Shown piece by piece: positions 1-64,000 of a stretch of DNA of 64,000 nucleotides (within the stretch, counting starts at the first letter, position 1; every line of letters begins with the position of its first letter). Origin of the DNA: Candidatus Kapaibacterium sp. (lineage in GTDB: Bacteria; Bacteroidota; Ignavibacteria; Kapaibacteriales; Kapaibacteriaceae); contig VFFB01000005.1 of assembly GCA_018882585.1 (NCBI GenBank), positions 1 through 64,000 of the forward strand. The letters run 5' to 3'. A program made the position numbers and the translations under genes. The notes beneath the pieces were generated by a model that saw only the letters and a program-made list of their open reading frames with translations, ran no database searches and had not been told where the DNA came from.

Positions 1-147
1 TACTATAACGGGCAAAGCAATCGTCTGGAAAACATCCAGGGCGGACGTGCCAGCGTAACGATCGGTGTTGGTGACGCTGTTAGCAATCCCAGTGTGTTTG
101 CCATCAGGATCGATCAGAACCAGAACAAAGGTCTATCCCTCGTTTAA
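1..147 (+). CDS. C-terminal end of an unidentified protein (truncated by window start)
   Basis: Frame 1 open from base 1 to TAA at 145-147: YYNGQSNRLENIQGGRASVTIGVGDAVSNPSVFAIRIDQNQNKGLSLV*. Confidence 0.45.
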   Translation, partial: YYNGQSNRLENIQGGRASVTIGVGDAVSNPSVFAIRIDQNQNKGLSLV

Positions 148-295
148 CCGTACGATTGCCTTCCAGCTGAACTGTTTCCATTTTGGAAATAGTTGCTCTT
201 GAGTCGAGCTCGCCAGATGCGTAAATGTTGGCTAAGTGCTTAGCGATCGCAGGAATACCCACCCCGAACAGCTCCGCCATGCGTCGCTGTTGGAT
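148..295 (-). pseudogene. RhuM-family protein remnant (fragment A)
   Basis: Minus-strand translation IQQRRMAELFGVGIPAIAKHLANIYASGELDSRATISKMETVQLEGNRTVKR resembles the RhuM core (MAELFGV...KHL.NI...GEL); preceded in frame by a TAG stop (296-298). Confidence 0.6.
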
Positions 296-411
296 CTAGT
301 GCAATCCAACGTTGTTCACGAGTTCGTTTATCGCCGTGTTTGGTTTTTGTGTGGGTGGTATACGTTGATTTGCTGTTGCTCGTAGGACACTGCTGCCGCG
401 TATTTTCGCCC

Positions 412-3225
412 ATGCTTTCGATATCAGAAATACGTAGTCGTGCATCAGCGTTTTCCCTTCGATGGAAGGATGAGGTCTCCGAAGACTCCGAAGCAAAGTC
501 CTTTTGGGATGAGTTCCTGCAGGTGTTCGGGGTCGACCGTAAGCGCGTCGCTGCATTTGAGAAACAGGTTGCCAAGGCCGGCGACAAAGCAGGGTACATC
601 GACCTGTTCTGGCCGGGCCTTCTGATCGTAGAGCATAAGTCGGCCGGGAAGGATCTGAACAAGGCCTTTACGCAGGCCATTGATTACTTCCCCGGACTGA
701 AGGACCACGAACTACCACGGTATGTGATCGTCAGCGATTTCCGTCGTATACGTCTTTATGATCTCACGGAAAGCACCGACGTCGAGATCGGTATCACGGA
801 GCTGCCTGACCGCATCGACCTTTTTGGATTCGTCTCGGGATACGTTCCGCGCAGGTTCCGCGACGAAGACCCCGTGAACGTGCGTGCCGCCGAGCTGATG
901 GGTCGGCTGCATGATGCGATCAAGGCCACGGGCTACGAAGGACATCAGCTTGAGGTCTTCCTGACGCGGCTGCTGTTCTGTCTGTTCGGCGACGACACGG
1001 GGATTTTTGGTCGAGATTCCTTTGTGAGCTTCCTCGAAACCAAGACCCGCGAGGATGGCCTCGATGTTGGACCGCAGCTTTCGTTTCTGTTCCAGATTCT
1101 CAACACGCCTTACGAGAAGCGTCCAACGAATCTCGACGAAGAGCTGAAGGCCTTTCCATACGTTAACGGTCAGCTCTTTGCCGAAGCGCTCCCAACGCCC
1201 CATTTCGACAGCGAGATGCGCAGGCGCCTGTTGGAATGCGCAAACTTCAACTGGACGTTTGTTTCGCCCGCCGTCTTTGGTGCAATGTTTCAAGGGGTGA
1301 TGAACGACGTTGAGCGCCGCAACCTTGGTGCGCACTACACAAGCGAGAAGAACATTCTGAAGGTGGTGTCGGGGCTGTTCCTGGACGAGGTGGAAGAGGA
1401 GCTTCGCAATGCGCAGCACTCGGAACATCGTCTGCGCGCATTGCACGAGCGCATCGCGAACATGCGATTCCTTGACCCCGCCTGCGGCTGTGGCAACTTC
1501 CTGATCGTGACATACAAAGAGCTTCGGCGAATCGAGATCGAAATCCTTGTGCGACTCGAATCAATGGGCAAACTCTCCGGCAAGGGACAGATCTACACCG
1601 ATGTCTCGGCGTTGTCACGTTTGTCCGTACACAGCATGTTCGGCATCGAGCTCGAGGAGTTCCCTGCCCGCATCGCCGAGGTGGCCTTGTGGCTGATCGA
1701 CCACATCATGAACGTCGAGCTTGCCAAGACCTTCGGCGGCTACTTCGTACGTCTGCCGCTCACCGATGGCCCCACCATCAAGATCGCCGACGCCCTGGAA
1801 GTTGATTGGCGCAAGGACATCATCGATACGAACGCAAGTGCCGAGTGGTTCATTCTTGGGAACCCGCCGTTCGTGGGTTCAAAGATGATGTCGGATGCGC
1901 AACGAACAGCCATCAAGCAGCTCTTTGGCGGAATCTCCGGCTCGGGCGTGATGGACTTTGTAACGGGCTGGTTTGTGAAAGCAGCACAGACCATTCAGGG
2001 AACACCGATACGATGTGCCTTCGTGAGCACCAACTCCATCTCACAGGGGGAACAAGTTGGAATCCTGTGGAAGCACCTCGTCCAGAAGTACGACATCAAG
2101 ATCCACTTCGCACATCGCACGTTCCGCTGGTCGAACGAAGCAAAAGGCGTGGCGGCGGTGCATTGTGTGATTGTAGGGTTTGGATGTCAAGACGTGGCGC
2201 ACAGATACTTGTTCGACTACGCCAACGTTACTGCAGCAGCAGCGAAGGCAGAGGTTCCTGCGATCAATGGGTACCTGACTGCCGGAGCACAGTTAGTGAT
2301 TCTCTCGAGAAAGAAACCTCTCTCCGCTGTTCCAGAGATGATGAAGGGCAATCAGCCGACAGACGACGGGAATCTACTACTGAGTCCAGATGAGCGCACC
2401 TTATTGATAGGTCAAGATAGCAACCTAGAACAGTTTGTCCGTGAGTGCATAGGTTCTTATGAGTTCCTTAATGGCATGAAACGCTATTGTCTATGGCTTG
2501 TTAACGCGGGTCCAAGTGTTATTCGGTCTTCGCCATTGTTGATGGAGCGGGTCGAATCCGTCAAGCGGTTCAGATCGCAGAGCACGAAGGCTGCAACGCG
2601 CAAGAAGGCAAACATGCCAACATTGTTTGATGAGATACGACAACCGATATCGAACTACTTGCTTGTCCCTTCTGTCTCATCCGAGAACAGGGAGTATATC
2701 CCGATGGGCTTTATGTCTCCAGATGTGATATCAACCAATCTGAACCTCATCGTCCCCGACGCCACACGCTACCACTTCGGCATTCTAACCTCCACCATGC
2801 ACATGTCATGGGTGCGGTACGTGTGTGGACGCTTGAAGTCGGACTATCGCTACTCGAAAGATCTCGTCTACAACAACTACCCTTGGCCCGAGCCCACCGA
2901 CGCGCAACGCGAAAAGGTTGAAGCACTCGCGCAAGGCGTCCTCGACGCACGTGCCAACCATCCAACGTCAACCTTGGCAGACCTCTATCACCCAACCACC
3001 ATGCCCCCTGACCTGCGCAAAGCACATGACGCACTCGACAAAGCTGTGGATCAGTGCTACCGTAAGGAGCCCTTCACATCAGAGCGTGAACGTGTAGAAT
3101 ACCTCTTTGACCTTTACCGGAAACCCACCGAAGGGTTTGGCGCGGAGGAGGCTGGGAGGAGGAAAGGAGGTGAGCGGATGCATCTCGGAACAAGCCTCCG
3201 ACGCAACAGGAGTGGACGAGCGTGA
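412..3225 (+). CDS. MmeI-like type IIL restriction-modification enzyme (fused nuclease / N6-adenine methylase / TRD)
   Basis: N-terminal D..EHK nuclease-like motif (GYIDLFWPGLLIVEHKSAG), methylase motif I FLDPACGCGNFLIVTYKELR, motif IV LGNPPFVGSK, C-terminal target-recognition-like region ending YNNYPWPEP. Start chosen at MLSISEIRSRASAF. Confidence 0.85.
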   Translation: MLSISEIRSRASAFSLRWKDEVSEDSEAKSFWDEFLQVFGVDRKRVAAFEKQVAKAGDKAGYIDLFWPGLLIVEHKSAGKDLNKAFTQAIDYFPGLKDHELPRYVIVSDFRRIRLYDLTESTDVEIGITELPDRIDLFGFVSGYVPRRFRDEDPVNVRAAELMGRLHDAIKATGYEGHQLEVFLTRLLFCLFGDDTGIFGRDSFVSFLETKTREDGLDVGPQLSFLFQILNTPYEKRPTNLDEELKAFPYVNGQLFAEALPTPHFDSEMRRRLLECANFNWTFVSPAVFGAMFQGVMNDVERRNLGAHYTSEKNILKVVSGLFLDEVEEELRNAQHSEHRLRALHERIANMRFLDPACGCGNFLIVTYKELRRIEIEILVRLESMGKLSGKGQIYTDVSALSRLSVHSMFGIELEEFPARIAEVALWLIDHIMNVELAKTFGGYFVRLPLTDGPTIKIADALEVDWRKDIIDTNASAEWFILGNPPFVGSKMMSDAQRTAIKQLFGGISGSGVMDFVTGWFVKAAQTIQGTPIRCAFVSTNSISQGEQVGILWKHLVQKYDIKIHFAHRTFRWSNEAKGVAAVHCVIVGFGCQDVAHRYLFDYANVTAAAAKAEVPAINGYLTAGAQLVILSRKKPLSAVPEMMKGNQPTDDGNLLLSPDERTLLIGQDSNLEQFVRECIGSYEFLNGMKRYCLWLVNAGPSVIRSSPLLMERVESVKRFRSQSTKAATRKKANMPTLFDEIRQPISNYLLVPSVSSENREYIPMGFMSPDVISTNLNLIVPDATRYHFGILTSTMHMSWVRYVCGRLKSDYRYSKDLVYNNYPWPEPTDAQREKVEALAQGVLDARANHPTSTLADLYHPTTMPPDLRKAHDALDKAVDQCYRKEPFTSERERVEYLFDLYRKPTEGFGAEEAGRRKGGERMHLGTSLRRNRSGRA

Positions 3226-3260
3226 CAAAGGCTTGGTCGACCTGCTTGATGTGTTGGGTT

Positions 3261-3851
3261 TCAGGAACTCGGGTGAAGCGTCGTAGCAAGAATATGTCTA
3301 TACGGCAATTGCCGAAGGAATAGCTGGACATCGTTGGGAGCGTCGCGAAGAACCGTCTGCACGCTGCCGAACCATTTCTTACGCTCATTAACCAGATATG
3401 CATTGTTGAGGCCAAGCATATCTCGTGTTTGATATGTCTGGTGCCGCTGTTGGCGGGTCAGGTCAGGGACTGGTTCAATTGTACCCTTATCGGACAGCCA
3501 CCAGTGATTGTTGCAGCCCGGGCCCGGTTCGATTGGAAGTATTCCGTCCTTCTTCTTTTGACCGCAAGATTTGCTGTTGATGCAGCTGTGTGCATGGTTA
3601 GTGTATGTGAAGCAAAGCTGGGGATGAGAGCTTCTTGGCTTGATGTGTTCGAGCTGCCCTTCGTCACTCGCCAGCTTTCTTTCGCAATACACGCAAAGGC
3701 CTCCTTGATCAGTATTCAGCGAAGCTTTGACGGCTCTCTTGATGGCTTGAAATGAGGGTTGGTCGAAGTCGACAACGGATGCTTGGGGATTGGTGTTTTG
3801 GAAATTTGCTAGCTCGACTGGCGGTGGATCGCGGTGCTGTAACTCAACCAT
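3261..3851 (-). CDS. ptuB: PtuB-like HNH endonuclease (TIGR02646-like)
   Basis: GLCVYCERKLASDEGQLEHIKPRSSHP...HSCINSKSCGQKK...CNNHWW HNH/zinc pattern; start MVELQHRDPPPVELANF overlaps the stop of the upstream ATPase gene (ATGgtTGA). Confidence 0.75.
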   Translation of the reverse strand: MVELQHRDPPPVELANFQNTNPQASVVDFDQPSFQAIKRAVKASLNTDQGGLCVYCERKLASDEGQLEHIKPRSSHPQLCFTYTNHAHSCINSKSCGQKKKDGILPIEPGPGCNNHWWLSDKGTIEPVPDLTRQQRHQTYQTRDMLGLNNAYLVNERKKWFGSVQTVLRDAPNDVQLFLRQLPYRHILATTLHPSS

Positions 3852-5226
3852 GTTCGACTCCATCGTTGGAGCTATGGCTGGCGAGGAATCTCCAGGCAGC
3901 CAAGTCACTTTCATGGTGCTGATACCCCGCTTCTTCGAGCTTCGTCCGCAGCAGTTGGGCTTGTTCAGTAAGCTCCTTTCCTGCACGTACTAGATACTCG
4001 AACAACCTGACCTGCTCCAGAAGCTGTAGTGGTGGCTCAGGATTCGTGTCCATCACTCTCGCTAGGGCATCGCCGGATTCGTGTGCCAATGGGCTGAAGT
4101 CAGGCGCATTTGCGCGGCAGCCGGAATCATCGCACTCCACAACACGAATGCTTTCGCGAGGTACTGTTGAAAGGACCTGCGGACTGTGAGTAGTTACAAT
4201 GAACTGCAGCTCTGGAAACGCCTTCGTTAGGCTTTGCAGTACGGTTTGCTGCCATGAGGGGTGCAGGTGCATGTCAACTTCGTCGATCAGAACTATACCC
4301 GGCGTCTGCGCTGCAGCCTGTGCACCTAGGTGTCCATTGAGCTTCGTTGCACGAAACGCAATGTCGGCAACCATCCCTATCATGTTGCGGATGCCGTCAC
4401 TGAGAAGCGAGATCGGCAGTTCACCGTATTCGTCGTGTTCTGCAACGAGTTCCTGTAACGCTGATGAATAGTCTATGTTTTTCCATCCAGCGGGAGCGAG
4501 GCAGATATTGACGGCCCGAATGACAGACGACACATAGCCATCAAATTCCGTTGGTTCGTAATCTCGGCCTTGTTTGCGGGCCGCATTGTGTTCACGACTA
4601 ATGTTGTCGTTCCAATAGGCAAACCACTCCACAAACGACTTGAAACTGGATGCTGGATCCAGACAATCGCGATAGCCAATCGTTCGCGACGAACGCGTGA
4701 GTTTTCGCCTCGTAAGCTTCTTTTGCTGCCACAGTCGCCCCGTACCGTAGTATGCCACCAGTGGCAACACCACATTCATTCCGGGAGTCCTGACAGCTGC
4801 CTGCAGGTCCTTTCCGATATCAATGAGTTTCTTCGCTTCCTTGATTGTCGTCTTCGTCTTCACCGGGCCCGTCAGTCGGCGGCTCCATGTAACAACCTTT
4901 GTGCCGACATCCTTCCCCACCCCATCGAATTGAAAGCAACCGGTAGCTTCAAGACCGACACCATTAACTGCATATTCCATCTCCTTCGAGGCAGTGCTCC
5001 GAATCGCAGTTTGTCGGATATCAGTCGAATGAAAATGCTTGCCAACGCTCTCGTCAAACGCTCCGATGAAAGGGCCAAGGGCAATTCCAACAGCATCAAG
5101 TATTGCTGTCTTGCCAGCACCGTTGGCTGCAACAATCACTGTAAGCTTTTCATGGAACTCTATCTCAAGTGAGGGAAAACAGCGATAGTCCGTCACCTTA
5201 AGTTGTTGTAGACGAAATGTTGTCAT
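3844..5226 (-). CDS. ptuA: PtuA-like AAA/SMC-type ATPase
   Basis: Walker A VIVAANGAGKTAILDAVG, Walker B GIVLIDEVDMHLHPSWQQ, FIVTTHSPQVLSTV; translationally coupled to the HNH gene. Start at MTTFRLQQLKVTDYRCF. Confidence 0.8.
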   Translation of the reverse strand: MTTFRLQQLKVTDYRCFPSLEIEFHEKLTVIVAANGAGKTAILDAVGIALGPFIGAFDESVGKHFHSTDIRQTAIRSTASKEMEYAVNGVGLEATGCFQFDGVGKDVGTKVVTWSRRLTGPVKTKTTIKEAKKLIDIGKDLQAAVRTPGMNVVLPLVAYYGTGRLWQQKKLTRRKLTRSSRTIGYRDCLDPASSFKSFVEWFAYWNDNISREHNAARKQGRDYEPTEFDGYVSSVIRAVNICLAPAGWKNIDYSSALQELVAEHDEYGELPISLLSDGIRNMIGMVADIAFRATKLNGHLGAQAAAQTPGIVLIDEVDMHLHPSWQQTVLQSLTKAFPELQFIVTTHSPQVLSTVPRESIRVVECDDSGCRANAPDFSPLAHESGDALARVMDTNPEPPLQLLEQVRLFEYLVRAGKELTEQAQLLRTKLEEAGYQHHESDLAAWRFLASHSSNDGVEHG

Positions 5227-5249
5227 GGGACCTCCGAAGAACGGCCACG

Positions 5250-5288
5250 GTCGTGCAGGGGTTGAATTCCACGCGGAATCCGCACGAC
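5250..5288. promoter_or_regulatory. Inverted repeat upstream of the ptuA-like gene
   Basis: GTCGTGC (5250-5256) / GCACGAC (5282-5288) with an inner ATTCC-acgc-GGAAT hairpin (5266-5279), 24-62 nt upstream of the ATPase start. Confidence 0.4.
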
Positions 5289-5439
5289 AAATGTGCAAAG
5301 AGGGTGACAACTTACTACGGCGCTTCATTTTGCTTGACATGCATTACATCAGTCAGTCACTGATGCTAACGTGTAGTTTTGAACGTGCTTGCACGCACGT
5401 GGTCAGACCCCGAGCGATTGAAAGGACACAATGGTTCAC

Positions 5440-5746
5440 CCGATGGCCAGCCGAGATAATGTCGTCGAGATTGTAGTTATCTACTTCTCGTGCAACCTGT
5501 CGTTTGCCCTCAGTTCGAACTATCCGGAATCTCAGGATAGCTGACGCATCTGATAGTTCAACGCTGTCAACGTGCTTGGGCAAATACTCGTTCATGGTTC
5601 GAACATCCGGCCCGAACAGCTGCGCCATACGCCGCTGGTATTGCCAGAATATCCCGGCATCGTAGTGCACCTCGACACGCACTGAATCGTCGGCGGGGGC
5701 GGTTCAGGAATATGTCGGCATTACAGGTGGGATTGTCAGGCGTCAT
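5440..5746 (-). pseudogene. RhuM-family protein remnant (fragment B), frameshifted and truncated
   Basis: MTPDNPTCNADIFLNRP, then after a C-run frame change ADDSVRVEVHYDAGIFWQYQRRMAQLFGPDVRTMNEYL...ILRFRIVRTEGKRQVAREVDNYNLDDIISAGHRVN; similarity is lost afterwards. Confidence 0.65.
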
Positions 5747-6054
5747 GCACGAGGATAGAAACACATGGAGACACGGCAAACCACAAATTGATGACGCAGA
5801 TTTCTGCGTTTGCGCATGGCCAGTTCGAGTTGATGAAGGAGTGAAGCCGACGGGCTCGCGTCCGAAGCAGGCTTCGTTACCGCCCACCCGATGCCTGATC
5901 CCTTCACGCCCAACGTATGAACCTTGATGCCGTGGCCTTATGCGGAGCGGACGACGCAATTACTCCACGCGAGATGCTGGATGACCTCGACCTTCAGCAC
6001 GACGTTTTGCGCTTTGCCGAAAGGCATGGAATCGTGCGCATGCATACCGTAGGT

Positions 6055-6072
6055 CCGCGGCATGCCGCGCCT
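6055..6072. repeat. Degenerate REP-like palindrome A
   Basis: TCCGCGGCATGCCGCGCC, related to GGGCGCGGCATGCCGCGCCC. Confidence 0.6.
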
Positions 6073-6138
6073 CCAACGTATTGGGTACGTCGATCGATTC
6101 ACGCGCGTCCGCGCGGAATTGCACGCGTTCAGACATAG

Positions 6139-6162
6139 TAGCCCACGGCCTCAGCCGTGGGT
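6139..6162. repeat. REP-like palindrome B
   Basis: TAGCCCACGGCCTCAGCCGTGGGT; CCCACGGC/GCCGTGGG hairpin. Confidence 0.8.
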
Positions 6163-6220
6163 CCGAATGAACGGCAATGCGCCGTGGGTGCGAACAAACC
6201 ATCAACGCATTCCATCGACG

Positions 6221-6300
6221 CCGTAGGGGCGCGGCATGCCGCGCCCGCACCAACGCATTTGCACACACGCGAGCCCACGGCTGAGGCCGTGGGCTAATAT
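6221..6300 (+). repeat. 80-bp composite REP-like repeat (A+B), left copy
   Basis: CCGTAGGGGCGCGGCATGCCGCGCCCGCACC...GAGCCCACGGCTGAGGCCGTGGGCTAATAT, identical to 7850-7929. Confidence 0.9.
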
Positions 6301-6450
6301 CGGTCGATGTCCGAATGACCGTGAGTTTGTATTGATTGGAGCGAACGATCCCTCATTGGAGTGCGAATTGGGAAAGCACAAGCCGTAGGTTCGGCAGCGA
6401 CAAGTATCTTCCACTCCTATTGGAGACCTTGTGTTCAGGAGTTGCGACCA

Positions 6451-7821
6451 ATGGCAAACAAATCCCTCAAGCAGCGGATATCGGATCTCTCACATGATGA
6501 GCTTCTTTCGGTTGTTGTCGCTGCCATGGAATCTGAACCCAGCGTACGCAAGCTCTTTGCACACCTGACGTCATCCCGTAACGAGCGCATCGCTGCGATC
6601 AAAGGCGATATTTCCAAACTCGGCGCCTACGGCGCAAAGGGCAGAGCCCAATCCTCTAAGCAGGTAGCCGCATCAATCTCCAGTCTGGCTGATCGCATCA
6701 ATCGGGAATGTGGCGACGACGCCGAGCAGGCATTCATCCTACTTTCTCGTCTTCTTGCCACCGAGACGCAAATCAGGCTCCGCCGAAGTGACTCGTTCGA
6801 CCCCATCATCAACGTTATGGCTGGCAAGGTAACCGATTCATTGGTAGGAGTCTCTCAGCGCCTGTCCAGTGCGGACGTGTTGACGGAGGGATTGGGGTTC
6901 CTTTTGGATGTCGGCCATTTCCGTGGAGTCGCGGCATTGTTCCGGCGCGCCGGTGCCGAGCTGCCCGATGAGACAGTCGACACGATTCTTGCACTGGTCG
7001 CCGCATCCACGGCCAAGGCGTCTGATATTAAACACGCAGATGAATTCGAAATGTACCACGGACTCGCCGGAATCATTCTCTCTTCCACCGGCAGGATCGA
7101 AGCGTTCCGGCGCCATGTCACTGTAAACGGCGTCATCAGTTCGTTGGATCGCATCACTCTTGCCGAAATGTATCTCGACCATGGCAACTATAAAGGGGCA
7201 AGGGTACTCCTCGACGAGCTCTCCGCGACTGATTACCGATTGTTCGCGCGTGCACAAGCAGTGCTAGAGCGCTACCTGGGGGAATGCCCCGAGATGGCCG
7301 ACTGCGAGGGGCTGATGCGCTCAATGATCGTAAAGCACAACAAGCATCAGTTAGCTGCCCGGTTTCTGCAACTGTACGGTGATGATGCATATGCCAATCT
7401 TTTGGGATCGGTCATGCAATACATATGCACCGAACAAGAACCGGACACTATAGATGCCAACATGCTGCATCTTCTTGTGCACGAAGGATACGGCGACGAG
7501 ATCGCCGGCTATGTCGAAGGCAACTACGCCACCAGTCTCTCGCGCAATAGCCACAGCCTGCAACCTTGGGTCGCTTTGGCCGAATCCTTGGCCAGTTGTG
7601 GTCATCCACGTCCGGCCGCACTCCTTTTTCGATTGATTGTCAATCGACTGATGCTTGCAGGAGCCGATGCATACGATACGGCCGCGACACTGTTCAGCCG
7701 TGTCCAAGATCTATCACGTAACGTAGGTAACTGGGGGCCGCACGAACAGCACAAGGACTTCATGATCAACTTCAGGCTGATGCATGCAAACAAGCGGAAG
7801 TTCTGGAGTCTGGTCGGTTGA
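6451..7821 (+). CDS. DUF6880-like / helical-repeat protein of unknown function
   Basis: MANKSLKQRISDLSHDELLSVVVAAMESEPSVRKLF... long helical repeat ORF ending H..FM.NFR..HANKRKFWSLVG. Confidence 0.6.
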   Translation: MANKSLKQRISDLSHDELLSVVVAAMESEPSVRKLFAHLTSSRNERIAAIKGDISKLGAYGAKGRAQSSKQVAASISSLADRINRECGDDAEQAFILLSRLLATETQIRLRRSDSFDPIINVMAGKVTDSLVGVSQRLSSADVLTEGLGFLLDVGHFRGVAALFRRAGAELPDETVDTILALVAASTAKASDIKHADEFEMYHGLAGIILSSTGRIEAFRRHVTVNGVISSLDRITLAEMYLDHGNYKGARVLLDELSATDYRLFARAQAVLERYLGECPEMADCEGLMRSMIVKHNKHQLAARFLQLYGDDAYANLLGSVMQYICTEQEPDTIDANMLHLLVHEGYGDEIAGYVEGNYATSLSRNSHSLQPWVALAESLASCGHPRPAALLFRLIVNRLMLAGADAYDTAATLFSRVQDLSRNVGNWGPHEQHKDFMINFRLMHANKRKFWSLVG

Positions 7822-7849
7822 GCGGGTCCACCAACACATTTCACCATCC

Positions 7850-7929
7850 CCGTAGGGGCGCGGCATGCCGCGCCCGCACCAACGCATTTGCACACACGCG
7901 AGCCCACGGCTGAGGCCGTGGGCTAATAT
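7850..7929 (+). repeat. 80-bp composite REP-like repeat (A+B), right copy
   Basis: Exact direct repeat of 6221-6300. Confidence 0.9.
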
Positions 7930-8079
7930 GGGTCGACGATCGATAGGCGGGACGTGGGATAATATGGGTCGACGTTGGAATGGCCGACCATTCGTTCAAA
8001 CGTTGATGGCCGTTCCGCAACGATGTGATGCCATGCATCTCCGCCGTTCGCACCGGGTTCATCATACGTCGGCCCATCT

Positions 8080-8503
8080 TAGCCCACGGCCTCAGCCGTG
8101 GGTTCGAATGAACGGCAATGCGCCGTGGATGCGAAAGAACGGCATTGTGCCGTGGATGCAAACAAACCACCAACGCATTCCACCGTCTCAGCACGGGCGC
8201 GGCATGCCGCGCCCCTACATTATGTGGTACGTCGATCGAAATCAGGCGCATCCGCGCGTGCATACATGCGAACCCACGGCTGAGGCCGTGGGCTAATATG
8301 GGTCGACGTCGGAATGGCCGTGGGTTAACATGGGTCAACGATCGATAGGCGGGACGTTCGTTTCAACGTTTAATGCCGGTCCGCAATGGTGCAATGCATG
8401 TCCGTCGTTCCCATCGGGCACATCATGCGTCGGCCTATAGTAGCCCACGGCCTCAGCCGTGGGTGCGAATGAACGGCATTAGCCCACGGCCTCAGCCGTG
8501 GGT
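8080..8503. repeat. Cluster of REP-like palindromes A and B
   Basis: B units at 8080-8103, 8271-8297, 8441-8464, 8480-8503; A palindrome at 8195-8214 (inverted, ends GCCCCTAC). Confidence 0.85.
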
Positions 8504-8533
8504 TCACGTGGGTTTACGTGGGTTTACGTGGGT
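8502..8533 (+). repeat. 10-bp tandem repeat (TTyACGTGGG)x3
   Basis: TTCACGTGGG TTTACGTGGG TTTACGTGGG read directly. Confidence 0.8.
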
Positions 8534-8633
8534 GCGGAAATAGATTGGCGTAGTTTTGCAGCGGCTGAACGCAACGCGGGCGGACGACGTTTGGCGTCCG
8601 ACACGGTAGTTTCACCTTTAGCACGGACAAGAC

Positions 8634-9110
8634 ATGGCACTGGCCGAAGGAAGCAAGGCGCCGGCCTTTACGGCGGCAACAGACGGAAATGGATCGTTCT
8701 CTCTTGCCAAGACCAAGGGGTCGTGGCTGGTGCTGTACTTCTATCCGAAGGACGACACCAGCGGCTGCACGGCCGAGGCTTGCGGCTTCCGCGATACGAT
8801 GCAGGACATCACGGCCATGGGCGTGACCGTCGTTGGCGTGTCGCCCGATGCACCCAAGAAGCACGATGCCTTCAAGAAGAAGTATGATCTGAACTTCACC
8901 CTGGTGTCCGACGAAGACCACAGCGTCTGCGAAGCATATGACACCTGGAAGGAAAAGTCGATGTACGGCCGCAAGTACATGGGCGTTGAGCGCACGACGT
9001 ACATCATCAACCCGCAAGGGAAGATCGCCGCGACCTTCGCCAAGGTGAGCGTTCCCGGCCACGTCGACGCCGTGATGGCGCGACTGCAGGAACTCGGCGC
9101 CGGCGCATGA
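8634..9110 (+). CDS. bcp: Thioredoxin-dependent thiol peroxidase (peroxiredoxin Q/BCP)
   Basis: VLYFYPKDDTSGCTAEACGFRD motif, AhpC/TSA fold. Confidence 0.93.
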   Translation: MALAEGSKAPAFTAATDGNGSFSLAKTKGSWLVLYFYPKDDTSGCTAEACGFRDTMQDITAMGVTVVGVSPDAPKKHDAFKKKYDLNFTLVSDEDHSVCEAYDTWKEKSMYGRKYMGVERTTYIINPQGKIAATFAKVSVPGHVDAVMARLQELGAGA

Positions 9111-10693
9111 TCGATACCCATGCCCATATCGATGCATCTGCCTTCAATGCCGACCGCGACGAGGTTGTTGCCCGCGCGTGGGAACAAGGCCTGACTGCCA
9201 TCATCGTGCCCGCCATCTCGCCCGATCGGTTCGAGAACGTGCGAACGCTGGCCGCCTCTGATCCGCGCATCTTCAACGGCGCCGGCGTTCACCCCCACCA
9301 CGCCCACGAAGCCTCTGACGCCGATCTGGCCTTCGTCGAAGCCTGGTGCGCAGACACAAAGACGGTTGCCGTGGGCGAGATCGGCCTTGACTACTACTAC
9401 GACTTCTGTCCGAAGGACGTGCAACAGCGCGTCTTCCGCCAGCAGCTGCGCATCGCCAAGCGGGTCGGCAAGCCCGTCATCGTGCATAACCGCGAGTCGG
9501 ACGATGATGTGCTCGGCATCATCAACGAGGAGCAGGACGGTACCCTGCAAGGCGTGCTGCACTGTTTTTCGAGCAGCGCCGACGTCATGCATCGCGCCAT
9601 CAGCCTTGGCATGCACGTGTCGTTCACCGGCAACATCACGTTCAAACAATCCACGCTGGCCGACGTCGTACGGCAGGTTCCCGCAGGACGCTGGATGATT
9701 GAAACAGATTCTCCCTACATTACCCCCGTGCCATTCAGGGGGCAACGCAACGAACCATCGCATGTCCGCCTTGTGGCGGAGAAAATCGCGGAGATACGAT
9801 CTATGACGTTCCAGGATGTGATCAACGAATCAACGGCCACCGCCCGCAAGCTCTTTGGTCTTATGGCGCTGCTGCTTGTTGTTGCCTCGTCGGCGTATGC
9901 GCAACCGACCTTGCCCAACGAGGATGACTACGAGTTCGATGATGCGTATGACCGCGCCATGGAGGTCTACGAGCTGGATTCCCTGGCCTGGGCCAAGTAC
10001 CTCAAGCCACGCACATTCGGCGTCGGCTTCACCCTGGGCTTCAACACGGTAGTGGAACGCCAGCAGCTGGTACAGGAGTTCTTCCGCAAGACGTATCCGC
10101 CCAATCCCCAGCCCAACCGCTGGGTCAGCTATGGCGACTCCGGCAAGTCGAAGCCGATCTCGTACGACGGTCTTGTGTCATTCGGCGGAACGATGATGTA
10201 CCGGGCCAGCGATGCCTTCACTGTCGAGGCAACCTACCTGTACACCAAGAATGACGTGTTGGCCGAACGGTTCGGCGTAGACCCGACGATCACGAATATC
10301 TTCGAGGCCGCCCTGCTGTACACGATGAATCCATATAGCAAGGTGAACTTCATGGCAACGGCAGGCGCAACGCTTGCCATCGTGGACGATCAGACGTCGA
10401 CCGTCACGAAGTACGGACCCAATGTCGGTGTCGGTATCGGCGTGCCCATCCCCTCGCCCATCGGTACGTTCTATCCCAAGTTCGACGTACGCTTCAACTT
10501 TATGCTTGGTCAGGAGATGAATCGCGTCGTACAACGCTTCGACGCCGTGGTCGACGACGATCCGAAGTACATCACGGATGATGGCCTGATCGTCGATCCG
10601 TCAGATCCGACACGCGTGTCGGTGAATCGTGCCAACGTCACAACGCTGTATTCGATTCCCCGCCTTACGCTGACGTGGTTTCCGGCGTTCTGA
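9107..10693 (+). CDS. tatD: TatD-family metal-dependent hydrolase continuous in frame with a signal-peptide-bearing beta-barrel-like protein
   Basis: Residues 1-252: MIDTHAHIDASAF...GVHPHHA...GEIGLDYYYD...FTGNITFK...ETDSPYITPVPFRGQRNEP...ARKLFGL (TatD). From codon 253: MALLLVVASSAYAQPT then outer-membrane-like sequence ending LTLTWFPAF. No stop between. Confidence 0.85.
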   Translation: MIDTHAHIDASAFNADRDEVVARAWEQGLTAIIVPAISPDRFENVRTLAASDPRIFNGAGVHPHHAHEASDADLAFVEAWCADTKTVAVGEIGLDYYYDFCPKDVQQRVFRQQLRIAKRVGKPVIVHNRESDDDVLGIINEEQDGTLQGVLHCFSSSADVMHRAISLGMHVSFTGNITFKQSTLADVVRQVPAGRWMIETDSPYITPVPFRGQRNEPSHVRLVAEKIAEIRSMTFQDVINESTATARKLFGLMALLLVVASSAYAQPTLPNEDDYEFDDAYDRAMEVYELDSLAWAKYLKPRTFGVGFTLGFNTVVERQQLVQEFFRKTYPPNPQPNRWVSYGDSGKSKPISYDGLVSFGGTMMYRASDAFTVEATYLYTKNDVLAERFGVDPTITNIFEAALLYTMNPYSKVNFMATAGATLAIVDDQTSTVTKYGPNVGVGIGVPIPSPIGTFYPKFDVRFNFMLGQEMNRVVQRFDAVVDDDPKYITDDGLIVDPSDPTRVSVNRANVTTLYSIPRLTLTWFPAF

Positions 10694-10694
10694 C

Positions 10695-11315
10695 ATGACA
10701 ACGATCCTTTCCGGGACGGCACTGGCCCAGGACATCACGACAATCCGTGACGTGCACACGTCAACGCCCGCCTTCCGTGACGCCGTCCGCCGGATCGGTC
10801 TTCACCTGGCCGTCGAAGCATCGAAACACCTTCCGTCGCACGACGTCGACGTTACCACGCCCCTTACCACCACTGCCGGCAGGGTTGTTGATGGTACCGT
10901 AGTGATCGTGCCCATCCTGCGTGCCGGACTTGGTCTTTTACAGCCGTTTCTGGACATCATGCCCTATGCTTCGGTGGGCTACATTGGACTGAAGCGCGAC
11001 GAATCCACCCTCGAAGCCGAAGAATACTACCAGCGCCTTCCCCCATTGTCGGCAACGTCGACCGTGATCGTGATCGACCCGATGCTTGCAACCGGCGGCA
11101 GCATGGTCGATGCCATCCATGCCCTGAAACGTGCCGGAGCCACATCCATCATTGCCGTCTGCCTTATCGCCGCCCCCGAGGGTGTCACATGCGTGCACCG
11201 TGAACATCCGAACGTGCGCATTGTGGTGGCCGTACAGGATGAGGCACTGAACGAACATGGCTACATCGTGCCCGGTCTTGGCGATGCAGGTGACCGGCTG
11301 TTTGGCACACTATGA
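10695..11315 (+). CDS. upp: Uracil phosphoribosyltransferase
   Basis: VPILRAGLGLLQPFLD, IDPMLATGGSMVDAI PRPP motif, GYIVPGLGDAGDRLFGT. Confidence 0.95.
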   Translation: MTTILSGTALAQDITTIRDVHTSTPAFRDAVRRIGLHLAVEASKHLPSHDVDVTTPLTTTAGRVVDGTVVIVPILRAGLGLLQPFLDIMPYASVGYIGLKRDESTLEAEEYYQRLPPLSATSTVIVIDPMLATGGSMVDAIHALKRAGATSIIAVCLIAAPEGVTCVHREHPNVRIVVAVQDEALNEHGYIVPGLGDAGDRLFGTL

Positions 11316-11395
11316 CGTTTGTCAGAAAAGGTTGACGCTCGACCACGTACATTGACTCAGGTTCCTTAATCACCAATGATCCAGGAGATACAACG

Positions 11396-11596
11396 ATGAC
11401 AATCTTTCATTTTGGCAAGCACAGCGTTCCCTTCGCAGATATCCACGATATCCGCGTTGAGTACAAGTACCACGAGAATGAGATCTACGTGGATCTTGAA
11501 TTGAACGGCGGAGCACAGCTCAGCCTGAACCTGCCCGATTCCGTGGTCTTTATGGAACAGTTCCTGGCAAAGATCAAGGAGCAAAAGAATCTCTGA
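11396..11596 (+). CDS. Small hypothetical protein (66 aa)
   Basis: Isolated ORF with upstream CAGGAG; MTIFHFGKHSVPFADIHDIRVEYKYHENEIYVDLELNGG. Confidence 0.55.
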   Translation: MTIFHFGKHSVPFADIHDIRVEYKYHENEIYVDLELNGGAQLSLNLPDSVVFMEQFLAKIKEQKNL

Positions 11597-12731
11597 CCGC
11601 TGCCACCAGCGCAGCTAGATCGTGCTGCGTTGTGTGCGCATGCACGCTGAACCGGATGATAGGCGCACTGCGCCACGCATGTACGACGACCTCGATCGCA
11701 TACTCGTCATAGAGTTTGCGCTTGAGGTCGTCAACGTTTGTACCCACCGGTAACAGCACGGCGCCCATCTGCAACTGCTCGTCGCGCCGATCGACATGCA
11801 TGGCTGTGATACCGGGAATCGACGTCAGCTCATCCATGCACCATCGCACCAACGTCCGTGCCCGCTCCTGTACGGCAGGCCAGTCATTCGACGTCATCCA
11901 TTCGATGGCATATGGCACGGTAAGGAAGGGGGCAGGGTCGCGCGTACCGAGGTACTCGTGCTCGTCGATGAAGCTGCTGTGGTGCAACGACTGACTTTCC
12001 GGACCCCAGCTGACGACGATGGGACCGATGGCGTCCTGCAGCTCGCGTCGCACATGCAGGAAGGCCGAACCCTTGGGCGTACACATCCACTTGTGCATGT
12101 TGCCCGTGTAGATGTCGGCACCCAGCTCGTCCAGATGCAGCGGGATATGTCCGGGTACATGCGATCCGTCGATGACGGTGATGATACCGCGCTGGCGGGC
12201 CCTGCGGACAAGTTCGGCGATGGGCAGCGTGATGGCCGTGGGCGAGGTGATGTGGCTTAGGAACAGCACACGCGTGCGCTCTGTAACGCCGGCCCATATG
12301 ATGTCGACGATATCGTCGATGGGTGGCACCGGCATGGGAATGTGGGCCGTGACGATGACGGCACCGCGCGATACGGCATGGGTGTTCCATGCGCGAATGC
12401 AGGCTCCGTACTCATGGTCCGACACCAGGATCTCGTCGCCTGCACCCAGCGTCCGCCCAATTGCATGAGCGGCCACGTTGGTGCCGAAGGTCGAGTTCGT
12501 GACGTATACCACGTCCTGCGCCTTACATCCAAGGTAGTCTGCAAGGGCGATGCGGGCCTGATACATCAGCGCAGGCAGCTCGCGGTGCATCAGCACAGGT
12601 TGCTGCTCCATGCGCTCCTGCCAGCGGCGACATTCGTCGAGCAGCACGCGCGGCGTGGCGCCGAAGCTTCCGTGGTTCAGGAAGCGAATATCTTGGCGCA
12701 GAAAGAAGTCATCACGCGTAAGCATCGGCAT
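11574..12731 (-). CDS. Aminotransferase class V (isopenicillin-N-epimerase-like)
   Basis: DIRFLNHGSFGATPR, VIDGSHVPGHIPLHLDELGADIYTGNMHKWMCTPKGSAFL (PLP lysine region). Confidence 0.88.
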   Translation of the reverse strand: MPMLTRDDFFLRQDIRFLNHGSFGATPRVLLDECRRWQERMEQQPVLMHRELPALMYQARIALADYLGCKAQDVVYVTNSTFGTNVAAHAIGRTLGAGDEILVSDHEYGACIRAWNTHAVSRGAVIVTAHIPMPVPPIDDIVDIIWAGVTERTRVLFLSHITSPTAITLPIAELVRRARQRGIITVIDGSHVPGHIPLHLDELGADIYTGNMHKWMCTPKGSAFLHVRRELQDAIGPIVVSWGPESQSLHHSSFIDEHEYLGTRDPAPFLTVPYAIEWMTSNDWPAVQERARTLVRWCMDELTSIPGITAMHVDRRDEQLQMGAVLLPVGTNVDDLKRKLYDEYAIEVVVHAWRSAPIIRFSVHAHTTQHDLAALVAAVRDSFAP

Positions 12732-12732
12732 C

Positions 12733-14751
12733 CTAGTCAATGATTCGTACTCGAACCGAGCGGTGTGCGGTGCGCTCCAACGCTGTTGTGGCCGTGACCA
12801 CAGGTTGTTGATCGGCAATGATCGTTACGTCCGAGGCACGCAGGCCAAGTAGCTGGATGGCTGCTGCTGCGCGCTGGCGACGTAGTTGAGCGTTATAGTC
12901 GGCCGTTCCAAGATCATCCGTCGCCGGTATCACGGCAACGCGCTTGCCCGCGGCAGCAGCCCGTCGCACGTCGGCTACGACCGTGGAATCGACAGACGTG
13001 AAGGTCACACCGTCGTATCCGAAGTATCCAAGGATGCGGTCGCCCTGCAGTACATTCCCGGCAATGTCAATGTTCGTCACTACCGTGTCGGCCCTTGCCT
13101 GCACCGGCCTGAGCAGAACCTCGGCCTTGACGACGGTGTCGCTGTTGTCCTTTGGCACATGGACGTTGACGGCGATCACGGCCTTGACGGTTTCGAATGT
13201 GGGCAGGACGTTCCCTGACAGGTCCAGGCGGGCAACGTCACGCGCTGCCATGATCTCGCCGATAGGTATCGACCGATCCGCGGTTTCACCGGTGAAGCGT
13301 GCATCAACGGTCACAACGCATGGATCGCCGTTGCAGATGGTGGTCGGCAGCACCATCACGGTCATGTCCTGCGCAGACCGCGTCGTGGTTGCAACACTGG
13401 CCGGTATCACCGTACTGCGGCCGTTCAGCTCAAAGCGTACGCAGCGCTGCTCGTCGTCCAGCTGCGGCTGTTTCGACGGTGGTGCCTGGGCCGAGCGTAT
13501 GGTGTACTGGTCGGGGCGGCCGCCAAGACGCGACAGCACCATGCCGATACGTTGCTTCATGATCGTCGGGTCTTCGTCGGCCGAAGCACTTGCGATAACG
13601 GTAACGTGCATCGACGAGTCTCGCTCCAAGAGCTGGCGGATGGCCTCGAGCACGTGCTCCTGCGGCTGCGCCGACGCTACCGATGTAAGCTCGGTGCTGT
13701 TGAACCGATAGAAGACAACCGGAGGTGCCGTGAAGGAACGCACCTGTGTGCGGCTGCTGACGACGGGCACGTCGGTGACGCTGCCCACGGCCACATCGCG
13801 TCCCGCTGCCACGACGCGCAGTTCGACCGACGGCGCATACCGCTCCACGACGGGCGGCGGCGGTGGCGGCGGTGGTGGCGGCGGCGGCGGCGGTGGTGGT
13901 GGCGGCGCGACCGATATGCGCGGACGCAGTCGAAGCAGCGCACCCAGGCGCAACGCTCCGACCGACCACGTAACCGGCGAGGCGATGTTCGTGAGTGGAT
14001 GGTCGTACCGCAGGTACGAGGCCATAGAGAAATGGTCGGTGCTGTAAACGTCGTACGATAGGCCAACAACGGCCGCAAGCCGTATGCCGGCATCGGGAAT
14101 GTTGCCCTCCATCACGCCCCGAGTACGCGTGCCGGTCTCGAAGGTATAATCGGCCGACGCAGGCTCGACCAACTGTTGCTGCTGCGTGAACGAGGCAACG
14201 ATGGGCATGGCTGCAGAGAGACCGCCACGGATCGACAAGGCCGGCATGGCCGGGAGCGACACCGAGACAAACGGCTCGACGCCGACAGGCAGATACATTG
14301 CATTGATCGTATGCTCGACGATGCCGTCAATGCGCTCGTTGTCGCGGATGATGTTACCCGCGAACTCGCGCGTGCTGAGCGATGCCCCCAGCGAAGACAC
14401 TGCGATGTCGACGCCATAGCTCAGCGGCAGCCCAAGCCACGACGTCGATGGCACGGTCTGGATGCCCGCAGCAACGCCAAGGGCAAGACCGCTGCCGCCA
14501 TCAAACGTGGTACAGCACGTGGCAAATCCCGGCAGCTGCGCAAACGACGACGTATGCAGTGCCAGACCACCGTCGACGGCGGCACGCAGGATGTACGGCT
14601 TAAGCGTGCTGTCTGCCCCGGTCCGGACGTCCTGGGCAACGACACTGCATTGCGAACCAGAGATTGCGACGGCAGCGCCAAGGCAGACGCTGTTGGCAAT
14701 AACGGTACGAACGATGCGCCGAAGGCGCTGTAGAAGCGGCAGATGCGTCAC
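12733..14751 (-). CDS. Exported outer-membrane/OmpA-like protein with polyproline linker
   Basis: Signal-like N-terminus; 18-Pro tract; repeated OmpA-type fragments (LRRQRAAAAIQLLG..). ATGA overlap with the upstream gene. Confidence 0.6.
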   Translation of the reverse strand: MTHLPLLQRLRRIVRTVIANSVCLGAAVAISGSQCSVVAQDVRTGADSTLKPYILRAAVDGGLALHTSSFAQLPGFATCCTTFDGGSGLALGVAAGIQTVPSTSWLGLPLSYGVDIAVSSLGASLSTREFAGNIIRDNERIDGIVEHTINAMYLPVGVEPFVSVSLPAMPALSIRGGLSAAMPIVASFTQQQQLVEPASADYTFETGTRTRGVMEGNIPDAGIRLAAVVGLSYDVYSTDHFSMASYLRYDHPLTNIASPVTWSVGALRLGALLRLRPRISVAPPPPPPPPPPPPPPPPPPVVERYAPSVELRVVAAGRDVAVGSVTDVPVVSSRTQVRSFTAPPVVFYRFNSTELTSVASAQPQEHVLEAIRQLLERDSSMHVTVIASASADEDPTIMKQRIGMVLSRLGGRPDQYTIRSAQAPPSKQPQLDDEQRCVRFELNGRSTVIPASVATTTRSAQDMTVMVLPTTICNGDPCVVTVDARFTGETADRSIPIGEIMAARDVARLDLSGNVLPTFETVKAVIAVNVHVPKDNSDTVVKAEVLLRPVQARADTVVTNIDIAGNVLQGDRILGYFGYDGVTFTSVDSTVVADVRRAAAAGKRVAVIPATDDLGTADYNAQLRRQRAAAAIQLLGLRASDVTIIADQQPVVTATTALERTAHRSVRVRIID

Positions 14752-17700
14752 AGCACCACCACCGTGGTTGCAACGGAACCTTGGGCATGTACCAGCACCA
14801 CCGTGTACAGACCCGGCTGCAAGCCGGCAAACGACAAGGTCTGCTGCTGCGTGCCCGGCTGATACGTGTGCACAGGCAACGTGCGGACCAGACGGCCCTG
14901 CGCGTCAATGATGCGGCATGCAGCCTGCACGGATGATGTTGCGTCAACCGTAAGCGTCGCCAGATCATCAACCGGATTAGGATGGATCATCATGCGCGGA
15001 ATCGGACGGTCGACGATGCGTCGCGACGGATCAGGATTCAGGATCCGCAGCAGGCCGTTTCGGCCCGTGGTGCGAACGCTGCCGCCGAAGTTCGGTGCCG
15101 TGGTGTCGACGATAAGACTCGACGAGTCGACTTCGGCAAGACCTGCCCAGCCGACGACCTTGCCGGCAACACCGTCGGCGTCGAAACGCCTCGTGATGCG
15201 ATATCGCACCACCCGCAGGTCGTTCGTCACGTCCTGCGAAACGATCTCGCCACTGCCCCCTTCCACCTCGACCGTGCGAGCAAGGAACAGACGGGGGTTG
15301 ACGGTGAAGGAGCCTTCGAGCGTGCGGACGCCGGCATACGGAATGGGTTCGGTGATGTCGACGTCGACGGGGATGACGGCGTCACCCCGTGGGTCGGCAC
15401 TCACAACTGGCAATGCAACAACAGCCTGGCCGGTGTAGGCACGCAAGGCGATGATGCGATCGACGGCGCAAGGGTCAAAGGCCAACGTGATCTTCGATGT
15501 ATCGGGGATGACGCCTCCCGTATACCTTATCCGCAGCATCGCGCTGTCACCTGCAGGAATGCTCAACGGCACAGGCGTGACCACGGTGAACGGTGCCCCG
15601 GCAGAAACGGTAGCCGACGTGACGGTGACCGTGATGTCTGACACATTGGTGAGCATCACGTCGCGCTCGGATATCTCGGAGATAAACGGCAGCACCGTGT
15701 GCGACGTGTTGACAACGGCGCCCTTGCCCGTGCCATAGACCGTCATGCGTTTGCGAACGGTTTCGGATCCGGCATAGGCGATCAGGATAAAGGCCGTATC
15801 GCGGCCAAGTTCCGTGGGCACGAATTCGATGTCGGCCTCGATGGTGCCACCGGCCGGGACGATGGTGTTCGCAGTGAAGTTCACCACGCGGAACTGTGAT
15901 AGCAAGCCGCGATCGGGGAAGATGGCATTCACCACGACCGGTATTGGATCGTCGTTGCGGAAGATGGTCACACGACGTCGGCTTGGCTTGCCAACACAGA
16001 CATCACCGAAGTCCGTACCGTTGCCAAGCAGTGTGAATGACCTGTCGGCAACGTCGATGTGTACCGGCAATGACGTCATGGTCGAACAGGCCTGAATGTC
16101 CAACGTATCCGTCAGCAGCCCAGTGTCCAACGGCATCGCGTCAAAGCGCACGCGGATGCATTCGCCGGGACGGACCGTATCGCCGATGATGGTCGAATCG
16201 AAGCGCAGCCAGCGGTTGTTACGCAGTGTGGCCTGATCGATGATCCAGAGCGACGGCCCCTGGTTACATAGCTCTGTCGAGGTGGTGTACACCGTTGAAT
16301 CACCAACCAGCAGGGGCCTCAGCTGCAGCACCTGCACGGGAACGTCTGCAGGCGCGATCCGAAACACCGTATCGCTGGAATCACGCTCGGGTGTGGCGAA
16401 GTTCTGCAGCAGCGTATTGCGTCCGACAACGGGATCGGACGAGCACGTCACCAAACGTGATCCGTCGGGTGCGAACTCCATGTCCTGCATCAGACCCTGG
16501 AAGGCCGTTCCTTCGCCGGCCAGGACGTCCTGCGCCTCGATATCGAACACGCGCAGTTGCGGCGTAGCGCGATAGCCAAGCATTAGGTAGGCATCGCTGG
16601 CACTGAAGACCATGTTGGCCATCTCGGTACCTGCCTGCGACTGCACCAGCCTGATCAGGTCGCCGCGTTGCAGGTCATAGATGTACGTCAGCTGGTCGCG
16701 CGGCGAGAATGATGCCGGCGACGTCTGCCCTGCCAAGGCAATGAAGCGGCGCGACGGTGCCAGTGCCACGCGCGAGATCAGCGGTCCTCGCGTTTTGGCG
16801 ATGCCCGACTCAAATCGCTGCAGAAAGACGGTCTCGGGAATCTTCCAGCGTTCGACCGTGCCGTTCAGTTGGGCGATCACGAGTTCATCGCGATTGATCA
16901 CTGCAGCCGTAATGGCTTGTGTAAAAGCAAGATTCGTGATCGAGTCAAGCGTTGTTGCATTGCGCACCGGCATGCGTGGTCCAAACTGCGGAAACACGTA
17001 GACCTTCTCGCCCGTCGGATCCACCCCAAGATCGCGGATCTCGAAGCCGGCCGGCATATCGGCCAGCACATCAGGCCCTGTCTTGCCGGGCACGAACCGC
17101 GCCACGGCGTCCAAGCCCGAAGAGCGATTGATCGCAGCAAGCAGGTTATACGTCTTGCCCTGATAGGCAAGACCAACCACGGGAGAGGCCGGATTCGACT
17201 GATACTTCGCCGTCGGCTGTTGCGTGATGATGTCCCACTCCTGGATCGCGCCGTTACGGTAGGCAACGGCGGCGCGTATGCCGTCGTTCGAGACGGCAAC
17301 ATTTGTTGCCGGTGCAGCCTCGCCCCTTAACCAGACGGGCTCGGCAGCATCATACTCCTGATAGACGGCGATGCGAGCCGATTGCGTCACCGTCTCGGGC
17401 ACCTCCCACGTCAGCGTCGTATCAAGCGTTGAATCGATTCGGATCCAGTTGCGACCGTTATCTGTGGTATAGTCCACGTATGTCTGGAATCCCTTCAGCG
17501 ACCCCGTCCACGTGATCGGAATCTTCTGACAGGGGGCGAAGGCTTCGCCGCCATTGGGCGTGAGCAACACCAGGCGTGGCAGACGTTTGAAGGTGCGACG
17601 GTTGGCGAAGATGACCATGCGCTCCGTCATGCCACCCTCATACGTCACGATCAGCGTATCGACGAGCGGCTCGTCGCTGACGGGCTTGAAGACAAGGTCG

Positions 17701-18365
17701 AAGCGATACTCGATGGGCGACAGCACTTGGGCAGGCAGCTCGTTGATACGGTCGATGAAGCTACCGCGCCACACCACGTCGATCAGGCCGCTGCGCGTCT
17801 CGATCGACTCAAGCAGAATGCGGCGCTCCTGCGGCGGTGTGCCTTCGACAGGTGCCGTGAAGGGCCACAGACGAAACTTGCCGATCACTTCGCTTCCTGC
17901 CGTCACCGATCCGAAGTCGATGTAGCGCGGCAATGCGCGACCCATGCTGTCAAGCACGCGGAATGACGGAAAGTCATTACGGTTGTAGATCGCCGTGGTC
18001 GATGCCGTCTCCAGTCCCTTGGTCACGAAGATCGTGTTCACATCATCGCCGGTCGACTGCCGGTTCTGACGCGAAAGCGTCCACGTCACCAGATGCGTCC
18101 CCGCACCGATGTCCGTGACCGACCTTGGGACGACGGGGATGTTGCCCTCGAGGATGACAACGTCGCCAGCCGAGAGTGTCAGTGGCACCCCCGCACGCGT
18201 GGCGCGCAGACGCATTTGCACATCGGGATAGGCCGTTCGCGCATCGATCTGGGCTCCGCCCGAGGGAATAACTTCGACGTTGAACTGCGCGTGGGCCGGC
18301 ACAAGGGCCAGCACAAGCAAAAATATGGCGATGAAGAGACGTTGGGTCATAAGGTGTAAGGTCAC
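14748..18365 (-). CDS. Large exported T9SS-type protein with beta-propeller/ASH-like repeats
   Basis: Signal peptide MTQRLFIAIFLLVLALVPAHAQ; C-term MMIHPNPVDDLATLTVDATSSVQAACRIIDAQGRLV...LQPGLYTVVLVHAQG sorting-domain pattern. Confidence 0.75.
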   Translation of the reverse strand: MTLHLMTQRLFIAIFLLVLALVPAHAQFNVEVIPSGGAQIDARTAYPDVQMRLRATRAGVPLTLSAGDVVILEGNIPVVPRSVTDIGAGTHLVTWTLSRQNRQSTGDDVNTIFVTKGLETASTTAIYNRNDFPSFRVLDSMGRALPRYIDFGSVTAGSEVIGKFRLWPFTAPVEGTPPQERRILLESIETRSGLIDVVWRGSFIDRINELPAQVLSPIEYRFDLVFKPVSDEPLVDTLIVTYEGGMTERMVIFANRRTFKRLPRLVLLTPNGGEAFAPCQKIPITWTGSLKGFQTYVDYTTDNGRNWIRIDSTLDTTLTWEVPETVTQSARIAVYQEYDAAEPVWLRGEAAPATNVAVSNDGIRAAVAYRNGAIQEWDIITQQPTAKYQSNPASPVVGLAYQGKTYNLLAAINRSSGLDAVARFVPGKTGPDVLADMPAGFEIRDLGVDPTGEKVYVFPQFGPRMPVRNATTLDSITNLAFTQAITAAVINRDELVIAQLNGTVERWKIPETVFLQRFESGIAKTRGPLISRVALAPSRRFIALAGQTSPASFSPRDQLTYIYDLQRGDLIRLVQSQAGTEMANMVFSASDAYLMLGYRATPQLRVFDIEAQDVLAGEGTAFQGLMQDMEFAPDGSRLVTCSSDPVVGRNTLLQNFATPERDSSDTVFRIAPADVPVQVLQLRPLLVGDSTVYTTSTELCNQGPSLWIIDQATLRNNRWLRFDSTIIGDTVRPGECIRVRFDAMPLDTGLLTDTLDIQACSTMTSLPVHIDVADRSFTLLGNGTDFGDVCVGKPSRRRVTIFRNDDPIPVVVNAIFPDRGLLSQFRVVNFTANTIVPAGGTIEADIEFVPTELGRDTAFILIAYAGSETVRKRMTVYGTGKGAVVNTSHTVLPFISEISERDVMLTNVSDITVTVTSATVSAGAPFTVVTPVPLSIPAGDSAMLRIRYTGGVIPDTSKITLAFDPCAVDRIIALRAYTGQAVVALPVVSADPRGDAVIPVDVDITEPIPYAGVRTLEGSFTVNPRLFLARTVEVEGGSGEIVSQDVTNDLRVVRYRITRRFDADGVAGKVVGWAGLAEVDSSSLIVDTTAPNFGGSVRTTGRNGLLRILNPDPSRRIVDRPIPRMMIHPNPVDDLATLTVDATSSVQAACRIIDAQGRLVRTLPVHTYQPGTQQQTLSFAGLQPGLYTVVLVHAQGSVATTVVVL

Positions 18366-18421
18366 GGCGCAATGACGTTCGGATCGAGCTTTTCGTTACA
18401 GACCGGAGGCCGGTAAGCACA

Positions 18422-19222
18422 TCACGGTATCATCCGGTGCCGCCCGTCGGGATGATAGCGTGCAAGAAACTCGATCACTTCCGGCTCGCGGGCATCGTGC
18501 AGTTCGCTCACCGTTCCTTCGAACAGGACGCGTCCGCCATCGATCATCACCACGTGATCGGCGATGTTGAATACCGAGAACATATCGTGGGTGATAACAA
18601 CCGAGGTGACGTGAAGCTTTTTCGCAAGATCGGCCAGCAGATCGTCGATCTGCTGCGAGGTGACGGGATCCAGACCCGTCGTGGGTTCGTCGTAGAAGAT
18701 GTACGAGGGATCGCCAACAAGTGCGCGGGCGACGCCGACGCGTTTGCGCATGCCACCCGACAGGTCGCTGGGCTTTTTTGCCCGCAGGATTGCGTACTCG
18801 CGTTCGTAGTCGTCGGTACCGCTCAGCGACAGATCAGGCAGGAGGCCAACGGCCGACAGAACGCGGCGCGCTTCGGATTCAAGGGTGTTTTTGTCGGTCT
18901 CGCCATGTTCGACAAGCGAGATCACAACATTCTCGAACACCGTGAGCGAGTCGAACAGGGCCGCCCCTTGAAACACGTAGCCGATGCGACGTCGCAGCGC
19001 GAACAGATCGTCGTTGCCGATCTTGGCGATGTTCTTGCCGTCGATCATGATCGTACCGGCATCGGCATCGAGCAGACCGACGATGTGTTTAAGCAGCACG
19101 CTCTTGCCGCAGCCCGACTTTCCGATGATGCACGTGGTCTTCCCATTGGGGATCACCATGCTCATGCCTCGGAGCACGGACTTACTGCCAAAGGATTTCG
19201 ATAGGCCGTCGATCGTGATCAT
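18422..19222 (-). CDS. ABC transporter ATP-binding protein (MlaF-like)
   Basis: MITIDGLSKSFGSKSVL, GKSGCGKSVLLKHI, DLSGGMRKRVGVARAL, IFYDEPTTGLDPVTS. Confidence 0.88.
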   Translation of the reverse strand: MITIDGLSKSFGSKSVLRGMSMVIPNGKTTCIIGKSGCGKSVLLKHIVGLLDADAGTIMIDGKNIAKIGNDDLFALRRRIGYVFQGAALFDSLTVFENVVISLVEHGETDKNTLESEARRVLSAVGLLPDLSLSGTDDYEREYAILRAKKPSDLSGGMRKRVGVARALVGDPSYIFYDEPTTGLDPVTSQQIDDLLADLAKKLHVTSVVITHDMFSVFNIADHVVMIDGGRVLFEGTVSELHDAREPEVIEFLARYHPDGRHRMIP

Positions 19223-19226
19223 AAGC

Positions 19227-21017
19227 TTAGGCGGCGTCCCGTTCGGCAACGCGTTTGCGGATGGCCTCGATCGACCCCACGGGGATCGCTTCGATCAGAT
19301 TGCGGGTGTAGGCCTGCTGCGGCTGAGCGTATAGCGCATTCGACGGGCCCATCTCGACAATCTTGCCGGCATTCATCACGGCGATGCGGTCGGAGATGAA
19401 CTTCACAACGCTCAGGTCGTGCGAGATGAAGATGTACGTCAACTTGAACTCGTCGCGCAGTTGCACAAGCAGGTTTAGCACCTGTGCCTGCACCGAGACG
19501 TCAAGGGCCGACACCGATTCGTCGCAGATCAGCAGCTTGGGTTTAAGCGCGAGCGCACGCGCAATACAGATGCGCTGGCGCTGTCCGCCCGAGAATTCAT
19601 GCGGATAGTTCGAGAAGTGACGCGGCAGCATGTTCACCTTGTCCAACAGGTATAACACATGCTCTTTGCGCTCCTTCTCGGAGTCGCCAATGCCGTGCAC
19701 ACGCATCACTTCCATGATGGCGCTGCCGACGCTCAGTCGAGGATTGAGCGACGAATATGGATCCTGAAAGATGATCTGAAAGTCGCGGCGCATCTTCATC
19801 AGCTCGGCACTGTTCAGCTTGCAGACATCGCGTCCGTCGAACATCACCGTACCCGACGTTGGCTCGACCAGTCGCAGCACGGCTCGGCCCGTCGTGGTCT
19901 TTCCGCAGCCGGATTCGCCTACAAGACCAAGCGTCTCGCCGGGCTTGACGTCGAACGTGATGCCATCGACAGCCTTGACGAAACCGGACGTGCGACCGAA
20001 CAGGCCCGACTTGATCGGGAAGTGTACTTCGAGGTTGCGGACGTCAAGCAGAGGCTTTTCCATGGACAGGGCCGTATTCCGGTCGTCGATCTCGTCCTGC
20101 GTGATCTCGAGTTCGTGCACCGTTGCTTCGACCGTGGCATGCGACCGTTCGACGATCGCACCGTCGGCCTGTTCGTCCATGAAGTCTCGAACCGTAGGCA
20201 GAATGCGGAGTTTTTTATCAAGTCGCGGACGGCACGCCAGCAGACCCTTTGTGTAGGGATGCTGGGGATCTTCGAAGATCTGCTGTACGCTTCCCGTTTC
20301 GACGATCTTGCCCTTGTACATCACGATCACGTCATCGGCGATCTCGGCGATCACGCCAAGGTCATGCGTGATGAACATCATGCTCATGGCATGCTTCCGC
20401 TGCAGGTCGCGCATCAGGTCAAGGATCGTTGCCTGCACCGTCACGTCAAGCGCCGTGGTGGGCTCGTCGGCGATCAGCAGGGCGGGATTGCACGACATGG
20501 CCATGGCGATCATCACCCGCTGCTTTTGTCCGCCCGACAGTTGATGCGGATATGACTTCATCATCTGCTCGGGGCGTGGCAGCTGCACTTCCTTCAGCAG
20601 GGCCAGCGTGCGCTCGGTGGCTTCGGCCGTCGACACCTGCTGATGCAGCCGTATTGCCTCAATGATCTGATCGCCACATGTGAACACAGGATTGAGCGAC
20701 GTCATCGGCTCCTGAAAGATCATCGCGATCTTGTTGCCTCGATACGTGCGCATCTTCTCTTCCGGTAGCGCCAACAGGTCTGTCACTGCCCCCTGCTCAT
20801 GAAACAGTACCTTGCCGCCCGTGATACGTCCCGGAGGATCGGGAATCAGACGCATGACGGAGAGTGAGGTGACGGATTTACCGGATCCCGATTCGCCAAC
20901 GATGCCAAGCGTGCGGCCTTTGTGGACGGTGAACGAGACATTGTTCACAGCCTTGACCAGAGCTTGTTCCGTGCGGAATTCGGTAACCAGATTCGATACG
21001 TCGAGCAGGGTTTCCAT
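19227..21017 (-). CDS. Dipeptide/oligopeptide-type ABC transporter, two fused ATP-binding domains (DppD-DppF-like)
   Basis: Two complete Walker A/ABC signature/Walker B sets in one [14 protein letters not shown]...[15 protein letters not shown] and [11 protein letters not shown]...[15 protein letters not shown]. Confidence 0.9.
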
Positions 21018-21132
21018 AGCGACCCGAGATGAGTTGGGTAGGGGGCGAAGTTACCGCTTTCGGGGGACGTTCTCATGCGCTTTGCCTGCGCGTGCAGACA
21101 ATTTCGCATCACCATCGGGTCAGCGCCAGACC

Positions 21133-21192
21133 AAAAAAGAACCGCCAATGTGCGACCATGGCTTTCAAGCTCATGCCTGCACATCGGCGGTT
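21133..21192 (-). terminator. Intrinsic-terminator-like hairpin in leader region of dppDF-like gene
   Basis: Minus strand AACCGCCGATGTGC ... GCACATTGGCGGTT then CTTTTTT; 14-bp stem with one G-U. Confidence 0.75.
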
Positions 21193-21242
21193 GCCACCAC
21201 AAAGGGCGGATAATGTTCGATCCGGTTTCCCGGCGCGTTTTC

Positions 21243-21285
21243 AAAAAAAAGAATGGGCGCTCCCCTGGTCACTACACCCATTCTT
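21243..21285 (-). terminator. Intrinsic terminator
   Basis: Minus strand AAGAATGGG-tgtagtgaccaggggagcg-CCCATTCTT followed by T-run. Confidence 0.85.
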
Positions 21286-21335
21286 GAGGGGTTTTGGGTC
21301 CATCTTGACCTCAACAATAGTGCTGAGGTCGATGG
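21243..21335 (-). ncRNA. Candidate structured RNA (or structured 3' UTR) ending at terminator
   Basis: Hairpin CCATCGACCTCA-gcactattgt-TGAGGTCaaGATGG (21335-21300) followed by the terminator hairpin; CCCCT upstream can pair with AGGGG in the terminator loop. Confidence 0.35.
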
Positions 21336-21448
21336 AAGGATGTCACGTCAGTGCAAGTTAACTACGTTTACGCAAAGTTGTACGCAGTTGCACGGATTTT
21401 TTTTCACCCAGGGGGTGGCATGGTGGCTCATGCCACGGCAGCACTCCC

Positions 21449-22780
21449 TTAGGCCGGTTGGCGCAGCACCTGTCGCGTCTGGCGGGCCAGGTAGGCATTG
21501 GCCACGATACGGCCGACAACCATGGCCACGGCGGCCGAGATCACGCCAACAGGATTAATCGTGCCCACAAGGACGGCCATGACGGCGGCGATCAGGCCAA
21601 CCTCGACAATGGTGCTCCACGTGACGGCAACGCTCCGTCGGGCCGAGATCAGCACGGCCCGTTGCAGGGAGTAGAGTACGGCCAGGGCCGGCAGGGGCAC
21701 CAGGATCATCGTTGGCACAATGGCAAACGCTGCCAGTTGGGCACTCAGGCCGTACATGCCCTGGTAGAGCCAGGCGGCGGCAGGGGTGAATGCAACGATG
21801 ACCAGCACGACCGTTGTTGCGATGGCGATACCGGCGCCCACGCGTTGCAGCGGCTGCAGATGCTGACGTCGTTCACCCAGCAGGGCAATGCCGACCTCCT
21901 GGTACGAAAAGCCGAAGCTCCTGAAGAGGAAGACGAAGGAATCGACCACAGGCAGCACGGCAAGTGACTCGACACTCATGGGCGAGCGTCCCATGAAGAA
22001 GGCGAGCATCGGCGTTACCACGAATCCGATCACGCTGGTCATGGCCAGCGGCACATAGAACCGCATCACGTCACGGTACGTCGGTGGCGGCGCCAGCTCA
22101 TGCTCGTCCTGCTCGCGATAGCGTCGAAGCACGTCGAACGACATCGCGCGCGTAGCCACAGCCTCGAGGGTGACCCCGACGGACAGGCTGATGGCGCCGA
22201 CAAGGGTTCCGGGCGCGCCTGCAGCTGCCAGCGCGAATGCCGATCCGGCCATGCTGATGATGCGGACGACGGTGCCATAGGCAACCAGCCGGGTCTGGCC
22301 GGCGCGAATGAGCAGCCCTTGGTAGAAGCGACGATAGCCGATGGCGGCAGGCCATGGGATCAGACAAACGAATGCCGCATACATGCGCTCTGCCACTTCC
22401 GGCGGCATGTTCAGGATGCCATAGGCGACCACGTTGTAGACAGCCGGTATGCTCACGATGAGCATGCCTGCCGTTACCAGGGCGTTGATGCGCCACGTAA
22501 ATGCGCGCAGACGCTCTACGGCATGTCTGTCTGTGGCAAGGGCCACGCTCATGCTAAGCAGCATGATCACGGGTGACTCGATCAGCATGGCCAACGAGAT
22601 GGCAACGCCGTAGGCAGCCAGGTTGTACGTCGGATCGGGCAGGCGTGCGATCAACGACGTCAGGATTGGCCCTTCGACGGCCATCATCAGCCAGGTAGCG
22701 CTAAGCGGGATCCAGAAGTTGATGACGTCGCGCGTTCGCAACGGCGCGTCGGTGTGCAGAGGCATGCGGCGGGAAACCAA
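21449..22780 (-). CDS. Multi-TM MATE/MOP-superfamily-like transporter
   Basis: About 12 hydrophobic segments; FWIPLSATWLMMAVEGPILTSLIARL, LIESPVIMLLSMSVAL. Confidence 0.6.
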   Translation of the reverse strand: MVSRRMPLHTDAPLRTRDVINFWIPLSATWLMMAVEGPILTSLIARLPDPTYNLAAYGVAISLAMLIESPVIMLLSMSVALATDRHAVERLRAFTWRINALVTAGMLIVSIPAVYNVVAYGILNMPPEVAERMYAAFVCLIPWPAAIGYRRFYQGLLIRAGQTRLVAYGTVVRIISMAGSAFALAAAGAPGTLVGAISLSVGVTLEAVATRAMSFDVLRRYREQDEHELAPPPTYRDVMRFYVPLAMTSVIGFVVTPMLAFFMGRSPMSVESLAVLPVVDSFVFLFRSFGFSYQEVGIALLGERRQHLQPLQRVGAGIAIATTVVLVIVAFTPAAAWLYQGMYGLSAQLAAFAIVPTMILVPLPALAVLYSLQRAVLISARRSVAVTWSTIVEVGLIAAVMAVLVGTINPVGVISAAVAMVVGRIVANAYLARQTRQVLRQPA

Positions 22781-22800
22781 AGTTGGCGCAATTTAGTGCC

Positions 22801-23298
22801 ATGTCATTCACCGAGACCCAACATCTCTCCCGCCAGGCGATCCGCGTCATTCGGTGGATCCTGATCATAGTGTCGGCATTCGAGGTCCTGCTGTTCTCGA
22901 CCATTGCATTCGTCGAGCATGACGCATGGGCCATGCTGCCTGCGGCCGGGACAATTGCGATGCTGTTCGTCGTGATGTGGATGATGCGCGCGTCTACGCT
23001 GCTCGTGGTGGTCGATAACGATGGCATCATCGTCAAAGCGCGGTTCTTTCATCGTCGCGGCCGCAACATTCCGTGGACCGACGTGCAACGTGTGCAGCTT
23101 CGCCCCTTACGGGCATTCAGCGAGTTTGGTGGCTGGGGCATTCGGTATGGATTTCGGAATGCTACCGGATACATCTACGATGGCGATCATTGTTTGGAAT
23201 GTGTGCTGCAGAATCAAAAGCGAATCGTCGTCTCCATCGTCAATATCGACGATCTGCGACATGTGCTGACGCAGCAGGGACGTATCACGGCTGGGTAG
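22801..23298 (+). CDS. Small membrane protein with two TM segments, PH-like domain
   Basis: MSFTETQHLSRQAIRVIRWILIIVSAFEVLLFST...; C-terminal DVQRVQLRPLRAF region. Confidence 0.5.
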   Translation: MSFTETQHLSRQAIRVIRWILIIVSAFEVLLFSTIAFVEHDAWAMLPAAGTIAMLFVVMWMMRASTLLVVVDNDGIIVKARFFHRRGRNIPWTDVQRVQLRPLRAFSEFGGWGIRYGFRNATGYIYDGDHCLECVLQNQKRIVVSIVNIDDLRHVLTQQGRITAG

Positions 23299-23374
23299 CC
23301 GCCGTATCGCCAACGGGCATCAGCGCCGATACCGCAGCCTCATCTACGTGGCCCCTTCGTCGTAGTTTGCATGC

Positions 23375-24544
23375 ATGAAGGTCCTTGTTCTTGCTCTATC
23401 GCTACTGTGCTGCACGCTGCAGACGTCGTTTGCTGCCGACACCGTCCGCATCTGTACCTACAATGCGCTGAAGTTCAATGCTTCGAACGAAGACGGTCGC
23501 ATCCCCCATTTCCGGCGCATCCTTGACTCGATACGTCCGGATGTTTTGCTATGCCAGGAAGTCGACGACGCATCGCTTGGTGCACGCTTCGTGGGTGAGG
23601 TACTGACGTGGACGCCATTTGCGGCGTCGCCGTATATCAACGGTCCTGATACCGACTGCCAGATCCTGTTTGCACAGGATAAGTTCGACTACCTAGGGCA
23701 ACGCCGAATCACGACCACCCTTCGTGACATTGCAGAGTTTACTATTGCGACGCGACCGACGAACGGGCTGCAGCCCGACACACTGGTGCTGTATGCCGTG
23801 CATCTGAAAGCGAGTGACGACGCGTCCTCCGCCTCGCAACGGACTCAGGAAGTTCGACGTCTGATCGCAGGTATGACCAACGCATCGTATGCCGTGATAG
23901 CCGGCGACTTCAACATTTACAGTCCGCAGGAAGCTGCATACACCGAGCTGGTGGGCCCGGCTGCCACGCGGCGCTTCGTCGATCCGCTGGGCACGACGTG
24001 GGCACGAAACACCGCCGCCTATGCCCAGATCTACACTCAGTGCACGCGTCAAACCACCATGGGTTCATGCGGTGGCGGCGTCGATGGCGGCGTCGATGAT
24101 CGCTTCGATTACATTCTTGTGTCGACGGAGCTTGCCCCACGCATTGTTCAGGGCAGCTATACACCATTTGGCAACGACGGCGTTGCACGATTGAACAGCG
24201 CCATCGACAACCCGCCCAATCAGCGCGTCAGTGCCGACATGGCAGCTGCGCTCAAGTGTGCGTCGGACCACCTGCCCGTCTACGTCGACATCATTCTTGG
24301 CGACCTTCAGGCAGGTGTGGAGGGGGCAGCGAACAACGTCGAGTGGCTTCACCTGCTCGATCATGCGCTTGAGATCGACGTCGTGCGCGACCGCGACGTC
24401 GTGCAGATCTACGACATGCAGGGGCGCCTATGGGCTGACCACGTACTGATAGGCCCCACCGCCCGCATCAGCGTTGCCGGCCTACCCGCAGGTGTGTACG
24501 GCGTGCGCGCCGGAACGCGATGGGCCTCGTTCGTGCTGCCCTGA
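23375..24544 (+). CDS. Exported endonuclease/exonuclease/phosphatase-family protein with T9SS-like C-terminus
   Basis: TVRICTYNALKFN, CQEVDD, VIAGDFNIYSP, DDRFDYILVS, SDHLPVYVDI; C-term YDMQGRLWADHVL...LPAGVYGVRAG. Confidence 0.82.
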   Translation: MKVLVLALSLLCCTLQTSFAADTVRICTYNALKFNASNEDGRIPHFRRILDSIRPDVLLCQEVDDASLGARFVGEVLTWTPFAASPYINGPDTDCQILFAQDKFDYLGQRRITTTLRDIAEFTIATRPTNGLQPDTLVLYAVHLKASDDASSASQRTQEVRRLIAGMTNASYAVIAGDFNIYSPQEAAYTELVGPAATRRFVDPLGTTWARNTAAYAQIYTQCTRQTTMGSCGGGVDGGVDDRFDYILVSTELAPRIVQGSYTPFGNDGVARLNSAIDNPPNQRVSADMAAALKCASDHLPVYVDIILGDLQAGVEGAANNVEWLHLLDHALEIDVVRDRDVVQIYDMQGRLWADHVLIGPTARISVAGLPAGVYGVRAGTRWASFVLP

Positions 24545-24548
24545 CGGC

Positions 24549-25523
24549 TCAGTACTTCAGCAGCCAGGCAAAGACCAGCGGGGCGACGATCGTGGCATCA
24601 CTCTCGATGATGAACTTCGGCGTGGTGATGTCCAGCTTGCCCCATGTGATCTTCTCGTTGGGAACGGCGCCGGAATACGAGCCGTACGAGGTCGTGCTGT
24701 CGCTGATCTGGCAGAAGTACGACCAGAACGGCACGTCGTGCCACTCAAGGTCCTGATACATCATCGGCACCACGCAGATCGGGAAGTCACCGGCAATGCC
24801 GCCACCGATCTGGAAAAAGCCTACGCCCTTACCGGACGAGTTCTGTCGGTACCAGTCGGACAACCACACCATGTATTCGATGCCTGACTTCATGGTCGAA
24901 GCCTGCAGTTCGCCCTTGATCACGTAGCTGGCAAAGATGTTGCCCATGGTTGAGTCTTCCCAGCCCGGGCACACGATGGGCAGGTTCTTCTCGGCAGCTG
25001 CCAGCATCCACGAATTCTTCGGGTCGATCTGGTAGTACTGCTCAAGGTCGCCCGCCAGCAGCATCTTGTACATGTACTCATGCGGGAAGTACCGCTCGCC
25101 GTTATCCTGTGCCCCTTTCCACTGTTTATGGATCTGGGCCTGAATGCGGCGGAATGCTTCCTCTTCGGGAATGCAGGTGTCGGTAACGCGGTTGAAGCCG
25201 TGTTCCAGCAGGTCCCATTCGTCCTGCGGACTCAGGTCGCGATAGTTGGGCACACGCTTGTAGTGGTTGTGTGCAACCAGATTCATGATGTCTTCTTCGA
25301 GGTTGGCCCCCGTACACGAGATGATCTGCACCTTGTCCTGCCGGATCATTTCGGCAAGCGTCTTGCCGAGTTCGGCCGTGCTCATGGCGCCGGCAAGGGT
25401 GATCATCATCTTGCCACCTTCGGCAAGGTGTGTTTCGTAGCCCTTCGCTGCATCCATCAGGGCCGCAGCATTGAAGTGCAGGAAGTGTTCTTCGATGTAT
25501 CTGGAAACAGGACCGCGTTCCAT
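24549..25523 (-). CDS. Deoxyhypusine synthase-family protein
   Basis: MITLAGAMSTAELGKTLAEMIR, CTGANLEEDI, GKGVGFFQIGGGIAGDFPICVVPMM, ATIVAPLVFAWLLK. Confidence 0.85.
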   Translation of the reverse strand: MERGPVSRYIEEHFLHFNAAALMDAAKGYETHLAEGGKMMITLAGAMSTAELGKTLAEMIRQDKVQIISCTGANLEEDIMNLVAHNHYKRVPNYRDLSPQDEWDLLEHGFNRVTDTCIPEEEAFRRIQAQIHKQWKGAQDNGERYFPHEYMYKMLLAGDLEQYYQIDPKNSWMLAAAEKNLPIVCPGWEDSTMGNIFASYVIKGELQASTMKSGIEYMVWLSDWYRQNSSGKGVGFFQIGGGIAGDFPICVVPMMYQDLEWHDVPFWSYFCQISDSTTSYGSYSGAVPNEKITWGKLDITTPKFIIESDATIVAPLVFAWLLKY

Positions 25524-25603
25524 GGAAGTCTCCGTGAGTAAGGGGGCTGCAAAATTACGGATTCGCCAGACCCGTGCGAGGTACCGAAATGGTATTTTGG
25601 AGC

Positions 25604-26644
25604 ATGAACGTTCGCGCGGTGACCATTGCAACGTCAGTCCTGGCTGTACTTGCTTCGGCGGCAGTGCTCTATGCTCTGCGATCTATCATGCTGCCGCTGG
25701 TGCTAGCCGGCTTACTCAGCATCCTGTTCCGTCCGCTCGTCAACCGCCTGCGCGCATGGAAGGTGCCTTCGGTCCTGTGCCTTGTGATTGTCCTGCTGAT
25801 CGTTTCGTCGGCACTGTGGACGATCTACACCATCGGTGCGGCCGGCACTTCCAGTGTGATCGAGAAAGCGCCGGAGTATGATATCCGCGTGCAGCAGCTT
25901 TCGGATCAGATCACGGCGTGGGTGCGGGATCTGACGACGATGATCTATGGACGTCCGACGAAGATCCGTCTCGAGAACATCGTCAACGTCTCGACGCTGA
26001 CCGGTGTTGCGGCGCAATGGCTGGGAAGCGTGGTGTCCTTCGTCAGCGACGCCTTCCTGGTGTTGCTCTTCCTGGTCTTCATGATCCCTGCCGGCGAGCA
26101 TTTCCCTCGCAAACTCCAGGCCGCCACCAAGGATGTCGATTGGTTGGATGCGACCCACGTGTACGACCGCGTCTATTCTGACGTGGTGCGCTACATCAGC
26201 GTCAAGACCATCATGAACGCCATCAATGGTCTTGCTACATGGGCTCTGCTTGAGGCATTCGGCGTCGACTTTGCCCCCCTGCTTGGACTGTTGAGTTTCC
26301 TGCTGCACTACCTGCCGAACATCGGATCGGTGGTATCAACAGTGCTGCCGACCGTGGTTGCACTACTGCAGTTCGGCACCATCGGTGGCACACTGTCCGT
26401 TACCATCCCCCTGATCATTGTGCAGGGTGGCATCGGTAACGTGCTCGAGCCCAAGGTCATGGGCAAGAGTCTCGACCTGAGCCCCGTCGTCGTCCTGTTT
26501 GCCCTGGTCTTCTGGGGTTGGATGTGGGGTGTCACGGGCATGATCCTTTCCGTGCCCATCATGGCCGTGATCAAGAGCGTGCTCGAGGCCACGACGTCGA
26601 CCCGACCCCTGGCCGTCCTGATGGGCGAGCGCGTGCGGGACTGA
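25604..26644 (+). CDS. AI-2E family transporter (TqsA/PerM-like permease)
   Basis: Multi-TM; LLSFLLHYLPNIGSVVSTVLPTVVALL, NVLEPKVMGKSLDLSPVVVLFALVFWGWMWGVTGMILSVPIMAVIK. Confidence 0.88.
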   Translation: MNVRAVTIATSVLAVLASAAVLYALRSIMLPLVLAGLLSILFRPLVNRLRAWKVPSVLCLVIVLLIVSSALWTIYTIGAAGTSSVIEKAPEYDIRVQQLSDQITAWVRDLTTMIYGRPTKIRLENIVNVSTLTGVAAQWLGSVVSFVSDAFLVLLFLVFMIPAGEHFPRKLQAATKDVDWLDATHVYDRVYSDVVRYISVKTIMNAINGLATWALLEAFGVDFAPLLGLLSFLLHYLPNIGSVVSTVLPTVVALLQFGTIGGTLSVTIPLIIVQGGIGNVLEPKVMGKSLDLSPVVVLFALVFWGWMWGVTGMILSVPIMAVIKSVLEATTSTRPLAVLMGERVRD

Positions 26645-26659
26645 CGTAGTTTTGTTGTC

Positions 26660-27313
26660 ATGATCATCGATGTGCAAGACGTGACGATGCTGTACGACGG
26701 GATCCCGGCGCTCAGCAACGTGTCGGCAACGATCGGCCAGGGCGCCCTGATCGTGCTTACCGGTCCTACGGGAGCAGGAAAGACGACCTTTCTGCGACTG
26801 CTCTATGCCGACCTGCTGCCCACGTCCGGTGTGGTGCTGATCAACGGCACGGCCACCTCGCGTATGAAGGCTGCACAGCTTCGCACCGTACGTCGATCCA
26901 TCGGCATCGTCCAGCAGAACTGTCGTCTGGTGGATGACTACACCGTTTACGACAACATGCTGATGCCGCTGGCCGTACATGGTCTTTCCAAGGCTGACGC
27001 GAGCAAGCGCGCGCTTGAGACGCTAGCCGATCTCGACATCAGCTACGTGCGACACAAGCTTCCGCGACAGCTCTCCGGGGGCGAGCGCCACCTGGTGGCA
27101 CTGGCCCGTGCCATTGCCGTGCAGCCCGGCATCATCATTGCCGACGAGCCGACAGGTACGCTCGACGAGGCCACGTCCATGGCCGTAGCCGGTGTGCTTC
27201 GACGGCAGGCCGAATCTGGCACGTCGCTTGTGATCTCGACACACAGCGCCTCGTTCGCCGCTGCCTTTCCGGCAGCGCAGCACATTCACCTTGTAGAAGG
27301 GAGTCTGGCCTGA
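26660..27313 (+). CDS. ABC transporter ATP-binding protein, FtsE/LolD-like
   Basis: GPTGAGKTTFLRLLYADLLPTSG, LSGGERHLVALARAI, IIADEPTGTLDEATS. Confidence 0.85.
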   Translation: MIIDVQDVTMLYDGIPALSNVSATIGQGALIVLTGPTGAGKTTFLRLLYADLLPTSGVVLINGTATSRMKAAQLRTVRRSIGIVQQNCRLVDDYTVYDNMLMPLAVHGLSKADASKRALETLADLDISYVRHKLPRQLSGGERHLVALARAIAVQPGIIIADEPTGTLDEATSMAVAGVLRRQAESGTSLVISTHSASFAAAFPAAQHIHLVEGSLA

Positions 27314-28050
27314 TGACACGCATTGCCATCGTAGGATACGGCGCCATGGGGCGCGCCGTCGAGCGGCTTGCGCCGCAGGCCGACGCCAACGTTGTGGCCA
27401 TCTGTGACATCGATGATCCGTTCACGCCCTTGGTGGCCGCGCATGCCGATGTCGCCGTCGACTTCACGCTGCCCCATGTGGTACCTGACGTGGTACGTGT
27501 TGCCTGCGACTCCGGCACGAATCTTGTGATCGGCACGACGGGCTGGTATGACCGGTTCGACGAGGTGGCGTCCATGGCCGCGAAGGCCGGCATTGGCCTG
27601 GTCTATGGCACGAACTTCTCCATCGGCGTCCAGATGTTCTTCCGGTTGGTGCGCCTTGCCGCGCAACTTGCCGAGCGGCAGCCCGAGTACGACGTGATGC
27701 TGCACGAATGGCATCACAAGCGAAAGAAAGACGCGCCAAGCGGCACTGCCCTGACGGCTGCCGACCTTGTGCTTGGACAGCTGTCGCGCAAGACGCGGAT
27801 CGAGTCTGAAACGTCACACGACCGGATCGACGCCGATGCGCTGCACGTAACGTCGACGCGCGGTGGCGAGATCGTCGGAAAGCACGTGCTTACGATGGAC
27901 TCGGCTGTTGATCGTATCGAGGTTACGCACGATGCAAAGAACAGGGACGGTTTTGCCTGGGGAGCACTTCAGGCTGCACGCTGGATCAACGGCAGAACGG
28001 GCGTGTACGACTTTGCGGATATCATAGATCAACTGGAGACGAAGCCATGA
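27313..28050 (+). CDS. dapB: 4-hydroxy-tetrahydrodipicolinate reductase
   Basis: RIAIVGYGAMGRAV, VIGTTGW, YGTNFSIGVQMF, EWHHKRKKDAPSGTAL. Confidence 0.93.
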   Translation: MTRIAIVGYGAMGRAVERLAPQADANVVAICDIDDPFTPLVAAHADVAVDFTLPHVVPDVVRVACDSGTNLVIGTTGWYDRFDEVASMAAKAGIGLVYGTNFSIGVQMFFRLVRLAAQLAERQPEYDVMLHEWHHKRKKDAPSGTALTAADLVLGQLSRKTRIESETSHDRIDADALHVTSTRGGEIVGKHVLTMDSAVDRIEVTHDAKNRDGFAWGALQAARWINGRTGVYDFADIIDQLETKP

Positions 28051-28754
28051 CCAAGCTTGTGCGCATCGCGATGCTGGCTGTGCTGGCGACAACCGTGGCA
28101 GTTGCCGGGCAGACCGGCAAGAAGGCGATACCAACGGTAAAACGGACAGCGAAGAAAACAGCTCTGCTGCCACGGCCCATCAGCAAGCCACGGCCCCTTG
28201 CATCGCCACTCCTGCCCACACCCCAGCGTTATCGCATGGCAGGTATGATACTCTCGTCACCCATTCGACCCGGCAGCAGGTCCCTTACGTCGATCTTCGG
28301 CGTCCTGTCAACGCCGGTACTGCCCTCGATGTATGCCGCCACCCATTCGACGCTTGGTCTGTCTTCGCCGTTGCTGCCCTCGGCACGCATCGTACGGACG
28401 TCGCAACAGACGCAGCAGACCACCGCAGCAATGCCGGTCGGCGCAAAGCCCGTTCTTGTGATCATGCCGGCCGACACGACGCTGACGCTCGACGCGCGCG
28501 GCTTCGCCTCGGCCAAGATCCGCTTTCGGAATGCCGGCGGCGGCAAGCTATCCATCGCCCGTATCACACCGTCGTGCGGATGCGCCAGCGCCTCCGTACA
28601 GCGAAACACCATCGACTCCACCGGTACGGGCATGTTCCTGATCGGGGTGAACGGCAAGAACGTCACCGATGTGTCCGACGTTGTCGAGTGGGTGATCGAG
28701 TCCAACGCAGCGGTCCCCTCTGTTCCGTATCGCGTTCGCATCAAGAAACCTTAA
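28047..28754 (+). CDS. Exported DUF1573-type protein
   Basis: Signal peptide; FRNAGGGKLSIARITPSCGCASASV. Confidence 0.7.
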   Translation: MTKLVRIAMLAVLATTVAVAGQTGKKAIPTVKRTAKKTALLPRPISKPRPLASPLLPTPQRYRMAGMILSSPIRPGSRSLTSIFGVLSTPVLPSMYAATHSTLGLSSPLLPSARIVRTSQQTQQTTAAMPVGAKPVLVIMPADTTLTLDARGFASAKIRFRNAGGGKLSIARITPSCGCASASVQRNTIDSTGTGMFLIGVNGKNVTDVSDVVEWVIESNAAVPSVPYRVRIKKP

Positions 28755-28774
28755 CCGACCCCAAGGACCCAACC

Positions 28775-29179
28775 ATGGCATACTGGCTTGTAAAGTCGGA
28801 ACCTGACGTGTACAGCTGGGATACCTTCGTAGCCGAGAAGCAGACCTACTGGAATGGCGTGCGCAACTATCAGGCACGCAACAACATGAAGGCCATGCGC
28901 AAGGGCGACACCGTGATGTTCTACCACAGCAACGAGGAGCGCCAGGTGGTGGGGCTGTGTACTGTGGTCAAAGAGGCCTATCAGGACCCCACGACCGACG
29001 ATCCGGCGTGGGTTGTGGTTGACGTGAAAGCGGGCAAGCGACTCAAGACACCCGTCACCCTTGCCACGATCAAGCAGACCAAGGGTCTGGAACAGATCGC
29101 CCTTATCAAGCAAAGCCGCTTGTCGGTGATGCCGCTCACCGAAGACGAGTTCAACATCATCATCGCCTTGGGATCGTAA
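28775..29179 (+). CDS. EVE-domain protein
   Basis: MAYWLVKSEPDVYSWDTFVAEK..YWNGVRNYQARNNMKAMRKGDTVMFYHSN. Confidence 0.92.
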   Translation: MAYWLVKSEPDVYSWDTFVAEKQTYWNGVRNYQARNNMKAMRKGDTVMFYHSNEERQVVGLCTVVKEAYQDPTTDDPAWVVVDVKAGKRLKTPVTLATIKQTKGLEQIALIKQSRLSVMPLTEDEFNIIIALGS

Positions 29180-29213
29180 GACCTCTACCTGCGTCCGCGA
29201 AACCGTCTCATCA

Positions 29214-29256
29214 CGCAAAAACGAACAACGCCGCTTCGTCTTTCACGGAGCGGCGT
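29214..29256 (-). terminator. Intrinsic terminator downstream of dnaA
   Basis: Minus strand ACGCCGCT-ccgtgaaagacga-AGCGGCGT then TGTTCGTTTTT. Confidence 0.7.
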
Positions 29257-29285
29257 CGCAGTTCTTCGTCGTATGCTACGTTGCG

Positions 29286-30776
29286 TCAGCGTTGCAGGGC
29301 CTTGCGCAGGAAATCCACGTCGGCGCGGATCTTCCGGTCCGTATCGATGTAGTTCATGATCGTCTGGCAGCTGTGCAGCACCGTCGTATGGTCGCGGCCG
29401 CCGAAGTGCAAGCCGATGCTCTTGAGCGACATCTGCGTGAGCTGCTTTGCAAGGAACATGCACATCTGTCGGGCAAGGACAACCTCGTGCTTGCGCGTCT
29501 TGGCCGACAGCAGCGAAATCTCCTGGTTGTAATAGGCGCTTACTTCCTGCTTGATGTCGTCGATCGTCAGCGTGCGCGTCGAGGCCGACCCCGAGACACC
29601 GCGGACGATCTCCTTGGCCAGATCCAGCGACGGCTCGCGGTTGTCGAGCGAGACCTTCGCCAGGAACGAGATGAGGCAACCTTCGAGTTCGCGGACGCTG
29701 GACGTGACGTGACGGGCAACATATTCAAGCACATCGCCCGGCAGATCCATGCCTTCGTCAAGGCTCTTCTGCTGCAGGATGGCCATACGCGTTTCGAAGT
29801 CCGGCGGCTGAATGTCGACCGTCAGACCCCACTGGAATCGCGAGATCAGGCGCTCGTCAACATCGGCAAGGTCTTTCGGCTGCTTGTCGCTGGTAAGCAC
29901 AAGCTGCTTGCCGGCCTGGTGCAGGGCGTTGAACGTATGGAAGAACATATCCTGTGTACGCTCCTTGCCGCCCAGGAACTGGATGTCGTCAACGATTAGG
30001 ACGTCGACGCCGCGGTAGAAGTTCGTAAACTCCGCAAGCTTATTGGTCTGGATCGCATTGATGTACTCCATCGTGAACTTCTCGGAGTTCGTGAAGAGCA
30101 CCTTGGCCTGACGATTGCGATGCAGCACGCGGTTACCGATGGCCTGCACCAAGTGCGTCTTGCCAAGACCGGTCGGACCGTAGATCACCAGCGGATTATA
30201 GCGCGTCTTGCCGGGGTTATCGGCAACAGCCATCGCCGCGGACGTAGCCAGCTGGTTGTTCTCGCCACGGATGAAGTTGTCGAAGGTATATCGCTGGTTG
30301 AAGTAGGCAGGATAATGCGTCGGAGCGGGACCCTGCTGCGGCTGCGCAAACGGCAGCTGCGGCTGTGCTTCGGGTTGGCGCAGTCCGGGCAGCTTGATCG
30401 TACGCTGCTCTGCAGCAACGTCAGCTGTCTCGTCCACAACGACGTGATACTGTAACGTGGCCTTCGGCCCGAGAACTCGTTGAACCGTTCTCGCGAGCAA
30501 CGAAGCATAGTGCGCTTCGATCCACTCGTAGAAGAACTGACTCGGTAACTCGATGGTGAGCTGCCGACCGTCCCACGTTTTGGGACGCATCTGCTCGAAC
30601 CATGTCTTGAACACCTGCTGCGACACGTTGTCGCGCACGATGTCAAGACATCGACTCCACAGCGCCGATACGTCCTCTGCTACACCGGCAACAGCCGCGC
30701 GTGCAGTTCCCCCGGACTTCGACGTTGCTGTCGGATCGTCTGTCGAAAACAAGTTCAATGGTGCCGATTTCTTCAC
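29286..30776 (-). CDS. dnaA: Chromosomal replication initiator protein DnaA
   Basis: NQRYTFDNFIRGENNQLATSAAMAVADNPG, YGPTGLGKTHLVQAIGN, VDVLIVDDIQFLGGKERTQDMFFHTFNAL, HFGGRDHTTVLHSCQTI. GTG start after GGAGG. Confidence 0.97.
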   Translation of the reverse strand: MKKSAPLNLFSTDDPTATSKSGGTARAAVAGVAEDVSALWSRCLDIVRDNVSQQVFKTWFEQMRPKTWDGRQLTIELPSQFFYEWIEAHYASLLARTVQRVLGPKATLQYHVVVDETADVAAEQRTIKLPGLRQPEAQPQLPFAQPQQGPAPTHYPAYFNQRYTFDNFIRGENNQLATSAAMAVADNPGKTRYNPLVIYGPTGLGKTHLVQAIGNRVLHRNRQAKVLFTNSEKFTMEYINAIQTNKLAEFTNFYRGVDVLIVDDIQFLGGKERTQDMFFHTFNALHQAGKQLVLTSDKQPKDLADVDERLISRFQWGLTVDIQPPDFETRMAILQQKSLDEGMDLPGDVLEYVARHVTSSVRELEGCLISFLAKVSLDNREPSLDLAKEIVRGVSGSASTRTLTIDDIKQEVSAYYNQEISLLSAKTRKHEVVLARQMCMFLAKQLTQMSLKSIGLHFGGRDHTTVLHSCQTIMNYIDTDRKIRADVDFLRKALQR

Positions 30777-30862
30777 GTCTGTACCTCCACCGTAGATGAC
30801 TCCGAAGGAAAGGAGTCGATTGACCAGCCAAACGCCACACACATCCGGCCGCCCACACTCGT

Positions 30863-30917
30863 TATCAATGCGTATTGATACTCTTTACTGGGGCTGCAAT
30901 GTTAGGCCTGTGGACAA
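30863..30917. promoter_or_regulatory. dnaA upstream region: perfect inverted repeat plus DnaA-box-like site
   Basis: TATCAAT-gcgt-ATTGATA (30863-30880); TGTGGACAA (30909-30917) = TTGTCCACA on minus, one mismatch from TTATCCACA. Confidence 0.45.
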
Positions 30918-31056
30918 CGTAGATTCAAGAGAAAAAGTTGGTTCCTGTGAAATTTTTTCCCTTGCTTTTTAAGAGCATTCGCTAAACACGCACACAACAA
31001 CAACTTCCATGCGGGGCGTCGTATTTTCGTGCTCCAATACATGAAGAACGCCGCCG

Positions 31057-31818
31057 ATGTCAACAGGTTCAGACGTCCAGACAGCCCCCACCGCTGACGC
31101 CCACGGCGAGATGTCGTTTTTCGATCATCTCGACGAGTTGCGGTCGCGCATCTTCAAGGCCCTCCTGGGCATCGTCGTAGGATGCATTATTGTCGCGTTC
31201 TTTACCAACGAGATCGTTGCCGAGCTTCTGCGGCCTGCCGTCAGCTCGAATGTCGAATTGCAGAACATCGAGCCCTTCGGCCAGGCCTTTCTCAAGATCA
31301 AGATCGTCTTCATCGGTGGTACGGTGCTTGCCTTTCCTTGGCTTGTATGGCAGATATGGGGATTCATCGCCCCCGGACTGTACGCACATGAGCGCAGCTG
31401 GGCACGGAAGATCACCTTTTTCACGACCGTCTGTTTTCTGATCGGCATCTCCTTCTCGTACTTCCTGCTGATCCCCTCCATGATGGCCTACATGAACGTT
31501 GTGGCCGACCCCAACATCAAGGACAGTATTGCGATCTCGTACTACTTTTCGTTCTTCACGAACATGCTGCTGGCAGGTGGCCTGATCTTCGAACTGCCTA
31601 TGATCACGTGGGTGCTGGCACGCGTCGGCATCTTGAATCCGACGCTGATGGTGACGTATCGAAGGCACTCTATCGTCGGCATTCTTGTTATCGCCGCTGT
31701 GATCACTCCCTCGCCCGACCCCGTCAACCAATTGATGGTTGCGATCCCACTCTACATCCTCTACGAGATCAGTGCCGTCCTGGCGCGCTTTGCCTATGCA
31801 AAGCGCGACCAGGTCTGA
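31057..31818 (+). CDS. tatC: Sec-independent protein translocase TatC
   Basis: MSFFDHLDELRSRIFKAL, FPWLVWQIWGFIAPGLYAHER, MTYRRHSIVGILVIAAVITPSPDPVNQLMVAIPLYILYEI-type pattern. Confidence 0.95.
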   Translation: MSTGSDVQTAPTADAHGEMSFFDHLDELRSRIFKALLGIVVGCIIVAFFTNEIVAELLRPAVSSNVELQNIEPFGQAFLKIKIVFIGGTVLAFPWLVWQIWGFIAPGLYAHERSWARKITFFTTVCFLIGISFSYFLLIPSMMAYMNVVADPNIKDSIAISYYFSFFTNMLLAGGLIFELPMITWVLARVGILNPTLMVTYRRHSIVGILVIAAVITPSPDPVNQLMVAIPLYILYEISAVLARFAYAKRDQV

Positions 31819-31833
31819 CGTCTCGCCCTTACC

Positions 31834-32820
31834 ATGGCATCCGAACGCACACTCCTCGAGATCTCGGCTCCGGTAGCTGACGAGTTGGACCGGTTTGAAC
31901 CCTTCATGCGCGAGCAGATGCGGTCTCGCACGGCACTGCTCGACACCGTCGTGCGCTACATCATGAAGCAGCGCGGCAAGCGCGTCCGCCCGGCCCTGGT
32001 CTTCCTGTCGGCCGGACTCTGCGCCCCCATCACCGAGCGTGCCTTTGTGGGCGCTGCCATGGTCGAGCTGCTGCATACGGCCACGCTGGTGCACGACGAC
32101 GTTGTGGACCAGTCCGAAGAACGCCGCGGCATGGCCTCGATCAATGCCGTCTGGAAGAACAAGATCTCCGTCCTGGTCGGCGACTACCTCCTGTCACGCG
32201 GCCTGCTCGTCGCCGTCAACAACAACGAGTTCGACTATCTGAAGATCACGTCGGACGCCGTGCGCCGCATGAGCGAGGGCGAGCTGCTGCAACTGCAGAA
32301 GAAGCGTCAGAAGCGTCTTGACGAAGAGACCTACTTCCGCATCATTTCGGACAAGACGGCCTCGCTGATCAGCACTTGCTGCGAGGTCGGAGCCGTAAGC
32401 TCCGGCGTCGACACGGAGCGCCGCACGGCCCTTCGATCGTACGGCGAACTCGTCGGTCTTGCCTTCCAGATCCGCGACGACGTGCTGGACTACGTGGGCA
32501 GGCACACGCTGCTCGGCAAGCCCATCGGCGCCGATATCCGCGACCAGAAGATCACCTTGCCCCTTATCTATGCCTGTGCAAATGCCCCGAAGTCCGAGGC
32601 TAAGTCCACGATCGCCAAGGTAAAGGGGCGAGGCATCACCTCGGCGGGCGTACAAGAGGTGATCCGGTTTGCCCAACAGTACGAAGGCATCGAGGCGGCA
32701 CAGCGCAAGGCGCTCGAGCTGCGCGACGAGGCGCTGAAGCACCTGGAGGTCTTCGACGATTCGGTCTACAAGACGTCGTTGCGCGATTTTGCTAACTTCG
32801 TCGTCGTACGCCCCAAGTAA
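31834..32820 (+). CDS. Polyprenyl synthetase (trans-isoprenyl diphosphate synthase)
   Basis: GKRVRPALVFL, ELLHTATLVHDDVVD, FQIRDDVLDYVG. Confidence 0.93.
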   Translation: MASERTLLEISAPVADELDRFEPFMREQMRSRTALLDTVVRYIMKQRGKRVRPALVFLSAGLCAPITERAFVGAAMVELLHTATLVHDDVVDQSEERRGMASINAVWKNKISVLVGDYLLSRGLLVAVNNNEFDYLKITSDAVRRMSEGELLQLQKKRQKRLDEETYFRIISDKTASLISTCCEVGAVSSGVDTERRTALRSYGELVGLAFQIRDDVLDYVGRHTLLGKPIGADIRDQKITLPLIYACANAPKSEAKSTIAKVKGRGITSAGVQEVIRFAQQYEGIEAAQRKALELRDEALKHLEVFDDSVYKTSLRDFANFVVVRPK

Positions 32821-32842
32821 CACGGTATTCCCGGAGACAACC

Positions 32843-33586
<744 letters not shown>

Positions 33587-33594
33587 TCATCTGC

Positions 33595-34578
33595 ATGTCG
33601 CCAACCGGTCAGTCTGCTGCCCCATCCTTTGCCGTCACCGCGGCGCAGTGCGTTGCCAACGGCCAGGCAGCTCAAGCCGTGCGGCTATGCGCTGACGGAA
33701 TCGCTGCGTTTCCGGATTACCTGGGCGGCTACGTCGTCCTTGCCGGTGCCTACGATGCCCTGGGCAAGACCGACGATGCGTATATCATCCGTACCGAGGC
33801 ACACCGACGATTTCCATGGCTGCCCTGGGTAGGACCTCTGGCCGAGAGCTTCCGCGAGACCGCGGTTTCAACCGAAGCGGTGCCAACCGAGGCGGTGCCA
33901 ACCGAGGCGGTTTCAACCGAAGCGGTGCCAACCGAGGCGGTGCCAACCGAAGCGGTGCCAACCGAAGCACCCTTGGTCGAGTCCATCCCGTCCATTCCGC
34001 CCGTTGACGTACCCGGCTTGGACGCCGGGCAACACACGCTGCGGCTGATCCACATGGCGGCGCCTGTTGATGATCATCGCATCATCAGGAGTGCGGCCGT
34101 CAGGTTGATCCCTGGTCTGGAATTCACGTCGTTACGCTTCGAAGGCGTCAAGCAGCGCGGACGCAGGGCGATCCAGCAGCTGTCGGACCCTCCGGCATTC
34201 CGCGAGTTTCATGCGCCGATACGGCCTATGCGACGTCAGCCTGCGGCGCAGCCGGCGCAGGCGCAGCCAGCGCCGTCTGCGCGGCCGGTCTCGCTCGAAG
34301 AGCTCGCGCAACGACTTGAGCGCGCACGCATGCCCCGCCCGGGCACAGCACCCGCACAGCCGGTGCCAGCGCCCGCGCCTGCACCGGTCAAGCCTTCCGT
34401 ACAGTCCACAGCGTCGGCACCGGTTGTCTTCTCGGAAACCATGGCCGGCATCTATGCATCACAGGGCGCCTACGACCTGGCCATCCAGGTCTATCGCACG
34501 TTGCAGCAGAAGCATCCCGACCGACATGATCACTTCCAGAAGCTGATCGACGACGTCGCGGCAACGCGCACGCCATGA
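33595..34578 (+). CDS. TPR-like protein with (V[PS]TEA)7 repeat linker
   Basis: N- and C-terminal TPR-like segments; Pro/Ala-rich middle. Confidence 0.6.
   Translation: MSPTGQSAAPSFAVTAAQCVANGQAAQAVRLCADGIAAFPDYLGGYVVLAGAYDALGKTDDAYIIRTEAHRRFPWLPWVGPLAESFRETAVSTEAVPTEAVPTEAVSTEAVPTEAVPTEAVPTEAPLVESIPSIPPVDVPGLDAGQHTLRLIHMAAPVDDHRIIRSAAVRLIPGLEFTSLRFEGVKQRGRRAIQQLSDPPAFREFHAPIRPMRRQPAAQPAQAQPAPSARPVSLEELAQRLERARMPRPGTAPAQPVPAPAPAPVKPSVQSTASAPVVFSETMAGIYASQGAYDLAIQVYRTLQQKHPDRHDHFQKLIDDVAATRTP
33865..33969 (+). repeat. In-frame 15-bp minisatellite, 7 copies
   Basis: gttTCAACCGAAGCG / gtGCCAACCGAGGCG units encoding VSTEA/VPTEA x7. Confidence 0.92.
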
Positions 34579-35875
34579 TCCTGTGGCGGTACATCCTGCG
34601 CGCGCACGCTGCCCCCTTTCTGGCGGGGACCGTGACCATCATGCTGCTGTTTTTGTTGCAGTATCTGGTGCGCTTCATCAATGACCTGGTGTCGAAGGGT
34701 CTTGGCCTGTGGGTGGTGACGCAGTTCGTTGCCCTGAACCTGTCGTGGATCCTTGTCCTTGCCATTCCCATCGGCATCCTGTTTTCGACGGTCATGGCCT
34801 TCGGGTCGATGTCGGCCGCCCACGAGGTTCCATTTTCAAAGCCTCGGGCATGGGCCTGTTCCGGATGATGATTCCCGTGATGGTCGTCGGTAGCATGCTG
34901 TGGGGCTTTACGTACTGGTATACCGACAACGTCCTGCCCGACACCAACCTGCGGCTGGCCACGATGATGCGCGACATTCAGCGTGCCAAGCCGACGTTTG
35001 CCGTCGAACCCGGACAGTTCACCACGGCCATCGAGGGCTTCACCATTCTGGCACGCAGGACCGACACGGCGGGAACGTTGTATGGGGTGACGATCTACGA
35101 CAACAGCGGACAGCTCCGACAGAACATCGTCAATGCCGACACGGCGCGTATGGGCTTCGACTCGTCGCTCACGCGGCTGGTGATGCAGCTCTACCATGGC
35201 GAGATCCACCAGCGCAACCTGAAGCAGCCAAACGAGTATCGCACGATCTCGTTCGAGCGACATCAGATCGCCATGCCAGCCGACAGGTTCTTCTTTGAAT
35301 CGTCGGACCCTACAGGCACGTCGCGTGGCGAACGCGAGATGCGCATCCGCGACATGCAGGAGATTGTCGACCGATCGAGTGCCAATGCGGCGACGGCCGC
35401 CCAGAGCTGTACGCAGATGATAGACTCGTACCTTGCCGAACTCTTCGGCGACACCAAGGCACGGTCCGTAACGGCAGACACAACACGCCTGACACTCGCC
35501 GACGCACTGGCGCGGGCACAGTCGCGCCTTAGCTCCTTTCACACCGGCTACGAAGGCGAGTCATTCCGACGTAGCGCCGAGCTCGATACCGAACGCAAGT
35601 ACCTTGTCGAGATCCACAAGAAGTACGCCATCCCCGCGGCCTGCATCCTGTTTGTCATTGTTGGATGTCCGATGGGCATCATCACTAAGGGCGGCAACTT
35701 CGGCGTCAGCGCCGCCATCTCGCTTGGCTTCTACGTCCTGTACTGGATCTCCCTCATCGGCGGCGAGAAACTCGCCGACCGCGGCTTCATGCCGCCAGCC
35801 CTGGCCATGTGGCTTGGCAACATCCTCCTTGCCGTCATCGGCGCAGTTGTGACCACGCGGGTGAATAGCAGATAA
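34575..35875 (+). pseudogene. LptF/LptG (YjgP/YjgQ) family permease, interrupted by a frameshift near 34825-34840
   Basis: Frame 0 to ...VMAFGSMSAAHEV, homologous reading continues in the -1 frame as IFKASGMGLFRMMIPVMVVGSMLWGFTYWYTDNVLPDTN...; C-term GFYVLYWISLIGGEKLADRGFMPPALAMWLGNILL. Confidence 0.8.
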
Positions 35876-36017
35876 TCGGTGGATCAAGGATAGCGGACGA
35901 TACTCCGCTTCGGCATGGTTGCCCGAAACCTCCCGTCATGTAGACCACTGCGTTAAACCATTCCCGGCCACGTCGCTCTAAGGCCGTCTGCACATCATCA
36001 CTGCCTTAGGGGACATC

Positions 36018-37418
36018 ATGACACTGCGCATCTTCTTGGCGTGCGCCGCCACGTTGCTCTGTACATGCTTTGCAGCCACAGACCTGTCTGCCCATATCGG
36101 TGGACACGGTCAGGGGGCGTTGAGGACATGGAAGGTCGGCCGATCGCATATCCACGGTTCGTTCCACAGCATGCGCGACGCAGACGTCGTCATCGAGAAT
36201 AGCCGCGGCAAGCTGCGACGCTATCCGCTTACGGCGCTGTCGGCGGCAGATCAGGCCTATGCCATGCAGCGGTATCATCGACTGCGTGCAATGGTCGAGC
36301 CGTTGCAGACGCCACATCAGGTTGGTCCTGTCGTGACGCCACAAGCGCAACCATCGCTGCCAACCTCGCAGGTTGCGCCTTGGGCTGTCGTCGGTTCGAC
36401 GGCGCTTGCCATGGCCGCACTTGCCCTGGCCTCGATGATCGTTGTAGGCACGTATCGCCGACGTATCCCCGCAGGACGGATCGCCGTGCGTTCGTCCATG
36501 GCACTGGCACTCGCGCTCGCAGCCCTGGGCAGCCTTGCGCCATCGCTGCAGGCAAGCATGCAGGCAGTCCTGATGGGCACCGACCCAATGGTGATCGATG
36601 CTTCGTTCGCTCCGTTCAAACCGCGCGTGGCCACGCGGTGGGACGATACGTACTTCTACGTCGAGCACGACGGTATGCCCATGGACATGCCGGCCATGAA
36701 GGGTATCACGGCTTGGCAACAGCAGGTGCCGATCCCGCAGTTCTACGTCGGAAACAACGCCTGGCCGATCCCGCTCAAGCCCGTCCCCGCCGAACGCCCC
36801 ATCCTACTAGACACAGCCTTCCATACAGGTGCTGTAGCTATCGGTGTGAACGGTCTGCCCATCTTCAACCCCGAGAATAACCGCGGCGAATTCTCGCTCG
36901 ATATCGGCGAGCTGGACGCCTTTGGCGGTCATTGCGGTCGCGCCGACGACTACCACTACCACATCGCGCCGATCCACCTGCAGGAGCGCCTGGGAGCCGC
37001 ATCACCCATCGCCTGGGCTCTGGATGGTTATCCGTTGTACGGCTACCGCGAACCCGATGGGTCGGACGTGCAGCCCCTTGACGCAAACCTGGGTCATGAA
37101 TGGAACGGCTCCTATCACTACCACGCCGTCAAAACGCGTCCCTACATGATGGCCGGCATGCGCGGCAAGGTGACGCTTGACAGAGATCAGGTGATGCCGC
37201 AGCCACAAACAAGGGGCGCGCGCCCCTTCCTGCAGGCGTTGAAGGGAGCCGAGATCACCGACCTGCATGCGTGCGACAGCAATCACTATGCGCTGAAGTA
37301 CACGGTGAACGGCCAGTCTAACTGGGTGAACTACCGATGGTCGAATAACGGCCAGTACACCTATGTCTTCGTGGCACCGAACGGTACACGGACCACCCAA
37401 ACCTATCAGCGAAAGTGA
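36018..37418 (+). CDS. Exported YHYH-domain protein
   Basis: Signal peptide; GHCGRADDYHYHIAPIHLQERLG..SPIAWALDGYPLYGYREPDG..; SYHYHAVKTRPYMMAGMRGKV. Confidence 0.82.
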   Translation: MTLRIFLACAATLLCTCFAATDLSAHIGGHGQGALRTWKVGRSHIHGSFHSMRDADVVIENSRGKLRRYPLTALSAADQAYAMQRYHRLRAMVEPLQTPHQVGPVVTPQAQPSLPTSQVAPWAVVGSTALAMAALALASMIVVGTYRRRIPAGRIAVRSSMALALALAALGSLAPSLQASMQAVLMGTDPMVIDASFAPFKPRVATRWDDTYFYVEHDGMPMDMPAMKGITAWQQQVPIPQFYVGNNAWPIPLKPVPAERPILLDTAFHTGAVAIGVNGLPIFNPENNRGEFSLDIGELDAFGGHCGRADDYHYHIAPIHLQERLGAASPIAWALDGYPLYGYREPDGSDVQPLDANLGHEWNGSYHYHAVKTRPYMMAGMRGKVTLDRDQVMPQPQTRGARPFLQALKGAEITDLHACDSNHYALKYTVNGQSNWVNYRWSNNGQYTYVFVAPNGTRTTQTYQRK

Positions 37419-37425
37419 GGCGACA

Positions 37426-38619
37426 ATGCGCAAGATCTTCCTCTCGGCTCTGACATGTTCGCTGATGCTTGGCGTGTACACGGTACAGGCACAGCAGGTT
37501 CGAAAGACCATGAAGCGTCTGCCTGATACTGGACAGACGGGAGACTATACGGCCGTTCCCGGCGAAGACAGCGACTTCCGCTCTGCCCCCATCGTGATGA
37601 TCGAGCAGGGCGACGTTGTGATCGATACCGTGACGGGACTGATGTGGCAACGAACCGATGGCGGCGAGATGACGTGGGCACAGGCCAAGGCCTACTGCGA
37701 CACGCTCACGCTTGGCGGCCATTCCGACTGGCGTCTGCCGGCCGGACACGAGCTGTTCAGCATCCACGACTTCTCACGGTCGAACCCGGCGCTGCCCACG
37801 GCATTCCAACGCACAGGCGCGGAATACTGGTGGTCGATCGATACGCTCGTCTCCGACGGCCGTCGCATCTGGTGCACAAACGCCGGTGGCGGCATCGGAC
37901 CGCATCCGATGACGGAGACCGTGAGTGCCGGCGGCGCCAAGAAGTTCCACGTCCGCGCCGTACGCGACCAACAAACTCCGACGTCAATACCGGAACAGTT
38001 TACGGCCTTTGCCGACGAGACCCTTCAGGATAACCTGACGTCGCGCACATGGATGGAGTACTGCCTGCCCGGCGTCATGACGTGGGAAGACGCCCTCCGC
38101 GCGGCCGATACAACAACGCATGGCGGCTTTGCCGACTGGAGACTTCCCAATGTGAAAGAACTGCAGTCGCTGAGTGTTCGCGAGATGACGCTGCCCACGA
38201 CCGACCTTCGGTTCTTTCCCTGCATCGCACCGGCAGCATCCTACTGGACATCTACAACGGTCCTAAACAAGAGTCTCACGCAAGCGTGGATCCTGCAGAC
38301 CGACCTCGGCATCGCCACGTATGCCGAGAAGGCAACTGCACAGCACGTTATCCTGGTTCGTGGTGGCGACAAGGCGGTATCCGTAGAAGACGACAACGTG
38401 TCTGACACTGCCCCCTTCATCCGACCCAATCCCGCCTCAGACGTTGTGCACCTTTCGCAGACGTGGAGTGATGTGCGCGTCTATGCCATAACCGGCGAAC
38501 AGGTATTGCACAACAGCAACACGAGTGCCATTGATGTGCAGGTGCTGCAAGCGGGCGTGTACAGCATCGTTGCCTCAGACGGCTCGAAGACTACCATTGC
38601 CATGTTTATTAAACAGTGA
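37426..38619 (+). CDS. DUF1566 (Lcl C-terminal-like) exported protein with T9SS-like C-terminus
   Basis: Two copies of GLMWQRTDGGEMTWAQAKAYC...GGHSDWRLP / TWMEYCLPGVMTWEDAL...GGFADWRLPNVKEL; C-term FIRPNPASDVVHL.... Confidence 0.8.
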   Translation: MRKIFLSALTCSLMLGVYTVQAQQVRKTMKRLPDTGQTGDYTAVPGEDSDFRSAPIVMIEQGDVVIDTVTGLMWQRTDGGEMTWAQAKAYCDTLTLGGHSDWRLPAGHELFSIHDFSRSNPALPTAFQRTGAEYWWSIDTLVSDGRRIWCTNAGGGIGPHPMTETVSAGGAKKFHVRAVRDQQTPTSIPEQFTAFADETLQDNLTSRTWMEYCLPGVMTWEDALRAADTTTHGGFADWRLPNVKELQSLSVREMTLPTTDLRFFPCIAPAASYWTSTTVLNKSLTQAWILQTDLGIATYAEKATAQHVILVRGGDKAVSVEDDNVSDTAPFIRPNPASDVVHLSQTWSDVRVYAITGEQVLHNSNTSAIDVQVLQAGVYSIVASDGSKTTIAMFIKQ

Positions 38620-38623
38620 CACC

Positions 38624-40231
38624 ATGATCATTGCCGCGATCCTGATCCTTCTTGCCGCTGCATCCGCCACGGCACAAGAACCCATCGTTATCCTTGGACG
38701 CCCTACCGATGTGTCGATGACAGCCAACGTGCACGTTGAACGCAGCACGGAGGTGCGCATTGCCTACGGCTCTGCGCGCGATCAGTACACCGATACGACC
38801 GAACCGAAGAGCATTGCTGCCGATGTGCCGCTCGTTGAAGAGCTTAAGGGTTTGCGTCCCGATACGCGGTACTTTTATCGTTTGCAGTACAGGACATCGC
38901 CTTCGGCCGGTTGGACATCATCACCGGAACGGTTCTTTCAGACGCAGCGGTCTCGTGGAAAGAACTTTACGTTTCTCATCCAAGCCGACGAACACCTGTA
39001 CGACAAAAAGGGCATTCCAAGCCTGTTCGAGACGACGCTGAGGAATGAAGCCAAGGACAGCGCCGACTTCCTGTTCTCGCTCGGCGATACGTTTGGTGAT
39101 GACCATACGCCCGACGAGACAACGAGCGACGATATGCGCGACCTGCACCGCGACTATCTGCAGTACTTCGGCAAGGTGTCGCACTCCATGCCGTTCTTCT
39201 TCTGCTTGGGCAACCACGAAGGCGAGATGGGCTACTACCTCAAACAGAACCCGCCCAACAACATCGCCGTCTACGGTACCCTGTGGCGCAAATACTACTA
39301 CTCGAACCCTGTTCCCAATGCCTTCTACACCGGCAACCTCAAACAAGAGGATCACGGCATGGGGCTGCCCGAAAACTACTATGCCTTTGAATGGGGCGAT
39401 GCGCTGTTCGTAGTGCTCGACGTGTACCGTCATTGCGATGTGAACGAGAAACCTCAGAACTGGGATTGGACACTCGGTGCCGACCAATACGAGTGGTTCC
39501 GCAAAACACTCTCATCCAGCAAGGCCAAACACAAGTTCGTCTTCGCCCATCACGTCCGCGGACAGGGCCGAGGTGCCGCCGGCATGGTGAAGGGATTTGA
39601 GTGGGGCGGGTACGAGACGAAGCAGGATCGCTACACCTTCGAAGCGCAACGTCCGGGCTGGGAAGCCCCTATCCATCAGCTGATGGTGAAGTATGGCGTC
39701 AATGCATTCTTCCAGGGCCACGACCATTTATACGCAACCGAAGTCATCGACGGCATCATGTATCAGGAAGTGCCGATGCCGAGCGACTCGACGTACGAGA
39801 TCGGCGTGCTGGCCAATGCCGATGCATACACGGATCTAACGCTTGACGGCTCGGGCTACCTTCGCGTTAACGTGAACGAGGATCGTGTCGTGGTTGACTA
39901 TGTGCGAACCTTCCTGCCGCAGCACGAAACGGCAGAACGTCGTAACGGCGAGGTGAAACATTCCTACACACTCACGCCTCGCACATCATCGGTGGCCGAG
40001 TTAGGCGCGCAGACGTCAACTGTGTATCCACTTCCGGCAGATGGTGTTCTTCGCGTTGCCAATACTGATCAGGACATCGACGAAGTGATCATCATGAATG
40101 CCATCGGCGAGATCGTCATGCGGTCCACATCATCCGAGCTGCAGGTAGAGCACCTTCCCAATGGCATCTACTCGGCCCGAATCGTACGCAATGGCGCAAC
40201 GTCAACGCATCCCGTCCTTATCCAACATTGA
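38624..40231 (+). CDS. Exported purple-acid-phosphatase-like metallophosphoesterase, copy 1
   Basis: FnIII-like N-terminal domain; SLGDTFGDD, LGNHEGE, FAHH, GHDHLYATE; C-term YPLPADGVLRV...LPNGIYSARIV. Confidence 0.85.
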   Translation: MIIAAILILLAAASATAQEPIVILGRPTDVSMTANVHVERSTEVRIAYGSARDQYTDTTEPKSIAADVPLVEELKGLRPDTRYFYRLQYRTSPSAGWTSSPERFFQTQRSRGKNFTFLIQADEHLYDKKGIPSLFETTLRNEAKDSADFLFSLGDTFGDDHTPDETTSDDMRDLHRDYLQYFGKVSHSMPFFFCLGNHEGEMGYYLKQNPPNNIAVYGTLWRKYYYSNPVPNAFYTGNLKQEDHGMGLPENYYAFEWGDALFVVLDVYRHCDVNEKPQNWDWTLGADQYEWFRKTLSSSKAKHKFVFAHHVRGQGRGAAGMVKGFEWGGYETKQDRYTFEAQRPGWEAPIHQLMVKYGVNAFFQGHDHLYATEVIDGIMYQEVPMPSDSTYEIGVLANADAYTDLTLDGSGYLRVNVNEDRVVVDYVRTFLPQHETAERRNGEVKHSYTLTPRTSSVAELGAQTSTVYPLPADGVLRVANTDQDIDEVIIMNAIGEIVMRSTSSELQVEHLPNGIYSARIVRNGATSTHPVLIQH

Positions 40232-41949
40232 TGACAAGCACCATGCCGCGATTCGCCCTTGCTATCCTGCTTCTTGGCATCGTCATCCATCATGGTGCTG
40301 CCCAACAGATCCGTCACGCCGAGATGCTGGGGCGTCCAACGGATACGTCGATCAACGTGAGCTTCATGCTCGACGGTCCGTCAGAGGCACGTATCAACTA
40401 TGGCACGGACAGTACTGCGCTGACACAGCAAACGCCATGGACTCCGGTACTCGCGAACATGATGCACGACATCGTCATCACCGACCTACAACCCAACACG
40501 GAGTACTACTACCGGCTGCAGCTGCGAACCGAGACCACGGCACGACCGTTGTATCGCTTTCACACGCAGCGTCCCAAGGGAGAGCCGTTCACGTTTGTCA
40601 TCCAGGCAGACCCGCACATGGACGAACAGAGCGACACCGGCATGTATCAGCGCGCGTTGCTGAACCAGCTTGAAGATCGTCCGGACTTCATGCTCGACCT
40701 AGGCGACATCATCATGTCCGATAAGCTCAAGGGTGCCAACGGCAAGGTCGGTCGTGATACGATCACCACGCGCGCGCGCTTCATGCGATCGCTCTATGAA
40801 TCTGCATGTCACTCCGTGCCCCTTTTCATAGCCCTTGGCAACCATGAGGGTGAATCCGGATGGGCGTTGAATGCGACGGCAGAAAACGTCCCAACATGGT
40901 CGGCTATCGATAGGACGACATTCTTCCGCAACCCCACACCCGATGCGTTTTATCAAGGCGACACGTCGACATATGCAAACATTGGCAAGCGCGACAGCTA
41001 CTATGCCTTTGAGTGGGGTGACGCACTGTTTATTGTTCTGGATCCGTACTGGTACACCAAGCCGAAGCCCGATTCGCTCACAGGATGGCGCTGGACGCTA
41101 GGTCGCACACAGTACGAGTGGTTACGATCCACGCTCAAGAACTCCACGGCAACGTATAAGTTCGTCTTCGCACATCAGCTCGTTGGTGGTGATCCAGACG
41201 GTCGAGGGGGCATTGAGTTTGCCGACCGCTATGAGTGGGGCGGAAAGAACCTTGATGGCACTGATGGATTTGCCACGAATAGACCGGGCTGGTACAAGCC
41301 GCTGAAAGACATCTTCCGCGAGCATCGTGTGAATGTCTTCTTTCACGGACACGACCACTTCTATGCACAGCAGATCAAGGACTGTCTGATCTATCAGGAA
41401 ACGCCGCAGCCGAGTCATCCCAGCATCTCCAATGCAAACTCTGCCGATGATTATGGCTACAAGAGTGGCACCATACTGCCGAACTCCGGTCACCTACGCG
41501 TCAACGTGTCGTCCGATGGCGTCAAGGTGGAATACGTTCGCACGTACGTACCACGTCAGGAGACCGGCTCACGGAAGAACAAGGACGTGTCGGCAACCTA
41601 CTTCATCGGCAAGGTGAACTGCTATGACTCGCTTGTTGCTTCCGTTCCCATCTTGTACAACGCGGCGTACATCGACGAGCATGTTGCTCCGAATCCATTC
41701 CGCGAGACAACGAGAATCGCTTTTGAAACGAAGGGTGGCGGGCGTCATACGGTATTGATCAGAGACATTGCCGGACGTGTGGTACGCCGATTGCTCGACA
41801 ACGCAAATGTCGATGCCGGCTCATACCAACTCGTGTGGGACGGCCTAGGCCATGATGGCCAGCCAGTTCCTGCAGGTGCCTACGTGTACGAGATCATCGA
41901 GCCGTCGACGGGAAGTCATACCGGCATGGTCGTGCGCGAAGGCAGGTAG
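40231..41949 (+). CDS. Exported purple-acid-phosphatase-like metallophosphoesterase, copy 2
   Basis: LGRPTDTSINVSF..., DLGDIIMSD, LGNHEGESGW, FAHQ, HGHDHFYAQQ; FlgD/T9SS-like C-term VAPNPFRETTRIAFE..PAGAYVYEI. Confidence 0.85.
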   Translation: MTSTMPRFALAILLLGIVIHHGAAQQIRHAEMLGRPTDTSINVSFMLDGPSEARINYGTDSTALTQQTPWTPVLANMMHDIVITDLQPNTEYYYRLQLRTETTARPLYRFHTQRPKGEPFTFVIQADPHMDEQSDTGMYQRALLNQLEDRPDFMLDLGDIIMSDKLKGANGKVGRDTITTRARFMRSLYESACHSVPLFIALGNHEGESGWALNATAENVPTWSAIDRTTFFRNPTPDAFYQGDTSTYANIGKRDSYYAFEWGDALFIVLDPYWYTKPKPDSLTGWRWTLGRTQYEWLRSTLKNSTATYKFVFAHQLVGGDPDGRGGIEFADRYEWGGKNLDGTDGFATNRPGWYKPLKDIFREHRVNVFFHGHDHFYAQQIKDCLIYQETPQPSHPSISNANSADDYGYKSGTILPNSGHLRVNVSSDGVKVEYVRTYVPRQETGSRKNKDVSATYFIGKVNCYDSLVASVPILYNAAYIDEHVAPNPFRETTRIAFETKGGGRHTVLIRDIAGRVVRRLLDNANVDAGSYQLVWDGLGHDGQPVPAGAYVYEIIEPSTGSHTGMVVREGR

Positions 41950-42297
41950 ACAAGGACAGCCACGCGAGGCGACGCAACGTAGACGCCCGTGACCGTCATG
42001 CGATCCATCGTGGTCGCCCGTCATCGTCATGAGATCCACATTTGTCGCAAAACGTTGGTCGTAGTCAGACCCTATTGGGGTAATAATGTTCCACCTGTGT
42101 ATGATCAACGACATCGACGACATGTGTGAATAGCGTGGGCATTGGTTATACTCAACCATTGCACTATTACGTGGAAATACCTACGTCATCCATAACGGTA
42201 TTGCGTATGTTCACGGAAGAAATATGCCGACGCTACTGTTGGAATGTGGCAATAGCCCACGGCAATGGGTGTGGGTGTGGGCATTCATGGAGTTTCC

Positions 42298-43770
42298 ATG
42301 CGATCGTTTATTCTAGGGGCTCTTCTATGCACGGCTGCGTTTTCCGTGCGCTCCCAAGTGCCGATTGACCTTTCGAAGGCGCGTGAGTTCAAGGTGATAT
42401 GGAAAAAGAATGTCGGTGGTAGTGACGTTGGACCGCCAATCTATGTCGAGAGTCCCTGTAAAGCAGATGGAAGGAGCATACTTTTTGCCGGCAGCTCCAC
42501 TGGCGGTTTCTCATGCTACACGCAGCCACGGATCGATACCACCCAACCAGTCACTGGCTGGAGCAGCGTGTACATTCCGTTCGATTACGATGGCAAGGAA
42601 CCACTCGAATACGTCAACGATAACGGCCGCGTTGACGGATGCCATGCGATAGGATTTCCATTTCAACTGCAGAGAGGACTTGATACGATCGCGTGTTGGC
42701 GTAACACGATGAACGTTGCGCTCACAGCCGATATCGATGATGATGGTTACAAGGATCTGATCTGCGATATCGGCGGTGGTGGATATACCGCACGCGTGAT
42801 CCGCGGAGGACCGAATGCAGGACGCGGCTGCCAGCGGTTGCTCCAAGTACCCAAAGTGATGAATCGGGACCAGTCGAATACGACAGAGGCCTTCTGGCGA
42901 TCGGCCTCCGGAATGTGGCGACTTCTACAGTACGAAAAGGACTCCATGGCACTGTCACCATGGTTAGTACTCTACGAGATGCGCACGACAAAAACGCCGG
43001 AAGGCACGAGTTTTTCTTTTGTGAAGACCGACTCGTTGTATGGCAACGGTATACATATCGGCGATATGCCCATTGGCGACGCGGCTGTGGTGACCGACAC
43101 GGCTACTGACACAGACTGGCTGCTGGTCATGCGTCGTCTCAATGACGGTCCTCGCACGTGGGTGCTGGATCGTTTCGATGCAACTGCCGGACGCTTCACG
43201 CCAACCGGCGAGCGTGTGACGGGAACAGATTTCTTTGAACCATGGATCGTCGGCCACGCACTCGGCACGAAGAAACCTGCAGTGGCGTTTCACGTCCCGA
43301 AGATCGGTCGTGTTTTCTGCTACGCGGACGACCTAACCCATCCCTTTGCACGTTGGTCACCGCAAGGTGCTCTTGAGCCACCGGTGAGCGGCATGATCGC
43401 GATCAATGATCAGTCTGGGGATGGATTACCGGACTTAGTCGCTGCAGGTGGCGTGATAAACTGTGGTATTGCCATCTACACCCTGGACTCAACATTAACG
43501 ACTGCAACTGCCGATACTCTAGTAGGATCAACGAGTACGGTACGGCTGGAGGGATCCACGCTTGTCGCTACAACACCAACCAGAAGCACGTTCTCTGTTC
43601 GTATGGTTACCATCGATGGACAATCCTACGATGTTATAGCTCGACATGTGATACAGCCAGGCGAGCAACGTATTGATCTTACAGCACAACTACAGGCCCT
43701 GCCCATAGGCGTATACCTTTTGCACGTGCAAGTGGGCGAGGATGCGCACGTTTTACGCTACTTGCGATAA
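42298..43770 (+). CDS. Exported FG-GAP/VCBS-like protein with T9SS-like C-terminus
   Basis: Signal peptide MRSFILGALLCTAAFSVRSQ; LTADIDDDGYKDLICDIGG, NDQSGDGLPDLVAAGG. Confidence 0.65.
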   Translation: MRSFILGALLCTAAFSVRSQVPIDLSKAREFKVIWKKNVGGSDVGPPIYVESPCKADGRSILFAGSSTGGFSCYTQPRIDTTQPVTGWSSVYIPFDYDGKEPLEYVNDNGRVDGCHAIGFPFQLQRGLDTIACWRNTMNVALTADIDDDGYKDLICDIGGGGYTARVIRGGPNAGRGCQRLLQVPKVMNRDQSNTTEAFWRSASGMWRLLQYEKDSMALSPWLVLYEMRTTKTPEGTSFSFVKTDSLYGNGIHIGDMPIGDAAVVTDTATDTDWLLVMRRLNDGPRTWVLDRFDATAGRFTPTGERVTGTDFFEPWIVGHALGTKKPAVAFHVPKIGRVFCYADDLTHPFARWSPQGALEPPVSGMIAINDQSGDGLPDLVAAGGVINCGIAIYTLDSTLTTATADTLVGSTSTVRLEGSTLVATTPTRSTFSVRMVTIDGQSYDVIARHVIQPGEQRIDLTAQLQALPIGVYLLHVQVGEDAHVLRYLR

Positions 43771-43780
43771 GGGGGGCAGC

Positions 43781-44396
43781 ATGAAAACCATATCGCTCTT
43801 GCATAACGTGGTCGCCCTCGTCGTGACCATCCTTGTCGGCTCTTATGTTGCGACTGCTCAGAACACGTTTACGCCCGAGCCCATTCAGACCTACCATTCC
43901 GGCTTCTGGGGCACGGATGTGTTCGCCGATACAGTGCCGGTCTTTGCCTTAGGACATCAGTGGGGTGCAGCCCGTCTTGATAAGGTCAACACAGCGTTGA
44001 AGATGAACGTAACGAGTCAGAACTGGGGTTGCCTGAACTCCTTCGCTCACCAGATGTATCAGCTTGGCGATGGACATCATGACACGAACTATGTCGTATG
44101 GGCATCACCGCTGTGGCATACTCCGGGGCCATACGGTTCCGGCGGATGGACTGCTCGTTACGCCGAATCCATCAGCGGGTGATGTTACGATCATCCTGCC
44201 GCCTGGACGTCGCGACCAAGCCCTGCTGTGGGTGTATGACGCCGTCGGTAAGCTCGTCAAGCATGTCGATGTTCCGGCATCACAGCGAACAGTCGATGTA
44301 CACGGTCTCGATGCTGGATCCTACATCGTCCGGCTTCGCAATACACATACCCGCGGCCAAGCAGACCTTGTACAACACTTCGTGGTAGTGCCGTGA
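43781..44396 (+). pseudogene. Short exported protein with T9SS sorting domain, frameshifted near 44140-44160
   Basis: Frame 1: MKTISLLHNVVALVVTILVGSYVATAQ...GPYGSGGW; sorting domain GLLVTPNPSAGDVTIILPPGRRDQALLWVYDAVGKLVKHVDV...LDAGSYIVRLRN is in another frame. Confidence 0.65.
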
Positions 44397-44439
44397 TGGC
44401 AGTTCGCATCTTTCGAATCACTGTTCGAGATGGGGGGCC

Positions 44440-45603
44440 TCACCACACAAACCGCTCCAGCGCTAGGTTGGCCTTTTGGAAGGCTTCGTCGACGTTGTGT
44501 CCGGTCGATGTAAGGTGACCCATCTTTCGTCCCGTGCGACATTCTTTCTTCCCGTACAGGTGCAACGACACGCCCGGCACCTTGAGCATTTCGATCACGC
44601 TGTCGGGTATACCACTGCCCCCTCGCTCACCTAGCAGATTGATCATGCATGCTGCAGGTACGCGCATGTCGGGCGATCCGAGCGGTAGGTTTAACACGGC
44701 ACGGACGTGGTTTTCGAATTGCGAGGTGTGACACGCCTCGATGGTGTAGTGTCCGCTATTATGTGGCCGTGGCGCGATTTCGTTGAACAGGATCTCGTCG
44801 TCAAGCGTCAGGAACATCTCAACACCAAACACTCCCACGCCATTGATGGCCTCGACACAGGCAACGGCAATCTCCTGGGCACGAAGTCGTAAAGGGGCTT
44901 CGATGGGCGCTGGGGCAAGCACTGTTACACAGATGTGTCCTTGTTGAATGGTCTGCACGCATTCGTACACGGCGACTTCGCCACGGCGATTGCGGGCGAC
45001 CATGACGGAGAGTTCCTTGGTGAAGGTGACGAAGGATTCGGCCATGAGCGGACGCGTGTCCTCGCCTTCCATAAAGCGACGCCACACCATGTCGATCTCG
45101 GTATCACGCTTGATCGTTGCGTTGCCGTAGCCGTCATAGCCATACTTGCGTGTTTTAGCAACGAACGGATATCCATGTTCGGCGCCAAAGTCGTACAGAT
45201 CCTGCTTTGACGAAATGGCAGCGAATCGTGCCATGGGTATGCCGGCGGCCGAGAACGTCTCTTTCTGCGTGAACTTGTCCTGGACTAACCGCATGGTGTC
45301 GGGCGCCGGAAAGACCAGCCGACGTTCAGCGATCGCATCAAGGATATCGGGATCGATAAACTCGTTTTCTAACGTCACAACGTCGCTTGCCGTAATGAAT
45401 GCGTCAAGATCGGCGGCATCCTTCCAGCCGTTAGGGAAGTCGAGCTTCGTCATGACGCCTGCGGGCGACCCTTCGCCATGTTCGATCACGGCAACACGAA
45501 GCCCCATCTTGAAGGCCTCCTGCGCCGTCATCTTGGCAAGCTGTCCTCCGCCAAGGAGTCCAAGGGTAAACGGTTCGGTTGGACGATAGATGGAAGGCAG
45601 CAT
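44440..45603 (-). CDS. purK: 5-(carboxyamino)imidazole ribonucleotide synthase
   Basis: LGLLGGGQLAKMTAQEAFKMGLRV, ATP-grasp, FNEIAPRPHNSGHYTIEAC. Confidence 0.94.
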   Translation of the reverse strand: MLPSIYRPTEPFTLGLLGGGQLAKMTAQEAFKMGLRVAVIEHGEGSPAGVMTKLDFPNGWKDAADLDAFITASDVVTLENEFIDPDILDAIAERRLVFPAPDTMRLVQDKFTQKETFSAAGIPMARFAAISSKQDLYDFGAEHGYPFVAKTRKYGYDGYGNATIKRDTEIDMVWRRFMEGEDTRPLMAESFVTFTKELSVMVARNRRGEVAVYECVQTIQQGHICVTVLAPAPIEAPLRLRAQEIAVACVEAINGVGVFGVEMFLTLDDEILFNEIAPRPHNSGHYTIEACHTSQFENHVRAVLNLPLGSPDMRVPAACMINLLGERGGSGIPDSVIEMLKVPGVSLHLYGKKECRTGRKMGHLTSTGHNVDEAFQKANLALERFVW

Positions 45604-45612
45604 GGAGGTTGT

Positions 45613-45996
45613 TCAGGATTGTGCTTCGATAACGACGACGGCCAGGGCAACATCGGCCGTGTGACTCAGCGAGACGTGGACGATGTACTGACCCCAGCGT
45701 TCGAGCATCAACGTGCGAAGTTCCATCACGGGCTTACCTGATGGTTCGTTGCGGATGCCAACGCTGTTCAGCGCAAAGCCATCGCGCAGCCCCGTTCCAA
45801 TGGCTTTCGAGAATGCCTCTTTTGCGGCAAACCGTGCCGCGTAGTGCAGGAACTTCGTATCTCCAAAACGCTCGCAGTAGTCGACTTCGGTTTGCGTGAA
45901 GACGCGCTTCAGGAAACGCTCGCCGTACTCCTCGTAGGCGCGCTTGATGCGTGCTACGTCGGTGATGTCTGTTCCAATACCGATGATCGCGCTCAT
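45613..45996 (-). CDS. acpS: Holo-[acyl-carrier-protein] synthase
   Basis: IGIGTDITDVARIKRA, FAAKEAFSKAIGTGL, VSLSHTADVALAVVV. Confidence 0.94.
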   Translation of the reverse strand: MSAIIGIGTDITDVARIKRAYEEYGERFLKRVFTQTEVDYCERFGDTKFLHYAARFAAKEAFSKAIGTGLRDGFALNSVGIRNEPSGKPVMELRTLMLERWGQYIVHVSLSHTADVALAVVVIEAQS

Positions 45997-46712
45997 GCTG
46001 CTGTCAGTTCCGAAATGAGTTCCGGAAGGATAACGCCGCTTGGCCCGCGCAGATGCGCGTGTGCATACGGCGTCAGCTCGGTGCTATCGGGATTTACCTC
46101 GATCACGAAGGCTCCGTGGTCCTTGGCAAGATACGGCAAGCCCGCTGCGGGATATACCTGTGCGCTGGTGCCGATGCTGAACATCACGTCGGCACGACGT
46201 GTCGCCTCCTCGGCCTGCACCCACACGTCATGCGGCAGGTCTTCGCCGAACCACACAACGTTGGGGCGCATCGGCCCAAAGCATGTCTTGCATTGCAGCT
46301 CGGCCTGATGCGCATCGTCGATCCAGCCGCAGTCGTTGCAGCGGTTCTCAACAAGATTACCATGCACTTCGAGCACGTTCATTGAACCTGCGCGCTGGTG
46401 CAGGCGGTCAACATTCTGCGTCACCAGCGTGAACGACGGAACCAACCGCTCGAGCGCTGCCAGTGCGTGGTGACCGGCATTGGGCTCGACCGAATCCACC
46501 ACGTGCAGACGGTGGGCATACCAGTCGCGGACGCGCTCGGGGTTGGCCAGGAAGCCCGTCATGCTGGCAAGTTCCTCGGGACGAAACTTCGCCCACAGTC
46601 CATCGGGATCGCGGAAGGTTGCTACGCCGCTTTCCGCGCTCACGCCGGCACCTGTCAGTACCACCACATGGTCGGCACAACGCAGGCGCTCGATGACGTT
46701 CGCCGGAATCAT
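45993..46712 (-). CDS. cobB: NAD-dependent protein deacylase (Sir2 family)
   Basis: [63 protein letters not shown]. Confidence 0.94.
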
Positions 46713-47816
46713 GCGTTCAGCTGATCCTCGAGCAGCAGATAGGCCTTGATAAGTTCGTCCAGGTCGCCATCCATCACGCGGTGCACATCGTTGATCTTCG
46801 TTTCTGTCCGATGGTCATTCACCATGGTGTACGGCTGGAAGACATACGAGCGGATCTGTGAGCCCCACTCGATCTTCTTCTTGGTGCCTTCGATGGCTGC
46901 CTTGGCAGCCTCTTCCTCTTCGCGGCGCTTCTGGTACAGGCGGCTCTTGAGCATCTTCATGGCGCGCTCGCGGTTCATCAGCTGCGAGCGTTCCTGTTGG
47001 CAAGCCACAACGATACCAGAAGGAATGTGGCGCAGACGCACGGCCGTTTCGACCTTGTTTACGTTCTGTCCACCCTTGCCCCCTGACCTGAACGTATCCA
47101 TCTCGACGTCGGCGGGATTGACTTCGATCTCGACGTCGTCTTCGACTTCGGGATAGACAAAGACCGATGCGAATGACGTGTGGCGGCGGGCATTGGAATC
47201 GTATGGGCTGATGCGGACCAGTCGGTGGACGCCGTTTTCGGCCTTCAGATAGCCATAGGCGTACTTGCCTTTGATCTCGAGCGTGCCCGACTTGATGCCC
47301 GCGGTATCGCCTTCCTGCTCGTCGGCAAGGAAGACCTGAAAGCCTTTCTTCTCGGCCCAGCGCGTGTACATGCGCAGCAGCATCTCGGCCCAATCCTGGG
47401 CTTCGGTACCGCCGGCGCCGGCATTGATGGTCAGAATGGCATTACGGTCGTCGTCGGTACCTGACAGAATCTTGCGCAGTTCGAGTTCATCGACGGCGGT
47501 CTGACATCGCACCAGCTCGGCCACGATCTCGGCTTCCATCGATTCGTCTTCGGCTTCGTCGGCCAGTTCTATCAGCGCCTGAACGTCATCGACGGCAGTG
47601 GTGGCGGATTCCCAGGTTCCCACCCAGTCCTTGCGGGTGGCGATCTCCTGCATCACGGCCTGCGCCTTGGTCTGGTCGTCCCAGAAGTTGGGCGCCTGCG
47701 ACATCATTTCGCGTTCGGCTATCTCGTCGCGCTTGCGATCGATGTCAAAGGAACCTCCGCAATTGGTCCACGCGCTCGCGGAGTTCCTGGGTCTGTGCTT
47801 TTTGTGGGTCGAACAT
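46709..47816 (-). CDS. prfB: Peptide chain release factor 2, programmed +1 frameshift at 47744-47750
   Basis: [26 protein letters not shown] in zero frame; CGGAGG TTC CTT TGA C shift site; then [16 protein letters not shown]...[16 protein letters not shown]...[19 protein letters not shown]. Confidence 0.95.
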
Positions 47817-47935
47817 AGACTGCAAAGATACGGCTCATGGCCGGTCAAATGTTGTACGTAGCCATTCAGCGATATGCACAACGCACTTTGCGCAACGCAC
47901 TTTGCGCAATGCGTGTTGCGCCCCCCGCCCCACCC

Positions 47936-50398
47936 CTACAACAGCGGACTGCTTATGGAGACGCTCCAGCCGAAGGTTCCAGCGGGTCTTGCGATGGGGC
48001 CAACGGGCCAGCGCATGTCAACACGCAGGAAGAACAGATCGCTGATAAAGCTTGGGATGCGCGCAAGAGCAAAGCCGGCCTCGGTGTACCAGCCGTCGGT
48101 CGAGCGGAAGGCCGTTGCCAAGGGAATGCCTCGTTGTACGTACGATGCAGCCGCACCGGTAGCCAGCAGGTCGAGTCCACGTCCGTTATACGTGGGCAGC
48201 CCAATGGCGCGCCACCACAGGTCCGAAAAGTTGTGCTCGGCATGCACCCTCAGAAACTCCGTGCCCCCTAACCTGTTGATGGGAATCGTCATCATGTCGG
48301 TTGCCATGCCGAACACTGGATATCGGCGCATGGCAGAATACTGATACTGTCGTGGCGTGTTGGCGGATGTCCAGCCAGCGTTCAGGGCAAGGTCAAGACG
48401 CATGGGACTGTAGCCTACGTCGAAGGTATTGAGCCGTAGAGCAAGGTTTGCCGATACCGACCGGAAGGCATTCGAGTTCGGAACCTGTTCGCCGTAGCCT
48501 ACCGTAACCGATCCGTTGATCGTACGTCCCCCGCCAAGCAGCGATGCAAGCGGGTTCTCCTCACCGGTGCCAATACTGGCAAACAACGTTCGGTAGGCTC
48601 CGTCATTCGGCACCACCTGCTCCCTGTTCAAGGTCTCGATAAGGGGCATGGTGAAATGCCTCGAAGACTCGGCAAGCAGGGCCAGGGAGAATTCGCCCAG
48701 AGATGCCTTGACGCCGACATCGAAGCCATCGCGACGATAGAAGTCGGCATAGTCGGCATAGAGCAGGTTCGACAAATTCAGGTTGCTGAACCGCTGCAGG
48801 ATATCGCGACTTGCCTGGATGGAATAGATGTCGCTGAAGACACGCGCTGCGGCGTCAACAGAGGCTTTGCGCCCGCCGACGATCGGCACGCGCACGTCGA
48901 CGGAACCGGCGCGAGTGCCTTGCTCACCAAAGGATGCTGCGCCCAGAACGCGAACTGGCTTGGAGTTTACCTCGAGCTGAGCGCCGTACATAACGCCTGT
49001 GACACCGGTGCGGTTGATCAGTGGATTGATGCCGAGATTGACCGGACCGAGCGACATGCTGAACAGGCCGATGGCAGATCGGCGTGCTGCACTGTCTGAA
49101 CGAGAGGTCTTCTTGGTCGTGTCTGCTGCGATGCTGTCCTGTTTACGATACGTCTCACGCTCCTGTTCGCTGAGTTCGGCAAAGGCATGCTTGTCCCAGT
49201 ATTCAGACTTTGCAGAGTCCGCGTCGGGCATCACGGTGACGTTGGAACGCAGACTTGCCGATGCAGTGACGGCACCTCCACCGGCCTCGACACTGACTGC
49301 TCCGCCACTAGTATCTGCAGGCTTTGTTTGTCGTTTGAATATCGAGTCATCAATGGGCTGATTGGCCTTGGCATCCTGAAGCCACGACGTTGCGGCAGCA
49401 CCTACTTCGAGGTCTGCAAGCCCGGCAATGATCTTCAGTCGGAGTTTGCCGGAAAGCTCCTGATACGCCGGCACCCAGATACTGTCGGCAACTTGTTCGT
49501 ACCGCGTCTTGATACGAAAGCCCTTAATGAAGGGAATCGCTGTTTCCTGCGTGGGCGCGAAGTCGGATTCGACAAGCTGATATGAGCCATCAACGATCGT
49601 CATCGTGCCTTCGAAACCCGGGAACAGACGGGACTTCGGTGCAAATGACAGTTCGTAGGCCAGATACGTTCCGAGTTGACGTTTGTTCACGATGGTGAAG
49701 TTGTAGTCGTCCAGTGCGGCAGGACTCAGTGGTGACGTCAGCTTTACATTGAGCAGCTCGAAGTTGTCCTGCGATACATCAAACTCTTCGTCGAACACGG
49801 CAAGGTTTGACGCCGCCGAAATGTTCTTTGTCTGCCGACGCTGCAGGATGATCGTCTGCTTCTTTCCCGGGGCCGGCTGACGCTGCTCATACACGCGTGA
49901 GAACGTCTCCGTGATCACGCCGGCATCATCTTCCTTGTCGGCGAGCAAGCCCTTGTTCTTGGCATCGACGCGTAGTTTACTATACAGGTTGCGTTCCAGC
50001 GTGGTGATGCGTTTTGCATTCACGTCACGTCGAGCCGTTGCACGGCGCACCACCTCTTGGGCCGAGATATCACCCAGAACCTTCACAATGCGTGCATCGA
50101 CGGCCGACACTGGCAAGGCGATACGTAGCGTCGTCGACGCTGGATCTATGGATTGCCGCACCTCGCCATAGCCGATGCTTCGCACCTCGAGGACATGCGG
50201 CCCCGGCGGCAGCGGCAGCCGGAACGTACCGCGACTTCCAGCATACGTTCCCATGCTCGTACCGGCCACGCGTATCGACGCACCGCTGATACCCGCTCCG
50301 GTGGCCGAATCAACGATCGTACCCGTGTACATGACACGTCCGTCATTCTGTGCCGGCAGCGCCGTCACAACAAGCAACAAGGCAAGGATGATGTGCAT
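47936..50398 (-). CDS. Outer-membrane DUF5686 / carboxypeptidase-regulatory-like domain protein
   Basis: Signal peptide MHIILALLLVVTALPAQ; YTGTIVDSATGAGISGASIRVAGTSMGTYAGSRGTFRLPLPPG; long beta-barrel-like C-terminal half. Confidence 0.8.
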   Translation of the reverse strand: MHIILALLLVVTALPAQNDGRVMYTGTIVDSATGAGISGASIRVAGTSMGTYAGSRGTFRLPLPPGPHVLEVRSIGYGEVRQSIDPASTTLRIALPVSAVDARIVKVLGDISAQEVVRRATARRDVNAKRITTLERNLYSKLRVDAKNKGLLADKEDDAGVITETFSRVYEQRQPAPGKKQTIILQRRQTKNISAASNLAVFDEEFDVSQDNFELLNVKLTSPLSPAALDDYNFTIVNKRQLGTYLAYELSFAPKSRLFPGFEGTMTIVDGSYQLVESDFAPTQETAIPFIKGFRIKTRYEQVADSIWVPAYQELSGKLRLKIIAGLADLEVGAAATSWLQDAKANQPIDDSIFKRQTKPADTSGGAVSVEAGGGAVTASASLRSNVTVMPDADSAKSEYWDKHAFAELSEQERETYRKQDSIAADTTKKTSRSDSAARRSAIGLFSMSLGPVNLGINPLINRTGVTGVMYGAQLEVNSKPVRVLGAASFGEQGTRAGSVDVRVPIVGGRKASVDAAARVFSDIYSIQASRDILQRFSNLNLSNLLYADYADFYRRDGFDVGVKASLGEFSLALLAESSRHFTMPLIETLNREQVVPNDGAYRTLFASIGTGEENPLASLLGGGRTINGSVTVGYGEQVPNSNAFRSVSANLALRLNTFDVGYSPMRLDLALNAGWTSANTPRQYQYSAMRRYPVFGMATDMMTIPINRLGGTEFLRVHAEHNFSDLWWRAIGLPTYNGRGLDLLATGAAASYVQRGIPLATAFRSTDGWYTEAGFALARIPSFISDLFFLRVDMRWPVGPIARPAGTFGWSVSISSPLL

Positions 50399-50461
50399 AC
50401 AGGGGGCAAGGTACGAACCTGCGCGAGGAGAGTTGCACGCACGTGCCGGGCGGGTATGTAG

Positions 50462-50517
50462 GGGCGCGGCATGCCGCGCCCCATACGTGTTAACCAAGGG
50501 CGCGGCATGCCGCGCCC
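50462..50517. repeat. Inverted pair of REP-like palindrome A
   Basis: GTAGGGGCGCGGCATGCCGCGCCCC-atacgtgttaaccaa-GGGCGCGGCATGCCGCGCCCCTAC. Confidence 0.9.
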
Positions 50518-51138
50518 CTACAATCCCTCGTGCATCACGCTCCATCCGACGGCGCCCGAGAGTTTGTAGCGCATGGAGACGCCGATGATGAGGGCCGTCA
50601 TGCGCTCGAGCGTTCGGGCGTAGATGAGTTTGCCGGCATACCACGGGCGAAAGCCGATGGCTGTGATCATTGTCTCGACGACGCCTGCGGCCTCGCGGTC
50701 GTCCGACGCAACGAAGGTGTCCATGATTGACGCATCGTGCTGCAACGCGGCCGCACCAATCGTATTGAGCGCTTTGACGATGCGACCATGCGGAATGGCT
50801 CGTGCCAACTGCTCGGCCGCACTGTCGTGGTCGGGGGTAACAACGTCGTCGAGCGTTGGCGTCAGCGGATTGGTCATGCTGACGATGATATGGTCGCTCA
50901 GCACGTCGGCAAGGTCACCGCCGATCTGTTGTTCAACTGTGTAGGGGACGGCAAGTATCACAATGGTCGACGCTCGTACCGAGTCGGCCGCCGTTGCATG
51001 AAGGTAGCTGCCGTCGGCAGGCAGCTGCGGATCATAGCCATGGACGACGAAACCTGCACGCCGAAGGCGTGCAGCCAAGGCGCTGCCCATGGTGCCGGCG
51101 ATGCCAATGATGGAGACGACGGGATAATTGGATGTCAT
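50518..51138 (-). CDS. NADPH-dependent F420 reductase-like / NAD(P)-binding protein
   Basis: VSIIGIAGTMGSALAARLRRAGF, VILAVPY, ISMTNPLTP, GRIVKALNTIGA. Confidence 0.78.
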   Translation of the reverse strand: MTSNYPVVSIIGIAGTMGSALAARLRRAGFVVHGYDPQLPADGSYLHATAADSVRASTIVILAVPYTVEQQIGGDLADVLSDHIIVSMTNPLTPTLDDVVTPDHDSAAEQLARAIPHGRIVKALNTIGAAALQHDASIMDTFVASDDREAAGVVETMITAIGFRPWYAGKLIYARTLERMTALIIGVSMRYKLSGAVGWSVMHEGL

Positions 51139-52880
51139 GCTTGTTCGCGTGCAGCATCTGTGATTCGACCAAGCACGCCATAACGATGCGAATGCATCAA
51201 TGATTCCTGCTCGACTATTACGTCGCTTTCTACACCAAGATGTTGTAGCAGTGCAATGAAGACCTGAATCGATGATTCGTACTCCTCGGTGACCACTACG
51301 TCGGCTCCGGCCTTCGAGATTGCCTCGACATCACGTGCATATCGCGTCCGCGCTATCACAAAAATGTCCGGCCGTGCCCTGCGGATGATGGTTGTTGCCA
51401 TGGCCACTGCCGATTGGTCGCTGATGGCAATGATGACAGAATTGGCGTGCTGCAGTCCCGCCAACTGCAGGTCTTCCAGATCGGTTGCATCACCATACAC
51501 TATTGGCACGCCCTGCTTCCGACACTTCTCGACCGTCTGGCTGCTCATCTCCATCACGCGGTAGGGTATCGCCGTTGCATCAAGGACGCGGGCAACGTTC
51601 CGCCCATGCACGCCATAGCCGATGATCACAACATTTGGCGTCGCCATCACTTCAAGCGGCTTCGATGCCCCCTGCGAAAAGGTCGATAATGGGGCAAAGG
51701 ATGACCTTGGGACGGCACGCTCGACAAGACGTGGGGCCGCGCTGATGAGCAACGGGGCTAATGTCATGGTGACGATGATGACCAGTAGCATAGCCTGAAA
51801 GCCATCATTCGTGATGAGGCCACTCTTCAGTCCCGACTCGGCAAGTACAAATGAGAATTCGCCGATCTGTGCCAGCACGACACCGGCAAGCATGGCAACA
51901 CGTATCGAGCAGCCAAGCGCGCGCAACACGGCCGTTACAACGAGTGCTTTAACAATGACGACGGCGACGGCACCCACTACGGTTGGCACAAGTAACGTCG
52001 GGTTGATGTCGAGCAACAAACCGACCGAGATGAAGAAGATGCTCGTGAATGCATCACGCATACTCTCGACTGCACGACCTATGCGATGTCCCTGGTCGGT
52101 TCCTGCCGTGATGACGCCGGCCATGAAGGCACCCAAGGCCATCGACATGCCTACAAGCGAGGTGATGTAGGCAGCACCAAAACATATGACGAGGGCACCA
52201 AGGATCAAGACCTCCTGCGCAGACGCCAGCGAGACAAAACGGGTAAGGCGCGGCAGCAACAAACGAAGTCCGACGGCAATGGCCGTCCCAAATCCGATGA
52301 ACGTGCCGATGCGCAGCGCAATGTCGGCCGTGGTGACATTAGCGTTCTGATCAAGCAATGAAATGACGATCATCAACGGAACGATGATGATGTCCTGGAA
52401 GAGCAGGATGCCCATCGAGGCACGACCGTGCGGCAAACTGAGCTCGCGACGCTCCTTTAGCACCTTGGCGCAGATGGCCGTACTGCTGACGCTTACCGTC
52501 AGGCCGATGAAGATCAACGTGTTGACAGATGCATCGACACCTACGGCCACCAATCCCAACGCAGCAAGAACCCCGCTCAGCAACGATGTGAGCAACACCT
52601 GCAACGATCCGCCGGCAAGCACAATGCGACGCATGCTACGCAGATCGTTGAGCGAGAACTCAAGGCCGATTGTAAACAGGAGTAGGATCACGCCAAGCTC
52701 GGCCAGTGTGGCGATGACGTCGTTCTGTACAACGATGCCGGCACCGCTCGGGCCAAGGATAATGCCCGTTGCGATCAGACCGATGATGGCCGGTAAGCGC
52801 AAACGCTGAAAGACGACGATGACCAGAATGGCCATGGCCGAAATGATGACGAGCTCGTCCAGAAAATCAAACGTATGCAT
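51135..52880 (-). CDS. Cation:proton antiporter with TrkA-N domain (KefB/KefC-like)
   Basis: Multi-TM Na+/H+ exchanger domain; VVIIGYGVHGRNVARVLDATAIPYRVMEM RCK domain. Confidence 0.9.
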   Translation of the reverse strand: MHTFDFLDELVIISAMAILVIVVFQRLRLPAIIGLIATGIILGPSGAGIVVQNDVIATLAELGVILLLFTIGLEFSLNDLRSMRRIVLAGGSLQVLLTSLLSGVLAALGLVAVGVDASVNTLIFIGLTVSVSSTAICAKVLKERRELSLPHGRASMGILLFQDIIIVPLMIVISLLDQNANVTTADIALRIGTFIGFGTAIAVGLRLLLPRLTRFVSLASAQEVLILGALVICFGAAYITSLVGMSMALGAFMAGVITAGTDQGHRIGRAVESMRDAFTSIFFISVGLLLDINPTLLVPTVVGAVAVVIVKALVVTAVLRALGCSIRVAMLAGVVLAQIGEFSFVLAESGLKSGLITNDGFQAMLLVIIVTMTLAPLLISAAPRLVERAVPRSSFAPLSTFSQGASKPLEVMATPNVVIIGYGVHGRNVARVLDATAIPYRVMEMSSQTVEKCRKQGVPIVYGDATDLEDLQLAGLQHANSVIIAISDQSAVAMATTIIRRARPDIFVIARTRYARDVEAISKAGADVVVTEEYESSIQVFIALLQHLGVESDVIVEQESLMHSHRYGVLGRITDAAREQA

Positions 52881-52891
52881 TGGCGCCGCCG

Positions 52892-53581
52892 TTACGTTCG
52901 TTCGCCAAAGATGGCAGAACCCACTCGTACCATCGTCGATCCTTCCTCGATAGCGATGTCCAGATCACTCGACATGCCCATCGACAGATGCACGGCATCG
53001 CTCGGTACCAACCCCCGAGCTATCGCCCGATCACGGATGGCGCGCAGCCGCGCAAAGCTTGCGCGCACGACGGTTTCGTCGTCGCTCATCGCACCGATGG
53101 TCATGAAACCCCGCACGTTCAGCCACTCGCGTTCCTGGATGTACTCCAGCAGCTCGTCGACCGCGTCGACGGCGCAGCCGTGCTTGCTCGCCTCGCCCGA
53201 GGCGTTGACCTCGACAAGGATGTCTACGCCCTCGCCGCGGCGCTCACACTCGGCATCGAGTTCATCGACAAGCGACTGCCGGTCGACCGATTGAATGCAG
53301 GTGGCAAACTTCAGTACATCGCGCACCTTGTTCGTCTGCAGATGGCCAATAAAATGCCACTCGATGTCAAGGTCCAACAACTCGTCGTACTTGGGCAATG
53401 CCTCCTGCACGCGATTCTCGCCAAAGGCGGTAGCTCCGACCTCGTAGGCCTCTCGCAGACGCTCACTGTCGACCGTCTTGGTGGCCAGCACCAGTGTTAC
53501 GGTCTCGGGGTCACGTCCACAGCGCATGCAGGCATCGTTGATCCGACGTTGGACGGACTGAATGTTGGTGGTAATGGACAT
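52892..53581 (-). CDS. YggS-family pyridoxal-phosphate homeostasis protein
   Basis: LVLATKTVDSERLREAYEVGATAFGENRVQEALPK, WHFIGHLQTNKVRDVLKF, HLSMGMSSDLDIAIEEGSTMVRVGSAIFGER. Confidence 0.93.
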   Translation of the reverse strand: MSITTNIQSVQRRINDACMRCGRDPETVTLVLATKTVDSERLREAYEVGATAFGENRVQEALPKYDELLDLDIEWHFIGHLQTNKVRDVLKFATCIQSVDRQSLVDELDAECERRGEGVDILVEVNASGEASKHGCAVDAVDELLEYIQEREWLNVRGFMTIGAMSDDETVVRASFARLRAIRDRAIARGLVPSDAVHLSMGMSSDLDIAIEEGSTMVRVGSAIFGERT

Positions 53582-53604
53582 GCCGCAAAATAGCCCATCG
53601 TACG

Positions 53605-56600
53605 CTACCGCATGATGACAAGGGGCAGCGTATATACGCGGCCTTCGGCCGCGCAGCGGACGCTGTACGACCCTGCGGGCAACTGCTTGATGTGGATGCG
53701 AACGCCATTGGCGACGTCGTGACGCAGGACAACACGACCTTGCGCGTCGAGGATGTCGACCATGGAGGTTACCGTTCCGGCCACACCGGTGATGTCGATG
53801 TGGTCTGCTGCCGGATTCGGCACGATGCTGAACGGCGCAGCGTCGATATCGCTCACACTGGCAACGCCGTCCGTCGTGAAGTTCCGCGCCGTCGTCCACT
53901 CGCCCGCAACGCCATCGCGCAGGCCACGCACACGCCAGAAGTAACGCTTGCCTGGCTCCAGACCGCTCAGCGTTGCCGTGGTGTCGGCCCCACGTCCATC
54001 CTTCAAGACCGTGCTGATGGTAATGGTTGCTCCAAGCTGATACTCGTAGGTGTCGGCACCGCGAAGTTGATTCCAAGCAAGGACAGCAGCCGACGTCGGA
54101 ACGTCCTTCGCACCCGGGGCAGGTGCTGTGAGCGTGGGTTTACCAACGACCGACGTAAAGGACCACACGTCCGAAGGTTCGCTCTTACCGCCCACGCCAA
54201 AGGCCGTCACGCGCCAGTGATACGTTGTGAAGTCCGCCTCGAGCGCAATCGTCGCGACGGAGTCGGCCAAGATGTTGTCGACCACCCGTACCATATCCTG
54301 CATGACCTTGTCGCGAGCGATCTCGAGTCGGTACGACACTGCATTGGGCACGGACGTCCACCGGAACTCGGGCCGGGCAGGAACGTTGAAGACAGCGTCT
54401 GACGGTGTTCGCAGTGTCGGCGCCGACGGGCGCACGGGAACCTCATCGATGGTGCCACTGAATACGCCATAGCCGTGCGTGCCAACGGCGATCATACCGT
54501 CCTGCGGACGCGACACCACCATGTCGATCGGTACGTTGCCGATGTCACGTGCAGCGGCAGCAGCCCACGCCGTCGATGTGCCGTTGAGTTCCGCCGTGTA
54601 GTACAGCCCTGTCGACGTCCCAACGACGTACAAGCGGCCGTCCTGCCGTGGAAGGATCGTAACCCAGTTGACGGCCGGCCCCGAACCATTGGGACCCTCC
54701 AGGTTGCCCGAGACGTCAGACCACGTTGCTCCACCATCGGTAGTGGCAAAGACACTGCGGAAGTTGTAGTTCGAGAATGTGAAGACAACGTGATCGCCGT
54801 TCGACGGATCAATGGCAATGTTGCTGACGTACGCACCGTTGGGCAGCGCGCTGTCGACCCGCACCACTGTAGCGTCCTTGCTGCTCGCATTCAGCAGCTT
54901 GTAGATGCCGCCGTTGGACGTGCCGTACCAGACGACGTTCGAGGGATTGCGAGAGACGGCGATGGCCGAAATCTGTCCGGACGCCAGACGCGTCTGCGGC
55001 AACGAGTCCCAGTTCACAAGCGTCGAATCGTCGCCACCAAGTGGCATCTCCAGCAGGTTGTTGTTCCGCCACATGATGCGGCCACCGGCAAGGTAAAGGA
55101 ACCGCTCATCTACAGGGTCGACGGCGAACGGATTGATGAACAGATAGTCCGTTCCGCCGATCGGGTCGATGCGGCCACGCCCCACCTCGGTGCCGTTGCT
55201 GTCAAGGACGACGCGACGGATACGTGCGTTCTGCGTAGACACAACAAGGCCGCGGCCCTTCTGAATGTAGCTGCAGTAGGATCCGTCGCCGCCACCACGG
55301 CGCTCCCACGGCTGCGTCTGCTCGAACGTCGACGTCGAGAACGTCCCATTGTCCTGCATGCCCCCCATGATACGTGCGTCGCCGGTAAGATCGGTGATGG
55401 CAATGGCATAGTGCTGCGTGGTGATGTAGCCGTTTGTCAGCGACGTCCACACCACGGTATCGGCCCGCACGTCGCGCGTCATCTGCACGCCACCGTCGTT
55501 CGCACTGTACATCCGCAAGGGCTCTTTTGTCGAAAACACGACATCGTGCTGGTCCGGGTGATGCTCGGGGTACGACGGAAAGGTCTCGGCAGCACTTGGT
55601 TTTCCGTAGCCCCCTATCCAGGCATTTGTAGAGTTGTTTACAAAGCCGTTCGATGTGGTGTAGAGGTTCGTACCGCCTACCACGACAACGTTGGTGTCGA
55701 AGGGCGAAACGTTGCACACAAGGTCATAGCCGCCTTGCGAGAAGAAGTCGCCCGACCGGCCTCCGAACAGTGGCAACGCGGCACTGCGGTCTTCCCAGCC
55801 TCGGTCGGCATGATACTTCCAGATCGAATGCCACTCGGTGCGCTCACCATCACGCAGCAGAAACTTGCCCATGGTGCCTGCATTGGGCGTTTCGGCAATA
55901 GCATAGATCTGTTTCGGGTCGGAGGGGGCAATGCCCAACACGATGCGTCGTGTTGTCGCGGGCATGAACGACGGCGAGATCTCCTGCCATGTTGCACCAA
56001 CGTCGGTACTGCGAAAGATCCCTCGGCGAGACGCCGTCTGATTGGCAAATCGTGTATTTGAACTCAGGGTTGCGTAGAGTGTACCGTCGGACACGCAGTA
56101 GACCTCGCTGAACAGACTTGTACTGCCAAGCGACGTTGTCCAGGTGCGTCCGGCGTTGGTGCTGCGAAGGACACCGTTCTCGGCCGAGGCGACGAACAAC
56201 ACGGTGTCGGTCGACGTGGGATGCACCAAGATGCGCCAGGTGTAGGCGAAGTCGCCCTGTGAAGGTGCCTGGCCGGTAACGGTAGCAGCGATCGGTTCCC
56301 AGGATAGACCCTTGTTCGTGCTCTTGTAGATACCGTCGCCGGTGATCCCTGCAGAGTTGCCGTAGATCTCGCCTGTACCGTAGAACATCAAGTTGTCCTT
56401 GCCCGGTCGCGGATCATGAGCAATGCAAGTCACGCTGTGCAACTGATCGGGGCGAGTGACCTTTGTCCATGACGTACCATTGTCCGTACTGCGCCACACG
56501 CCGCCGCTCACGCCCGCGGCGATCACCAGACGTTCGTCGGCAGGGTCGACGAACAACGCACGCGTACGTCCGCCAATGTTCCAGGGTCCTCGCAGCATCC

Positions 56601-56853
56601 ACGTTTCCTGTTGCAGTGCTTCGGCTGCCTTCACCGTTCCGTATGCGCCGGGCATTGACGCAGCATGATGCCGCTCCTGCTGTCGAGCGTCTTCGGGGAT
56701 CTGTCCCGTAGCAGGGTCGGCATATCGCAGCAGCATGTAGGCCTTGCGGTCCTGCGGCGCAAGCGCTGCATCTGATGTTGGCGCGTTGCTGGCGCAGCCG
56801 TAGAGCATGACGAGAGCGCAAAGCGGCAGAAGCAGTCGTTGCAGGGGTCGCAT
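53605..56853 (-). CDS. Exported sialidase/BNR (YCF48-like) repeat protein with FnIII-like and T9SS C-terminal domains
   Basis: Lipobox-like LYGCASN; many W.STDNGTSW / STNKGLSWEPI / STDVGATWQEI repeats; C-term FSIVPNPAADHIDITG...LPAGSYSVRCAAEG. Confidence 0.82.
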   Translation of the reverse strand: MRPLQRLLLPLCALVMLYGCASNAPTSDAALAPQDRKAYMLLRYADPATGQIPEDARQQERHHAASMPGAYGTVKAAEALQQETWMLRGPWNIGGRTRALFVDPADERLVIAAGVSGGVWRSTDNGTSWTKVTRPDQLHSVTCIAHDPRPGKDNLMFYGTGEIYGNSAGITGDGIYKSTNKGLSWEPIAATVTGQAPSQGDFAYTWRILVHPTSTDTVLFVASAENGVLRSTNAGRTWTTSLGSTSLFSEVYCVSDGTLYATLSSNTRFANQTASRRGIFRSTDVGATWQEISPSFMPATTRRIVLGIAPSDPKQIYAIAETPNAGTMGKFLLRDGERTEWHSIWKYHADRGWEDRSAALPLFGGRSGDFFSQGGYDLVCNVSPFDTNVVVVGGTNLYTTSNGFVNNSTNAWIGGYGKPSAAETFPSYPEHHPDQHDVVFSTKEPLRMYSANDGGVQMTRDVRADTVVWTSLTNGYITTQHYAIAITDLTGDARIMGGMQDNGTFSTSTFEQTQPWERRGGGDGSYCSYIQKGRGLVVSTQNARIRRVVLDSNGTEVGRGRIDPIGGTDYLFINPFAVDPVDERFLYLAGGRIMWRNNNLLEMPLGGDDSTLVNWDSLPQTRLASGQISAIAVSRNPSNVVWYGTSNGGIYKLLNASSKDATVVRVDSALPNGAYVSNIAIDPSNGDHVVFTFSNYNFRSVFATTDGGATWSDVSGNLEGPNGSGPAVNWVTILPRQDGRLYVVGTSTGLYYTAELNGTSTAWAAAAARDIGNVPIDMVVSRPQDGMIAVGTHGYGVFSGTIDEVPVRPSAPTLRTPSDAVFNVPARPEFRWTSVPNAVSYRLEIARDKVMQDMVRVVDNILADSVATIALEADFTTYHWRVTAFGVGGKSEPSDVWSFTSVVGKPTLTAPAPGAKDVPTSAAVLAWNQLRGADTYEYQLGATITISTVLKDGRGADTTATLSGLEPGKRYFWRVRGLRDGVAGEWTTARNFTTDGVASVSDIDAAPFSIVPNPAADHIDITGVAGTVTSMVDILDAQGRVVLRHDVANGVRIHIKQLPAGSYSVRCAAEGRVYTLPLVIMR

Positions 56854-56872
56854 CATGATCATGGTCCTTCGG

Positions 56873-58342
56873 TCAGGAACGTTGGATAAACCTTGACGGC
56901 AGCATCGACCGTAGTGTGGACACGCCGATCACACCCACGGCCATCAGAACGACCAGATACAGCGGGATGGCAACGAGTCGAGCGGCGATTTGTATGGTGT
57001 CGTGGGGCGGAAGCGCATGCACCACTGCGTAGATGATGCCGGCACATGCTACGGCCGCGCCGACGCGGACAACGTCGTAACGGACCGGATATATCCGCGA
57101 CAACGGAATGGCAATGGCAATGACGCTGACTACGTAGGCTGCGACCTTTGCCCATGCTGCCCCCTCGATTCCCATCACCGGCACCAGCAGGTATGTGGCC
57201 ACAACGCTTACGACGGCAGCAATGCCCGTGACGATCGGAAAGTACCCAGTCCGCTTCGTGATGTGAAAGCCGGCCACCAGGTTCACGAACACGCCATTGA
57301 AGAAGTAGGCGAACAGAATAATCGGAACGATGTCAAGACCGCTCCAGTATTCCGGATTGATGAAGCGACCACCGATGAATGGAAGCTTGACGATGTAGGG
57401 CATCCACAGTGATGTGCCAAGAAACACGATGCCACAACCCACGGTAAACAGCGTCAACACGCGAACAAAGAGATCTTTCGCCTGCGGGTCGTCTCGATGG
57501 TGCAAGTAGAAGGGCTTCCAGGCGTATTCGAAGACCGTTACCACAAGCATCATCGGTATGGCCAGTCGAAAGTTCGTCTGATACATTCCCACTGCCGCGT
57601 TGCCCATCAGCAGCAGCATGATAGGTCTGTCGGCAACCTGCACCATGATCGACGACAGATTCGAGGGCACGGTGGGGAGTCCGAAGCGCAGCATGTCGAT
57701 GGCCATTGCGCGGTCAAACGAACCTCGCAAGGCCTCCAAGATGTCCGGCATAAGCAACAGCAAGGTCATCGCCGATGCGATAACGCCTGCCCACAGAACA
57801 CCCTGGACGCGCCAGCCAAGGACGATCACAAGGACGACATTGAGGATGACGTTGACGACAACGTTGAACAACCGCAGCATGGCAAAGCGTTTGGGTTTGC
57901 GCAGCATGCGCAGTCGTGCGAACGGCAGCAATATCAATGCATCGATCAAGGGGATCAACGCCGCCGTCATGACCAGCGTGCTTGCGTTACCTTGCAGCTG
58001 CAGCCATGGTGATGCGGCGATTGGCGAGGCAAACAGCATGGTCAGGGCCGTGACGGCGAGTCCCAGCAGGAATACGATGCGATAGGCCGTTCCGAACACG
58101 CGTGTAGACGCTGCCGCGTCATTGCGGTCGAAGAACCGCATATAGGCAGGCTCCAGACCCAGCGAGTACACGATGTTCACAAAGGCGATCATGGCATAGA
58201 TCGCCGTCACGTCGCCTATCTCGCCCTTGGTGAGATAGTTCGTGTACAGCGGCGTCAACAGGAACGTCAGGAAGCGTTGTATGACGGAGCTTACGCCATA
58301 CACCGCCGTGTCGGAAGCCAGTGATCGTATCGTTGCTTGCAT
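56873..58342 (-). CDS. Polysaccharide biosynthesis flippase (Wzx/MOP-type)
   Basis: SLASDTAVYGVSSVIQRFLTFLLTPLYTNYLTKGEIGDVTAIYAMIAFVN; about 14 TM segments. Confidence 0.85.
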   Translation of the reverse strand: MQATIRSLASDTAVYGVSSVIQRFLTFLLTPLYTNYLTKGEIGDVTAIYAMIAFVNIVYSLGLEPAYMRFFDRNDAAASTRVFGTAYRIVFLLGLAVTALTMLFASPIAASPWLQLQGNASTLVMTAALIPLIDALILLPFARLRMLRKPKRFAMLRLFNVVVNVILNVVLVIVLGWRVQGVLWAGVIASAMTLLLLMPDILEALRGSFDRAMAIDMLRFGLPTVPSNLSSIMVQVADRPIMLLLMGNAAVGMYQTNFRLAIPMMLVVTVFEYAWKPFYLHHRDDPQAKDLFVRVLTLFTVGCGIVFLGTSLWMPYIVKLPFIGGRFINPEYWSGLDIVPIILFAYFFNGVFVNLVAGFHITKRTGYFPIVTGIAAVVSVVATYLLVPVMGIEGAAWAKVAAYVVSVIAIAIPLSRIYPVRYDVVRVGAAVACAGIIYAVVHALPPHDTIQIAARLVAIPLYLVVLMAVGVIGVSTLRSMLPSRFIQRS

Positions 58343-58382
58343 GCGTAATTTTCCGGGACAACAAACATACCAAGCCAAGTCC

Positions 58383-60212
58383 ATGCAAGCCCGCCGCCCC
58401 CTCCAAAACCTTCTTGTCGCCCTTGTCGTCCTGATACCCGTTACGGGATTGGCACAGACGGCCACCACGCCCGAAGGACAACGCATCCTGGAACACGTTC
58501 GCATCCTGTCGTCGGACGAGTATGCCGGACGTGCCCCCGGTACCGACGGGATCGAGAAGGCAGCCACCTACCTTGAACGCACGTTCACGTCGACCGGCCT
58601 GAAGCCCATGGGTACGAAGGGTTATCGATATCCTTTCACGATGACAACGGCGGCAGCACTCGGACCCAAGAACTCCGTCAACTTCGACGTCGTGGTGGAA
58701 CGTCCCGGCGTACCGCTCGAGATGACAAAGCCGACCAAGATCTCCTGGAAACTGGGTGTCGACTACCAACCCTATGCGTGGACCGAATCACGCAGTGTTT
58801 CCGGACCGGTTGTCTTTGCCGGTTATGGTCTGTCGGTCAAAGACAAGAACTATGACGATTACGCCAACATCGACGTGAAGGGGGCAGTGGTGATCGTGCT
58901 GCGCGGCCTGCCCAAGTGGGCCGAGAAGGACGACGCCTTTACGCAGCATGGAGCGCTACGCGCCAAGGCGACGCTGGCGCGCGAGAAAGGTGCCGTAGCA
59001 GTCTGCTTTGTGAACGAACAGGGCGACTCGTCGGACGTGCTGGCACGCTTCGGCCTGGATCGTCTGGGTGCACATTCGGGCATCGTGGCCGTGCAGGTGC
59101 GACGCACGCCGTGTGCGCGCATCTTCCCGCCCAAGGAAACGTCGATGTTCGTTGCCGAGGCCGCGATCAACAGGGAGAAGAAGCCGGCGTCGTTTGCGCT
59201 GACACGCACCACGGCAACTGTCAGCACCGACGTTGTTCTACAGGAAAGCGAAACGTCGAACATCGTTGGCATGGTCGAAGGAACTGATCCGGCACTGAAG
59301 GGACAGTACCTGGTGATCGGCGCGCATTACGATCACCTTGGCATGGGCGACGAGAACTCGCTGGCCGCTTCGCGCGAGCCGGATGTGCATCACGGAGCCG
59401 ACGACAACGCATCGGGCACATCGGCCGTCCTTGAGCTTGCCGCACGGTTTGCCAAGAATCCCGCTCGGCGCAGCGTTCTCTTCATGGGATTCAGCGGCGA
59501 AGAAAAAGGTCTGCTCGGCAGCAAGGCATGGGTGTCGACGCCAACCGTTCCGCTCTCGGATGTGGTCTCGATGATCAACCTGGATATGGTCGGCCGACTG
59601 AAAGACAACAAGGTCAACGTCCAAGGCTACGGCACATCGTCGAAGTGGCCAGCTATTGTCGACTCTGCCAAGGCCTATGCCGGACTCACGGTCTCGACCA
59701 CGGCCGACGGTTTGGGTCCAAGCGACCATTCGTCGTTCTTCTCGAAGGACATTCCCGTGCTGTTCTTCTTTACGGGTCTGCACTCGGACTACCATCGTCC
59801 GTCGGACACGTGGGACAAGATCAACGCCGACGGTACGGCAGCCGTTGTTGCCATGGCCGAACGCGCTGCGCGCGACATTGCGAATGCCGACGACCGACCC
59901 GACTTTATCAAGCCGGAACCGAGCAAGACACAGAGTGGCAGCATTGCCCTTAAGGTGTCACTGGGCGTGATCCCGGATTACTCCGACGATCCGAACGGAC
60001 TGAAGATCACGGGTGTGCGCGCAGGTTCGGCAGCCGAAAAGGCGGGCCTGCAAGGCGACGATGTGATCACGAAGATCGACGCCATGGCGATCAAGAACAT
60101 CTACGACCTGATGGCCTCACTCGGAACATACAAGCCACAGGATACGGCCAAGGTCGTCGTACTTCGTGGCGGCAAGGAAGTCACACTTACTGTGACCTTT
60201 GCCGGAAAGTAA
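58383..60212 (+). CDS. M28-family peptidase with PA-like and C-terminal PDZ domains
   Basis: VIGAHYDHLG, HHGADDNASGTSAVLELA, FMGFSGEEKGLLGSKAW, INLDMVGRL; PDZ GVRAGSAAEKAGLQGDDVITKID. Confidence 0.9.
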   Translation: MQARRPLQNLLVALVVLIPVTGLAQTATTPEGQRILEHVRILSSDEYAGRAPGTDGIEKAATYLERTFTSTGLKPMGTKGYRYPFTMTTAAALGPKNSVNFDVVVERPGVPLEMTKPTKISWKLGVDYQPYAWTESRSVSGPVVFAGYGLSVKDKNYDDYANIDVKGAVVIVLRGLPKWAEKDDAFTQHGALRAKATLAREKGAVAVCFVNEQGDSSDVLARFGLDRLGAHSGIVAVQVRRTPCARIFPPKETSMFVAEAAINREKKPASFALTRTTATVSTDVVLQESETSNIVGMVEGTDPALKGQYLVIGAHYDHLGMGDENSLAASREPDVHHGADDNASGTSAVLELAARFAKNPARRSVLFMGFSGEEKGLLGSKAWVSTPTVPLSDVVSMINLDMVGRLKDNKVNVQGYGTSSKWPAIVDSAKAYAGLTVSTTADGLGPSDHSSFFSKDIPVLFFFTGLHSDYHRPSDTWDKINADGTAAVVAMAERAARDIANADDRPDFIKPEPSKTQSGSIALKVSLGVIPDYSDDPNGLKITGVRAGSAAEKAGLQGDDVITKIDAMAIKNIYDLMASLGTYKPQDTAKVVVLRGGKEVTLTVTFAGK

Positions 60213-60218
60213 CCTGCG

Positions 60219-61556
60219 TTACATGTTGGCGCAGGCCCATGCCATGACGGCCATCGAGTAGGCGCATTCCTGCATTTCCCGGGGTATGAGCTTATCAGGC
60301 GTGTCGCCATCCGTATGGTGATACCAGAAGTAATTGCCTTCGGTCACAAGCTCCATCACTTCGACGCCACGGCGGTGCAGCGGCGACGTATCGGCACCGC
60401 CGCTGCCGTCGCGCAGCGACGAGGCGCCGACGATGTTGAGCAGCGTGGAAACATCTTCGAGGTCTGAACGCAGTTTGCCCGTAGCACTGGTGCTGAAGCC
60501 AACGGGCTTGAAGGTACCTCCATCGCTTTCCATGGCCATGAAGTGCTTCTCGTTCATGGTACTATCGGAATACGTTGTACCGCCCCGAAGGCCGTTCTCT
60601 TCATTCGTCCAGAAGCATACGCGGATCGTCCGCTTTGGCACCAGTCCAAGGTTGCGCATGTGGACAAGGGCACGCCACGTGATAAAGCATCCGCCTGCAT
60701 CGTCCATGGCGCCGGTGCCCACGTCCCACGAGTCGATATGGCCACCCATCACAACCACTTCATTGGGCAGTTCACGACCGGGGATCTCGATGATCACGTT
60801 GCGGCTTGGAGCGTCGGGCTCCCAGTGCGCCTCCATCGTCAGCGTCAGTTCAGCTTCCTGCCCACGGTCCTGCATTCGCTGCAGCAGCAAGGCATCTTCG
60901 ATCGTGATGGCGGCCGAGGCGATCTTGGGTAGCGAGTCGTTATAGCCCATTCCCCCGGTATGTGGCGTTTGGATACCATACGGACCTACGCTGCGCACCA
61001 GTGACGCCACGGCACCGTAGCGGGCGGCTTCGGAGGCGCCATTGTATCGGTAGGCAACGGTGGGGCCGTACGTCGTGAATTCCACGTTCCAGACCACGAT
61101 GCGTCCTTTGGCTTCAGCCTGACGTCGTTTAAGCTCGTCGAACGATTTCACCACCAGCACCTTCGCCGTCAGGGGTTTACCTCCGGTTCCAACATTGCCC
61201 CCTAACCCCAACACGGGCATCGTGCGTTTGATGGGAGCATTCATAACGAGCGATTCGGGACCGCGTTTCCAGTTCGGCACCATGGTATGCTGGGTACGAA
61301 CCTTCCACCCTTCTTTTTGCATGCGGGCGATGATCCAGTCGATGCCTCGCTCAAGATTCTCGGTCCCACCCAGACGCTTAGGATACATATCGCAGAACTC
61401 GGCCATGAGTGGCCACAGCTCGTTATCGTTCATGATGGCCTTGTGCAGCCGTTCGGCATCCTTCCTAAAACGATCGGCTAGTTCGCCGGCAGAAAGGGGC
61501 AGTGCTGCTCCAAGGTAAAGAGCAAGCAGCACACATGCAGCAAACAGTCGGTGCAT
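60219..61556 (-). CDS. M28-family carboxypeptidase Q-like peptidase
   Basis: Signal peptide; VVMGGHIDSWDVGTGAMDDAGGCFITWRAL, RVCFWTNEENGLRGG. Confidence 0.88.
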   Translation of the reverse strand: MHRLFAACVLLALYLGAALPLSAGELADRFRKDAERLHKAIMNDNELWPLMAEFCDMYPKRLGGTENLERGIDWIIARMQKEGWKVRTQHTMVPNWKRGPESLVMNAPIKRTMPVLGLGGNVGTGGKPLTAKVLVVKSFDELKRRQAEAKGRIVVWNVEFTTYGPTVAYRYNGASEAARYGAVASLVRSVGPYGIQTPHTGGMGYNDSLPKIASAAITIEDALLLQRMQDRGQEAELTLTMEAHWEPDAPSRNVIIEIPGRELPNEVVVMGGHIDSWDVGTGAMDDAGGCFITWRALVHMRNLGLVPKRTIRVCFWTNEENGLRGGTTYSDSTMNEKHFMAMESDGGTFKPVGFSTSATGKLRSDLEDVSTLLNIVGASSLRDGSGGADTSPLHRRGVEVMELVTEGNYFWYHHTDGDTPDKLIPREMQECAYSMAVMAWACANM

Positions 61557-61673
61557 CGTCGTTTTCTCCACGTGGGGTGATGCGTCAAAATACCTAGGCG
61601 GGGTGGAACCACAGCCCTCGCCACCGTTGCTCGTTTCCACGTATTTTCGTGTCTTCGCAAACTGGGGACAGTC

Positions 61674-62798
61674 ATGAGCCTGCACATCAGGGCACTAGAT
61701 GCCAACGACACGACGCCCTTCATCAAGGCGCAGTGGTTGTTCTACAAGGGCGATCCCAACTGGGTGCCGCCGTTGATCATGGATCGCAAGAAGCTGTTGA
61801 ATCAGAAGGTAAATCCCTTCTACCGACACGCCGAACTCCAGATGTTCCTGGCGGAACGAAACGGCGCCGTTGTTGGACGCATCGCTGCAATCACCAACGA
61901 GCGGCACAACGAGCTGCATCAAGACACAATCGGTTTCTTCGGCTTTTTCGAGTGCATCAACGACCAGTCTGTTGCCAACGCACTCTTCGATGCAGCCAAG
62001 GCATGGCTCCGGAAAAAAGGAAAGGCCGCCATCCGAGGCCCAGTCAACCCGTCCATGAATGACGAGACGGGTCTGCTTGTCGATGGCTTCGACGGTCCGC
62101 CCGTCATCCTGATGACGTACAACCCACCCTACTACCAAGATCTTATCAAGGGGGCAGGGCTGGACAAGGTGAAGGACCTGTACGCCTACATGGTCTACAC
62201 CGAAGACTGGCAGAACGAGAAGCTAGCGCGGATGTCCGATATCGTGAAAGAACGCAACGGTGTAACCTTCCGAAACCTGAACCTGACGGATAAGGCCCAG
62301 TTCCGTCGCGATGTCGAGACGCTTCGCGATATCTACAACACGGCCTGGGAAAAGAACTGGGGCTTTGTGAAGATGACGAACGAGGAGTTCGACTTCCTGG
62401 CCGCCGACCTGAAGCAGATCGCCAACCCCGAATACGCCTTCATTGCCGAGAGTCACGGCAAGGTAGCGGGATTCCTGCTTGCCGTGCCCGACGTGAATTT
62501 CTGCTTCCGTCATAACAAAAGCGGTGGCCTGCTTACAGGACTCTACCATCTGCTTACCAAGCGAAAGAAGATCCGGCTTATCCGACTTATCGTGCTTGGT
62601 GTGCTACCGGAGTTCCGTCGTACCGGCATCGATGGTGCACTCTACACCGAGATCGCCCGACGAGCCAAGCGCGACAACCTAATCGGTGCCGAAGCATCGT
62701 GGATCCTTGAAGACAACGAGATGATGAACCGCGGTTTGACGCATACCATGAAGGGTCAGCTCTACCGCACCTACCGACTGTTTGAATCGCAACTCTAA
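61674..62798 (+). CDS. GNAT-like N-acetyltransferase
   Basis: FYKGDPNWVPPLIMDRKKLLNQKVNPFYRHAELQMFLAERNGAVVGRIAAI...NPSMNDETGLLVDGFDGPPVILMTYNPPYY. Confidence 0.82.
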   Translation: MSLHIRALDANDTTPFIKAQWLFYKGDPNWVPPLIMDRKKLLNQKVNPFYRHAELQMFLAERNGAVVGRIAAITNERHNELHQDTIGFFGFFECINDQSVANALFDAAKAWLRKKGKAAIRGPVNPSMNDETGLLVDGFDGPPVILMTYNPPYYQDLIKGAGLDKVKDLYAYMVYTEDWQNEKLARMSDIVKERNGVTFRNLNLTDKAQFRRDVETLRDIYNTAWEKNWGFVKMTNEEFDFLAADLKQIANPEYAFIAESHGKVAGFLLAVPDVNFCFRHNKSGGLLTGLYHLLTKRKKIRLIRLIVLGVLPEFRRTGIDGALYTEIARRAKRDNLIGAEASWILEDNEMMNRGLTHTMKGQLYRTYRLFESQL

Positions 62799-62810
62799 TA
62801 CGACCAACCC

Positions 62811-63527
62811 ATGGGAAGAGCATTTGAATTCCGCCGCGCCCGCAAAGAAAAACGCTGGGCGAATATGTCGAAGGCGTTTACGCGTATCGGACGCGAGATT
62901 TCGATCGCCGTAAAACAAGGCGGTCCAGATCCCGATACGAACGCACGCCTGCGTACCGCCATCCAGAATGCCAAGGCGGCAAACATGCCCAAAGACAATG
63001 TCGAGAATGCCATCAAGAAGGCCTCGGCAAAGGATGCGGCAGACCTGCAGGAAGTGAATTACGAGGCCTATGGGCCGAACGGTGTCGCCATCTGGATTGA
63101 AACCGCTACCGACAACCCAACGCGCACCGTCGCCAACGTCCGGTCATACTTCAACAAGTTCGGCGGTGCCCTTGGCACGTCGGGCTCGCTGGAGTTCATT
63201 TTCACCCGCAAAGGCGTGTTTACCATTCCCATGGCCGGTATCGACCGCGATGAACTCGAGATGCTGTTGATCGAGAATGGTGCCGAAGATATCCAGGAGG
63301 TCGACGACGAATTGATCGCCTACACGGCGTTCACCGACTTCGTGGCTATGCAGCGCGCCCTGGAAACTGCGAACGTCTCGGTCTCGAACGCCGAGCTTCG
63401 CCGCATTCCCAACAACACCGTCAACCTTACCGACGATCAGACCGAAGATGTCATCAAGCTGATCGATCGCATCGAAGAAGACGACGACGTGCAGAATGTC
63501 TTCCACAACATGAACGAATCCGACTAA
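62811..63527 (+). CDS. YebC/PmpR-family transcriptional regulator
   Basis: MGRAFEFRRARKEKRWANMSKAFTRIGREISIAVKQGGPDPDTNARLRTAIQNAKAANMPKDNVENAIKKA. Confidence 0.94.
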   Translation: MGRAFEFRRARKEKRWANMSKAFTRIGREISIAVKQGGPDPDTNARLRTAIQNAKAANMPKDNVENAIKKASAKDAADLQEVNYEAYGPNGVAIWIETATDNPTRTVANVRSYFNKFGGALGTSGSLEFIFTRKGVFTIPMAGIDRDELEMLLIENGAEDIQEVDDELIAYTAFTDFVAMQRALETANVSVSNAELRRIPNNTVNLTDDQTEDVIKLIDRIEEDDDVQNVFHNMNESD

Positions 63528-63555
63528 CCTTCACTCCTACCCAGAACAACACCAC

Positions 63556-64000
63556 ATGTGCGGTATCGTTGGCGTCTTTAATCACCCACAAGCTTCCGCC
63601 ATGGCCTACTACGCGCTGCATGCATTGCAGCACCGAGGTCAAGAAGCAGCGGGCATTGTTTCCATGTATACCGACGCTTCGAAGCAGCGTAGCCGCTTCG
63701 GAATCCACAAAGGTGAAGGCCTTGTGTTGGATGTCTTCTCACAGCACGATGTGTTTACGTCGACGCTGCCAGGTCGATCAGCTATTGGTCACAACCGATA
63801 TTCTACTACCGGCAGCAACTCCATAGCCAACATCCAGCCGTTTCAGTTCAACTACGCAAACGGCAATCTGGCACTGGCGCACAACGGCAACCTTACGAAC
63901 ACTCGTACGCTCCGGGATGCATTAAAGGGGCAAGGCGCGATCTTTCAGACTACGACCGATAGCGAGGTCTTTCTTCACTTGATCGCTCGCAGCAAACAGC
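63556..64000 (+). CDS. purF: Amidophosphoribosyltransferase (N-terminal part, truncated by window end)
   Basis: MCGIVGVFNHPQASAMAYYALHALQHRGQEAAGIV, GHNRYSTTGSNSIANIQPF, LAHNGNLTNTRTLR. Confidence 0.95.
   Translation, partial: MCGIVGVFNHPQASAMAYYALHALQHRGQEAAGIVSMYTDASKQRSRFGIHKGEGLVLDVFSQHDVFTSTLPGRSAIGHNRYSTTGSNSIANIQPFQFNYANGNLALAHNGNLTNTRTLRDALKGQGAIFQTTTDSEVFLHLIARSKQ

Follow-up and report, generated by a model that had tools for sequence, protein, structure and literature searches.

The window analysed here, by which we mean the whole 64,000-nt stretch of Candidatus Kapaibacterium sp. contig VFFB01000005.1, contains two unbroken genes, ptuA and ptuB, which lie adjacent on the same strand with ptuA first, an order shared by nearly all relatives (Table 1). 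The product of ptuA is an ABC/SMC-type ATPase whose catalytic motifs are intact (Walker A K39, Walker B D315/E316, H-loop H347), and that of ptuB is a TIGR02646-type HNH nuclease in which H69 and N85 of the HNH motif are present along with C53/C56. The original prediction had seen here an ATPase frame translationally coupled to an HNH frame, and both frames are confirmed, together with their 8-nt overlap ATGGTTGA. The pair has a G+C content of 0.519, compared with 0.583 for the whole window, and in a set of 297 genomes from the phylum a close relative of this PtuB turns up in the window's own genome and in no other. PtuAB is thus a horizontally acquired, patchily distributed gene pair, as is usual for defence genes.

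Table 1. Features of the Septu locus and its neighbours in the window
Feature	Position	Strand	Description
MmeI-type (IIG/IIL) restriction-modification enzyme	412..3225	+	Convergent neighbour, outside the Septu system
ptuB	3261..3851	-	TIGR02646-type HNH nuclease, 196 aa, class a; ATG at 3851-3849, end at 3261
ptuA	3844..5226	-	ABC/SMC-type ATPase, 460 aa; ATG at 5226-5224, stop TGA at 3846-3844
Stop/start overlap ATGGTTGA (ATGgtTGA)	3844..3851	-	8 nt, translational coupling; from sequence
PtuA C-terminal module, residues 370-460, class a	3847..4119	-	End of beta-hairpin and four helices; probable PtuB dock
Module junction zone, residues 353-369	4120..4170	-	Change points and drop in nucleotide identity
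PtuA ATPase (N) module, residues 1-352	4171..5226	-	Walker A, signature, Walker B, H-loop; sliding-window analysis
ptuA ribosome-binding site GGAGG	5231..5235	-	Four bases before the ATG; from sequence
RhuM-family gene remnant	5353..5682	-	PADLOC PDC-S05, 8.1e-22 over 83 residues

As judged from profiles, sequence and fold, the locus is an intact two-gene operon of Septu type I, of the ordinary kind without a reverse transcriptase (RT), and it is predicted to act against phages. The original prediction, which named a stand-alone PtuA-PtuB pair and suggested profile searches and a tree as checks, is borne out by the PADLOC profiles, which match both proteins (PtuA1, E = 1.9e-154; PtuB1, E = 2.7e-89), and by TIGR02646, which matches PtuB with 69.6 bits (cut-off 52.15). 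By sequence, the nearest solved relative of PtuA is the PtuA of E. coli Septu (PDB 8ee4, E = 7.4e-86), to which the match is stronger than to retron Ec78 PtuA (E = 1.4e-42), and in the PtuA tree the window's protein groups with Septu proteins that have no RT, with retron PtuA outside (100*). An AF2 model of PtuA, built from 50 aligned sequences (mean pLDDT 91.6, pTM 0.89), finds as its best PDB match in Foldseek a chain of the Septu PtuAB complex (8eea_D, TM 0.85). A generic repair ATPase of the RecF/SMC/OLD type beside an unrelated HNH gene would also contain the Pfam AAA_21, AAA_15 and SMC_N domains that are found here, and RecF, RecN and Rad50 do match the ATPase weakly. However, the PtuA profiles beat those of repair ATPases by more than 100 orders of magnitude, and among the family-specific profiles RecF reaches 41.7 of 172 bits, with SMC and RecN likewise far under their cut-offs. 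With an HNH gene directly downstream in nearly all relatives and a fold that matches Septu PtuA, we give this alternative practically no weight.

Among characterised systems, the E. coli ATCC 25922 Septu (PDB 8EE4, 8EE7, 8EEA; PtuA6:PtuB2) has the identical gene pair in the identical order and is likewise RT-less; its PtuA has 465 residues against 460 in the window, and its PtuB 243 in the PDB entry against 196. Septu EcB88 is another stand-alone PtuAB pair, in which Walker and HNH residues are essential (PMC13096335), and the spacing of 16 between the H and N of its PtuB (H75/N91, PMC13096335) recurs in the window's PtuB (H69/N85).

The gene that faces ptuB tail to tail, at a distance of 35 bp, encodes a single-chain, apparently complete MmeI-type restriction-modification (R-M) enzyme (PADLOC REase_MTase_IIG, 1163.7 bits; five MmeI Pfam domains). 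Its adjacency to PtuAB had been correctly described, and the original prediction had gone on to propose that the two form one combined defence locus, a proposal for which the close tail-to-tail arrangement speaks. We nevertheless find this improbable. The two lie on opposite strands and share no operon, unrelated defence genes usually cluster, and in 80 relatives whose flanks were searched for up to 8 kb on either side, neither the R-M gene nor the RhuM remnant on the other side had a homologue. The RhuM fragment, which had been called decayed, is real, but it is a remnant only, which Pfam RhuM matches over 36 residues and under its cut-off. An inverted repeat in the leader of ptuA had been credited with significance as well, and as a regulator it is ruled out: the fold of the leader has a z-score of 0.08 against shuffled sequence, which is chance level, and a search for inverted repeats of at least 10 nt that have both arms within the 126-nt leader found none.

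Further along, at window positions 6142-8502, the 20-bp palindrome CCCACGGC(CTCA/TGAG)GCCGTGGG occurs in seven exact copies where none is expected. It has 31 copies genome-wide, often as inverted pairs about 130-190 bp apart, and is a REP/BIME-like repeat; all seven copies in the window score weakly as Acido-Lenti-1 RNA (21-23.6 bits, cut-off 37). Palindromic repeats lie on either side of a gene for a 457-aa protein with DUF6880/TPR-like similarity (6451-7821).

The same two effector families are found in the type I-A retrons Ec78/Eco7 and Ec83/Eco4 ('Septu type II'), whose PtuA and PtuB are homologous to the window's, and the operon might therefore be a retron Ec78-type effector pair that has lost its RT and msDNA. 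Retron profiles indeed match both proteins (NF041760 for PtuA, 1e-76; NF041761 for PtuB, 6e-21). Yet both scores remain far under the curated cut-offs of these equivalogs (258.8 of 500 and 75.2 of 150 bits), PtuA has 460 residues and not the roughly 550 of its retron counterparts, PtuB belongs to class a instead of the class c of retrons (classes are described below), and the PtuA tree, as noted, leaves retron PtuA outside. In addition, the RT that in those retrons lies directly upstream of ptuA and overlaps it is absent from the window. The original prediction had seen no RT ORF in the window and had named an RT just outside it as grounds for rejection; with RVT_1 we found none, neither in the window nor in the rest of the genome (2.79 Mb, 100% complete). 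The contig begins at window position 1, but nothing is missing from the region above 5226, upstream of ptuA, where a retron RT would be expected. A profile made from annotated plasmid retrons likewise placed a retron RT near none of 81 PtuA relatives (0/81), the one match in their flanks being weak and distant (about 6 kb, L077). No Rfam match to an msr-msd RNA was found at the locus, Rfam covering few retron RNAs. A derivation from a retron is thus very improbable, and a hidden retron is ruled out by the genome and by the relatives' flanks. Nor does the missing RT deserve the attention that the original prediction gave it: the RT-linked form makes up about 7.6% of Septu systems in a PADLOC survey (PMC8565338), so that Septu without an RT is the common form and its absence here, as near the relatives, is unremarkable.

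Among PtuA relatives on viral contigs, in contrast to the bacterial genomes sampled, most are retron-linked, with a retron-type RT close upstream of ptuA in 19 of 27 (L122-L148).

Two modules, which meet directly behind the H-loop, make PtuA a mosaic. The histories of the modules were compared in 78 PtuA/PtuB pairs, in which PtuB forms four main classes, a to d, that were taken from a quick tree, the distance analysis being independent of these labels. Across the 78 pairs, distances in the N module are hardly correlated with those of PtuB (r = 0.16) or of the C module (r = 0.20), whereas the C module follows PtuB closely (r = 0.91); in the 64 pairs that remain after removal of retrons and long branches, the corresponding values are 0.18, 0.18 and 0.93. 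Taken by itself, class a (n = 9) shows a weak correlation of C module and PtuB (0.26). A scan in windows of 20 residues divides the protein. Up to about residue 355, PtuA correlates with the remaining core, with r mostly 0.7-0.87 and lower values over the first ~30 residues and the conserved Walker B stretch, but does not follow PtuB. From about residue 363 onwards, it tracks PtuB (partial r mostly 0.7-0.8) and the core only a little. The observed correlation of tail and PtuB was reached in 0 of 5000 permutations. A travelling part of only the last ~25 residues had been considered, and the sliding-window analysis widened it to about 100.

The trees agree with the distances. PtuB class changes 29 times on the N-module tree and 4 times on the C-module tree, where the minimum is 3, and the starred branches of the N-module tree alone force 6, 9, 8 and 5 changes for classes a, b, c and d. 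Class a is a single clade in the C-module tree (100*) and in the PtuB tree (100*), and an AU test rejects it as a single clade for the N module (delta lnL 644, p = 2e-5). Restricting the tree to the ATPase half gave the window's protein other neighbours, which means that a tree or name derived from the complete PtuA blends two histories. The grouping of the window with L032-L035, a clade in whole PtuA (99*), is a case that we rejected: the N module alone refuses it (delta lnL 156), so the grouping came from C-terminal columns. Many of the relatives are metagenome-assembled genomes. Since each operon lies on one contig, mis-binning cannot create the mosaic pattern, and isolates (Pseudomonas, Rugamonas, Rhodanobacter and others) likewise carry different PtuB classes.

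Single pairs make the exchange visible. L042 and L043 are 88% identical in the N module, 26% in the C module and 25% in PtuB; for L032/L039 the values are 85%, 24% and 20%, and for L063/L076 they are 81%, 23% and 21%. The opposite pattern links the window to L065, with 44% in the core, 59% in the C module and 60% in PtuB. Indeed, the core of the window's PtuA is equally near to all four classes (65-66%), and its C module (67%) and PtuB (62%) are near to class a only. The E. coli ATCC 25922 Septu is itself a mosaic, whose core is nearest to the class-a locus L065 (52%) and whose cassette is nearest to class b (C module 64%, PtuB 56%); its C-terminal module and PtuB are thus of class b, unlike the window's, and its PtuB is at most 27% identical to any class-a member.

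Thirteen cross-class pairs, three of which include the window, place the change points at window residues 352-369, just past the H-loop helix THSPQVL. At the matching place the nucleotide identity of seven pairs, 60-90% up to about ptuA 1,075-1,090, falls to background (about 30-50%). In the AF2 model of PtuA a short helix (349-352) and a hairpin (360-373) are followed by four helices to the end (384-390, 401-414, 421-432 and 439-457), which puts the junction close to a structural boundary. After divergence of the classes, a crossover anywhere in the conserved ATPase half would swap everything downstream of it, and the visible boundary would stay where homology ends.

An explanation without recombination would be that the C-terminal part evolves faster and co-varies with PtuB through contact. 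It does vary more than the rest of PtuA, and co-variation is known for interface residues. However, co-variation cannot yield C modules of 59-65% identity over cores of 40-44% (window/L065, L064/L065), nor C modules of 24-26% under cores that are 85-88% identical; the nucleotide identity falls at one sharp place, and PtuB, a separate gene, jumps along with the C-terminal part. We regard co-variation alone as unlikely. That the nuclease and the last ~100 residues of PtuA have been exchanged repeatedly as one unit is well supported by these sequence comparisons. Within E. coli no exchange was seen: the system occurs in 88 of 5,426 genomes, with one allele in both halves. Retron loci contrast with the shuffled Septu loci: in a set of 19, the RT distances match those of PtuB (r = 0.89), which suggests that exchange is more restricted in the RT-linked form; with only 7 closely related pairs among them, the contrast is provisional.

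Differing cassettes also occur inside one bacterial family. The Candidatus Kapaibacterium relatives L056/L003, from the window's own family, have a Septu core 64% identical to the window's and a class-c cassette, with 16% identity in the C module and 24% in PtuB.

Most likely, the last ~100 residues of PtuA are the docking element for PtuB. If the C-terminal part binds PtuB, dock and nuclease would be replaceable only together. The published structures lend this indirect support. Of the PtuA chains in 8EEA, two are modelled over 445-456 residues and two over 372-375, and those in the hexamer of PtuA only (8SUX) over 364-376; these values come from a Foldseek table that gives modelled chain lengths and is silent on which residues are missing. 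They fit a C-terminal part, about 90 of 465 residues, that is ordered only on PtuB-bound protomers. A one-chain model of a PtuA-PtuB fusion, which bears only on docking in cis over an artificial short linker, gave no docking signal (pTM 0.66), and the pLDDT of the tail fell.

Taken together, it is highly probable that the window holds an intact Septu type I operon in which an ATPase core is combined with an exchangeable C-terminal dock/nuclease cassette, here of class a. The original prediction had left open how the pair is held inactive, and this stands in part; for E. coli Septu, Li et al. 2024 reportedly found that PtuAB is inhibited by ATP binding to PtuA. By analogy, PtuA would oligomerise, act as the ATPase sensor of infection and hold the nuclease in check, so that class-a PtuB stays inactive in uninfected cells. 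A signal from infection would alter the PtuA assembly, the restraint would be lost, and the HNH nuclease PtuB would then cut DNA or tRNA, as in studied relatives, so that phage multiplication fails. Between lineages, ATPase cores would be interchangeable, with dock and nuclease swapped beneath them as a single cassette. The ATP-sensitive restraint, the nuclease target and the anti-phage activity are thus proposed for this locus from its relatives, among which the PtuA6:PtuB2 complex and its nuclease action have been described (PMC12948488, PMC12198126) and the Septu trigger is listed as detection of phage SSB (PMC12904381). Septu EcB88 cleaves tRNA-Tyr on infection and requires its Walker and HNH residues to do so (PMC13096335). 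For class a, to which the window belongs, we found no solved or tested member.

As a Septu operon, the locus itself is ordinary; the unexpected finding is the cassette structure of the operon. Literature searches found no report of cassette exchange in Septu, which speaks only weakly for its novelty. Few defence systems are as widespread as Septu, and the PtuAB pairs studied so far are reported to cut differing targets (nicked or single-stranded DNA, tRNA-Tyr), without explanation. Joint replacement of nuclease and dock under a common ATPase would account for these differences. It also points to the location of the PtuB interface, predicts which chimeras should function, and makes the question of whether the target follows the cassette directly testable. 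We lean towards reading Septu as a polymorphic-effector platform, in which the trigger would go with a conserved sensing core and the target (DNA or a particular tRNA) with swapped cassettes of at least four circulating classes, joined at a fixed junction after the H-loop; class a, as yet unstudied, may then attack a different target. In polymorphic toxin and CDI systems, a conserved N-terminal platform carries a C-terminal end that can be replaced and moves together with the gene next to it. Their end, too, is joined at a fixed conserved place, as in PtuA, and the comparison is meant only as one of how the systems work. In contrast to those delivered toxins, PtuA is an intracellular defence ATPase, and its swapped end is probably a dock and not the toxin itself.

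The exchange of C modules may also bear on annotation. In the E. coli ATCC 25922 genome, RefSeq labels ptuA (L119:2560-3957, NZ_CP158443.1) as 'frameshifted' with a hypothetical protein, but it is in fact one intact ORF of 465 codons that matches the solved PtuA 8EE4; the frameshift call is possibly an artefact of alignment to another C-module class.
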